DNA from: Gemmatimonadota bacterium
GTDB lineage: Bacteria; Gemmatimonadota; Gemmatimonadetes; Palauibacterales; Palauibacteraceae
Length of the DNA: 42,098 bases
Reading direction: 5' to 3'
NCBI GenBank assembly: GCA_029861425.1
Contig: JAOTZH010000009.1
Location: 1-42,098, forward strand
Shown here in pieces: positions 1 to 42,098 of this stretch. The position numbers and the translations under genes were made by a program. The notes under the pieces are model-generated. The model saw only the letters and a program-made list of their open reading frames with translations, made no database searches and was not told the DNA's origin. The number at the start of each line of letters is the position of its first letter. Position 1 is the stretch's first letter.

Positions 1-1033
1 CGTTTCGCTCATCCAGCCATGCGCGCATCATGTCGTGAGTGACGCGGCCGGGCTTCACCAGCTCGCCCTTCCGCCAGCGGCCCTTCGCCGCCGTTCGCGA
101 CATCACGCGCCCCGCCCCGTGCACCGTCGAGAAAAGGGCCTCGCGCTGTCGATACGCGGACTCGGAACCGCGAGACGGGGTCGCCCCCTGAACGATGACG
201 GCGTCGTCGCCCATGCTGCCGCCGATGAACCCCCTCTGGCCCGGGAACGCGGGTGTCGCCCCTTTACGCACCACGACGACGTCTCGGCCCCCGTGGTTCT
301 CTTCCCACGCGAAATTGTGGTGGTTGTGGACGAGCTCGAGCTCCTCACCGCCGATCAGCTCGACGACGGTGCGCGCGACCCACTCCCTGCCCGCGTAGGC
401 GTACCTGCCCGCCAGGTTCATCAGGTGCCAGTAGTCATGGCCGATCGGGTTCTGGCGGTGGAGGAGGATCTCGACCTCCTTGGCCCGCGCGCCCCACGGC
501 TCGCCTTGCGACATCGCCAGAAACGCCGACGCGATCGTGTGCCCGAACCCGCGCGAACCGAAGTGGACGCCGACCCACACGTCGCCGTCCTGGTCCTCGA
601 AGATGTCGACGTAATGGTTCCCCGACCCGATCGTGCCGAGCTGGTTTCGTGCCTTGTCCAGCAGCCCCCCACGCTGGCGCTTCGGCACGAGGTCCCATCG
701 GCCGTCGTCGAACAACGGATCGTCGGTCGGCGCACGGTCATGGAGGTTGGAGAGCCCGAGGCCGAAGGACAACGAATCGAAGATCTCATCGGCCACGGCC
801 GTGAGATCAGCGAGATCGTCCCGGTTCAAATCGGTTCGTATGGCCGCGTTCCCGCACGCGATGTCGAACCCCACGCCGACGATCGACACACGGTCGTCGT
901 AGGCCGCGACCCCGCCGATGGGCATCACGTAGCCGAGATGACCGTCGGCCATCAGCGCCGCGTCGATCGCGCGCGACCGCACGTCCTCGAACTGGTCCAG
1001 GGTATTCTGGTCGTGGTCCCCGAAAACGATCAT
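1..1033 (-). CDS. rtcB: RtcB-family RNA ligase (3' end cut by window edge)
   Basis: GTP- and Mn-dependent RNA ligase that joins a 2',3'-cyclic phosphate or 3'-phosphate end to a 5'-OH end; it acts in the cytoplasm in tRNA and RNA repair. The chosen ATG opens with MIVFGDHDQNTLDQF, a usual beginning of the short RtcB type. FDIACGN (residues 56-62) carries the metal-binding Asp57 and Cys60. GSGNHYVDIFE and HNHHNFAWEENHGG carry further metal ligands. VRKGATPAFPGQRGFIGGSMGD precedes STVHGAGRVMSR, whose His305 is the expected guanylylated residue. About 344 residues are visible and the C-terminus lies beyond position 1. No strong ribosome site is seen before the ATG. No archease or rtcA gene is visible, though the downstream side is outside the window. 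Identity is secure; a role in repair rather than tRNA splicing is inferred. Confidence 0.95.
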   Translation of the reverse strand, partial: MIVFGDHDQNTLDQFEDVRSRAIDAALMADGHLGYVMPIGGVAAYDDRVSIVGVGFDIACGNAAIRTDLNRDDLADLTAVADEIFDSLSFGLGLSNLHDRAPTDDPLFDDGRWDLVPKRQRGGLLDKARNQLGTIGSGNHYVDIFEDQDGDVWVGVHFGSRGFGHTIASAFLAMSQGEPWGARAKEVEILLHRQNPIGHDYWHLMNLAGRYAYAGREWVARTVVELIGGEELELVHNHHNFAWEENHGGRDVVVVRKGATPAFPGQRGFIGGSMGDDAVIVQGATPSRGSESAYRQREALFSTVHGAGRVMSRTAAKGRWRKGELVKPGRVTHDMMRAWLDERN

Positions 1034-1100
1034 CTGGTCGCGGCTCCCGGCCGGACGGGTTCGCGCCCCCGCCGGAGCCGGCTGGCAACGCGCGCCCCGT

Positions 1101-1784
1101 CTAGCGGATGGGCATCTTCATTTCAGTGTAGTCGGCCGGCGGCGTGAACAAATCCTCCTCCGGCTGTCCGGGCTCCAGTTCGTGCACCACGAAGGACGCG
1201 TCACCCGCGTCCATCCTCAAGATGAAGAACCCATCACCGAACACTTCGATCCAGCGCTCCGCCTCCTGGGGCAGTCCGGGGAACCCGCTCGCGTTGCCTC
1301 GGTTCAACCCGGCGGGGGCTCCGGGGATGAAGCACCCCAGCCCCCCCGCGGCGCATACGTCTATCTCTTCCCCGTCGCCTTCGAAGCTCAGGATGTAGTG
1401 TCGGCACTCCCGACCGGCGATCTCTTCGACGCGCTCCGTCTCCGTGATCGTGGGCATGTCTCCCTTCCCGGAGGCCTCCTCGGCCGAAAACCCTGGAATC
1501 ATGCGGCTCATCGAAGCCATGTCCATCCACATCTTCTCTTCGTGGATGATCATGAGCATCTCGCCCGACTGGACGTTCGTGACCTGCGTCATCGAGCCGC
1601 CCCCGTCGGGCAGGGCGAGGTCGAGGCGCATCATCGGACCCCGCATGTGCTGGACCATCTCCACTTCCATCCCATCGGCCGCCATGGTGCCCGTCACCTT
1701 CCCCTCGAACTGAACGATCCCCTCCTGCGCCGTCAGGGGCGTCGAGGCGAACACCGCCGCAATGATGAGGATGGGGGATTTCAT
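1101..1784 (-). CDS. Exported DUF4412-like protein
   Basis: 227-residue exported protein with a cleavable signal peptide (MKSPILIIAAVFASTPLTAQ). The body resembles DUF4412 proteins: a beta-rich periplasmic fold with a GKVTGTM strand, an IHEEKMWMDM strand, a REC-H-Y strand near the middle and a C-terminal F-PP-DY-E-KMP ending. These proteins are often annotated as lipocalin/LolA-like, but their biochemical role is unknown. The start at 1784 is preferred over an in-frame start 60 bases upstream, because GGAG sits about 8 bases before it and the signal peptide then begins at once. Met residues are frequent. It lies just upstream of rtcB on the same strand, 67 bases apart, so co-transcription is possible but a functional link is not evident. 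Confidence 0.8.
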   Translation of the reverse strand: MKSPILIIAAVFASTPLTAQEGIVQFEGKVTGTMAADGMEVEMVQHMRGPMMRLDLALPDGGGSMTQVTNVQSGEMLMIIHEEKMWMDMASMSRMIPGFSAEEASGKGDMPTITETERVEEIAGRECRHYILSFEGDGEEIDVCAAGGLGCFIPGAPAGLNRGNASGFPGLPQEAERWIEVFGDGFFILRMDAGDASFVVHELEPGQPEEDLFTPPADYTEMKMPIR

Positions 1785-1881
1785 GATGGCTTCTCCGCGG
1801 AAAGGGGATGCATCGAGGATGGTTCGTCTCCTTTTGCCTGGCAACGGGTGTTGCTCCGAGCCCTACGAAATAGCCCGCGGC

Positions 1882-1903
1882 GGACCCCGGGGGCCCGGGG
1901 TCC
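1882..1903. repeat. GC-only perfect inverted repeat
   Basis: Two 10-base arms (GGACCCCGGG and its complement) flank a 2-base centre, forming a very stable hairpin between two minus-strand genes. It lies 56 bases past the stop of the lipoprotein gene that ends at 1959, so it could terminate or process that transcript. There is no U-tract typical of an intrinsic terminator on either side. CCGCGG motifs flank both arms and could extend pairing. Confidence 0.55.
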
Positions 1904-1958
1904 AAACCGCGGACGGCGGGACTTCAGACGTGCGGCGCTAGCCGGGTTACGTGTCGGC

Positions 1959-2492
1959 TCAGAAGATCGTGCCCTCGACGTCCCACGTCGAAGCGTCCGG
2001 GCGGAGCGAGAACGTTCCTTTCATCCCCATGCCGTCGTAGTCACCCGTTCCGACGCAGCGGCTGATCTTGCCCGTCGCAGTGACGTCTGGCGTGCCAAAG
2101 TCTCTCAGAATCGATGCGCTCGTCTGGCAATCGAAGCTTCCCACCCCGGGTGCGCTGATCTCGAAGAAAATGCCCCCGACGATCGGCCCGTTTCCCGTGC
2201 GCAGAACGTTGTGGAAATCTCCGCTGAAGTAGGCCAGTCCCTCGAGGTCGCCGGAAAGAGCGAACTCGTTCACCAGGCCCGTTGTGTGTAGCACGTTCCC
2301 GGGCGTGATCTGCGTAAGACCGGGATCGATGGTCTGGATGAAGCTCATTACCGCAATGAAGGACGAGCCCCCCTGGGCGGGGTTGCTCACGGACGCCGGT
2401 CCGGCGGGGCTCTCTTCGGGTCCGAGAGCGCCTGGATCGCCCGAGCACGCGACTACCAGTGCCAGAAGCGGGATAACGGCGCGGGGTTTCAT
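1959..2492 (-). CDS. Small lipoprotein of unknown function
   Basis: 177-residue lipoprotein. The start at 2492 has GGAGG seven bases upstream and opens a signal peptide MKPRAVIPLLALVVAC ending in a lipobox (VVAC), with a Pro/Gly-rich linker after the cysteine. The mature part is beta-rich with Gly-rich turns and two cysteines (SFDCQTS and ISRCVG) that could form a disulfide. No family is recognised. It is divergent from the large BTAD regulator gene across about 200 bases, so that regulator might control it, but this is inference from arrangement only. Confidence 0.75.
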   Translation of the reverse strand: MKPRAVIPLLALVVACSGDPGALGPEESPAGPASVSNPAQGGSSFIAVMSFIQTIDPGLTQITPGNVLHTTGLVNEFALSGDLEGLAYFSGDFHNVLRTGNGPIVGGIFFEISAPGVGSFDCQTSASILRDFGTPDVTATGKISRCVGTGDYDGMGMKGTFSLRPDASTWDVEGTIF

Positions 2493-2698
2493 GACTGCCT
2501 CCATTCTCGTCGAAGTGACGAATGGCGCGTCCCCGTTGATCACGCTCGAAGGACCCGCCGACTTTGCGCGAGCGTAGTCCAGGACCGTCTTCCGACTATC
2601 ATCCGATTATCGTCCATACTCGTAGACCTTCTGGCTCGCGACGCGTTCGAGACCTACACTTTCCGGGTCGAAGAGGACCGACGAGAGAGGGAGATCCG

Positions 2699-5600
2699 GT
2701 GGGTGACTCCCCGCAGTCGACGACGCAACGATACCGACTCCGACTTTTCGGGGGCCTGGAGTTGCAGGGCCCCGACGGGCCTCTGCCTCGTCACGCGACG
2801 CAACCACGCCAGCTGGCGCTACTGGCGATCCTGGGAATGGCCGGCGAGGCCGGCTGCAGTCGCGACAAGCTCGTCGGGTGTCTATGGCCGGAGAGCCCCG
2901 AGGCCCCGGCGCGTCATTCGCTCGCTGACGCCGTATATCGCGTTCGCGCAGCGCTGGGGCGCCAAGCCCTCGCGGGCCAGGGTGTTCTGCGGCTGAACCC
3001 CGATCTCGTTCGGTGCGACGTCCGGGACTTCGAGGCCGCGCTCGACGCGAGGGACGGAGAGAAAGCCGTCGAGTTGTTCCGCGGAGTATTCCTCGACGGG
3101 TTCCACCTCCACCAGTCGAACGAGTTCGAGCAGTGGGTGGACGTCCAACGTCGACGCCTCGGAAATCGCTATGCGGAGTCGGTCGCCTTGCTGGGCCGGG
3201 CCGCTGCCGCCTCCGGGGACCACCAGCGAGCGGCTTCGTGGTGGCGTCGGCTGTCCGCGCACGACCCGTTCGATACCAGCGTCGCACTCCGCCTCATGGA
3301 GTCGATGACGCTCGCCGGGGACCCCGGAAACGCGCTCCTGCATGGTCAGGAACATTGTGAGGTCCTTCGAGACGCGCTCGGTATCGACCCGCCTGCCGAT
3401 CTCGTCGAGGCGATGGACCGCATCCGGGCCGGAGAGTCCGATGGGGCCGCCCCCCAGGACACGCACGCCGGGCTCGTCCGGATCCCGCGCCCCGTCGTCG
3501 ACGAGCTTGCCGCGCCTGTATTCGTCGCGCGCGAGTCGGAGATCCACCGCCTCAGCATGGCGCTGGAGGAGACGCTGCGGGGTCGGGGCCGGCTCGCGCT
3601 GATCACCGGGGAGGCGGGCACCGGGAAGAGCGCCCTCGCCGACGAATTCCGCCGAAGGAGTGTCGCGTCCGAGCCGGGCATTCTGGCGGTCACCTGCCGT
3701 TGCAACGCCCATACAGGTCCCGGCGATCCGTATCACCCCTTTCGCGAGCTTGCTGCCTCGCTAATGGGTGAGGCGCCACCGCATGGCCACGGCCCGATTA
3801 GCACCGGGCGGCGTGCGAGTGCATTCACCGACAGTGTGTCGGCCTTGATCGAGGAGGCACCGGATCTCATCGACACCATTGTGCCGGAAGCAACCCTCGC
3901 GGTTCGAGGTGGAGACGCGGCCCCGGGAGGAGCTCGTTGGGTGGACGACCTGGAGGCCCTCCGGAGGAAGCGGAACGAGGGTCCCCCTGGCGCGCCTCTG
4001 GAGCAGGCCGCGGTGTACGACCAGTACGTGCGGTGGCTCTTCGCCCTCGCGCGCGTGCGACCGCTGGTCATCTGTATAGACGATCTCCACTGGGGCGATT
4101 CGGGTTCGATCGGGCTGTTCTTCGAGCTGGGCCGACGCCTGGAAGGCGCCCGGATCCTCCTCATCGGCATCTACCGGAGCGAGGCCGTCGCACTCGGCAG
4201 GGGTGGGGATCGACATCCGATGGAACCGGTGGTAAACCAGCTCCGCCGTCTCTACGGAGACTGTGAGATCCGCCTCGGCGAGGAGGCTGACCCCGAGTTC
4301 GTCGAGGCTCTGGTGGACGCAGAGCCGAACCGGCTGGACCGCGCGTTCCGGGCCATGCTGTTCGAGTTCACACGAGGCCATGCCCTCTTTACCGTCGAAC
4401 TGCTCCGCGGGATGCGCGAGCGGGGGATGCTTGTTCGCGACGAAGATGACTTCTTGGTCGAGGGCCCCACGCTCACATGGTCGCGACTCCCCGCGCGGGT
4501 CGACGCGGTCATCGCCGAGCGGATCGGTCGAGTGTCGGCGTCGGGGCGTCGTGTGCTGGGGCTCGCCGCGGTCCAGGGCGAGGACTTCACGGTGGAGCTC
4601 GTGGCGGCCACCGATGGGCGCGAGGTCGACGATCTTGTCGACCTTCTGAGTGGCGAGCTGGAAAAGCGTCACCAGCTCGTCACCGCGACAGGGGTCCGTT
4701 CGGTCGAAGGCCGGCGGCGGCTGGGCTACCGATTCCGTCACATCATGATCCAGCAGTACGTCTACGCGAGTCTCGACGCGGTGGAACGGGTGCGTCTGCA
4801 CGAGCGCGTGGGGACCGCGCTCGAAGAGCTGTGCAGAGAGGAGATCGGCGAGGACGCGCCCCGGCTGGCGCGTCATTTTGGCGAAGCCAACCGGTGGGAC
4901 AAAGCCATCCGCTACCACCGGATCGCGGCCGAGCGAGCGAGGGATACCGGCGCGTTCGCCGAAGCGATTGCACACTTCAACCACGCGTTAGCGCTCGTGG
5001 GCAATCTGCCGGAGTCGGCGGAGCGAGACCGGCTCGAGCTCGACCTCCTGGCGGTACGCGGGACGATCTACTTCGGGAGCACGGGGCTCGGACTCGAGGA
5101 GGCGCGCCGGGCGCTGCAACGGGCGGAGGAGCTCGCGCGGAGGCTCGGCGACCGACCGCAATGGCTGCTGGCCCTCACTGGTCTATTCCAGCTGAATCAC
5201 CTGACGGCGCATCACCGGGAGGGGGGCGATCTCCTGTCGGAGGTGCGGCAGCACGCGCGCGAGGAAGCGGATACCGGGAGCCTGGTGCTCGTCGAGTGGT
5301 CGATGGGACTCAACTCGTTCAACCGGGGGCAGTTTGGCCATGCAGCGCGCTGCGTCAAGGAGGCCCTGGCGCTCCATGAAACGGCGGGCGACGATCCTCT
5401 GGTGCTCCACTTCGGGTACGACGTGGGCATCGTGACTCGCGGGCTTCACGCCCTCATCCTCACGCAACTGGGGTTCCCCGATCAGGCCCGCCGATTGAGC
5501 CGTGAGGCGGTCAGCCTGGCGGAGGAGGGCGGCCGGCCCCTCGCACGTCTCTTGATGCCCTCGTACAGGCTCTTCGTGGACGGGTGGCTGCGGGACGTAC

Positions 5601-6190
5601 GGGGGGTTTCGGAGGGGTGTCAAACCGTTCGAGAGGTGGCGGAGGGGATGGGACTGGGCGAAATGGCCATCATCGCGAACATCTACGACGGCTGGTGCGA
5701 GGTTGAGCGAGGGGAGCCGGCCGCCGGAGCGGAGAGGATCCGCGCGGGGGTAACGGACTATGTGGCCCAGGGCTGGGGCGCCTGGCGGTGGCACTTCGAG
5801 TCGTTCATCGCCGAGGCGCTTGGACGATGCGGGCGGACCGACGAGGGGCTGCCGCTACTCGATGAAGGGCTGCGATCCTTCGACACGACGGACGAGCGCT
5901 TCTACGAGGCCGAGCTCCACCGCCTCCGCGGCGAGCTGCTCATGGGCACCGACAGGTTCGATGAGGCCGAAACGGCTTTCCGACGAGCCCTCGAGGTGGC
6001 CGTCGCTCAGGAGGCGAGATGGTGGGAGCTCCGGGCAGCCGCTGGACTCGCAGCCCTGCTTCTCCGGCAAGACCGGGCCAGGGAGGCGCACGATCGCCTC
6101 GCGCCGACCCTCGCCTGGTTCGTGGAGGGGTGCGACACGCCGGACCTGACGGAGGCCACGGCGCTGCTCGTACAGCTCGAGGGACGCTGA
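2699..6190 (+). CDS. BTAD/AAA ATPase/TPR transcriptional regulator
   Basis: 1,163-residue cytoplasmic regulator of the SARP/LAL-like STAND type. Residues about 10-90 form a winged-helix DNA-binding domain (LRLFGGLELQG onward). Residues about 95-245 are the bacterial transcriptional activation (BTAD) helical domain. An AAA/NACHT-like ATPase follows, with Walker A GEAGTGKS at 304-311 and Walker B LVICIDDLHWGD (Asp461-Asp462). From about 740 to the end are TPR-like helical repeats (for example FAEAIAHFNHALALVGNLPE). A GTG start is chosen because AGAGGGAG lies about 7 bases upstream; an in-frame ATG at 2564 has no such signal. It is divergent from the lipoprotein at 1959-2492. The ligand and targets cannot be read from the sequence. 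Confidence 0.9.
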   Translation: MGDSPQSTTQRYRLRLFGGLELQGPDGPLPRHATQPRQLALLAILGMAGEAGCSRDKLVGCLWPESPEAPARHSLADAVYRVRAALGRQALAGQGVLRLNPDLVRCDVRDFEAALDARDGEKAVELFRGVFLDGFHLHQSNEFEQWVDVQRRRLGNRYAESVALLGRAAAASGDHQRAASWWRRLSAHDPFDTSVALRLMESMTLAGDPGNALLHGQEHCEVLRDALGIDPPADLVEAMDRIRAGESDGAAPQDTHAGLVRIPRPVVDELAAPVFVARESEIHRLSMALEETLRGRGRLALITGEAGTGKSALADEFRRRSVASEPGILAVTCRCNAHTGPGDPYHPFRELAASLMGEAPPHGHGPISTGRRASAFTDSVSALIEEAPDLIDTIVPEATLAVRGGDAAPGGARWVDDLEALRRKRNEGPPGAPLEQAAVYDQYVRWLFALARVRPLVICIDDLHWGDSGSIGLFFELGRRLEGARILLIGIYRSEAVALGRGGDRHPMEPVVNQLRRLYGDCEIRLGEEADPEFVEALVDAEPNRLDRAFRAMLFEFTRGHALFTVELLRGMRERGMLVRDEDDFLVEGPTLTWSRLPARVDAVIAERIGRVSASGRRVLGLAAVQGEDFTVELVAATDGREVDDLVDLLSGELEKRHQLVTATGVRSVEGRRRLGYRFRHIMIQQYVYASLDAVERVRLHERVGTALEELCREEIGEDAPRLARHFGEANRWDKAIRYHRIAAERARDTGAFAEAIAHFNHALALVGNLPESAERDRLELDLLAVRGTIYFGSTGLGLEEARRALQRAEELARRLGDRPQWLLALTGLFQLNHLTAHHREGGDLLSEVRQHAREEADTGSLVLVEWSMGLNSFNRGQFGHAARCVKEALALHETAGDDPLVLHFGYDVGIVTRGLHALILTQLGFPDQARRLSREAVSLAEEGGRPLARLLMPSYRLFVDGWLRDVRGVSEGCQTVREVAEGMGLGEMAIIANIYDGWCEVERGEPAAGAERIRAGVTDYVAQGWGAWRWHFESFIAEALGRCGRTDEGLPLLDEGLRSFDTTDERFYEAELHRLRGELLMGTDRFDEAETAFRRALEVAVAQEARWWELRAAAGLAALLLRQDRAREAHDRLAPTLAWFVEGCDTPDLTEATALLVQLEGR

Positions 6191-6235
6191 GACGACCTGG
6201 GGGCCGGCTCCCTCCCTCATGGGAGCGGTGGAGCG

Positions 6236-7714
6236 TTAGTCGGCGGTCGAGGAAGTCCCGCGCCGCGCCCGATAGAGGAGTGAGAGCAGACCCCCGAGCG
6301 CGGCCCAACCGAGCCAATCGCCCGTGGCGCCATAGACCGTGCTCACCCCGCCAACCGGAACGTGCGCGACGACTACGTCCGTGGCATGGTCGACCGAGGC
6401 GTGGATCCGACCCCAGGGATCGACGGCCAGCGTTCGACCGGTTTGCGTGGGCCTCACGAGCGAGAACCCGAATTCGATCGCGCGCAGCCGAGCCATCCGC
6501 GCATGCATGTCCGTGATGATCGGCCAGTCCGCGGAGGGTCCGACGATGAGGTCCGTTTCATCGCGCGCCGCCTGTCTCAGAAGCCTCGGGAAGTCGAGAT
6601 CGTGACAGATCGCGGCACCCAGGCTGCCCGAGGGTAGATCGATCGATTCGATGCGCCCGGACCCCGGGTCCATGAGCGGCGACTCGGGGCCCACGATCGG
6701 GTGTGCCTTTTCGTAGGTCCAGGCGACGGTCCCGTCCGGCCGGATCGCGGTGACCGCGTTCCGAAGGGGCGGGCTCCCGCCGGGCGTCCACACCCCGTAT
6801 GCCAATACGAGCGCCGCGCGTTCGGCGGCGGCGATGGCCGAAGCTCGCCGCAGCAGCTCCGCTTCACCTTCGGGAAACACGCGTCCCGCGGTCTCCGACC
6901 ACGCCACGACGCGCGCTCCCGCCCTCGCCTCCCGCTCGGTGCGTCGGAGCAGATCCTCGTTCAGCGCGGCGGCCTGGCTCCCCACGTCCGCCAGGACGTC
7001 TCCGACGGGTCGCTCGTGAAGCGACACTCCGGCCATCGTCCCGTCGAGCTCGGCGGCCAGGGCCGGAGATGGGACGAGCGACGCGGTCCGAATTCCCTCG
7101 ACGTCATGCGGCGCGCGGGCGAGGCGAAATTGTCCCCACACCAGCACGGTGGCCACGGCGGCCACACACGGCAGCATGGGTCTCCAGCGGCGGTCCCCTC
7201 GAAGCGCCAGGGCGGCGGAGCCAGCGAACCAGGTTATGAGGAATGAGACGGCGGCGGCGCCGCCTACCGAAGTGGCCTGAAGCAGGGCCAGATCCGTCTG
7301 CGAGTACGCGACCGAAAGCCATGAGCCGTAGGGAGTGACCCAGCGCTGGAACGCGAACTCCACGCTGACCCAGGCGAGCGGAAAAACGAGCGTCGCCGCC
7401 ACGCCCGTCAGGCGCGACGCGACGAGCCGGTGCGCGACGATCGCGAGGAAGTAGGCCAGCGCGTACGCGACCACGATCGCGACGTAGATCCACCCCGGGG
7501 CCGGAACGAGCCCCTGCCACGCGACGAGGAACACGGTCGTCCAGACGAGGAACGCCATGCCGAGCCCCCGCCAGCGGGGCGATCGGTCCACGTAGACGAG
7601 CCAGCACGGGAGCGCCAGCCATACCGCCGCCGCCACCATCCAGCGGCCGTTCGAGACAAGGAGAAGAGCGGCTCCCGCCGCGAGCCACGACAGGTGACGC
7701 ATCGCCGCCCTCAT
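6236..7714 (-). CDS. Lnt-like membrane carbon-nitrogen hydrolase
   Basis: 492-residue inner-membrane protein with six or so N-terminal membrane helices, followed by a nitrilase-fold domain outside the membrane. The helical part contains an Lnt-like stretch (SVEFAFQRWVTPYGSWLSV). The hydrolase part keeps the nitrilase triad: Glu274 (AWSETAG), Lys336 (TYEKAHPIVGPESP) and Cys370 (AAICHDLDFP). Apolipoprotein N-acyltransferase adds the third acyl chain to lipoproteins, and this window encodes many lipoproteins. However, the sequence departs from core Lnt motifs and sits with a TetR regulator, so it may be a specialised paralogue. The start codon overlaps the TetR stop (ATGA), implying translational coupling; an ATG 12 bases later with GAGGG before it is an alternative. 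Confidence 0.85.
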   Translation of the reverse strand: MRAAMRHLSWLAAGAALLLVSNGRWMVAAAVWLALPCWLVYVDRSPRWRGLGMAFLVWTTVFLVAWQGLVPAPGWIYVAIVVAYALAYFLAIVAHRLVASRLTGVAATLVFPLAWVSVEFAFQRWVTPYGSWLSVAYSQTDLALLQATSVGGAAAVSFLITWFAGSAALALRGDRRWRPMLPCVAAVATVLVWGQFRLARAPHDVEGIRTASLVPSPALAAELDGTMAGVSLHERPVGDVLADVGSQAAALNEDLLRRTEREARAGARVVAWSETAGRVFPEGEAELLRRASAIAAAERAALVLAYGVWTPGGSPPLRNAVTAIRPDGTVAWTYEKAHPIVGPESPLMDPGSGRIESIDLPSGSLGAAICHDLDFPRLLRQAARDETDLIVGPSADWPIITDMHARMARLRAIEFGFSLVRPTQTGRTLAVDPWGRIHASVDHATDVVVAHVPVGGVSTVYGATGDWLGWAALGGLLSLLYRARRGTSSTAD

Positions 7715-8334
7715 CGGGGTGCCAGCCCGTCGACTACGAGATCGCGCGTCGCCTCGAAGAGGCCGCGCGGGTCGAGCGTGCCTTCGAAGGCGATCTCTCC
7801 TTCGAAGTCGCAGGTCATCAAGAGCGTCAGGACTCCCAGCACGCGTGACCACAGAAACAACGCCACGAGGTCCGGGTCGGCGGTCGAACGGATCGTGCCG
7901 GCATCCATCGCTTCGACGATGCACTGGCGCAGGATCGGATACCCCCCGTGACCGGGCAGGTCGGCGAGCCGCTTGCGTGCGGTGACGATCGGGTTGAAGA
8001 GCACCTTGAACTCCTCTTCGTGCTCTTCGGCGAATGCGATATACGCGTCCCCCATCGCCGCGATTCGCGCGAACGAGCCCACCGGCTGTGCCGCGATCGC
8101 CCGGAGGAGAGCGATCTCGAACCGCTCGAAGCTCAACTCGACCACCCGATCGACCAGCGCGTCCTTGTCGCGGTAGTGCCGGTAGATGGCGCCCGGGGTC
8201 ACGCCCGCCCGGGTCGCGACGAGCCGCATCGAGCACCTCTCCACGCCCCCCTCCGCGAGAAGGGCACGGGCGGCAGCCAGGATCCGATCCCCCGTCCGCA
8301 CCGTGACCGGCGTTTCCGTCTCCCTGACGATCAT
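7711..8334 (-). CDS. TetR-family transcriptional regulator
   Basis: 207-residue TetR repressor. Residues 12-60 form the helix-turn-helix domain with the family signature (TPGAIYRHYRDKDALVDRV). The C-terminal half is a variable ligand-binding helical domain (DPDLVALFLWSRVLGVLTLL is probably part of the dimer interface). The start at 8334 has GGAGG six bases upstream. A perfect 15-bp palindrome lies 31 bases upstream of the start, a typical autoregulatory operator. The stop overlaps the start of the Lnt-like gene, so regulator and hydrolase are co-expressed. Confidence 0.92.
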   Translation of the reverse strand: MIVRETETPVTVRTGDRILAAARALLAEGGVERCSMRLVATRAGVTPGAIYRHYRDKDALVDRVVELSFERFEIALLRAIAAQPVGSFARIAAMGDAYIAFAEEHEEEFKVLFNPIVTARKRLADLPGHGGYPILRQCIVEAMDAGTIRSTADPDLVALFLWSRVLGVLTLLMTCDFEGEIAFEGTLDPRGLFEATRDLVVDGLAPR

Positions 8335-8364
8335 ATCGACCTCCGTAAACGATGCACACACATA

Positions 8365-8379
8365 GTAAACACTGTTTAC
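8365..8379. promoter_or_regulatory. Probable TetR operator (perfect palindrome)
   Basis: GTAAACACTGTTTAC has 7-base arms around a central C. It is AT-rich in a GC-rich context and lies between the M28 gene stop and the TetR start, where the TetR promoter should be. Binding by the adjacent TetR is inferred. Confidence 0.7.
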
Positions 8380-8425
8380 AGGACAGGCAAGATCGGACGG
8401 ATGGTGCGACTGCCGCGGGGCGAGC

Positions 8426-9979
8426 CTACCAGCCGGGGAGGCGCTCCATGGCATCCGTGATCCGAACGACGGCGAGGAGCAGGTCGGCCATCTTCGCCAC
8501 CTTGTCGAAGTTGATGCCGTCCGGGTCGTCGGAGGCCTGGTGATAACTCTCGTCGCCACCGTAGAAGTAGAGCGTCGGGATTCCGCGCAGGAAGAAGTTG
8601 ACGTGATCCGCATTCCGGAAGATCCGCCGCCCGTCGTCGTCCGACCGGTGCAGATAATCGAACTCCACGCCTGGAATCGACCGTTCGACCTCATGTACGA
8701 TCGACTCGAGCTCCGGGGCGACACGGCTCGACACACGAAACTGGTGAGAGTCGGCGGACCGCCGCGGCTTTCCGATCATCTCCATGTTCACGTTCAGCCG
8801 GACCGCCTCGGCATCTCCCGGTGGGTGATCGACAAAATGGCGCGAGCCCAGGAGCCCGTCCTCTTCCGAAGCCGTGAAGAGGAGCTGCACGGTCCTCCGC
8901 GGCCGGACGTCCCGTATCAACCTCGATGCCTCGAGGAGCGCCGCAACCGAGGATGCGTTGTCGTTCGCACTGTTCAGGATGTCTTCGCCGCTCATCCCCT
9001 GCCCGTCGAGGTGCGCGCTCAGAACGATCACCTCGTGCGAGAGCTCGGGGTCCGAGCCGGGGATCACGGCGCCGACGTTGGAGGTGTTCGCGGTCGACTC
9101 CGACCGCCACGACGCCTCGAACGACACCGTGCCGTCCAGCAGGCGCGACACGTTGGCGCCCGGGTCGGTGTCGTCGACACCCAGGAGGCGGGCAGCCGCG
9201 CGACTCGAGACGACGACCGCCGTTCCGATCGTGGCGCCCCCGGCTCCGGAGGGCAGGACTATCGTCTGTTGCAGGATCGCGGCCGACCTCATCTGCTCCG
9301 CGAACCCGGCCGGCGCGCTTGATGAGGGGAAGGCGATCACGCACGCCGCTCCCTGTCGGATCCCCGTCCAGGCTTTCGTGTTCGGACCGACAGCGAGATT
9401 CGTGTATCTGGCATACAGGTGAGGCGGAAAGTGCTGGACGAGCTCGGATGGGGTGTCGAGCATCATGAGGGCGCATCTGTCCGTAAGATCGATCCCCGCG
9501 TAGTCGTCCCACCCGGCGGCAGGTTCGTGGATGCCCAGACCCACGTAGGCGAGTCCGAGCTCGGCGCCCGCGTCCCGCCCCGCCTCGACACCCATGAACG
9601 CCATGTCCACCTGCTCGGCGAACCGCTCGGTCGCGGACCCGTTCGAGTAGATCAACGCGCCCTCACCGCTGAAACGAACCCGCTCTATCGCGTAGGGCTG
9701 CCGGTAGGATCCGTCAAAGAGCGGATCGAGGCCAAGCTCGGACAGGTGCGCTTCGACGTAGTCGGCGGCGCGATCGAACTCCCGGGTTCCCGATGCTCGG
9801 CCGCGCATTTCGTCCGACGCGAGAAACTCGACGTGTGCTCGCGCCCGAGCGGCCGAAGCCTCTTGCCCGGCGGGATCCTGCTCCGGGGTCGCCGCAGCCT
9901 GTCCGCAACCGACGATCGCGAGCAGCAGCGAGCCGGCCAGCACCCGGCCCGGCGCGCTTCTGTCCTGGTCCGCTCTCAT
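8426..9979 (-). CDS. M28-family lipoprotein metallopeptidase
   Basis: 517-residue lipoprotein (lipobox IVGC, Cys25) of the zinc aminopeptidase family M28. Metal and catalytic residues are visible: SAHLDG (His323, Asp325), NSANDNASS (Asp340), TASEEDG (Glu372-Glu373) and the late His in SYHQASDDPDGIN. The usual NMDMIG segment reads NMEMIG here (Glu400 for Asp). Between the N-terminal half and the catalytic core lies a protease-associated-domain-like insertion (residues about 135-290). The start ATG overlaps the stop of the upstream lipoprotein gene (ATGA), so the two are translationally coupled. It probably trims peptides in the periplasm or at the outer membrane; the substrate is unknown. Confidence 0.92.
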   Translation of the reverse strand: MRADQDRSAPGRVLAGSLLLAIVGCGQAAATPEQDPAGQEASAARARAHVEFLASDEMRGRASGTREFDRAADYVEAHLSELGLDPLFDGSYRQPYAIERVRFSGEGALIYSNGSATERFAEQVDMAFMGVEAGRDAGAELGLAYVGLGIHEPAAGWDDYAGIDLTDRCALMMLDTPSELVQHFPPHLYARYTNLAVGPNTKAWTGIRQGAACVIAFPSSSAPAGFAEQMRSAAILQQTIVLPSGAGGATIGTAVVVSSRAAARLLGVDDTDPGANVSRLLDGTVSFEASWRSESTANTSNVGAVIPGSDPELSHEVIVLSAHLDGQGMSGEDILNSANDNASSVAALLEASRLIRDVRPRRTVQLLFTASEEDGLLGSRHFVDHPPGDAEAVRLNVNMEMIGKPRRSADSHQFRVSSRVAPELESIVHEVERSIPGVEFDYLHRSDDDGRRIFRNADHVNFFLRGIPTLYFYGGDESYHQASDDPDGINFDKVAKMADLLLAVVRITDAMERLPGW

Positions 9980-10842
9980 CTCGGAAACACTTCGAGCTCT
10001 ATGAGCCGCATGGACCCGATCTGTGTCGTCTCGCCGGTCTCGTTGTCGAGCGGCGAGCGTCCGAGGAGATAGGGCGGACGGCCGATCACCTGGGTTCGCA
10101 TCACGCGTGGACTCGTCATCCCCAGCGGGTGCTCGACGATCCACGCGTCGTGTCGGATTCCGAGCCCGTCCTCGACTTCTTCCTGACCGATCACTCGGAA
10201 GGGCGCGGCGTTGAAGACCCTCGAAGACCCCTGCCCGTACTCCGGGAAGAGTCGGACCTTCTGATCCGGCGTCAGAGACATGGAGCCGAGGATCCACTGT
10301 GCGGGCGCGCCGAACCCCGGTCCCGGAACCGGCACGTCCCTGTGCTCCGCCTCTCCGGATTCCGTCCGGACGGTCGTCACGCCGACCCTGGCCGCATCCG
10401 CTCGAATCACCGCGTAGTCCTTTGCCGTTCCGGGGGCGGGCGTCACCTGCAGAAGGAGCCGCAGGTCGTCCCTGGAGAAGAACCGGAACTGGTTCCGCGC
10501 GCTCGTGTCATCGTACTCGAGGCTCCCCGCATCGACGAGACCGACGAGGATGGCGGCCTCCGTGCCCCACGCCACCTCCTCGGCCGTCACGATTACCCGA
10601 TCCTGCCGATGCTCCCCGTTCACGTCGCGGTAGTGGCGCTCGTAAACGGCTCGAAACGGCTGGAAGTTCGCCAGCGACACCTCACCCGGCGCGGTGGCCG
10701 GCCACTGCTCGGCATCCGCATAGATCTGCTTGGACGGGTGGACCCCCTGCGGCGCGTTCTGGGACGCGGCGTCGCTACACCCCACGAACAGGAGGGCCGC
10801 CGCGAGCAACAGTCGGCGGGATTCCCTGACCTGAGTCTTCAT
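9976..10842 (-). CDS. Lipoprotein coupled to the M28 peptidase
   Basis: 288-residue predicted lipoprotein (signal MKTQVRESRRLLLAAALLFVGC, lipobox FVGC). The body is probably a beta-rich periplasmic fold with strands such as FRAVYERHYRDVNGEHRQDRV and DDLRLLLQVTPAPG. I do not recognise the family; it vaguely recalls DUF3108-like periplasmic proteins. AGGAGG lies 5-10 bases before the ATG. Its stop overlaps the start of the M28 peptidase, so the two products may act together. It is divergent from a TetR gene whose operator array fills the shared promoter region, so this TetR probably controls the lipoprotein-peptidase pair. Confidence 0.8.
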   Translation of the reverse strand: MKTQVRESRRLLLAAALLFVGCSDAASQNAPQGVHPSKQIYADAEQWPATAPGEVSLANFQPFRAVYERHYRDVNGEHRQDRVIVTAEEVAWGTEAAILVGLVDAGSLEYDDTSARNQFRFFSRDDLRLLLQVTPAPGTAKDYAVIRADAARVGVTTVRTESGEAEHRDVPVPGPGFGAPAQWILGSMSLTPDQKVRLFPEYGQGSSRVFNAAPFRVIGQEEVEDGLGIRHDAWIVEHPLGMTSPRVMRTQVIGRPPYLLGRSPLDNETGETTQIGSMRLIELEVFPR

Positions 10843-10863
10843 CGAACCTCCTCGGCAGTAACA

Positions 10864-10896
10864 TGAACAGGCGTTCAGTTAGTGAACGATGGTTCA
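10864..10896. promoter_or_regulatory. Operator array of four alternating half-sites
   Basis: TGAAC (10864), GTTCA (10873), TGAAC (10883) and GTTCA (10892) alternate at 9-10 base intervals. The central pair forms the perfect palindrome CGTTCAGTTAGTGAACG (10872-10888). The array lies in the 71-base gap between a lipoprotein/M28 operon and a divergent TetR gene, the expected position for a repressor that controls both. About one half-site per helical turn on one DNA face suggests two dimers binding cooperatively. Confidence 0.75.
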
Positions 10897-10913
10897 GTGT
10901 TATAGGTTTCATC

Positions 10914-11513
10914 ATGCCACGAGTGACCGATGAATACCGGGAGGCCCGACGGGTCGAGATCCTCCGCGCGGCGTCCGCCTGTTTTTCGGAACGCGGGTTT
11001 CGAGCCACGCATATGCGCGACGTGGCCCGCCAGGCGGGGCTCAGCACCGGGGCGGTGTATCGATACTTCCCGGGCAAGGAAGAGCTCTTCCGGGAGATGC
11101 TCGAGTCGGAGCGACCCGTCGAAGAGTCCCAGCAGGCCGCCTTCCTAGAGGGCGAGACTCCGATCGCGCGACTCGAGGGGCTCCTCGAGAGGGTCGCGCG
11201 CCGAGCGGGCGCCGACGAGGACAACGTCCGTCGCAACTTCCGCGACTACGGGGAGGCGGCCGAGGTCCCCTTCCTCGCGAAGGAGCTCGGACTCCACGTG
11301 AACGAGCTGCTGGATGTGGTCGCAGTGGTGGTGCGCGACGCGCAGGCGGATGGTGACCTCGCACCCGATCTGGACCCACGGGCCGTCGCGACGCTTCTGG
11401 TGACCCAGACGGTCTCCCTCGGCTTCGCCTGGCTCTTCGGCGGCCCCTACGACGCCGACTCGGTCGCCGAGGCACTGCGCCGGCAGCTCGACGGCCTCAG
11501 GGCGAGCACCTAG
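10914..11513 (+). CDS. TetR-family transcriptional regulator
   Basis: 199-residue TetR repressor. The N-terminal helix-turn-helix (EILRAASACFSERGF, then LSTGAVYRYFPGKEELFREM) is typical. The rest is a helical ligand domain with an acidic and arginine-rich middle. The ATG at 10914 is preferred over an in-frame ATG at 10863, because the latter would put coding sequence across the operator array. Only a weak ribosome site is seen, so the message may have a very short leader. Its TAG stop interlocks with the stop of the convergent amidohydrolase at CTAG (11510-11513). The likely targets are itself and the divergent lipoprotein/M28 operon. Confidence 0.9.
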   Translation: MPRVTDEYREARRVEILRAASACFSERGFRATHMRDVARQAGLSTGAVYRYFPGKEELFREMLESERPVEESQQAAFLEGETPIARLEGLLERVARRAGADEDNVRRNFRDYGEAAEVPFLAKELGLHVNELLDVVAVVVRDAQADGDLAPDLDPRAVATLLVTQTVSLGFAWLFGGPYDADSVAEALRRQLDGLRAST

Positions 11514-12757
11514 CGCCCGGGCCGACGGACGACCACACCGTCCTTCATCACGAAGGTGACCGACTTCAGCGCCTGCGCATCCCCCAGCGGGTCCCCCGGA
11601 GTAGCGATGATATCGGCGGCCAAGCCGGGGCGGATCGCGCCTCGCGCGTCATCCACGCCCAGCAATCGAGCGGCCTCGGCCGTCATGGCTCGGAGCAGGT
11701 GCGCCGGGGTCATCCCCGCCTCGGTGAACATGTCGATCCGGGCGAGCGCGAGGGTGCCGCGCGTATGCCCGGGGATCTCGGAGACGGCGTCCGATCCGAA
11801 GGCGATCGGGATCCCGACACGAAGCGCCGCCCTGATGCGATCGATCTGCTGGTCGTGCTCGTCCTCGCCACCCACGACGGCGGCTTCCACGGCGGGGAAC
11901 GGTGTGAAGACGGCGACGACGCCGTTTCTCTTCGCGAGCTCCAGGTCCTCGTCTTCGATCGCCCAGAGGTGCTCGATCGAGGTGACACCCGCCGCGGCGG
12001 CATTGTGCGCACCGCGTGCGGTCCAGGCATGTGCAGCCAGGGACCGTCCGGCTCGAGCCGCCTCCTCCTTCATGAACCGGATATCGTCGATCGAATAGAC
12101 GTAATCCTGATCGTCCACGACGATCTTGATGACCTGTGCCCCGAAATGGACGTTCTGGCGGATCGCCCTCACCATCTCGTCGCGGGTGTCCGCGTAGAAG
12201 TATTCCGGCTCCCCCAACTCCGGCTTGTCAGGTTGGAGATGAAACTGACCGCCGAAGGGTGCGATGATGCGTCCGGCGTTGATCATCGTGGGGCCGACGA
12301 TCCGTTTCGCCGCGATCGCGTCACGCACCGCCATGCAGGCGTAGTTCCCGTCGTTCCCGATATCTCGCACGGTCGTGAATCCCGCTTCGAGCACAGCCCG
12401 CGCGTTGACCACGCCGTCGACGGCTCTCGCCGAGCTCGGATCCATGAGCGACGTGTAGTAGTAGTTCCCACCGTCTCGATCGAGACGAACGCCGAGGCAG
12501 AGGTGGACGTGCGCGTCGATCAACCCCGGGAGTACGGTCGCGTCGGACAGGTCGACGACCTCCGCCCCGGCCGGGACGGCGACGTCCGGGCCCACTGCGG
12601 TGATCATCCCGTCCTCCACCAGAATGATCTGGTCGGAGGCGACCGTGCCCGCCTCGGGGTCCACCAGCCGACCGGCCCGGATTGCGGTGACCTGGGCAGC
12701 GGCCGGAGCGACGCTCAGGAGGAGGGCCAGGGTGGGCAGCAACGTTCTCCGGAACAC
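11510..12757 (-). CDS. Exported metal-dependent amidohydrolase
   Basis: 415-residue amidohydrolase of the imidazolonepropionase/prolidase-like subgroup, with a signal peptide ending near PAAAQ. Binuclear-metal ligands are visible: HVH in DAHVHL (His83, His85), Lys211 in VIKIVVDD (the carboxylated lysine), His243 (LAAHAW), His263 (IEHLWA) and Asp323 (FGSDAV). It likely hydrolyses a cyclic amide, dipeptide or similar C-N bond in the periplasm; the substrate is unknown. The GTG start is chosen because GGAGG lies about 8 bases before it; an in-frame start 36 bases upstream is less supported. It is divergent from the lipoprotein esterase at 12881 across 123 bases. Confidence 0.9.
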   Translation of the reverse strand: MFRRTLLPTLALLLSVAPAAAQVTAIRAGRLVDPEAGTVASDQIILVEDGMITAVGPDVAVPAGAEVVDLSDATVLPGLIDAHVHLCLGVRLDRDGGNYYYTSLMDPSSARAVDGVVNARAVLEAGFTTVRDIGNDGNYACMAVRDAIAAKRIVGPTMINAGRIIAPFGGQFHLQPDKPELGEPEYFYADTRDEMVRAIRQNVHFGAQVIKIVVDDQDYVYSIDDIRFMKEEAARAGRSLAAHAWTARGAHNAAAAGVTSIEHLWAIEDEDLELAKRNGVVAVFTPFPAVEAAVVGGEDEHDQQIDRIRAALRVGIPIAFGSDAVSEIPGHTRGTLALARIDMFTEAGMTPAHLLRAMTAEAARLLGVDDARGAIRPGLAADIIATPGDPLGDAQALKSVTFVMKDGVVVRRPGR

Positions 12758-12816
12758 TGTGACCCCTCCATTCAACGATCCGATACGGAACACCGGGAGC
12801 GGAGGAGAAGGTCGAG

Positions 12817-12846
12817 TTGGGGAGTATCGAACACAACCCGTATGAT
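12817..12846 (+). promoter_or_regulatory. Candidate sigma70-type promoter for the esterase gene
   Basis: TTGGGG (12817-12822) and TATGAT (12841-12846) are separated by 18 bases and lie 34 bases before the ATG at 12881. GAGGT precedes that ATG. The match is by eye. Confidence 0.45.
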
Positions 12847-12880
12847 TCTGGCCGGTCCCAACGTCAGCGCCGAGGTCACC

Positions 12881-14629
12881 ATGTCCGTGAAACGCTCCGC
12901 TTCCCCTCTCTACGCAACGACTGCGGTCGCCCTCTGTCTGGTGGTGACCGGGTGCCAGGTCAGTCCCACGCGGCCCGGCGTCGAGGTGTCGTTTCCGGCC
13001 GGGGTCAGCTCGGAGCCGCTGGACGGGCGGCTGATCCTGGTGTTCTCACAGCGCGATGAAGGGGAGCCGCGCTTCCACGTGACCGACGGCGCCGGGGCCC
13101 AGCCGGTGTTCGGCGTGGACGTCGAGGCCTGGGAGCCGGAGGAGCGCGTCGCCCTGTCGGACACCACGTTCGGCTTCCCGGTCGGTCGGTTCGACCACCT
13201 GCCCGAGGGGACCTACCGGGTCCAGGCGATCCTGAACCGCTACGAGACGTTCACCCGATCGGACGGGCACACCGTGAAGCTCCCGCCGGACCGGGGAGAG
13301 GGTCAGCAGTGGGCGAGAAAGCCGGGGAACCTCTACAGCGACGTGGTCGAGTTCGCCATCGGCGGAGGGGGCGAGTCGCTCTCGCTCAGCCTCGGCAACG
13401 TGATCGCGGAGCTGCCGGATCCGGAGACGCTCGAGACCGACTGGGTGAAGTTCGTCCGGATCCGATCGGATCTGCTGTCCGACTTCTGGGGGACAGACAT
13501 GTACCTGGGGGCCTGGGTGCTGCTCCCTGACGGGTTCGACGACCACCCGGAGGCGCGGTATCCCCTCGCGATCTGGCACGGGCACTTCCCGAGCTCCTTC
13601 GGTGCGATGCGCATCGAGCCGCCCGACATGGATGAGCCGTGCGTCTACAGCGAGCGCTTCAGCCTCGACTGCTACAACCGCATCCAGCAGCAGTACAGAC
13701 ACGAGCTCTATCAGCAGTGGACGTCCGACGACTTCCCCCGCCACCTGGTCGTGACGATCCAGCACCCGACGCCCTTCTACGACGATTCGTACGCGGTGAA
13801 CTCGGCCAATAACGGCCCGTACGGCGATGCGATCATGCACGAGCTCGTCCCCGAGATCGAGCGGCGGTTCCGCGGGATCGGAGAGGGCTGGGCGAGGTTC
13901 ACGTACGGCGGCTCTACGGGGGGATGGGAGGCGATGGCCGTCCAGGTCTTCTACCCCGACGACTTCAACGGCGCGTTCGCGGCTTGCCCAGATCCGATCG
14001 ACTTTCGGGCCTACACGGTCGTCGATCTCTATGAGGACGAGAACGCCTACTGGATCGATGCGCCCTTCAAGCGCACGGCTCGTCCGGGTCACCGGGACTG
14101 GCTGGGCCAGATCGACCGCACCCTGTGGGAGTCCAACCACCTCGAGCTGGCCCTCGGCACGAAGACCCGTTCCGGCCAGCAGTGGGACGTCTGGGAATCC
14201 GTCTACTCACCAGTCGGCGACGACGGCTACCCGAAACGGATCTGGGACAAGATCACCGGCGAGATCGACCCTGGGGTCGCCGAATTCTGGAAGCAGAACT
14301 ACGACCTGTCCTACATCCTCCAGCGGGACTGGGAGACCCTCGGGCCGAAGCTCGAGGGCAAGCTCCACATCTACGTCGGCGAGATGGACAACTACTACCT
14401 GAACAACGCCGTGTATCTGACGGAGGAGTTTCTCGAGAGCACCACGGACCCTTACTACGGCGGCGTAGTTGAGTACGGCGCCCGGGATGAGCATTGCTGG
14501 AATGGGGACCACGGCCAGCCGAACGCGATCAGCCGGCTTCGGTACGTCCAGATGTACACGCCGCTCATGCTGGAGCGGATGCTCGCGAACCACCCGCCCG
14601 GGGCGGATCTCACGAGCTGGCGGTATTGA
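12881..14629 (+). CDS. Lipoprotein esterase of the alpha/beta hydrolase fold
   Basis: 582-residue lipoprotein (lipobox VTGC, Cys near residue 27). The N-terminal ~190 residues are beta-rich (SFPAGVSSEPLDGRLILVFS onward). The C-terminal part is a putative-esterase (esterase D-like) alpha/beta hydrolase. The nucleophile elbow YGGSTGGWEAM gives Ser345 as the likely nucleophile, and His538 in ARDEHCWNGDHGQ is a candidate catalytic His. WVLLPDGFDDHP and WHGHFPSS are typical early strands and oxyanion-loop sequence of this family. Its size and N-terminal extension are larger than a plain esterase D. GAGGT sits about 6 bases before the ATG. The substrate (ester of a sugar, lipid or peptide) cannot be told. 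Confidence 0.85.
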   Translation: MSVKRSASPLYATTAVALCLVVTGCQVSPTRPGVEVSFPAGVSSEPLDGRLILVFSQRDEGEPRFHVTDGAGAQPVFGVDVEAWEPEERVALSDTTFGFPVGRFDHLPEGTYRVQAILNRYETFTRSDGHTVKLPPDRGEGQQWARKPGNLYSDVVEFAIGGGGESLSLSLGNVIAELPDPETLETDWVKFVRIRSDLLSDFWGTDMYLGAWVLLPDGFDDHPEARYPLAIWHGHFPSSFGAMRIEPPDMDEPCVYSERFSLDCYNRIQQQYRHELYQQWTSDDFPRHLVVTIQHPTPFYDDSYAVNSANNGPYGDAIMHELVPEIERRFRGIGEGWARFTYGGSTGGWEAMAVQVFYPDDFNGAFAACPDPIDFRAYTVVDLYEDENAYWIDAPFKRTARPGHRDWLGQIDRTLWESNHLELALGTKTRSGQQWDVWESVYSPVGDDGYPKRIWDKITGEIDPGVAEFWKQNYDLSYILQRDWETLGPKLEGKLHIYVGEMDNYYLNNAVYLTEEFLESTTDPYYGGVVEYGARDEHCWNGDHGQPNAISRLRYVQMYTPLMLERMLANHPPGADLTSWRY

Positions 14630-14972
14630 GCAGCTCCCCGTGCGCGGATGTCCGGAGTGCACGGATGCCCGCCGTCGACCGGTCGAGAGCAGCTGAGGAT
14701 CCCGGAACCGGCGGCAAGTTCGCCAGAATCAACGAGTTATGCGGAAGAGTGGCATATTCCGCCATTCCGTAGCTTCTCGTAGCCCGCCGAACCCTCGTGA
14801 CGAACCAGTCGCGTGTCATCGGTCCCCACCCCCGGCATCACACGGGGCCGGCGCATCACCCCCCGTTTTGCGCAGACGTCCCGGGGGTTCCGACCCAACG
14901 GCTCTCCTGCTCGGGATCCAAGTTCGGTCGCTGTAAGACGTTAGGCACGCAGACAGCGGGCTAGCTGGTACG
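14630..14972. other. Intergenic region without a supported gene
   Basis: About 340 bases before the pilin leader. Short open frames here lack ribosome sites and have Arg/Ser/Pro-rich translations typical of non-coding GC-rich frames. A small inverted repeat (GCGGAA at 14741-14746 with TTCCGC at 14757-14762) is seen, without a T-tract. Confidence 0.6.
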
Positions 14973-15027
14973 GGCCTTCCGATACATGCGTCGGTTCGAA
15001 GCACCCGACGCACGACCGGAGAAGGCC
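14973..15027 (+). promoter_or_regulatory. Leader inverted repeats that could mask the pilin ribosome site
   Basis: TGCGTCGG (14987-14994) pairs perfectly with CCGACGCA (15005-15012) over a 10-base loop. An outer pair, GGCCTTC (14973-14979) with GAAGGCC (15021-15027), includes part of the ribosome site GGAGAAGG just before the ATG at 15029. The nested pairing would hide the start region. No known riboswitch motif is recognised. Confidence 0.45.
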
Positions 15028-15028
15028 T

Positions 15029-15733
15029 ATGTCTCGCAGGACCAGGGGCTTTACGATACTCGAGGTAGCTGCGGCTCTCACCGTCGTGGCGGTGCTGGCG
15101 GCGATCGCGGTTCCTCTCTATTTGAGTGCCGTGGAGCCGGCCAGAGTCGCGACGATGAAGAGCGACCTCCGGAATCTCGCAGTCGGCCAGGAGGCCCACT
15201 TCGGCGATCAACGGCGGTACGCCGCGGACGCGGCCTCGATGGGCGGGCGCCTCCAGACATCGAAGAACGTGACGGTGTTCGTAGACAGCGGAACGGTGAC
15301 CGGGTGGGGAGCGACGGCGACGCACTCCGGGACGCTGACGTCGTGCCGCATCGCCTATGGCCACACCGGCTTCCAGGCCCCGACGTGCAGTCGAGACCCG
15401 CTGGTCAGAATCGTGATGCCGGGGGCGGGGGCTGCGGTCGCGAGCGAAGCTGTTCGATTCGTGTTGAGCACCGGCGGCGTTCGAATGACCGCGGGCGCAA
15501 AGGAGACGGCCCACCACCACCTCTTCATCGATCGGGAAGTGACGCCCTTCGGCGATCCGGTCCCACACGACGACGTGGACATCATTCATTTGCAGGAAGG
15601 CGAGTCGGAGCTCTGGCTGCCCGGACTCGCGACGGGCCCGCACGAGGTGATCGCGGTGCTCACGGACGGTGCCCACGTCCCCCTGGTACCTCTCGCGACC
15701 GACACGGTGCGGTTCTCCGTGAGCAGGCGGTAG
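15029..15733 (+). CDS. Type IV pilin-like protein fused to a DUF4399 domain
   Basis: 234-residue protein with a class III prepilin signal, GFTILEVAAALTVVAVLAAI: cleavage after Gly7 and Glu at mature position 5, as in type IV pilins and type II pseudopilins. Residues about 8-105 resemble a small pilin, with helix alpha1 followed by VGQEAHFGDQRRYAADAASMGG and a pair of cysteines (SCRIAYGH and APTCSRD). Residues about 120-234 match DUF4399: AHHHLFIDREV, then an acidic D-IIHLQEGESELWLPGL segment, then GPHEVIAVLTDGAHVPL. GGAGAAGG precedes the ATG. DUF4399 usually stands alone as a small exported protein. No pilus assembly gene is nearby. A role as a displayed minor pilin is inferred. Confidence 0.85.
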   Translation: MSRRTRGFTILEVAAALTVVAVLAAIAVPLYLSAVEPARVATMKSDLRNLAVGQEAHFGDQRRYAADAASMGGRLQTSKNVTVFVDSGTVTGWGATATHSGTLTSCRIAYGHTGFQAPTCSRDPLVRIVMPGAGAAVASEAVRFVLSTGGVRMTAGAKETAHHHLFIDREVTPFGDPVPHDDVDIIHLQEGESELWLPGLATGPHEVIAVLTDGAHVPLVPLATDTVRFSVSRR

Positions 15734-16153
15734 ACACGGCGCCACCCGGGCGTACGTGAACGGTCCGCAGCTCCAGGTCGGGGCTGGAAGAGCGAGAGCT
15801 ACGGGTCGGAGCCGGGCGACCACCGTGCGCACGAGGTGCGCACTCGAGTGAAGAAGGTGCACCGCACGCGACGGTCGGCCCGTGGGCGGCTTGCCCGAAG
15901 TCGGCCCGGCACGACACTGCGAGGCAGCTCTCCAATTTCCCTCCCTTCAAGGACTTGGTCGCGACCGCCACCTGAGACGGTAATAGCCGCCCGGGCCGTC
16001 CGACGCGGAAGGCACGATCCGTGCGCCTCGACCCCCTTGGCTCGGGTTCTGTCCGGGCGGTTCCGCGGCAGATACGTATCGAAGGACTCTCCCCTCCGAA
16101 GAGGGCTCTGAAATGTCGGGATTCACCGGCCACCTACCGCCGGCTGTGAGCGC
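15734..16153. other. Intergenic region before the subtilase gene
   Basis: About 420 bases with no supported coding sequence. It holds a perfect 10-base palindrome GATACGTATC at 16071-16080, about 75 bases before the GTG start of the protease, which could be a regulator site. A partial hairpin (CCCTC and GAGGG near 16090-16105) follows. No clear -35/-10 pair is seen. Confidence 0.5.
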
Positions 16154-19100
16154 GTGACACACTCCCGCAAGCTCCTCGCGGCAACGCTCCTCATCGCGGC
16201 TGTCGTCAACAGCTGTGGGGGGGAGGATCCGGTGGGTCCGAAGCCCGCGCCGCGAGTCGAAGCCCCTTCGAACGCCGCCGCGCCTCCCGGGCAGCAGGCG
16301 AGACCGCAGGTCGTCAGCGACCAGTACATCATCACCTTCCGGTCCGAGGAAGAGCTCCCGCCGGGCATCGTGCGCAACCTTGCGAGCCAGCATGGCCTGC
16401 AGGTCCGACACGTCTACCAGACCGTGTTCAACGGTTTTTCGGCGGTGGTACCTCCGGCGGCGCTGCCCGCGCTCCGCAATCACCCGTTCATCGCCTCCAT
16501 CGAACCGGTGGGGCTGTTCTATCTCGACGCGCAGCCCGCTCCGGCTCCGCCGATCACGGTTCCGAGTCAGGGGCTGCGGCTTCGTCTGGTGGCGAGCGAG
16601 CTCGCCCTCGCCGACGGCGCCCTCGTCGACACATGGCCCAACCTCGGCGGGACCGAAGGCCCGGCGACACAGACGAGAACCAACCGGCGACCCGCCTTCC
16701 ACGCGGCCGGCGCGACGGGCCGCTTCGCGGGTCACGCGCACGTGGGGTTCAACGAGAGCCAGACGGACGAGTACCTCCAGGTCACCGGAGTGGATTGGCA
16801 TGGCTCCGCGACGCTCGTGGCCGTCTTCAGTCAGGACGAGAAGGACGCCCACAATTACGGGCTCATGGCCGTTTACGGCAGCACGAACAACCGGGGCACG
16901 TTCGCCAGCATGTTCAAGGGAAGCGGCGATCAGCTCGGCTACTGGGATTCGACCCTGGGGCAGCACAGGTCGACGTTTTCGCCCACTGCGGGCGGCGAGC
17001 ACGTGGCCGTGTGGCGGATCGACGGCTCCGACGTCATCGACTTCCAGGTCGACGGCGTCTCGTACGGCTCGTTCCCCATCACGAGCGACATGCACGACAC
17101 GTTCAACCGGTATCTGATCGGGAGCGCCAATACCTCGCGTAACAACCCGTTCGACGGCCAGATCGCCGAGCTCGCATTCTACGACCGGCCGCTCCTCGAC
17201 TGTGAGCGGGATGGGCTCGTCGCGAGCCTCGGTATTCAGTATGGGATCGATGTCGGGAACGTCGGCAGCGGGGCGTGCATGGCGCCCGCCGCTCCCGCCG
17301 GGCTGACCGCTACGGCCTTCGATCACAACACGATCGACCTCACGTGGATCGACCAGTCCGCCGACGAGGACGGGTTCCGGCTCGAGCGCAGCATCGGGCT
17401 GTCCGGCCCGTTCGACATGCTCATGGAGACCGGGCCCGACGTCACCGCGTACACGGACGGGGCCCTCGCCGCCGAGACCGAGTACTGCTACCGGGTCGCG
17501 GCGTTCAACGTGGACGGCACCTCCGGCTACACTGCGGCGCAGTGCGCGACCACGCCCGCCGGGCCGCCTCCTCCACCGCCTCCGCCGCCGGTCACGGTGC
17601 CGGCTCAGGGGCTCAGGCTGCGGCTCGTGGCGAGCGAGCTCGGCCTCAGCGACGGCGCGCTCGTCGACACCTGGTCGAACTTCGGCGGCAGCGTGGGCGA
17701 CGCGGCCCAGACGAACACGGGCAAGCAGCCCAGGTTCCACGCGCCGGGCGCGAGCGGGCTGTTCGCCGGCCACGCGCACGTCGGGTTCAACGAGAGCCAG
17801 ACGGACGAGTACCTCGATGTGAGCGGGGTGCAGTGGCACGGCTCCTCGACGCTGGTGGCCGTCTTCAGCCAGACCGACAAGGCCGCCCACAACTACGGGC
17901 TGATGGCGGTCTACGGTGGCACCAACAACCGGGGCACGTTCGCCACGATGTTCAGCGGGAGCGGCGATCAACTCGGCTACTGGGACTCCACGCTGGGGCA
18001 GCACCGGTCCACGTTTTCCCCAACCGCCGGTGGCGAGCACGTCGCCGTCTGGCGGATCGACGGGTCCGACGTCATCGATTTCCAGGTCGACGGTGTCTCG
18101 TACGGGTCGTTCCCGATCACGAGCGACATGCACCACACGTTCAGCCGGTATCTGATCGGGAGCGCCAACACGTCGCGCAACAACCCGTTCGACGGCCAGC
18201 TCGCCGAGCTCGTCTTCTACGACCGGCCGCTGCTCGACTGTGAGCGGGACGGCCTCGTCGCAAGCCTCGGCGCCCGGTACGGGATCGACGTGGGCGCCGT
18301 CGGTGGCGGCTCGTGCATGCCCCCGACCCCGCCGTCCGGCCTGACGGCCACGGCGCTCGATCAGAACACGATCGACCTCACATGGACCGACCAATCCGCC
18401 GACGAGGACGGGTTCCGTATCGAACGCAGCATCGGGCAGTCCGGACCCTTCGATCTGCTCCTTGAGACCGGGCCCGACGTTGCCGCCCACACGGATGTCT
18501 CACTCGCTTCTGAAACCGAGTACTGCTACCGGGTCGCGGCATTCAACGTGGACGGCACCTCCAGCTACACTGCGGCGCAGTGCGCGACCACGCCCGCCGG
18601 GCCGCCTCCGCCACCGCCTCCGCCGCCGGTCACGGTGCCGGCCCAGGGGCTCAGGCTGCGGCTCGTGGCGAGCGAGCTCGGCCTGAGCGACGGCGCGCTC
18701 GTCGACACCTGGTCGAACTTCGGCGGCAGCGTGGGCGACGCCGCCCAGACGAACACGGGCAAGCAGCCCACGTTCCACGCGCCGGGCGCGACAGGTGGGT
18801 TCGCCGGCCACGCACACGTCGGGTTCAACGAGAGCCAGACGGACGAGTACCTCGACGTGAGCGGCGTGCCGTGGCACGGCTCCACGACGCTGGTAGCCGT
18901 GTTCAGCCAGACCGACAAGGCCGCCCACAACTACGGGCTGATGGCGGTCTACGGAGGTACGAACAACCGGGGTACGTTCGCCACGATGTTCAACGCTACC
19001 GGCCAACCCCTCGGCTACTGGGACTTCACCCTCGGGACGCATCACTCGACGTTCTCGCCCACCGCGGGGGCCGAGCACGTCGCCGTCTGGCGGATCGACG

Positions 19101-20596
19101 GATCCAACGTCATCGACTTCCAGGTCGACGGCGTCTCGTACGGGGCGTTCCCCATCTCGAGCGACATGCACCCGTCCTTCACCCGCTACCTGATCGGATC
19201 CAACACCCCGTCGAGCACGAACTCGTTCGACGGCCAGCTCGCCGAACTCGTCCTCTACGACCGGGCGCTGCTCGACTGCGAGCGGGACGGGGTCGTCGCC
19301 AGCCTCGGCGCTCAGTACGGGATCGACGTGGGCGCCATCGGTGGCGGCGCTTGCATGCCGCCGGCACCGCCGTCCGGCCTGACGGCCGCTGCCCTCGACT
19401 ACGAGACCATCGACCTTGCCTGGATCGACCAGTCCGCCGACGAGGACGGGTTCCACCTCGAACGCAGCGTCGGGCAGTCCGGACCCTTCGACCTCCTCGT
19501 CGAGACCGGGGCCGGCGTCATCGCCTACACCGACACGACGGTCATCGCCCTGACCGAGTACTGCTACCGGGTCTCCGCCTTCAACGGCGACGGGTCGTCC
19601 CAACCATCGAGTGTCGTCTGCGAGACGCCGCCGGCGCCGCCGCCGGGTGTCTGCTTCGACACCGGCAACCATGATGACCTCGGACAGCTCTGGAACATCC
19701 AGCGGATCCAGGCCGATCAGAACCGTCATTGGCAGGCCAGTCAGCTGCCGGGCTGCGGGATGAAGACCTGGATCTTCATCCTCGACTCCGGCCTGGACAG
19801 CGATCACCCCGATCTCAACGTGGCCGCGATCAACAACTTCGTGGCCGCCGAATCCGGACACTCGGGCGAGGACGGAAACGGTCACGGAACGCACGTGGCG
19901 GGGACCGCGGCCGCGATAGACGGGAACGGCGGCGTCGTCGGTGTGGCGCCAGGGGCGCCGCTGTACGGGTACCGCGTCTGCGGCGACGCGGGAACCTGCC
20001 AGGAGGACGACATCCTCGCGGCCATCGACTCGGTCACCGCCCTGAAGGTGGCGAACCCCAGCCAGCCGATGGTGGCGAACATGAGCCTCGCCGGCGCGGT
20101 CACGCCCTCCATCGACACCGGCCTGAGAGCATCGATCAACGCGGGCGTGGTATACGCGGTCGGGGCCGGCAACGGCCTGATCGGGGCCTGCTTCATCCCG
20201 GGCAATGCCCAGGACGTCTCCCCAGCCGGTGTGGGGGACGACGCCATCAACTCGCAGAACGGCAGCGATGGCAACACCGCCCGCGTCAACGGGGTGCTGA
20301 CCGTGACCCTGAGCAACTCGGCCGACCAGGACGGCGACTGCAACTTCGGTAACCCGGTCACGATCGCCGCGCCGGGCGCGAATGTGTACTCGACGTGGCT
20401 GAACGGCGGGTACGCAACGAACACGGGAACTTCCATGGCCTCACCCCACGGAGCCGGGGCGGCTGCGCTGTACCTTCAGGAGTTCCCGAACGCGACACCC
20501 TTCGATGTCGAAGCCTGGATCATGGGGCAGCTCGACCCGTGGGTCACAGATGATCTGCCCAACGCGGACGGGCGACTGAACGTGCGCCGCCCCTGA
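16154..20596 (+). CDS. Secreted S8 subtilase with three LamG-FN3 repeats
   Basis: 1,480-residue exported serine protease. A lipoprotein-like signal (LLIAAVVNSC) is followed by an inhibitor I9 propeptide at about 55-120 (QYIITFRSEEELPPGIV to FIASIEP). Three 346-residue repeats follow from residue 134, each a LamG-like jellyroll (DEYLDVSGVQWHGSSTLVAVF to DGQLAELVFYDRPLLDCERD), an FN3 domain and a polyproline linker. The S8 domain occupies about 1175-1480: Asp1211 (ILDSGLD), His1244 (GHGTHVAG), oxyanion Asn in VGAGN and Ser1427 (GTSMASPHGAG). The propeptide is separated from its protease by over 1,000 residues, which is unusual. The start is GTG with a weak ribosome site. It probably degrades proteins or glycoproteins at the surface or outside; the repeats may bind glycans. 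Confidence 0.93.
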   Translation: MTHSRKLLAATLLIAAVVNSCGGEDPVGPKPAPRVEAPSNAAAPPGQQARPQVVSDQYIITFRSEEELPPGIVRNLASQHGLQVRHVYQTVFNGFSAVVPPAALPALRNHPFIASIEPVGLFYLDAQPAPAPPITVPSQGLRLRLVASELALADGALVDTWPNLGGTEGPATQTRTNRRPAFHAAGATGRFAGHAHVGFNESQTDEYLQVTGVDWHGSATLVAVFSQDEKDAHNYGLMAVYGSTNNRGTFASMFKGSGDQLGYWDSTLGQHRSTFSPTAGGEHVAVWRIDGSDVIDFQVDGVSYGSFPITSDMHDTFNRYLIGSANTSRNNPFDGQIAELAFYDRPLLDCERDGLVASLGIQYGIDVGNVGSGACMAPAAPAGLTATAFDHNTIDLTWIDQSADEDGFRLERSIGLSGPFDMLMETGPDVTAYTDGALAAETEYCYRVAAFNVDGTSGYTAAQCATTPAGPPPPPPPPPVTVPAQGLRLRLVASELGLSDGALVDTWSNFGGSVGDAAQTNTGKQPRFHAPGASGLFAGHAHVGFNESQTDEYLDVSGVQWHGSSTLVAVFSQTDKAAHNYGLMAVYGGTNNRGTFATMFSGSGDQLGYWDSTLGQHRSTFSPTAGGEHVAVWRIDGSDVIDFQVDGVSYGSFPITSDMHHTFSRYLIGSANTSRNNPFDGQLAELVFYDRPLLDCERDGLVASLGARYGIDVGAVGGGSCMPPTPPSGLTATALDQNTIDLTWTDQSADEDGFRIERSIGQSGPFDLLLETGPDVAAHTDVSLASETEYCYRVAAFNVDGTSSYTAAQCATTPAGPPPPPPPPPVTVPAQGLRLRLVASELGLSDGALVDTWSNFGGSVGDAAQTNTGKQPTFHAPGATGGFAGHAHVGFNESQTDEYLDVSGVPWHGSTTLVAVFSQTDKAAHNYGLMAVYGGTNNRGTFATMFNATGQPLGYWDFTLGTHHSTFSPTAGAEHVAVWRIDGSNVIDFQVDGVSYGAFPISSDMHPSFTRYLIGSNTPSSTNSFDGQLAELVLYDRALLDCERDGVVASLGAQYGIDVGAIGGGACMPPAPPSGLTAAALDYETIDLAWIDQSADEDGFHLERSVGQSGPFDLLVETGAGVIAYTDTTVIALTEYCYRVSAFNGDGSSQPSSVVCETPPAPPPGVCFDTGNHDDLGQLWNIQRIQADQNRHWQASQLPGCGMKTWIFILDSGLDSDHPDLNVAAINNFVAAESGHSGEDGNGHGTHVAGTAAAIDGNGGVVGVAPGAPLYGYRVCGDAGTCQEDDILAAIDSVTALKVANPSQPMVANMSLAGAVTPSIDTGLRASINAGVVYAVGAGNGLIGACFIPGNAQDVSPAGVGDDAINSQNGSDGNTARVNGVLTVTLSNSADQDGDCNFGNPVTIAAPGANVYSTWLNGGYATNTGTSMASPHGAGAAALYLQEFPNATPFDVEAWIMGQLDPWVTDDLPNADGRLNVRRP
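16553..17590 (+). repeat. 1,038-bp repeat unit 1 (LamG-FN3-polyPro)
   Basis: First of three in-frame units of equal length inside the subtilase gene. Its first third is the most diverged; its FN3 tail and polyproline linker are nearly identical to those of unit 2. Confidence 0.85.
17591..18628 (+). repeat. 1,038-bp repeat unit 2 (LamG-FN3-polyPro)
   Basis: Second unit, exactly 1,038 bases after the first. Its opening two hundred or so bases are nearly identical to unit 3, while its middle is close to unit 1, a mosaic suggesting gene conversion. Confidence 0.85.
18629..19650 (+). repeat. Repeat unit 3 (LamG-FN3), last copy
   Basis: Third unit, again spaced by 1,038 bases. Its FN3 tail is diverged and the linker is shortened (PPAPPPG) before the protease domain. 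Confidence 0.85.
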
Positions 20597-20609
20597 GGCC
20601 AGGTCGTCG

Positions 20610-22337
20610 TCAGAAGACCCAGCCGGCCCGCACACCCACACTCGCGTACCGGTAATCCGATCGGCCGGTGGAGAAGCCCGACATTCCGGTACTGGAGAAG
20701 CTCGCCCACCCTCCGATCTCGCGGCCGGGACCGAACTCGTAGCGAAGCTGGCCGTCGAGCCCGAGCGCTCCTCGCAGCGATCCGCTGGAGCCGACCTTCT
20801 GCACGCCTGGCGCGGCCCTGATCAGGAAATGCCAGCTGCTGCTCTGCCCCGTCCATTCCACCGGCACCTGCGTGAGGAGGTAGAGGTCCGGATCGAAGTA
20901 CCCGTCGTTGAGGTTGTCCTCGAACCCGAACGAGCGTGTCACCAATCCGACGCGCCACGGACCGCCCAGCGGTCGTGACACCGCGGCCCAGCCACCCGCC
21001 CGGCGATTGGCCTCCGACCCGTAGAACCGGCTGAGGTTGAGACCCGCGGTGAATCGCCAGGTGGAGTTCGGCGTGTAGGTCGCGTCGGCGTCCCACATCG
21101 TGTACGTGACGCCGTTTCGCATCAGCGCCGCCGTCTCGTCGAGGGCCTGGGTGCTGACGCCCATGGAACCACGGATTCGGTACCGCCCCGGGGTCGATAC
21201 GCGGACGCTGGCGGCGATGGCAGGGCTCGATCCGCTCGTCCCCGTGGCTCCGAGGCCGCCTGTCAGCGTCCAGCCGGGTTCGAGGTGCGCGGTCGCGAGA
21301 GCGCGCACACCCGCAGAGGTGTGACCCAGATCCGCGGGGCCGACGTCGCGGGCGTACCTGGCGTACGTGATCGCCCGGAGCGTGAGATGGGGCGATGCGG
21401 CCCAACGGGAGTCGAACGTTCCCGTGAGGATCCGATTTCCGTCGGAATCGCGGTCAAACCCGATTCGTGAGGCCGCCACCGGTCGCGAGGATCTGCCGAT
21501 CTCCTCCAGCTCGCCGGCCAGCACCGGGTCCTCGGGGTCGAGCGCCTGGGCTTCGGCCAGGGCGCTGCGCGCGGCACCGATGCGCCCCTGCCATCGAAGG
21601 GTCTGGCCGAGTCCGATCCACGACGCCGCATGAGTCGGGTTTTGGGCCGCGGCCTGTCGCCATCGGACCTCGGCCTCGACCAGATCGCCGCTCCATGCCG
21701 CCATCCTCGCCCGGCCGGCCAGCGCGTCCGGGTGATCCGGTTGCTCCGACACGATCCCCGAATACACCGCCGCGGCAGAGTCGAGGTCGTTCGACCACGA
21801 CAGAAGTCGAGCCAATCCCAGGCGAGACTCCGTGTCCGCCGGATTCGATCGCGCCAGGCTATCGTACAGAGCGACGGCTTCATCGGTTCGACCGTTTTCG
21901 GCCCAGATGCCGGCGAGTGAGCGCCTCACGCGCGGGTTGTCAGGGTGGCTCTCGACGAGAGCGGTCAGCGTCGCGCTTGCTTCGGTCGCGTCGCCGCTCC
22001 ATGACAGAACACGGGCACGATCGATGATCGCGTCGACATGATCGTCCGACCCTGCGATGAGCCGATCCAGCAACTCGAGCGCTCGTTCGTATTCGCCCTC
22101 CCATGCGACGAGAAGCCCCAATCGGTGGAGGGCCACCTGGTCCGTCGAATCGGCCGCGAGCCTTTCCGAATAGAGTCGCCGGGCCGTTTCCGTGTCGCCC
22201 TGGATCCACGCGGAGTTGGCGGGATCCTGGGCGACGGCGGGGGCCGCGAGGCCACAGAGGATCGTGAGCTGCACGGCCGCGACTCGGGCGAAGCGCCCTA
22301 CGGTCACGACGTGCGCATACCAGATTGTGCTCGTCAT
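20610..22337 (-). CDS. TPR and outer-membrane beta-barrel protein (YaiO-like exporter)
   Basis: 575-residue outer-membrane protein. A signal peptide (ending PAVAQ) is followed by TPR repeats at about 40-285 (for example DTETARRLYSERLAADSTDQVALHRLGLLVAWEGE), then a C-terminal beta-barrel of alternating amphipathic strands ending in the terminal Phe typical of outer-membrane proteins (SVGVRAGWVF). TPR plus barrel resembles the secretion porins PgaA and BcsC and the YaiO family. As the last gene of the operon it probably lets the polysaccharide through the outer membrane. Its ATG overlaps the stop of the glycoside-hydrolase gene (ATGA). It converges on the subtilase with 13 bases between the stops. 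Confidence 0.85.
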   Translation of the reverse strand: MTSTIWYAHVVTVGRFARVAAVQLTILCGLAAPAVAQDPANSAWIQGDTETARRLYSERLAADSTDQVALHRLGLLVAWEGEYERALELLDRLIAGSDDHVDAIIDRARVLSWSGDATEASATLTALVESHPDNPRVRRSLAGIWAENGRTDEAVALYDSLARSNPADTESRLGLARLLSWSNDLDSAAAVYSGIVSEQPDHPDALAGRARMAAWSGDLVEAEVRWRQAAAQNPTHAASWIGLGQTLRWQGRIGAARSALAEAQALDPEDPVLAGELEEIGRSSRPVAASRIGFDRDSDGNRILTGTFDSRWAASPHLTLRAITYARYARDVGPADLGHTSAGVRALATAHLEPGWTLTGGLGATGTSGSSPAIAASVRVSTPGRYRIRGSMGVSTQALDETAALMRNGVTYTMWDADATYTPNSTWRFTAGLNLSRFYGSEANRRAGGWAAVSRPLGGPWRVGLVTRSFGFEDNLNDGYFDPDLYLLTQVPVEWTGQSSSWHFLIRAAPGVQKVGSSGSLRGALGLDGQLRYEFGPGREIGGWASFSSTGMSGFSTGRSDYRYASVGVRAGWVF

Positions 22338-25108
22338 CGGTCGTCCTTCCGGGTCGGGCGCAGGTCTCGCGACGCTGCGGTACGTGACACGAGGGGGCCG
22401 TTCAGGGCGTCAAACGCCGCTCTCATCGCCGCGACGACCGGCCTCGGCCGCGCACGCCACTCCGGCTGCTCCCAGGTCGCCCAGGTGAACTGGTGGACGG
22501 ACTCCGCGGAGCCGTCTGACGGGAAGGAACTCCACTGGCCGTCGGCGTGACGAACCGCCAGAAGGATCCCCATCCCGTCGAGGGTGTCGGTGGTGAACTC
22601 CACTACGGTTCCGCCGCTCCGCGACTCCACCCGAGTCGCCCCGCGCAGAGCCCGGCGTTGGCTGGGGTCCGTCACGCCAAGCAGCGTCCAGGGGATCCGT
22701 ACCTCGACGAACCGGCCGTCCGGTGACCGCTCCCACAGTCCGTCGGGAGGAGGACCTGCCCGAAGGACGCCCCACTCGTAGCCGACCGCCGTGTACTCCG
22801 TCGAGTCGCGTGTGAAGCGCCTTCGGTTCGGGATCACCCGAAGCGGCTGGTAGCTTCCGTCCTGCTCGCTGGCCTCGCCCAGGGACGGGTTGTATCGAAC
22901 TCCGAGCCGGCCCTCGAAGAGGCCCGGAGTGGGCCGAGGGGACCGATCCAGGCCGTCCCAGAGCGGCGACCGAGTCCCGCTGGACCTCATCGACCCCGCA
23001 CCGACCGGCACCACGAGGAACGGGTTGGCCGTCTCGTCCGCCACCAGACGCGCCTCGCCACCGGAGACGCTCAGAACGAAGTCCAGGGGCACCGGGCTGC
23101 CCGGCGCGCCCGGCCCCGGCCACCGTGAATCTCCAGCGTGCGGGCGAAGGACGTCGAAACCGACGAAGATCTCGGCTTCGGGCTCCCGCGCAGACATCTC
23201 GACCAGGAGCCAGACGTACGCGGCGTCGGCGGTCACCCGAAGGCCGGCCCCTTCTCTGCGGTCATAGGCGGAAGGAACGTCCTCCCAGGCGCCGAGCCGC
23301 TGCGCGAGGTCTCGACCGGGCAGGATCTCCGCCGGCTCGACCGCGATCATGCCGTAGTGCTGTTCGGCATCGAGCCGGTTCAACCACATGCGGTTTCTGT
23401 CGAGCGGGATCTCGAGGTCGATCACGAGCCAGTTCTTCTTGAACCACTCGTCGATCCAGGCGAACACGGCTCCCCCGGCCATCCCGGCAGCCGCGATCTC
23501 GAGTGTCATTCGGGCGTCGATCTCGGCCATGGCGTCCTCGGTGTGCCCTCCGTGGTGCCAGCCCTGGGGCTGGAAGTGGGCGATGCCGAGGCTGGCGGGG
23601 ACTCCATACTCGGAGATCACGACGGGCATCCCGACGTGGTGAGCCTTGAGCTCGAGCAGGTACCCGAAGTAGTTCGACGGCCCGAACGGACTACTGGCCT
23701 CGAGGTACTCGGGCTGGAACGCCATGAAGTCCGGGTAGTACGGGTAGGCGTGGTAGGATGCGAAGTAGCCGGCCGGGAACTCCCGGGTCGCCGTCACGAG
23801 GCTCGCGTCGAGCGACACGCCATCGTTGTCGTATTCTCGCGGCGGATCCGTCACACGCTCTCCGAGCGCCCTGCGAATCGCGACCTCCTCCACCACCGTC
23901 GTCTCCGTCGGGTGCTCGAGGGGGTCCAGTGTCGGCCAGTTCGTGTAGGCGATCGGATGCTGGGCCCCATAGACGTCCGACTCGTAGGCCACCATCGCCT
24001 CGCACGCTTTGGCCAACCAGGCGTCCATCGGATTCCCCCCGGCCAGCCGGAGGAAGCGACCTTCCCAACCACTCAGCTCCGGCTTTCGTTCGTTGAACGC
24101 CTCGACGGAATGCGGCTCCCACTCGCGTCCGATGATGAACGCCAGAGTCCAGCGAGAGACGTCGGCGGTGTAGTAACCTCCGGCGTGACCCGGCCGCAGC
24201 GGGATGTCCGCCCGCCCGTGAAGGAGATCGACGACTGCTCTCATCTCCGAGAAGAAGTCGTTCTCCCATTCGGTGTCGGTGTAGTCGTCCCCCGGAGGGA
24301 GCTCGGCCCAGACGCCATGCACCAGCCAGATGGGGGCGGTCGGCCGCTCGGCGTTGAAGTCGGCGAGGGCGGAATAGAACTCCGGCGGATGGATCGTGTA
24401 GGTGCGCACGACGTTGGCGCCCATGTCGGCCATGCCGCGAAGCCACGCCGCGTACACGGTGGAGTCGGGAAACTGGCTCGGGTGCCGGCCGGGAAGCGCC
24501 GCCCCGAGGTTGACTCCCTTCCAGTAGAAGGGCTCCCAACCGCTCGGCGTGCGGATCTCGAATCGATCGCCGCTCGCGCGCGCGGGGTAGACGAGCGTAT
24601 CGGGGCGCATGAGCGGACGCCGGTAGGGCGGCGGACCGGGCACCCGGCCGATCCGGGCGAGGTAGCCTGAGGCCTCTTCGTGGTCGGGGTCCAGCTCCAG
24701 CGTCCGCTCGAACGCATCTCGCGCTTCGTGCGGCTCCGATTCCCTCCAGTGGATGAGCCCCAGCGCGAACAGGGCGTCCACGTTGTCGGGCTCCTGACCG
24801 AGGGCCCTGTCGATCCAGCGCCGCGCCTCTTCGATCCGCTGGTCTCGGAGCGCGACGTATCCCATGCCGACGGCAGCGTCCAGCTGGTGGGGCGGGCACG
24901 AGGCCGCGGACTCGAAGATCTCCCGCGCCCCGGACATGTCGCCGGCCCGATACCGTTCCCAGCCCTCTTCCGTCCCCCCGGTGATTGCGCCCCCACACCC
25001 TGCCTCGAGGGCCAGTTGCCGCGCGCCGTACGTGCCCGCCACCAGGGAGATGACGGCGAAGCCGAGGAAGGCCAGCGGGCCGGGGCCGATCGATCTAGGC
25101 AGCCGCAT
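22334..25108 (-). CDS. Membrane-anchored TPR and glycoside hydrolase-like protein
   Basis: 924-residue protein. An N-terminal membrane helix (residues about 10-27) anchors it. TPR repeats follow at about 48-150 (GDMSGAREIFESAASCPPHQ, then ARRWIDRALGQEPDNVDALFALG). A TIM-barrel domain like GH2/GH5-clan hydrolases covers about 190-560: FYWKGVNLGAALPG, Glu329 in IIGREWEPHS (candidate acid/base) and Glu500 in VVISEYGVPAS (candidate nucleophile). The C-terminal ~350 residues are beta-rich and may bind carbohydrate. It probably trims or remodels the polymer in the periplasm, in the place held by PgaB or BcsZ in other systems. The start at 25108 has GAGGG about 9 bases before it and overlaps the glycosyltransferase by 14 bases. 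Confidence 0.82.
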   Translation of the reverse strand: MRLPRSIGPGPLAFLGFAVISLVAGTYGARQLALEAGCGGAITGGTEEGWERYRAGDMSGAREIFESAASCPPHQLDAAVGMGYVALRDQRIEEARRWIDRALGQEPDNVDALFALGLIHWRESEPHEARDAFERTLELDPDHEEASGYLARIGRVPGPPPYRRPLMRPDTLVYPARASGDRFEIRTPSGWEPFYWKGVNLGAALPGRHPSQFPDSTVYAAWLRGMADMGANVVRTYTIHPPEFYSALADFNAERPTAPIWLVHGVWAELPPGDDYTDTEWENDFFSEMRAVVDLLHGRADIPLRPGHAGGYYTADVSRWTLAFIIGREWEPHSVEAFNERKPELSGWEGRFLRLAGGNPMDAWLAKACEAMVAYESDVYGAQHPIAYTNWPTLDPLEHPTETTVVEEVAIRRALGERVTDPPREYDNDGVSLDASLVTATREFPAGYFASYHAYPYYPDFMAFQPEYLEASSPFGPSNYFGYLLELKAHHVGMPVVISEYGVPASLGIAHFQPQGWHHGGHTEDAMAEIDARMTLEIAAAGMAGGAVFAWIDEWFKKNWLVIDLEIPLDRNRMWLNRLDAEQHYGMIAVEPAEILPGRDLAQRLGAWEDVPSAYDRREGAGLRVTADAAYVWLLVEMSAREPEAEIFVGFDVLRPHAGDSRWPGPGAPGSPVPLDFVLSVSGGEARLVADETANPFLVVPVGAGSMRSSGTRSPLWDGLDRSPRPTPGLFEGRLGVRYNPSLGEASEQDGSYQPLRVIPNRRRFTRDSTEYTAVGYEWGVLRAGPPPDGLWERSPDGRFVEVRIPWTLLGVTDPSQRRALRGATRVESRSGGTVVEFTTDTLDGMGILLAVRHADGQWSSFPSDGSAESVHQFTWATWEQPEWRARPRPVVAAMRAAFDALNGPLVSRTAASRDLRPTRKDDR

Positions 25109-26543
25109 CGGTCGCCCTCGCTTCCCCGTCGGAGCCGATCTCCGGGCCGAACCCACGGCGTTGCATCTCGCCCCAGTGCGTGAGTCCCCGCATCGCGTTC
25201 CAGCAACCGTGCAGTCGCCAGACGACCGTCAGCTGTCGGTACCCGAAGGGTTCGGCGAACGCGTAGAGCAACAGGCGTACGAAGTCCTGCCACTTCTCGT
25301 AGATGCGGAACGTGGCCTCTTCGAGGATGATCGCCCAGGTGCTGAGCAGCATCTGGTATCCCAGGGCGACGGCCAGGAACATGAGGGCGAAATTCGCGTC
25401 GATTGCCCCGATCGTGAAGCCGATCGCGGTCATGATATACCCGATGAGCTCGATGACGGGCGCGAGCATCTCTCCGAAGAAAAAGAAGGGAAAGGCGACG
25501 AGACCCACGCGCCCGTAGCGCGGATTGAAGAGCATCCTCCGATGCGTCACCATCGTCTTGACGAGGCCGCGATGCCAACGCTCGCGCTGCCGCCCCAGCG
25601 TGCGGAGATCGAATGGGACCTCCGTCCATGCCACGGGATCGGGGATGAAGGTGATCTGGTGATCGCTCCCCTGTTCGCGCAGGTGCTTGTGGAGCCGAAT
25701 GACCAGGTCGAGGTCCTCCACGACGTGGCCGGTCGCGTAGCCCCCGATCTCCAGCAGGAACCTTCGCTGGAACAGCCCGAACGCACCGGAGACGATCAGG
25801 TTTCCGCCCAGTCGGTTCCAACCGAGGCGACCGAACAGGAACGCTCGCAGATACTCCGGCACCTGAACGGCGGCCAGAAAGTCCTCCGAGAGGCCCGTGC
25901 GGGTGACACGCGCTCGATCGATCGTGCAGCCGTTGACCACGCGGATGGTGCCGCCCGCGGCGGCGACCGGCTTGCCAACCACGAACGTCCTGGCCAGCCG
26001 GAGGAGCGCGTCTGGCTGGATGATCGTGTCCGCGTCGACCGCGACCACGAGCGGGTACCGAGCGGCGCTGATGGCCGCGTTGAGCGCGTCGGCTTTGCCG
26101 CCATTCACCTTGTCGATGACGAGAAGGCTGGGCTGCGTCCTCGACCTGTAGTAGGCGCGGACCTCCTGAACCGGGATGTGGTGCGGGATCGCCGGGGGCA
26201 CCTGGTAGAGGTCGAAATCCGCGATCATGCGTGCCAGGGTCTGATCGCGCGAGCCGTCATTGACGACGATGACCTCGTGCTTGGGGTAGCGCAGCGTCAG
26301 CTGGGACCTGACCGCGTCGATGATCCCCTGCTCCATGTTGTACGCGGGCATCAGGACCGAGATGGGAGGCAGCGCTTCCGACGTCAGATAGCGTGAGAGG
26401 TTGTCACTGTGGGTGATCTTCCAGTGCTTCCAGATCTCCGGAATCGAGAGGAGAATCAGGAACCCGTAGAACGTGTTGAGCGCCAGGAAATACCAGATGA
26501 TGGCGGCATCGAATCTGGCCACGAGGGTCGACACTACGTCCAT
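25095..26543 (-). CDS. Processive family 2 glycosyltransferase (polysaccharide synthase)
   Basis: 482-residue inner-membrane synthase of the BcsA/PgaC/hyaluronan type. One N-terminal membrane helix (14-35) precedes a cytoplasmic GT-A domain. The signature residues are Asp96 (VNDGS), DAD at 170-172, the EDLD acid (276-279) and the QxxRW motif (Gln319, Arg322, Trp323) that marks processive enzymes. Hydrophobic helices follow from about 345 to 430. It polymerises sugars from a nucleotide-sugar while moving the chain across the membrane; the sugar is not readable. It is closer in look to PgaC/YaiP than to cellulose synthase, as there is no PilZ domain. GGGGAGA sits before the ATG. Confidence 0.93.
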   Translation of the reverse strand: MDVVSTLVARFDAAIIWYFLALNTFYGFLILLSIPEIWKHWKITHSDNLSRYLTSEALPPISVLMPAYNMEQGIIDAVRSQLTLRYPKHEVIVVNDGSRDQTLARMIADFDLYQVPPAIPHHIPVQEVRAYYRSRTQPSLLVIDKVNGGKADALNAAISAARYPLVVAVDADTIIQPDALLRLARTFVVGKPVAAAGGTIRVVNGCTIDRARVTRTGLSEDFLAAVQVPEYLRAFLFGRLGWNRLGGNLIVSGAFGLFQRRFLLEIGGYATGHVVEDLDLVIRLHKHLREQGSDHQITFIPDPVAWTEVPFDLRTLGRQRERWHRGLVKTMVTHRRMLFNPRYGRVGLVAFPFFFFGEMLAPVIELIGYIMTAIGFTIGAIDANFALMFLAVALGYQMLLSTWAIILEEATFRIYEKWQDFVRLLLYAFAEPFGYRQLTVVWRLHGCWNAMRGLTHWGEMQRRGFGPEIGSDGEARATDAAA

Positions 26544-26558
26544 CCCGTCTCCCCGCCC

Positions 26559-27668
26559 TCAGGCCGCTCTCGGCCGCCGAATGGCGTCCGAATAGTCGAC
26601 CGCGCTCGGCCCTCCGTACTCGGCGACCGCGGCGTGATCGAGCCCGAGGACATAGCGGGCCATCTCGTATGCGTAGCGATCGTCCTCCGGCGTCAGCTCC
26701 TCGAGCACCGACGTTCCGTGAGATCCCAGGCGTCTCAGGGCGAGCGCCGCGCGCATCCGAACCCACCAGCTCGGATCGCGGATCGCCACGCCGAGCGTGG
26801 GGACCGCTTCGCGCGCCCCGATCACGCCCAGGGCGGACGCGGCCTGGGCCCGCACCTGCCAGTGCGGATCGGCAACGAGCGAGCATAACGACGCGGCGCT
26901 CCTCGGGTGTGGGAATCGGGCGAGCGTCCGCGCCACGGCGATCCGAACTTCGAGGTCGGGGTGCTCCGCGTGCGGAAGGACGTGATCGAGGAAGCTCGGC
27001 ACCCCGAGACCGGCGACCAGGTTCAGCAGCGTACGCAGCTGGCGGGTGCCGTCGGCATCGTCGAGACGCTGCTGTATCAAACGGAGATCGAGTCCCTGGT
27101 TCAACGTCAGCATCTCGAGCACGTACCTGCGAACCGTTCTCTGCTGTGTGTCCGCGAGTTCGAGCACGGCCTCCAGCGTCGTTTCCACGAGCACTCGCCT
27201 GATCGTGGCGACCGCCCCGAGTCGAACGACCGGGTTGTGGTCGTGGATCAGGGATTCGAGGGTCGGCGCATCCTCCGGTACCGCCACCATGGCGAAGCCG
27301 TGGGTCGCCGAGAGGCGCCGCCACCACAGACGAGAGTGGGCACGGCTCTTCAGCGCGTCGAACCATGAGGTCTGGCGCACCGCGTCGACGAGGTCTTCCC
27401 AGGCCTGACCGGCGACCTGGTTCCCGAATCGCTGCAGCACGGCCGTCACGGTCGAGTATCGCGCCCGTTCGATGTCCGCAGCGAAATCTTCCGCGCTCCT
27501 CCGGCCGGAGAGCCAGTCTCTCGAGGCTAGCGTGAGGCGCTCGGTATGCCGGTCGTCCACCGAGGTTCTCCACTCGCTGAGCATGCGGCCCAGGGCCAGC
27601 GTGATCAGCAGAAGCACGACGAAGACGAGCTGCAGAATCGCGACGAGTGTGAGGACAGCGAAGTTCAT
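26559..27668 (-). CDS. Membrane-anchored HEAT-repeat protein
   Basis: 369-residue protein with one N-terminal membrane helix (residues 3-27) and a cytoplasmic array of HEAT repeats at about 135-345, for example DLEVRIAVARTLARF, HWQVRAQAASALGVIGA and SWWVRMRAALALRRLGS. HEAT arrays are protein-binding scaffolds. It lies directly before the glycosyltransferase (15-base gap) and after the receiver protein (ATGA overlap), so it may link the regulator to the synthase complex. No catalytic motif is seen. Confidence 0.85.
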   Translation of the reverse strand: MNFAVLTLVAILQLVFVVLLLITLALGRMLSEWRTSVDDRHTERLTLASRDWLSGRRSAEDFAADIERARYSTVTAVLQRFGNQVAGQAWEDLVDAVRQTSWFDALKSRAHSRLWWRRLSATHGFAMVAVPEDAPTLESLIHDHNPVVRLGAVATIRRVLVETTLEAVLELADTQQRTVRRYVLEMLTLNQGLDLRLIQQRLDDADGTRQLRTLLNLVAGLGVPSFLDHVLPHAEHPDLEVRIAVARTLARFPHPRSAASLCSLVADPHWQVRAQAASALGVIGAREAVPTLGVAIRDPSWWVRMRAALALRRLGSHGTSVLEELTPEDDRYAYEMARYVLGLDHAAVAEYGGPSAVDYSDAIRRPRAA

Positions 27669-28885
27669 CGGCGAGTCTCTCCCTCGACCAGCCTCTTCAC
27701 CTTCGCGAGCAGGATCGGAAGCCTGACCGGCTTGACCACGTAGTCGGTCGCGCCGGAGCTGTAGGCCAGCAGCTGCGCCTCTTCGCTGGCGTCGACGCTC
27801 AGGACCACGAACTGGAGGTCATCGGTCCCGTGGCACCCCCGGTCGAGAAGAAGCTGGTGACACTCCAGTCCGGGCAGGTCCGGCTCCACGATTACGACGG
27901 GCCGCTTGCCGTTCGTCTCGAGAGCGGTCAACCAGGGATGCGCGTGCCATCCGTCCGCGAACGCCTGCAGCCGGTAGTCCAGGCTGCTCAGCGAATACTG
28001 GAGTATGTCCAGGAAGAGGGGATCGTCCTGGACGAGAATCACATCGGGCGTCTCGGATCCAGAACCCGGGATGTGACATACGAGGCCCTCGGGTCCCGAC
28101 GTCTTGATCGACCCCTCGGGGGCGGGAGTCCGACGCGACGCGAGCCCGGCGGCCCGGGCCGACAGGTCCTCCGTGTCGAGGGACTTCGGAAGTACCGCGT
28201 CCACCCCCGCCCGATACGCCTCGAGTTCGAATCCCCTGTCCTGCCGTCCGGCGAAGACGATGATTCTCACATCGGCCCAGCGAACAGAGGCACGGACGGC
28301 CCGCACCAGCGCCAGCGAACTGGCGCCGGGGAGCCCTCGTCCGATCAGGAGGGCCCGGGGGGCCGCCGAGCGGATCGAATCGAATATGCCCCTCGCGCTG
28401 GGGAGCTCGCTCACCTCGAGCCCGGCCTCCTGGAGCGCGGGACGTAACCGTGCTCGGAACGCGGGGTCCTGGTCGGCGAGGAGAACTTGAGGCCGGTTCG
28501 CCGATCTACTGAGCGCCTCGCCCCACAGCTCCAGGAGTCGATGCGGCTCGGGACGGCCGGGCACGTAGAGCATGGCGCCGCCAGAGCCGGCAGCCAGGCG
28601 CTGCGCCTTCGTGTCCGCTGCCCCGAACACCGTGAGCGGCACCTGCGGAGCGGCTTCGCTGAACGATCGGACGAGCTCGCCCGTCCGCCCGGCCCCACGA
28701 CAACCCGCCAGTGCGATGAGGTCGAAACGACCCTTGCCCAGACCGGCGAGCGCCTCGTCGGGCGTTCGAAACGCTTGCACCGTCCACCCGAGCTCTCGGG
28801 CGCTTCCTGCGACCTGTGCGGCGAAGACATCGTCGTCGTCCAGGAGAAGCGTTCGCGGCCTCGTGCCCAAGGACCGTCCCCCCAC
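27665..28885 (-). CDS. Triple receiver-domain protein with substituted phospho-acceptor sites
   Basis: About 406 residues forming three tandem CheY-like receiver domains (about 10-115, 130-240, 270-400) and no output domain. At the phospho-acceptor position, REC1 has Ala (FDLIALAGCRG), REC2 Gly (ALLIGRGLPGA) and REC3 Glu (VVIVEPDLPGLE). Acidic-pocket residues remain in part (LLLDDDD; VQDDP). The conserved Lys survives in REC2 (LPKS) and REC3 (VVKP) but not clearly in REC1. It therefore likely works as a phosphate-independent binding switch or scaffold for the downstream synthase operon. The start is uncertain: GTG at 28885 is given; TTG at 28870 with GGGGGGA before it is a good alternative. 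Confidence 0.82.
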   Translation of the reverse strand: MGGRSLGTRPRTLLLDDDDVFAAQVAGSARELGWTVQAFRTPDEALAGLGKGRFDLIALAGCRGAGRTGELVRSFSEAAPQVPLTVFGAADTKAQRLAAGSGGAMLYVPGRPEPHRLLELWGEALSRSANRPQVLLADQDPAFRARLRPALQEAGLEVSELPSARGIFDSIRSAAPRALLIGRGLPGASSLALVRAVRASVRWADVRIIVFAGRQDRGFELEAYRAGVDAVLPKSLDTEDLSARAAGLASRRTPAPEGSIKTSGPEGLVCHIPGSGSETPDVILVQDDPLFLDILQYSLSSLDYRLQAFADGWHAHPWLTALETNGKRPVVIVEPDLPGLECHQLLLDRGCHGTDDLQFVVLSVDASEEAQLLAYSSGATDYVVKPVRLPILLAKVKRLVEGETRR

Positions 28886-29233
28886 GATTCGGTGTTGTCG
28901 GCGGGGCGATCTCCAGGCCCCATTCCGGGGCCCAAAACGCAAGGCGAGGACCGGATGAGGCTGGCGGCGGCCGTCACCCGACCGCTCGGGCTAGCACGTT
29001 TGTGCGGGAACGGAACGAAGGATACGAAGAGGCCTAAGCGTGCTCTAATCGAAGGCTTCGCAAAGAGTTACGTGATATCGTCACGCCATCCAGAACCGTC
29101 CCGGACAGGAATGCTGGAGGCCGCTTCGGAAGGAGTCTGACGCCCCGGGCGCGTTCTGCCGCTCCGTCCATCAGAGTCTCAGAACGTGGTGTCCCGTTTC
29201 GATTTGCACGACCGGACCCGGCGCGGCCGATCG
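28886..29233. promoter_or_regulatory. Upstream region of the polysaccharide operon with a palindrome
   Basis: About 350 bases without a supported gene, between the racemase homologue and the receiver gene, both on the minus strand. It should hold the operon promoter. A perfect inverted repeat CGTGATATCGTCACG (29071-29085) is in the most AT-rich part and could be a regulator site. CGAAGGCTTCG at 29050-29060 is a second small one. No clear terminator follows the racemase gene. Confidence 0.4.
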
Positions 29234-30484
29234 CTACACGACGTGGCGTGGGAGGCGCGGGTTCATGCCCTGGATCAGAGCGAGGAAAGAGGTCCCGGTC
29301 CGTCGCGCGACCTCGTGCGGAAGGATCGACGGATGATCGGGTCCGACGAGGGTGACCGCGTCGCCGACCCGGACACTCCGCTCGTGGCCGACGTCGATAA
29401 TCGTGTGCGCCGAGTTCACGCCACCTCTGACGGGGTATAGCCGCCCGTTGATAAGGACTTCGCAGGTGCCGTTCGCCGCGCTCGGATAGCCATCGGTCCG
29501 TCCGATCGGAAGCAGCGCCACCCAGGTCGGGCTTTCGGGGGCAAATGAACGGTAGAAGCCCGCGCTGTCACCTCTTTCGAGCCGCTCGACGCGGACCACG
29601 CGAGTCCGTAACCGAAACACCGGCCGAAGGTCGGCCCGATCTCGCACATCCTCGCCGCTCGGGTAGTTGCCGAACAACGCGTTCCCCGGTCGTACCATGT
29701 CGTAGTGCGCCTCGGGGAGATGAAAGAGCTCGACCGTGGGAGAGGCGTGAAGGCTCCCGAGCTCGAGCCCCGCACCGCGCGCCCACTCCAGCAGCGACTC
29801 GAAACGGGCCAATTGCTCGCGATCGAAGTCCAGGTCATGCGAGAACATGGTGTAGGTGGCTTCGACCCGGACCGCGGGGTTGGAGCACAATTCTCCGATC
29901 CACGGGCGGGCGCGCCGGTACGGCATGCCCTCCCGGTTCATCCCCGTATCGACGTACAGCTGGACCGGGACGGGCCGGTCGAGTCGCCGCGCCACGCGCT
30001 CGAGCCGCTGCGGGGCGTCATCGAGCCAGACGCTCGGCGTCACGTCGTGGTGCACCATCTCCGCGATGGCGTCATCCGGCTGCTCGGCCATGACCACGAT
30101 CGGCTTCGTCACCCCGGCCTGTCGCATGGCCAGAGCCTCTTCGACTCGCACGCACGCTATGCCACCCACTTCCGGGAAGCTCGCGAGCAGCGGGCCGACC
30201 GTCCGATCGCCCAGCCCGTAGGCGTTGTTCTTCACGACCGCCAGGATGGGGCGACCGCCGGCGAGCCTCGCCGCCTCACGCACGTTCTGTCGATAGCCCG
30301 CGCGATCGATCTCGATCCACGGGTCGAGTCGGTCGCGGGAATCGACTTCGGATACGATCGATGTCGAACCCGGCTGGCTCCCGGCAGACGCGCACCCGGC
30401 GGTGGCGGCCAGCCCCGCGGCGCTTGCGGCGAGCTCGAGAAACCGGCGACGAGTGTGGGGGTGGGTTGAGACAGAGGGTGGCAT
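29234..30484 (-). CDS. Tat-exported alanine racemase homologue with altered active site
   Basis: 416-residue PLP protein of the alanine racemase fold. The N-terminus carries a twin-arginine signal (TRRRFLEL) and a lipobox-like end (TAGC, Cys31), so it is probably exported folded and lipid-anchored. The PLP lysine is Lys85 in VVKNNAYGLG, and the PLP-contacting Arg265 (DMVRPGNALFG) and Arg184 (DTGMNREGM) are kept. In E. coli Alr the second catalytic base is Tyr255 in GYGDGYP; here the motif reads GRTDGYP, with Arg329 in that place. The nearby GRVAMD-type motif is GGVNSAH. It may therefore be a racemase for another amino acid, a different PLP enzyme or a binding protein. The ATG at 30484 has TTGGAG before it. 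Confidence 0.88.
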   Translation of the reverse strand: MPPSVSTHPHTRRRFLELAASAAGLAATAGCASAGSQPGSTSIVSEVDSRDRLDPWIEIDRAGYRQNVREAARLAGGRPILAVVKNNAYGLGDRTVGPLLASFPEVGGIACVRVEEALAMRQAGVTKPIVVMAEQPDDAIAEMVHHDVTPSVWLDDAPQRLERVARRLDRPVPVQLYVDTGMNREGMPYRRARPWIGELCSNPAVRVEATYTMFSHDLDFDREQLARFESLLEWARGAGLELGSLHASPTVELFHLPEAHYDMVRPGNALFGNYPSGEDVRDRADLRPVFRLRTRVVRVERLERGDSAGFYRSFAPESPTWVALLPIGRTDGYPSAANGTCEVLINGRLYPVRGGVNSAHTIIDVGHERSVRVGDAVTLVGPDHPSILPHEVARRTGTSFLALIQGMNPRLPRHVV

Positions 30485-30684
30485 CGGCTCCAAGACTCCT
30501 CCATGGCCAGGGATCTGTGGACCGTCGCTCAGCATAGCCCCGGCGGACGGGCTGCGAACAGACGGTGGGCTGGATCCGCGACGCCCTCGCCCCCGAGACC
30601 GGTTGAGAGAAGAATACGAAGCGTATGTCGCCCGGGGACCACCGTACATCCCGCGGCTCAGCAGGTAGAGGAATAGGGGGGGGC

Positions 30685-31413
30685 ATGATCCAGCCTCGGA
30701 AGTTCACCGCCGTGCTCGCTCTGCTGGCGCTGGCTGGCCTGATCGTGACGCTCGAACGGGGCTCCTACGGCGTGAACCCGGGCCTCGTGGTCGCCACTCG
30801 GGTGCTGCTCGTACCGCTGGGTGCGACCATCATCGGTCTCATCCTGGAGAAGGCCTGGGCTCGGTGGCTGGCCCTCGCGGCCGCCGTCGTCGTACTTCCG
30901 TGGGCGATCTTCCTGACCTTCGGCCTGCCGGCCGGTCTCCCGCTCCTGCAGCAAACGATCGGCCTGGTGGCCGCCCTGGTGCTCGTCGCGACGCTGACGG
31001 GTCGGGCCATGTTCGAACGCTACGACGGCCGAGCTTCGACCGACTGGAGTGGCGCGCGCATGGGGCTCGTGCGCTGGACGATCATCCTGAACGTCGCGTT
31101 CGCCGTCGGACTCTTCATCTTCGTCGCCCTCTTCAATGACGGCTTCGAGTGGCACGTCGCGATTCCGGCGATCCTGCTCGTGGGGCTGCTGGTGGGCGTT
31201 CCGCTGCTGGCCCGCCAGAAGACCGTCGGGCTCCTTCTGGTGGCGCTCAGCTGCCTTCTGTTCGTTCCGGCCGCAGTCTTCTTCGTCAGACAGGAGTCGA
31301 GCTGGGCCGGAGGGGCCTCGATCTTCGGCATCGGATTCCTGCCCGGCATCGTGGCCGGGTGGGCGTGCCTCTTCGTCTTCGGCAAGCCGCTCTGGCAGGC
31401 GCTCCGCTCCTGA
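30685..31413 (+). CDS. Polytopic membrane protein of unknown function
   Basis: 242-residue protein with about seven or eight predicted membrane helices, for example FTAVLALLALAGLIVTL, LVRWTIILNVAFAVGLFIFV and IPAILLVGLLVGVPLLA. There are no catalytic motifs. A short polar loop (RYDGRASTDWSGARM) is in the middle. A G-rich ribosome site lies before the ATG at 30685, chosen over an in-frame start 60 bases upstream. It is divergent from the racemase homologue across 200 bases and convergent with the double-cupin gene. I recognise no family. Confidence 0.8.
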   Translation: MIQPRKFTAVLALLALAGLIVTLERGSYGVNPGLVVATRVLLVPLGATIIGLILEKAWARWLALAAAVVVLPWAIFLTFGLPAGLPLLQQTIGLVAALVLVATLTGRAMFERYDGRASTDWSGARMGLVRWTIILNVAFAVGLFIFVALFNDGFEWHVAIPAILLVGLLVGVPLLARQKTVGLLLVALSCLLFVPAAVFFVRQESSWAGGASIFGIGFLPGIVAGWACLFVFGKPLWQALRS

Positions 31414-31432
31414 GCTGTGCCTCCGACGGTGA

Positions 31433-32182
31433 TCAGGACGCCGTCGCGCGTCCCTTGAACTCGATGAGCACGACCTCCAGCTCACCATCGCCCGTATGCG
31501 TGGGCAGGTGCACCTCTCCATCGCCACAGTTCACCGTGCCGGCGTCGCCAGCGGCACCTTCGATCGTCTCTCCGGACGGAAGCTCGAACGTTGTTGGACC
31601 GTCCTGGAGGAAGACGACGCAGTTCGCCGGATGATGGTGCATGATCGAGGTTTCCCCCGGCCCGTAGCGGACGCGGAGCATGCGGACGACGTCATTCTCG
31701 GCCTCGACCTGGTAATGGTCTGGGTCAGCGCCCGCCGCATGGGGCTCCTCCGGCGTCCAAACGGTACCAGCCATCGCCCCGTTCTTGATCTCGACGAGGA
31801 TCGCTTCGTTCACGCCATCGCTCGTGTTCCGCGGGATATGGACCGAGCCTTGCTCTCCACACTCGACGTCGCCACGCGCCCCGGTGTTCTCTTCCACCGT
31901 GCCGTCTGCGTTCGTCATCTCCCAGGCGGATGCCGAGAGTCCAACGGAACAGAGCGGCGGGTGGCTGTGCATCACGGAAGCCTCGCCGGGCCCGTACGAC
32001 ACCCGGACGATTCGGACCGCGTCGTTCTCGAACTCCACCGAGTAGTGATCCGGGTCAGCCGTCACCGCGTCCGAGACGTCCTCGACGCTCATCGCGTCGG
32101 CGGACTCTTCGGCGGCATCGCCCCCTCCGCAGGCAAGCACCAACCCGATGGCGCCAGCGGATACGACTCTCATGAAACGCAT
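31433..32182 (-). CDS. Double-cupin lipoprotein
   Basis: 249-residue lipoprotein (signal MRFMRVVSAGAIGLVLAC, lipobox VLAC) with two similar cupin domains, at about 44-135 and 153-245. Each opens with HYSVEFENDAVRIVRVSYGPGEASVMHSHP-like sequence (second copy HYQVEAENDVVRMLRVRYGPGETSIMHHHP), so the gene arose by internal duplication. HSHP and HHHP are partial metal-binding motifs. The C-terminal second motif (NCGDGEVHLPTHTGDG) keeps some His residues. Function unknown; periplasmic metal or small-ligand binding is inferred. GAGAGG lies before the ATG at 32182. Confidence 0.82.
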   Translation of the reverse strand: MRFMRVVSAGAIGLVLACGGGDAAEESADAMSVEDVSDAVTADPDHYSVEFENDAVRIVRVSYGPGEASVMHSHPPLCSVGLSASAWEMTNADGTVEENTGARGDVECGEQGSVHIPRNTSDGVNEAILVEIKNGAMAGTVWTPEEPHAAGADPDHYQVEAENDVVRMLRVRYGPGETSIMHHHPANCVVFLQDGPTTFELPSGETIEGAAGDAGTVNCGDGEVHLPTHTGDGELEVVLIEFKGRATAS

Positions 32183-32302
32183 ATCGTCGCCTCTCCGACA
32201 AGGAAAACTCTGCCCGCGTGACCGCCTCGATTCGGGACGGCGGCCCCTTCACCCTTGAATCGACGACCCGAGCCGGCACGCCCGCAAGAGCGGGCCCTTA
32301 CT

Positions 32303-33403
32303 TCAGCTGCCGTCTTCGAGGACTCCGAACCGCCGGAGGATCTCGCCGAACACGTCGCCGTACCGGGCACCGGACATGTTCGCCGTCACCGCGACGATGA
32401 GCTCGTGGTCCGGGAGAGCCGCGAGCCGGGCCGTCGCTCCGTAGTGACCGCCTCCGTGACCGATCTCCGGGTGACCGTGGCTGTCCTCTCGTATCCCCCA
32501 GCCCAGTCCGTACTCGGTCCGCGCCCCGTCCGTCATCAGCATGGGCGTGAACAGGACATCGAGCGTCCCGGCCGAGAGCAGCTCCTCCGAGAGGAGACCA
32601 TGGAGGAAGATGACGAGGTCAGTGGGCGTCGACAGAAAGCCGCCACCCGCCCAGACGTCGCTGTTGTCCGTGAACGGCGCGTTCGTCAGCTCCCCGGATC
32701 GTCTCTCGTAAAAGCCGGTCCGGTTCGGGATGATCGCTCGATAGTCGTCGGCCATCGTGTCCTGCATCCCGAGCGGCTCGAATACCTCATCGTGCATGAG
32801 CTCGAGGTACGGTCGGCCGGAAGCACTCTCGACGACCGCGCTCATGAGATTCCAGCCGAAGCTGGAGTACTGGAACCGCTCTCCCGGCCGGAACAGGAGC
32901 GGACGATCCTTGAACTTGTCGAGGGCCGATACCACGTCGCGGTACACCACGAAGTTCTGAAAATCCCTTGGGCCGTAGTGCGGTATCCCGGAAAGGTGAC
33001 CTCCTATGTGTCTCGTCGTGATGGGGTACTCTTTCTCGGGGAACGACGGGACGTACGTTTGGACCGGCGCGTCGAGATCGAGCTCGCCTCTTTCGTAGAG
33101 CAACCCGACCGCGGCCGACGTGAGCGACTTGGATATGCTCCCGATCCGAAAACGCGTCCCGGTCGTGACGGGCACCTCGTACTCGACGTTCGCGAGGCCG
33201 AACCCCTCGGCCCAGACGAGGTCGCCCCGGAAGTGCACGGCGACCGAGAGCCCCGGCGTGGCGGACTCCGCCATGAAGTCGAGGACGAGAGCCCGGCTCT
33301 GCTGGATGGCCTCATCGACGGTCTGTGCCCGGACCTGGCAGTTCACGGAGAGGGTGGCGGCCAGGGCCAGACCGACCAGACGAATGCCTCGCGAAGGTAC
33401 CAT
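32303..33403 (-). CDS. Exported beta-lactamase-fold serine hydrolase
   Basis: 366-residue class C beta-lactamase/LACTB-type serine hydrolase with a signal peptide (LVGLALAATLSVNCQVRAQ). Catalytic residues: Ser89 and Lys92 in GSISK, Tyr179 in QYSS (a variant of the YxN motif) and HGG at 316-318 (GHGGGHYG). Such proteins are usually peptidases or esterases rather than antibiotic-inactivating enzymes; D-amino-acid or peptidoglycan substrates are possible. GAGGAGA precedes the ATG. It is transcribed in the same direction as the double-cupin gene 120 bases downstream. Confidence 0.9.
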   Translation of the reverse strand: MVPSRGIRLVGLALAATLSVNCQVRAQTVDEAIQQSRALVLDFMAESATPGLSVAVHFRGDLVWAEGFGLANVEYEVPVTTGTRFRIGSISKSLTSAAVGLLYERGELDLDAPVQTYVPSFPEKEYPITTRHIGGHLSGIPHYGPRDFQNFVVYRDVVSALDKFKDRPLLFRPGERFQYSSFGWNLMSAVVESASGRPYLELMHDEVFEPLGMQDTMADDYRAIIPNRTGFYERRSGELTNAPFTDNSDVWAGGGFLSTPTDLVIFLHGLLSEELLSAGTLDVLFTPMLMTDGARTEYGLGWGIREDSHGHPEIGHGGGHYGATARLAALPDHELIVAVTANMSGARYGDVFGEILRRFGVLEDGS

Positions 33404-33530
33404 CACGATCTCCTCACTCGGTGCACGTATTTCGAGGCACCGAACGGACGGCCCGAAGCGAGCCTCGTGTCTCATTCTAGTCTGGGGTTGCCCGGATCGC
33501 CTCGGCGGTTCCACGGACGGCTTCGCGGGG

Positions 33531-34670
33531 TCAGGCCCCCGCCTCGCGTCGAAGCGCGTCGAACTCCTCCCGGCGTTGTAGCCAGGCCGCGACATCGCTC
33601 GCGGAGATGATGCCGACGAGTCGACCGTCGTCGATGACCAGAACCCGCCGCTCTTCCGCCTCCTGCATCTGTTCGAGGACCTGTAGCATGCCGCTTCTAG
33701 ACCCTACCGAGAGGTCGGCGACATCTCGCATGACCTCTCCGATGCGACGCGATACCCACGCCTCTCTCGGCACTTGCTTCACATGCTGCAGCGTGATCAA
33801 CCCGACGGGTCGTCCCGTCTCCACCACCGGGAAGGCATGGTGCTGCTTCCGTAGAAAATGCTCCTCGACCAGCTCGTCCAGGGTCAGGTTCGGAGGCACG
33901 AAATCCGGGTTCGGCGTCATCATCTCCCGGGCGGCGACGCCCTCGAGAAGGGACCGTGCCATGTGCTGCCGCAGGCTCGCGACGGCGGCGTTTCGCAGGA
34001 ACCAGCCGATGAAGATCAACCAGAGCCCCCCGATGCCGGTGCCCGAGATGAGTCCAAGGGCGCCGACCGCCATGAGGCCGTACCCGAGGGCGGATCCTCC
34101 CGCAGTCGCCCACCGAGTGGCGGTCGTGAGATCCCCCGTGACCCTCCAGACGATCGACCGAAACAGACGGCCTCCGTCGAGCGGGAATCCCGGCAGGAGA
34201 TTGAACACGGCCAGGAGAACGTTCAGAAACGACAGGTAGCTCGTGACGACAGCGGCCGGCGTGAACTGCAGACGCGCAAACAGCCACGACACGCCGGCCA
34301 GCACCGCCGCGATCAGCAGACTCGCCAGCGGACCGACGCCCGCGATGACGAATTCATCGCCGGGCTTCTCGGCCTCGAGCCTCGTGTGCGCGATTCCGCC
34401 GAAGATGAAGAGCGTGATGCCTTCGACGGGGATCCCCTTCCTGCGCGCGACGAGCGAGTGCGACAGCTCGTGCAGGACGATCGACGTGAAGAACAGCAAC
34501 GCCCCGGCCAGGCCCATCAGCAAGTAGACCGAGGACTCCTGGTCGGGGTACTGCGCTGGAAACACGCCCGCCGAGAAGGACCACAGGATGAGGAAGAGGA
34601 TCACGAACCAGGAGGGATCGATCCTGATTTCAAACCCCGAGATCGACCCCAGCCTGATCCCGCCCTTCAT
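33531..34670 (-). CDS. Site-2 protease family M50 metallopeptidase with CBS pair
   Basis: 379-residue intramembrane metalloprotease. The zinc motif is HELSH (His67, Glu68, His71) in an N-terminal membrane segment; the second ligand is Asp165 in NLLPGFPLDGGR. About six membrane helices precede a C-terminal pair of CBS domains (about 250-375) that sense adenine nucleotides. This arrangement is the Rip3/SpoIVFB-like class, which cleaves membrane proteins such as anti-sigma factors. No anti-sigma factor lies next to it. AGGAGG lies before the ATG at 34670. It follows the small CBS gene with a 25-base gap, so they are co-transcribed. Confidence 0.92.
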   Translation of the reverse strand: MKGGIRLGSISGFEIRIDPSWFVILFLILWSFSAGVFPAQYPDQESSVYLLMGLAGALLFFTSIVLHELSHSLVARRKGIPVEGITLFIFGGIAHTRLEAEKPGDEFVIAGVGPLASLLIAAVLAGVSWLFARLQFTPAAVVTSYLSFLNVLLAVFNLLPGFPLDGGRLFRSIVWRVTGDLTTATRWATAGGSALGYGLMAVGALGLISGTGIGGLWLIFIGWFLRNAAVASLRQHMARSLLEGVAAREMMTPNPDFVPPNLTLDELVEEHFLRKQHHAFPVVETGRPVGLITLQHVKQVPREAWVSRRIGEVMRDVADLSVGSRSGMLQVLEQMQEAEERRVLVIDDGRLVGIISASDVAAWLQRREEFDALRREAGA

Positions 34671-34695
34671 CCTACCTCCTCGAAGCAGGCACGCG

Positions 34696-35067
34696 TTAGA
34701 TCCAATCCAGCACGTCGTCCATCGCGAGCACTCCGACGAGACGCTCCTGGCCGTCAACGACCGCGAGCCGACGATGCCCGGCGCTGGCCATCTTCTTCAA
34801 TGCGTCTTCGATGGACGTGTCTTCGTGGACCCGCGGCGCCGGCTGCGTCATTACGTCTCCCACGGTCGTGCCCTCGATATCCCGTTCTTCGGCGACACAG
34901 CGAATCGCCAGGTCGCGGGCCGTGAGGATACCGGCCGGCCGGTTTTCTTCGTCCGTGACCAGGATCGCACCGACGTTGTGTTCCGCCATACGCCGGGCCG
35001 CGGTTCGGATGGTGTCCGGCGCGGATGCGACGACGACCTCTCTGGTGCAGAATCTCCCGGCTGACAT
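34696..35067 (-). CDS. CBS-domain protein
   Basis: 123-residue cytoplasmic protein made of two CBS motifs (DTIRTAARRMAEHNVGAILVTD with GILTARDLA, and TSIEDALKKMASAGHRRLAVVD with LVGVLAMDDV), expected to bind AMP or ATP. It is upstream of, and co-transcribed with, the M50 protease that also carries a CBS pair, suggesting it helps tune that protease to energy state. GGAG lies before the ATG. Confidence 0.9.
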   Translation of the reverse strand: MSAGRFCTREVVVASAPDTIRTAARRMAEHNVGAILVTDEENRPAGILTARDLAIRCVAEERDIEGTTVGDVMTQPAPRVHEDTSIEDALKKMASAGHRRLAVVDGQERLVGVLAMDDVLDWI

Positions 35068-35200
35068 GACTCCATCTCCCCTTCAGTGGGTGTCCCCATC
35101 GTCGGTGACTGTCCCACCGCGACAGTCCCGCGGCGGGATCCAATGGGGCAAGTACGGGTCCAGGCGGGAATTCGAGCGTGCAATCTGATGTTAGATGGCA

Positions 35201-35237
35201 CGTAACGTACGTAACCCGTTATTTTACAGTCGGTTAC
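35201..35237. promoter_or_regulatory. AT-rich repeat cluster upstream of the CBS/M50 operon
   Basis: CGTAAC occurs at 35201 and 35210 in direct orientation, ACGTACGT is palindromic, and GTAACC (35211-35216) pairs with GGTTAC (35232-35237). On the minus strand, TAAAAT within this stretch could serve as a -10. It is the only AT-rich block in the 280-base gap before the CBS gene. Confidence 0.35.
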
Positions 35238-35347
35238 ACGTCTATCGTGTCGGAAGGTGCGTGGGAGTTTCACGTGTGATCGGCTCCGACGCCCGGGACG
35301 CGTCGTCACACCGTGGGGCGAAAACGCCCGTGCGGCGGACCCCGGGG

Positions 35348-35866
35348 TCAGTCCCTGACGTCGTCCACGAACTCCTGCACGAGCGTGATCAGGTCGAGGA
35401 TGTCGCTCGGAAGGCGACCGCTGCTCCCCGTCACCGTGCGGTCAAAATCGTTCTCGCCAAAGGAGAGACGAAAATCGAACTGATCGCAGCACTCGGTTCC
35501 GTACTCCGTCTCTCCTTCGAAGAACCCCGAGCCCTGGAACTCGTCCGCGAGCGAACGAACCTGCGCGGGGGTCACGCTGGCGAGGATCTCACCTTCTCCC
35601 CAATCGCAACCGAGGTTCGTCCGACACCGGTCGCCCGTAACCCGCCCTGTCAGCGCGTCGATCGTGACCTGCCAATCGACCCCCGCGATCCCACCGGACA
35701 CGGCCAGGACCATCCGCAGGTCTTCGCCGGCCGGGTCGGTCGGGGTCGTTGCGCACGCGCCCGCGAGCACGACGGTGCCGAGCATCGTCAGGAGACGCCA
35801 CACGGCGCCGACCCCTCGCGGGAAGCCCATCCTCCTCCGGACAATCGTCTGGTTGCTGGCAGACAT
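35348..35866 (-). CDS. Emfourin-like lipoprotein (putative protease inhibitor)
   Basis: 172-residue lipoprotein (lipobox near AGAC). The mature part has the layout of emfourin, the M4 protease inhibitor family: SGGIAGVDWQVTIDALTG (first strands), then ITPAQ-like SVTPAQVRSLADEF with GSGFF, then a Cys-bearing FDFRLSFGEN strand and LPSDILDLITLVQEFV as the final helix. Known emfourins inhibit thermolysin-like proteases such as protealysin; no M4 protease is seen here. The family match is by eye, so the inhibitor role is uncertain. The start at 35866 has a ribosome site (AAGGA) and precedes an Arg-rich signal; ATG 35830 is possible. Confidence 0.65.
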   Translation of the reverse strand: MSASNQTIVRRRMGFPRGVGAVWRLLTMLGTVVLAGACATTPTDPAGEDLRMVLAVSGGIAGVDWQVTIDALTGRVTGDRCRTNLGCDWGEGEILASVTPAQVRSLADEFQGSGFFEGETEYGTECCDQFDFRLSFGENDFDRTVTGSSGRLPSDILDLITLVQEFVDDVRD

Positions 35867-36012
35867 CTTTCCGTCCTTCGTGCGTGGCCGATCCGTTTGG
35901 TGAACGTCTGGCGGGTCCACTCGGTGACCGGGGGGCCGGAGTCGCTCGGTCACGTATCGCCATCGGACCCTCGTGGTCCACCCGTTTTCGTCGAGCCGCC
36001 CGGATAACGAAC

Positions 36013-36041
36013 CACGAGCCACCACGAAAGTCCGGCTCGTG
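36013..36041. promoter_or_regulatory. Perfect inverted repeat in the leader of the carrier-protein operon
   Basis: CACGAGCC (36013-36020) and GGCTCGTG (36034-36041) form an 8-bp stem with a 13-base loop, about 150 bases before the first gene. It may be an operator or a transcript hairpin. Confidence 0.45.
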
Positions 36042-36076
36042 AGGGCGTCGATTAGCGGACCGTTTCTTGCCCTTGA

Positions 36077-36091
36077 GCGTCGGCGCGACGC
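36077..36091. promoter_or_regulatory. Second inverted repeat before the carrier-protein operon
   Basis: GCGTCG (36077-36082) and CGACGC (36086-36091) are a perfect 6-bp pair around GCG, about 100 bases before the first gene. No clear -35/-10 pair is seen nearby, and the rest of the 323-base gap (35867-36189) holds no gene. Confidence 0.4.
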
Positions 36092-36189
36092 CCCTAAGCC
36101 GTCACGAGACCGGTGAATGCGGCCGCGGCGTGTGGATTCGACGCCACGGCGGCCGAGACGAGCCCCGACAGTAGAGGAGAGGTCACTCG

Positions 36190-36441
36190 ATGAGCGAGAT
36201 CCAGAGCACCGTGAAGAGCTATGTGCTCGAGGAGTTCCTGCCTGGCGAAAGCCCCGATGCGATGGACAATTCCACGCCGCTCATCTCGTCGGGCATCCTC
36301 GACTCGCTTTCCACGATTAAGCTCGTGAGTTTTCTCGAGGAGCAGTTCAATGTCCAGTTCGAGGCGCACGAGATAAGCCGGGAGAACCTCGATACGCTCG
36401 ATCTGATCGCGGCCACCGTAGAATCCAAGCGGCACGGGTGA
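36190..36441 (+). CDS. Peptidyl/acyl carrier protein
   Basis: 83-residue stand-alone carrier protein. The phosphopantetheine arm goes on Ser39 in GILDSLSTIKL (the LDSL motif). Its acidic helix II and the EEFLPGESPDAMDNSTPLISS start are like carrier proteins that work with stand-alone adenylation enzymes (PltL, DltC, RedO types). Its stop overlaps the next ATG by one base (TGATG), so the pair is coupled. It would hold the amino-acyl and then pyrrolyl group as a thioester while the following enzymes act. GAGGAGAGG is the ribosome site. No phosphopantetheinyl transferase is in the window. Confidence 0.93.
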   Translation: MSEIQSTVKSYVLEEFLPGESPDAMDNSTPLISSGILDSLSTIKLVSFLEEQFNVQFEAHEISRENLDTLDLIAATVESKRHG

Positions 36442-38024
36442 TGCCGGAGGCAACCTCGACGCTGGTCGGCCGTCTCGAGTCCCTCCTCAGGGACAGCGCG
36501 GAGCGATGGCCCGATCGAACTGCCGTCGAGGACCCCGCGACGGACGAGAGCCTGACGTACGTCGAGTTGGACGAGCTCTCGGATCGCCATGCCGAGGCCC
36601 TCCGAAACGTGGGTGTGCGGGCGGGCGAAAGGGTCGGTCTCGCCGTGCCCAAGCGCGTCGACACGGTCGCCTGGGTTTTCGGAATCATGAAGGCGGGGGC
36701 AGCCTACGTGCCTGTCGACCCCGACGCCCCGGCCGGCCGGTCCCGTGACATCTTCGTCGATTGTTCCGTGCGCGCGATCGTCTCAAACGCCGCGTTGGCC
36801 GACGCGCTCGCCACGGGGGCGGTGAACGGGTCCGCAGTCGACTCCTGCTGGGGTGAGCGCACGACCGTCAGTGAGGACGTTGTCCTTCTCGGCAAGGGGG
36901 GCCGGGCGGAGGAAGAAGACTTCGCAGACGACGCCGGAAATGACGCCCTCGCGTACATCCTCTACACCTCCGGCTCGACGGGGAAGCCGAAGGGCGTTAT
37001 GCACTCGCACTCCACCGCTCGCGCCTTCGTCGACTGGTGCTCCGGCATGTTCGACCCGACCGAGGAAGATCGATTCAGCTCGCACGCCCCCTTCCACTTC
37101 GACCTCTCGATCTTCGATCTCTACGTTGCGATCAAGCATGGCGGGGCAGTCGTTCTCATCGGCGAGACCAGTGGGAAGTCTCCGCTCCAGCTGGCCGAGA
37201 TCGCATCGGACCGGGAGATCAGCGTGTGGTACTCCACACCGACGGTCCTTCGCCTGATGATCGATTACGGTCGTATGGAAGGTCGCGACTTCGGCCACCT
37301 GCGCATGGTGTTCTTCGCAGGCGAGGTGTTCCCGATCGGACACCTCCGCCGGCTCAAGGAGATCTGGACGGAGCCGCGCTTCTTCAACCTCTACGGTCCG
37401 ACCGAGACGAACGTCTGCACGTGGTACGAGGTCCCCGCCCGCCTGCCCGATGACCGGCTCGATCCGGTCCCGATCGGGCGCCCCTCCTCGGGCGACGTGT
37501 GTCGGGTGGTCGACCCGAGCGGCACCACGGTCGCTCCCGGTGAGGAGGGCGAGCTCGTAGTCGCCGGCGGTTCGGTGATGCTGGGATATTGGAGTCGTCC
37601 CGACCGGACCGCCGAAGCCACCCTGGTCGATGCGGAGGGCGTGTCATGGTATCGAACCGGCGACGTGGTCCGGGAAGACGATGGCGGCGACTACGTCTTC
37701 CTTGGTCGTCGAGATCGCATGGTCAAACGACGTGGTTACCGGGTGGAACTGGGCGAGATCGAGTCGGCGCTGTATCGGCACGACGAGATCGTAGAGGCCG
37801 CGGTGGTGGCCACCCCGGACGACGAGAGCGGTGTGCTGGTCACCGCGTTTCTCACGTGGTCGGGCGAGGACAAGCCGTCGCTGATCAAGCTGAAGCAGCA
37901 CTGCGCGCAGAACCTGCCTGCATACATGGTGCCCGATGCCTTCGTCACGGTCGACGACCTCCCGAAGACCTCCACCGACAAGATCGACTATCAGCGGCTG
38001 AGAGCCGACGTAGTGCGCTCATGA
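36441..38024 (+). CDS. Stand-alone amino acid adenylation enzyme (PltF-like)
   Basis: 527-residue adenylation enzyme that activates a carboxylic acid with ATP and loads it on the carrier protein. Core motifs: YILYTSGSTGKPKGVMHSH (P-loop), NLYGPTETNV, GELVVAGG, YRTGDVV, GRRDRMVKRRGYRVELGEIE and the Lys in KTSTDKIDY. By-eye alignment to GrsA gives substrate-pocket residues Asp235, Leu236, Phe239, Tyr278, Phe299, Ala301, Leu322, Val330, Cys331. As I recall, the proline-activating enzymes of pyrrole pathways (PltF, RedM) read DLLYLALVC, so six or seven of the nine agree. That points to L-proline. The order in the operon agrees. Start at 36441 or the GTG three bases before. Confidence 0.92.
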   Translation: MPEATSTLVGRLESLLRDSAERWPDRTAVEDPATDESLTYVELDELSDRHAEALRNVGVRAGERVGLAVPKRVDTVAWVFGIMKAGAAYVPVDPDAPAGRSRDIFVDCSVRAIVSNAALADALATGAVNGSAVDSCWGERTTVSEDVVLLGKGGRAEEEDFADDAGNDALAYILYTSGSTGKPKGVMHSHSTARAFVDWCSGMFDPTEEDRFSSHAPFHFDLSIFDLYVAIKHGGAVVLIGETSGKSPLQLAEIASDREISVWYSTPTVLRLMIDYGRMEGRDFGHLRMVFFAGEVFPIGHLRRLKEIWTEPRFFNLYGPTETNVCTWYEVPARLPDDRLDPVPIGRPSSGDVCRVVDPSGTTVAPGEEGELVVAGGSVMLGYWSRPDRTAEATLVDAEGVSWYRTGDVVREDDGGDYVFLGRRDRMVKRRGYRVELGEIESALYRHDEIVEAAVVATPDDESGVLVTAFLTWSGEDKPSLIKLKQHCAQNLPAYMVPDAFVTVDDLPKTSTDKIDYQRLRADVVRS

Positions 38025-38052
38025 CCCCTACGAATCCACTGGAGCACGCGAG

Positions 38053-39393
38053 ATGAGCGGAGACGGAGCCATGTTCGACGTTGCGATCATCGGCGGTGGA
38101 CCCGCCGGATCGTCGACGGCGGCGTATCTGGCGAAGGGCGGGCTGTCGTGCGTCGTCCTCGAGCGGGAGCGGTTCCCGCGCGAGCACGTCGGGGAGTCGC
38201 TCGTACCCTCGACCACGAGGGTGTTCAAAGAGCTCGGTTTCCTCGACAAGATGGAAGAGGCCGGGTTCCCGCATAAGTACGGGGCCGCCTGGACGACCAG
38301 CGGCGATCACCCGACCTACTCGCACGACTGGGGGGACATCGATCCGGACTGCTACGTCTCCGTACGCTTCGAGGAGCGTACGCAGGAAGGGGTCAGCCAG
38401 AACTACACGTATCACGTCGACCGCGCGAAGTTCGACGAGATGCTGCTCAAACACGCCGAAGGCCTCGGTGCGACGGTCTGGCAGGGCACGGTCGTTCGCG
38501 GCGTGGACCTGGACGGCCCCGACGGGAGCGTCGTCGTCACGTACGCGCGGGACGGCGAGGAACAGGAGTTGACAGCGCGCATGCTGGTGGACGCCAGCGG
38601 CCGGCGGGCATTCCTCGGCAACCGGCTCGACCTGAAGGTGACCGATTCGGTGTTCGACCAGTACGCGATCCACACGTGGTTCGACGGCTATGAGAGGGAG
38701 TCCGGTCCGGAGGGCGACTACATCTTCATCCACTTCCTGCCCGTCACCAACACGTGGGTGTGGCAGATCCCGATCACGGACTCGATCACGAGCTTCGGCG
38801 TGGTCACGCAGAAGATGAACTTCAAGGCCGCGAGCGCGTCGATGGACGAGTTCTTCTGGGAGTGCATGAAGAGTCGGCCCGAGCTCTACGAGAAGCTCAA
38901 GGCGTCGCGGCAGCTCCGGCCACTCAAGCCCGAAGGAGACTACAGCTACGCCATGAAGAGGTTCTGTGGCGATCGCTTCGTCCTCGTCGGGGACGCGGCG
39001 CGCTTCGTGGATCCTATCTTCTCCAGCGGGGTCAGCATCGCGCTGACGAGTGGCAAGCTGGCCAGCCAGGCCATCCTCGCCGCTGCTGAGGCGGGCGATT
39101 TCTCCCGCTCCCGATTCGATGAGTTCGAGCGGACTATGAAGGCGGGGTGCGAACACTGGTACGAGTTCATCACGTTGTACTATCGCCTGAACGTGCTGTT
39201 TACGTACTTCATCTCCGACCCGAAGTACCGGCTCGACATTCTCCGTCTTCTGCAGGGAGATGTGTACGATGAGGAGAAGCCGCCCGTGTTGCAGAAGATG
39301 CGAGACATGGTGACCCAGGTCGAGGAGAACCCGGGGCACGTGTGGCACGATCTGCTCGGCAGTCTCACGGCAGAGAGCCTCCGGGAAACCTAG
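38053..39393 (+). CDS. Flavin-dependent halogenase acting on a carrier-bound substrate
   Basis: 446-residue FADH2-dependent halogenase. The FAD fold is GGGPAGSSTAAYLAKGG (14-30) and GDAARFVDP (313-321). The halogenase signature WxWxIP is exact: TWVWQIP at 234-240. Lys75 in FPHKYGAAW is the candidate haloamine lysine, and FVDPIFSSGVS matches the FxxPxxSxG motif of the subgroup acting on phenols and carrier-tethered pyrroles (PltA, Bmp2). It expects reduced flavin from a separate reductase, not seen here. Chloride versus bromide cannot be told. The start 38053 has GGAG before it; ATG at 38071 is also possible. It follows the adenylation gene after 28 bases. Confidence 0.9.
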   Translation: MSGDGAMFDVAIIGGGPAGSSTAAYLAKGGLSCVVLERERFPREHVGESLVPSTTRVFKELGFLDKMEEAGFPHKYGAAWTTSGDHPTYSHDWGDIDPDCYVSVRFEERTQEGVSQNYTYHVDRAKFDEMLLKHAEGLGATVWQGTVVRGVDLDGPDGSVVVTYARDGEEQELTARMLVDASGRRAFLGNRLDLKVTDSVFDQYAIHTWFDGYERESGPEGDYIFIHFLPVTNTWVWQIPITDSITSFGVVTQKMNFKAASASMDEFFWECMKSRPELYEKLKASRQLRPLKPEGDYSYAMKRFCGDRFVLVGDAARFVDPIFSSGVSIALTSGKLASQAILAAAEAGDFSRSRFDEFERTMKAGCEHWYEFITLYYRLNVLFTYFISDPKYRLDILRLLQGDVYDEEKPPVLQKMRDMVTQVEENPGHVWHDLLGSLTAESLRET

Positions 39394-39400
39394 GATCTGA

Positions 39401-40549
39401 ATGGACTTTTCGTTCACCCCCGATCAGGAAGCGCTCCGCGACCAGATCCTGGAGTTCGCGACCCGCGAGCTCACGGAGGGCGCGATCGAGCGGGATCGAG
39501 GGGGCGTGTTCCCGCACGATCTGTGGGAGAAGTGTGGGGAGATGGGCCTTCAGGGCCTGCCGGTGCCCGAAAGTCACGGAGGCGTCGGACTCGACTCGTT
39601 GTCGACCGCGATCGCGCTCGAAGCCTTCGGCTACGGATGCCGCGATGGAGGCCTGGCGTTCGCGATCGGTGCACACCTCCTCGCATGCGTCATCCCCGTG
39701 TGGCGACACGGAAGCGAGGAGCTCAAGGAACGGTATCTCCCGGGGCTGTCGAACGGCAGCCTGATCGCGGTCAACGCGATCACCGAGCCCGACTCCGGCT
39801 CCGACGCATTCGCGATGAAGACGCGGGCGGTGTCGGTCGAGGGCGGGTTCAGGATCGACGGGACGAAAACGTTCGCGTCGAACGGCCCTGTCGCGGACCT
39901 CGCGGTCGTCTACGCGGCCACCGACCCGGATCGGGGCTTTCTCGGGGGCATCACGGCGTTCCTGGTCGAGAAGGGAACGCCCGGGTTCTCGGTGGGACAG
40001 AAGTTCGAGAAGATGGGGCTTCGCACCGCGCCGCTCAGCGAGCTGGTGTTCGACGACGTGTTCGTGCCCGATGACTCCGTCATCGGGGGCGTGGGGGGCG
40101 GCGGACCGATCTTCAACCACTCGATGGAGTGGGAGCGGATCTGTCTTCCGGCGATTCACCTCGGGACGATGCGACACCTGCTGGACCGGGCCGTCGAGCA
40201 GGCCCGCACCCGGAAGGCGTTCGGCCAGTCGATCGGGAAGAACCAGGCGATCTCCCACCGGATCGCGGACCTCAAAGTGCGTCTCGAGGCCGCCCGGCTC
40301 CTCACCTACCGATCCGCGGAGCGTCTCGAGACGGCGGGCACCGTGGGGCTCGACGCTTCGATGACGAAGCTCCTGGTCAGCGAGTCGCTGGTCCGTAGCG
40401 CACTCGACGTCGTTCAGATCTTCGGTGGCTACGGGTACATGGACGAGTACGAGGTCGAACGAATACTGAGGGATTCGATCGGGAGCACGATCTACTCCGG
40501 AACGTCGGAGATGCAGCGCAACATCATCGCGGGGTGGCTGGGGCTCTGA
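39401..40549 (+). CDS. Acyl-CoA dehydrogenase-fold prolyl-carrier dehydrogenase (PltE/RedW-like)
   Basis: 382-residue FAD acyl-CoA dehydrogenase-fold enzyme. FAD and substrate motifs are AITEPDSGSDAFAMKT, FASNGP and the C-terminal SGTSEMQRNIIAGWLGL. The usual catalytic Glu near the end (IYEGTSE) is Ser366 here. Glu245 in MEWERICLP instead lies where isovaleryl-CoA dehydrogenase has its catalytic Glu254 (DLERLVL), a placement also used by prolyl-carrier dehydrogenases. It likely oxidises prolyl-S-carrier to pyrrolyl-2-carboxyl-S-carrier. It starts 7 bases after the halogenase; its TGA overlaps the next ATG (TGATG). Confidence 0.9.
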   Translation: MDFSFTPDQEALRDQILEFATRELTEGAIERDRGGVFPHDLWEKCGEMGLQGLPVPESHGGVGLDSLSTAIALEAFGYGCRDGGLAFAIGAHLLACVIPVWRHGSEELKERYLPGLSNGSLIAVNAITEPDSGSDAFAMKTRAVSVEGGFRIDGTKTFASNGPVADLAVVYAATDPDRGFLGGITAFLVEKGTPGFSVGQKFEKMGLRTAPLSELVFDDVFVPDDSVIGGVGGGGPIFNHSMEWERICLPAIHLGTMRHLLDRAVEQARTRKAFGQSIGKNQAISHRIADLKVRLEAARLLTYRSAERLETAGTVGLDASMTKLLVSESLVRSALDVVQIFGGYGYMDEYEVERILRDSIGSTIYSGTSEMQRNIIAGWLGL

Positions 40550-42098
40550 TGGGAGAATCGAATCGCGCGCTTCGACTCACCGTGAAGGTGGGCGGGCTGG
40601 GCTGTATCATCGCCGCCGTCTGGGCGGCAGTCGGCGGGTCCGGTCTCGGCACCCGACAGATCGCGCTGGGGCTCGTCGGTTATGCCCTTCTGGTCGGTGG
40701 CGACTGGCTGAGCTCGGACGACGAGACGAGAACGGGCGATGCCGTCCAGCACCTGGCGATCGCGGCGCTGCTCGGCCTCCTCATGGTCGTGATCCGCGAC
40801 TGGCGCATCGAAGGAGTGGCGTTCGCCGACCGTCTGGCGCCCATCATCTTCTTCGGGTTCCTCGTCCACCACTCGCTCCGACTGAGCTGGCGTCCGACTG
40901 TCTTCTTGCTGCTGTCCGTGACCGCGATCACATCGATCTTCGGTCTTGCGAACGGCGGGTGGATGATCGCGATCGGGTTGGGGCTGGTGGGCCTGTGCCA
41001 CCTCCCGATCCCGTGGTGGCCTCGCATGGGCCTGGTCGCGGCAGCCGGGACGACGCTCGCGGTGATGCGCGGTGGCGGGCTGGAAGCGCCATGGCCCTCG
41101 GCGATTTGGCCCATTCTGGCGTCGCTCTTCATGTTTCGGCTGGTCGTCTATCTGTACGACCTAAGACACGACAACGTGCCGGACTCGTGGCCTCACCGAC
41201 TGTCGTATTTCTTCCTGCTCCCCAACCCGGCGTTCCCGCTCTTCCCGGTCGTCGACGCGCAGACGTACTTCCGGCAGTACTACCGCGAGGACGCGACCAA
41301 GCTCTACATGCGCGGCGTGACGTGGATGACCCGCGGCATCCTGCATCTGCTCCTCTACCGCGTGATCTATCAGGAACTGTCGATGTCCGCGGTGGACGTG
41401 CAGACGGGCGGCCAGCTGGCGCTCTACCTCGTGACGAACTTCGGGCTCTATCTGCGCATCTCCGGGCAGTTTCACCTCGCCATTGGCGTGCTCCACCTCT
41501 TCGGGCATGGCCTGCCGTTGACCAACAACTGGTACTGGCTCTCGTCGAGCTTCGCGGACCTGTGGAGACGGATAAACATCTACTGGAAGGAGTTCATGCA
41601 GAAGGTGGTCTTCTTCCCCGTCTTCATGAAGATCCGGACGTGGCCGCTGGGAGAGACGGCAGCCGTCGTCGCTGCTTCGCTGGTCGTGTTCGTCACGACG
41701 TGGTTTTTGCACTCCTACCAGTGGTTCTGGATTCTCGGAACGTGGCTGATCTCCGGGCCCGACATCCTGTTCTGGTCCATCCTTGCCGTGCTGATGACAG
41801 CCAACACCCTCTGGGAGCGCCGTGCGGGCGCGCGCAAGCGTCTGCCGGGCGGACTCACGGTCCGGGATCGCGTCTGGCTGGCGCTCCGCACAGTCGGTGT
41901 GTTCAGCGTCATGAGTGTCCTGTGGTCGCTCTGGAACAGTCCGTCGATCGGCCAGTTCTTCCAGTTGTTCGGCGTGGTCGAGTGGGGCCGTGTCGAGGTC
42001 TGGTTGTGGCTGGTGGCCTACGTGGGCGTGGCCGGCCTTGTCTTCACGATCGCTCGGACCGCCTCCGACTCGGGTCTCACGCTGGGCTCTCCGAAAAC
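40549..42098 (+). CDS. MBOAT-family acyltransferase with extended N-terminus (3' end cut by window edge)
   Basis: More than 516 residues, open to the right edge with no stop. The N-terminal ~190 residues are membrane helices not usual in short MBOATs. The core shows RLVVYLYDLRHDN, FLLPNPAFPLFPVVDAQTYF, TNNWYWLSSSFADLWRRINIYW and TTWFLHSYQWFWILG, where His388 is the expected MBOAT histidine. Such enzymes (DltB, AlgI, PatA types) move acyl groups from an inner donor to an outer acceptor, or to a lipid. DltB takes D-alanine from the carrier DltC; here the carrier operon is coupled to this gene by a TGATG overlap, so it probably takes the pyrrolyl group from the carrier protein. The acceptor is unknown. 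Confidence 0.88.
   Translation, partial: MGESNRALRLTVKVGGLGCIIAAVWAAVGGSGLGTRQIALGLVGYALLVGGDWLSSDDETRTGDAVQHLAIAALLGLLMVVIRDWRIEGVAFADRLAPIIFFGFLVHHSLRLSWRPTVFLLLSVTAITSIFGLANGGWMIAIGLGLVGLCHLPIPWWPRMGLVAAAGTTLAVMRGGGLEAPWPSAIWPILASLFMFRLVVYLYDLRHDNVPDSWPHRLSYFFLLPNPAFPLFPVVDAQTYFRQYYREDATKLYMRGVTWMTRGILHLLLYRVIYQELSMSAVDVQTGGQLALYLVTNFGLYLRISGQFHLAIGVLHLFGHGLPLTNNWYWLSSSFADLWRRINIYWKEFMQKVVFFPVFMKIRTWPLGETAAVVAASLVVFVTTWFLHSYQWFWILGTWLISGPDILFWSILAVLMTANTLWERRAGARKRLPGGLTVRDRVWLALRTVGVFSVMSVLWSLWNSPSIGQFFQLFGVVEWGRVEVWLWLVAYVGVAGLVFTIARTASDSGLTLGSPK

Follow-up and report, generated by a model that had tools for sequence, protein, structure and literature searches.

A probable Dlt-like operon for transmembrane transfer of pyrrole-2-carboxyl groups in a Gemmatimonadota bacterium

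Five adjoining genes at the end of a contig of an uncultured Gemmatimonadota bacterium (JAOTZH010000009.1) encode a carrier protein, an adenylation enzyme, a halogenase, a dehydrogenase and a membrane acyltransferase of the MBOAT family, all on the plus strand. The operon probably specifies a Dlt-like transmembrane acylation machine, which would move a pyrrole-2-carboxyl group, in this genome probably a halogenated one, from the carrier to an extracytoplasmic acceptor. In this gene set, enzymes known from pyrrole antibiotics are coupled to Dlt-like export machinery. The original prediction that such a system had not been described is borne out among the top-ranked literature matches, in which we found no account of pyrrole-carrier genes combined with an MBOAT-SGNH protein (subscription papers fell mostly outside the coverage). 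To our knowledge, the groups that known transmembrane acylations place on bacterial polymers are small, acetyl and D-alanine among them. If our reading is true, bacterial surfaces could display aromatic, even halogenated, acyl groups.

The window analysed is the entire contig, C178, of 42,098 nucleotides. The gene arrangement was as had been predicted, with two pairs joined by TGATG and one 7-base gap. The carrier and adenylation genes overlap in this way, as do the dehydrogenase and MBOAT genes (MBOAT start ATG at 40549), while the halogenase gene follows the adenylation gene after 28 bases and precedes the dehydrogenase gene by 7. The MBOAT frame is still open at the contig end, 42098. The features are as follows.

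36190..36441, plus strand: peptidyl carrier protein, 83 aa (PF00550; PDB matches including PltL, PigG and D-alanyl carrier proteins)
36304-36306, plus strand: presumed phosphopantetheine Ser39 of the carrier, in GILDSL (read off the sequence)
36441..38024, plus strand: stand-alone L-prolyl adenylation enzyme, 527 aa (TIGR01733; 6o6e (PltF); code DLFYFALVCK)
38053..39393, plus strand: FADH2-dependent pyrrolyl-carrier halogenase, 446 aa (matches to 5buk, PltA and ChlB4)
38755-38772, plus strand: WVWQIP motif of the halogenase (from the sequence)
39401..40549, plus strand: probable prolyl-carrier dehydrogenase of 382 aa with an acyl-CoA dehydrogenase fold (4irn, 5zw0; NCBIfam PigA)
40549..42098, plus strand: MBOAT-SGNH acyltransferase gene, 5' part, MBOAT half (open frame; homologues; fold)
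41473-41475 and 41710-41712, plus strand: two invariant histidines of the MBOAT half (alignment of homologues)
C222:1-1113 (locus L160), outside the window: probable 3' end of the MBOAT-SGNH gene, encoding the SGNH half and its GYYE motif (homology)

The cytoplasmic enzymes

The closest PDB relatives of each cytoplasmic enzyme are solved pyrrolyl-carrier enzymes, as the best match or among the best, and the scores against proteins of the PltF/PltL/PltE/PltA type lie far above chance, which upholds the identities originally predicted. The carrier matches Pfam PF00550, has the DSL serine and is encoded directly before the A-domain gene. It scores below the curated NCBIfam cut-offs, those of the DltC models included, and its nearest model, at 106 bits against a cut-off of 130, takes its name from the synthesis of ornithine lipids. 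Among the PDB matches of the adenylation enzyme the best stand-alone enzyme was the L-prolyl ligase 6o6e (344 bits), which is taken as PltF since its partner chain is PltL. The core of its code, LFYFALVC, is a single residue (L to F) off L(L/F)YLALVC, the consensus for stand-alone L-proline enzymes given in PMC3874040; the consensus was exact in 23 of 35 members and one residue off in 12, the window's enzyme included. This proline-type code and the score for the DltA equivalog, 269 bits with a cut-off of 559.85, speak against an identity as DltA, activating D-alanine.

For the dehydrogenase the best matches were the solved prolyl dehydrogenases 4irn (343 bits) and 5zw0 (340 bits); its scores stayed under the NCBIfam curated cut-offs for PigA (444, cut-off 500) and RedW (403, cut-off 650). 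The halogenase matched 5buk, which we take to be Mpy16, with 560 bits, PltA with 546 and ChlB4 with 541, the next best match reaching 177. In the pathway that we infer, the adenylation enzyme would activate L-proline in the cytoplasm and load it onto the carrier, and the dehydrogenase would convert the prolyl-S-carrier to pyrrole-2-carboxyl-S-carrier. In the window's genome the halogenase would then chlorinate or brominate the ring on the carrier.

Relatives and gene linkage

A scan of named genomes gave 237 relatives, and records were retrieved for 78 of them. Ninety-one loci were examined, leaving out seven duplicate loci and four weak class matches to the MBOAT (G287, G371, G380 and G383; E 2e-7 to 4e-4). 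The record titles cover nine phyla, and no Firmicute title occurs among the 78 (one record has no phylum in its title), a point of difference from Dlt. Carrier, adenylation and dehydrogenase genes stand beside the MBOAT gene in 46 of the 91 loci, in the order MBOAT-PCP-A-DH in 30 of these 46. None of the three partners was found in 23 of the 91 loci, several of which are cut contigs. Among wide loci, which extend at least 5 kb on each side, five of 46 likewise had no partner, and after removal of 11 near relatives all three partners were kept in 26 of 35.

Within the class, the MBOAT and the prolyl dehydrogenase occur together in 10 of 394 genomes where 0.6 would be expected (hypergeometric 1e-12). 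This test counted 15 strong MBOAT holders, with the same four weak matches excluded, and 16 dehydrogenase holders, six of which have no strong MBOAT match. MBOAT, A-domain and dehydrogenase distances are correlated across 37 loci, seven near relatives having been left out (Spearman 0.70-0.77; 0 of 999 permutations as high), a correlation which shared host descent could also give. Separation of the genes does not equal absence, as G364 has the MBOAT on one contig and the A-domain, carrier and dehydrogenase on another, and G155 and G331 have the dehydrogenase on a separate contig. A chance placement of the MBOAT next to pyrrole genes was ruled out by the linkage, the distance correlation and the genome co-occurrence. 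The predicted conservation of the MBOAT with its partners holds for the carrier, adenylation and dehydrogenase genes, while the idea of five genes kept together across genomes failed for the halogenase, a pyrrole-type enzyme being present in just 4 of the 91 loci.

Pyrrolyl-S-carrier pathways of the PltF/PltL/PltE/PltA type are familiar from pyoluteorin, prodigiosins, clorobiocin and pyrrole halogenation. The A-domain and carrier here belong to the same families, as do the halogenase where it occurs and, probably, the dehydrogenase, but the acyl group would reach a membrane acyltransferase and not a polyketide synthase or aminocoumarin transferase. Halogenation as the core function was rejected on the four loci noted above, and given this rarity most systems would move unhalogenated pyrrole-2-carboxyl. 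Optional ring enzymes elsewhere perhaps include a Rieske ring-hydroxylating oxygenase (Methylomonas) and an O-methyltransferase (an Acidobacterium). The halogenase's closest relative in the class (66%) comes from a genome that has no strong MBOAT match; its neighbours there are carrier, dehydrogenase and A-domain genes.

The full gene set is found in cultured species, e.g. Aromatoleum anaerobium and Mesorhizobium muleiense, and in Singulisphaera acidiphila, also cultured, the parts are scattered; PMC12493201 reports the deletion of genes in the latter species. With such hosts the system is testable now.

The MBOAT-SGNH protein

The MBOAT protein of the window had no Pfam or NCBIfam match, and its assignment comes from a structure model of a full-length homologue, P0006 (pLDDT 90.5, pTM 0.88). 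Foldseek placed DltB first (E 8.6e-7), then PORCN and HHAT, while the lower matches included thioesterase I of E. coli as well as GDSL esterases (170-220 residues); by size and fold of the targets, these matches were assigned to the two halves of the protein. The lead of DltB is small, with a TM-score by target of 0.63 against 0.65 for apo PORCN and an identity of 13%.

In the source genome a homologue matches two pieces, the MBOAT half in the window and an SGNH half that opens contig C222. The missing 3' part of the last gene very probably opens this contig and encodes the SGNH domain, and the gene is very probably an MBOAT-SGNH fusion with DltB-like and DltD-like parts in one chain; the link between C178 and C222 is drawn from homology. 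The SGNH half scores 30.6 bits against Pfam GDSL_2, just short of the cut-off of 32.9. The genes after it lie on the opposite strand, so that the operon, judged by strand, ends there. Of the genes that the original prediction sought past 42,098, the DltD-like part was located on C222, and by eye no separate DltD, flavin reductase or transporter lies on the same strand directly downstream there. SGNH and MBOAT are fused in 81 of the 91 loci. A class-wide SGNH search (E up to 1e-10) gave 11 matches in 9 of 295 genomes; in ten of these the SGNH part is linked to an MBOAT, and the remaining match is the half on C222. The predicted Dlt-like logic is strengthened by the fusion, by the C222 half and by the first rank of DltB in Foldseek.

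The MBOAT histidines H286 and H363 (P0006 numbering) are invariant in alignment A2 (73 of 73 rows). They may correspond to the active-site pair of DltB, given as His289 and His336 in PMC11035591. On the SGNH side, S641 and H840 are each conserved in 72 of 72 rows with a letter and D838 in 70 of 72. A further motif, GYYE, is invariant in the alignment (72 of 72 rows) and present in 84 of 85 full-length proteins. It lies in segment 550-560 of P0006, where pLDDT is under 50, 26 residues past the last hydrophobic segment; in the Singulisphaera loci, which have MBOAT and SGNH as separate genes, the SGNH chain carries it, preceded by a hydrophobic stretch at the N-terminus. GYYE is a candidate acyl-tyrosine shuttle, although it may alternatively serve the SGNH domain itself, in its structure or its active site. 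Unlike GYYE, the FXYXXF motif of DltX and PatA is not conserved, the pattern occurring somewhere in just 12 of the 85 proteins, and a conserved FXYXXF shuttle was dropped on this count.

The MBOAT half would accept the acyl group of the loaded carrier and pass it across the membrane to a tyrosine in the GYYE loop. The SGNH half would then, via its serine, esterify an extracytoplasmic acceptor at one of its hydroxyl groups; this acceptor is most likely a polysaccharide of the cell surface. Sequence and fold show which enzyme families are present, the proline-type code, the linkage of the genes, the invariant residues and, for the homologues, the fusion, whereas the reactions, the part played by the tyrosine and the acceptor are inferred.

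The acceptor and comparison with known systems

Some loci, in Mesorhizobium, Hyphomonas, Microvirga and others, sit amid glycan genes (glycosyltransferases, Wzx, Wzm/Wzt, pyruvyl transferase, O-antigen ligase family), which suggests a surface glycan as acceptor. The enrichment was not significant with iterated profiles: at least two glycan markers were present in 8 loci and in 3 control regions (40 of each; p = 0.096), and at least one in 8 and in 5 (p = 0.27). Loci under 15 kb were left out, and nine Mesorhizobium, Microvirga and Singulisphaera relatives were dropped to bring 49 loci to 40; before this step at least two markers were present in 13 of 49. An earlier seed search had found a glycosyltransferase in 13 of the 91 loci. 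A glycan acceptor as a proven conclusion was rejected on the two p values. Of the predicted decoration of a surface polymer, lipid or exported molecule, the Dlt-like machinery stands and the polymer as acceptor is suggested. It is a plausible but tentative proposal that there exists a widespread class of carrier-dependent MBOAT-SGNH fusions which would esterify extracytoplasmic glycans with pyrrole-2-carboxyl through a GYYE acyl-tyrosine, the ring being diversified by optional enzymes.

Glycan genes went undetected in many loci, and the same machine might serve a lipid, lipid A, an aminolipid or an exported small molecule; the operons placed among glycan genes speak against this, and we regard it as rather unlikely. 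A lipid would suit the carrier's nearest NCBIfam model and the layout in Singulisphaera acidiphila, where a GH3 gene fitting OlsH is some 3 kb away from the carrier gene and some 15 kb away from the dehydrogenase gene. That carrier gene, however, is outside the OlsH operon, with genes on both strands intervening, and the species has MBOAT genes and an A-domain gene of the present family elsewhere in the genome. Moreover, OlsH requires no acyl carrier protein according to PMC12493201.

It is improbable that the product is a free (halo)pyrrole acid or antibiotic-like compound released outside the cell by the SGNH part as a thioesterase or esterase. The thioesterase I and esterase fold matches would agree with release, as would the small-molecule-like cluster around the halogenase's class relative, but a soluble thioesterase would do for that purpose, whereas a DltB-like membrane fusion fits transmembrane transfer. 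The class SGNH matches are, moreover, MBOAT-joined apart from C222, and no polyketide or aminocoumarin partner was recognised in the neighbour lists inspected by eye. Some MBOAT-SGNH genes, mostly tandem copies (L060, L081, L091, L106, L117, L125), have no carrier genes beside them, as would be expected of a protein that moves another acyl group (e.g. acetyl from acetyl-CoA) and is a mere neighbour of the pyrrole genes. The prevailing gene order, the correlated distances and the genome-level co-occurrence make this very improbable, and in G364, G155 and G331 one or more partner genes are present on other contigs.

Transmembrane transfer of pyrrole-2-carboxyl, the preferred reading, describes a system that works like Dlt, yet is not a Dlt system. 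Both have an adenylation enzyme, a small carrier, an MBOAT and an SGNH part (Dlt comprising DltA, DltB, DltC, DltD and DltX), and the carrier gene adjoins the MBOAT gene. The present system differs in its proline-type code, where Dlt uses D-alanine, in the added dehydrogenase and, in some loci, halogenase, and in the fusion of MBOAT and SGNH. The transmembrane acylations of bacterial polymers described in PMC12148441 use small groups, e.g. acetyl and D-alanine. Among them, PatA/PatB peptidoglycan O-acetylation likewise combines an MBOAT and an SGNH protein with acyl-tyrosine and acyl-serine steps, but from acyl-CoA and with separate proteins, in contrast to the carrier gene and single fused protein here (PMC12148441). 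The operon, like most of the loci that have partner genes, includes a carrier gene, a gene content different from the carrier-free PatAB type. The OatA-type AT3-SGNH fusions in the same source also hold a membrane acyltransferase and an SGNH domain in one chain, although with an AT3 membrane half, not an MBOAT, and acetyl-CoA as donor (PMC12148441). The natural one-chain MBOAT-SGNH fusion should be useful for the question of how an acyl group passes between two active sites.

Operon layout and the probable terminal MBOAT-SGNH protein

The window comprises the whole of contig C178 from a draft genome of 3.85 Mb, and the five plus-strand genes originally predicted at 36190-42098 are all present. 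The junctions were also found as described: TGATG joins the carrier and adenylation genes and again the dehydrogenase and MBOAT genes, 7 bases separate halogenase from dehydrogenase, and the adenylation-halogenase spacer is 28 bases. Elsewhere in the window (29234-30649, minus strand) lies an alanine racemase gene (PF01168, PF00842), whose product has, by eye, an apparent N-terminal twin-arginine signal and lipobox, suggesting an exported enzyme.

The last protein (P0005), which the contig end truncates at 517 residues, had no match among Pfam or NCBIfam models. Its homologues are around 840-950 residues long, and in seven of eight tested the C-terminal part matched GDSL_2 at least weakly, above the cut-off in two. 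A homologue searched against the window's own genome returned two pieces, the MBOAT half in the window and a 370-residue piece with GYYE and SGNH motifs at the start of C222, a separate contig not joined to C178 in the assembly, so that their pairing comes from this search. This piece is very probably the DltD-like part to be sought beyond position 42,098. GDSL_2 scores 30.6 on this piece against a cut-off of 32.9, and the genes downstream of it lie on the opposite strand.

The AlphaFold2 model of a full-length homologue, P0006 (73-row alignment; pLDDT 90.5, pTM 0.88), has DltB as its top PDB match (E 8.6e-7, TM-score by target 0.63, 13% identity), followed by PORCN (TM-score up to 0.65) and HHAT, with thioesterase I and GDSL esterases lower; the half to which each match belongs was decided by size and fold. 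Two histidines are invariant (each 73/73 rows), GYYE is kept in 72/72, and the SGNH part keeps its serine (72/72), histidine (72/72) and aspartate (70/72). The last hydrophobic segment precedes GYYE by 26 residues, and model confidence around GYYE is low (pLDDT < 50). According to PMC12148441, DltX and PatA share a motif, FXYXXF, that serves as an acyl-tyrosine shuttle, and MBOAT/SGNH pathways other than Dlt work without a carrier. FXYXXF is unconserved in MBOAT-SGNH family members, and GYYE is a candidate for its shuttle counterpart. Tandem MBOAT-SGNH copies occur in seven loci (L060, L062, L081, L091, L092, L106, L125), mostly without nearby carrier genes.

The Dlt-like logic proposed for the operon is supported by DltB as the first fold match, the SGNH part and the presence of a carrier. 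The system resembles Dlt in its mode of working, and the pyoluteorin and prodigiosin pathways in how the acyl group is made, but as a whole is a member of none of these. In agreement with the original reading, no description of a carrier and pyrrole enzymes combined with MBOAT-SGNH was among the papers listed by the literature search, which is not proof of absence.

Predicted pyrrole enzymes and gene linkage

The closest solved structures to the halogenase are 5buk (which we take to be Mpy16), PltA and ChlB4 at 541-560 bits, the following match reaching 177 bits, and the WVWQIP motif is present. The dehydrogenase is closest to the prolyl dehydrogenases 4irn and 5zw0, with scores under the NCBIfam cut-offs. 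PltF (6o6e) is the top stand-alone match of the adenylation enzyme in both single-sequence and profile searches; gramicidin synthase, with two such domains, outscores it in total in both, and the peptide synthetase 8xjz reached 538 bits versus 482 for PltF in the profile search. The pocket code reads DLFYFALVCK, with positions mapped by eye on GrsA numbering. Stand-alone L-proline enzymes are assigned the code L(L/F)YLALVC in PMC3874040. Among 35 aligned members, 18 have DLLYLALVCK and five DLFYLALVCK; the other 12, including the window's, are one letter off. The carrier serine lies within GILDSL, and PDB matches place the carrier near PltL, PigG and D-alanyl carriers.

Linkage was surveyed in 91 loci (window included, seven duplicates removed). 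Carrier, adenylation and dehydrogenase genes were all present in 46, at least two in 58, at least one in 68 and none in 23. Where at least 5 kb was available on each side (n=46), 34 loci had all three and five had none; with 11 near relatives removed, 26/35 had all three. The order MBOAT-PCP-A-DH holds in 30 of the 46 full loci. Of the five genes proposed as a set, MBOAT, carrier, adenylation and dehydrogenase stay together in these 46 loci, and the halogenase, found as pyrrole-type in 4/91, is an accessory. MBOAT and SGNH form a single frame in 81/91 loci, and the ten exceptions comprise five Singulisphaera loci, where the two are separate genes, four loci with cut or broken frames, and the window itself.

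Across the window's class, strong MBOAT matches and prolyl dehydrogenases coincide in 10 genomes (15 and 16 holders of 394; hypergeometric 1e-12), counting the window's own genome, taking the two 394-genome searches as the same set and scoring at most four dehydrogenase candidates per genome; six of the 16 dehydrogenase holders have no strong MBOAT. MBOAT, adenylation and dehydrogenase distances correlate over 37 loci, which shared descent could also cause. The SGNH part was found in 9/295 class genomes (E up to 1e-10) at 11 places, ten joined to an MBOAT and the eleventh being C222. Genome G155 holds all five gene kinds on three contigs (C295, C307, C43; loci L043, L162, L163), its carrier and adenylation genes flanked by two MBOAT-SGNH genes.

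Optional tailoring genes and the likely acceptor

The four loci with pyrrole-type halogenases are the window, L084, L118 (424 and 474 bits, respectively, against the window's) and L092 (a fragment at a contig end), and the genes occupy at least three different positions. Weaker halogenase-like genes occur in L041, L045, L062 and L086. Methylomonas (L086) has, between carrier and adenylation genes, the genes for a Rieske ring-hydroxylating oxygenase (both subunits) and for a radical SAM protein; in L074 an O-methyltransferase gene occupies this place. Such optional enzymes may diversify the pyrrole ring.

In the L118 halogenase (2974-4293), the region that aligns with the FPRxxxGESL motif is missing, as judged by eye. 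A halogenase-like gene between carrier and dehydrogenase genes (L164:7825-9011) is split over two open frames, through decay or a sequencing fault. PF00999 Na+/H+ exchanger family genes adjoin halogenase or halogenase-like genes at L118:4300-5604, L163:8128-9423 and L041:3722-5035. L161 (G247:C20), which has no MBOAT, may be a separate halopyrrole cluster: carrier, dehydrogenase and adenylation genes accompany two halogenases of PltA type there, which score 66% and 51-52% against that of the window.

Judging from gene neighbourhoods, the acceptor would most likely be a surface glycan. Neighbouring gene products checked with Pfam include, in Mesorhizobium, glycosyltransferases, a Wzx flippase and a pyruvyl transferase; in Hyphomonas, a glycosyltransferase, Wzt and an ABC-2 transporter; in Microvirga, Wzx; in L055, UDP-GlcNAc epimerase; and in L067, an O-antigen ligase family protein and a pyruvyl transferase. 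In L043 and L047, Wzx is encoded next to the MBOAT gene. When profile-detected markers were compared between 40 loci spanning 15 kb or more and 40 control regions, at least two occurred in 8/40 versus 3/40 (p = 0.096) and at least one in 8/40 versus 5/40 (p = 0.27). The suggested surface-polymer acceptor is consistent with glycan genes around some loci, without significant enrichment over controls. Sulfatase-like (PF00884) proteins were found in 5/91 loci (L008, L034, L035, L041, L117) versus 0/40 controls, and sulfate-activation genes lie near in L008 and L164. Further PF00884 proteins occur in L162 and L223; such genes adjoin MBOAT or dehydrogenase genes, up to three consecutively, and the N-terminal part appears hydrophobic by eye.

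The closest NCBIfam model to six carriers tested was NF052616, 'ornithine lipid biosynthesis acyl carrier protein' (92-121 bits, cut-off 130), a family name that may rest on proximity. In S. acidiphila (G405; L223, L224), about 3 kb separate the carrier from a GH3 gene consistent with OlsH; the prolyl dehydrogenase is ~15 kb off, with PF01663 and PF00884 proteins near.

Distribution

The MBOAT was matched in 19/394 class genomes, strongly in 15 including the window's own; the other 16 genomes of its genus gave no match. Scanning named genomes yielded 282 candidate stretches and 237 relatives; the loci examined were the best 78 of these and those of the class. By our reading of record titles, which may mislead since many records are MAGs, these span nine phyla besides Deltaproteobacteria: Gemmatimonadota, Pseudomonadota, Acidobacteriota, Planctomycetota, the phylum of Rhodothermales, Hydrogenedentota, Verrucomicrobiota, Chloroflexota and Krumholzibacteriota. 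The dehydrogenase was absent from every examined locus of the last two. Relatives were also found in isolates, for example Aromatoleum anaerobium, Pseudothauera rhizosphaerae, Methylomonas, Hyphomonas johnsonii, Microvirga, Mesorhizobium and Singulisphaera.
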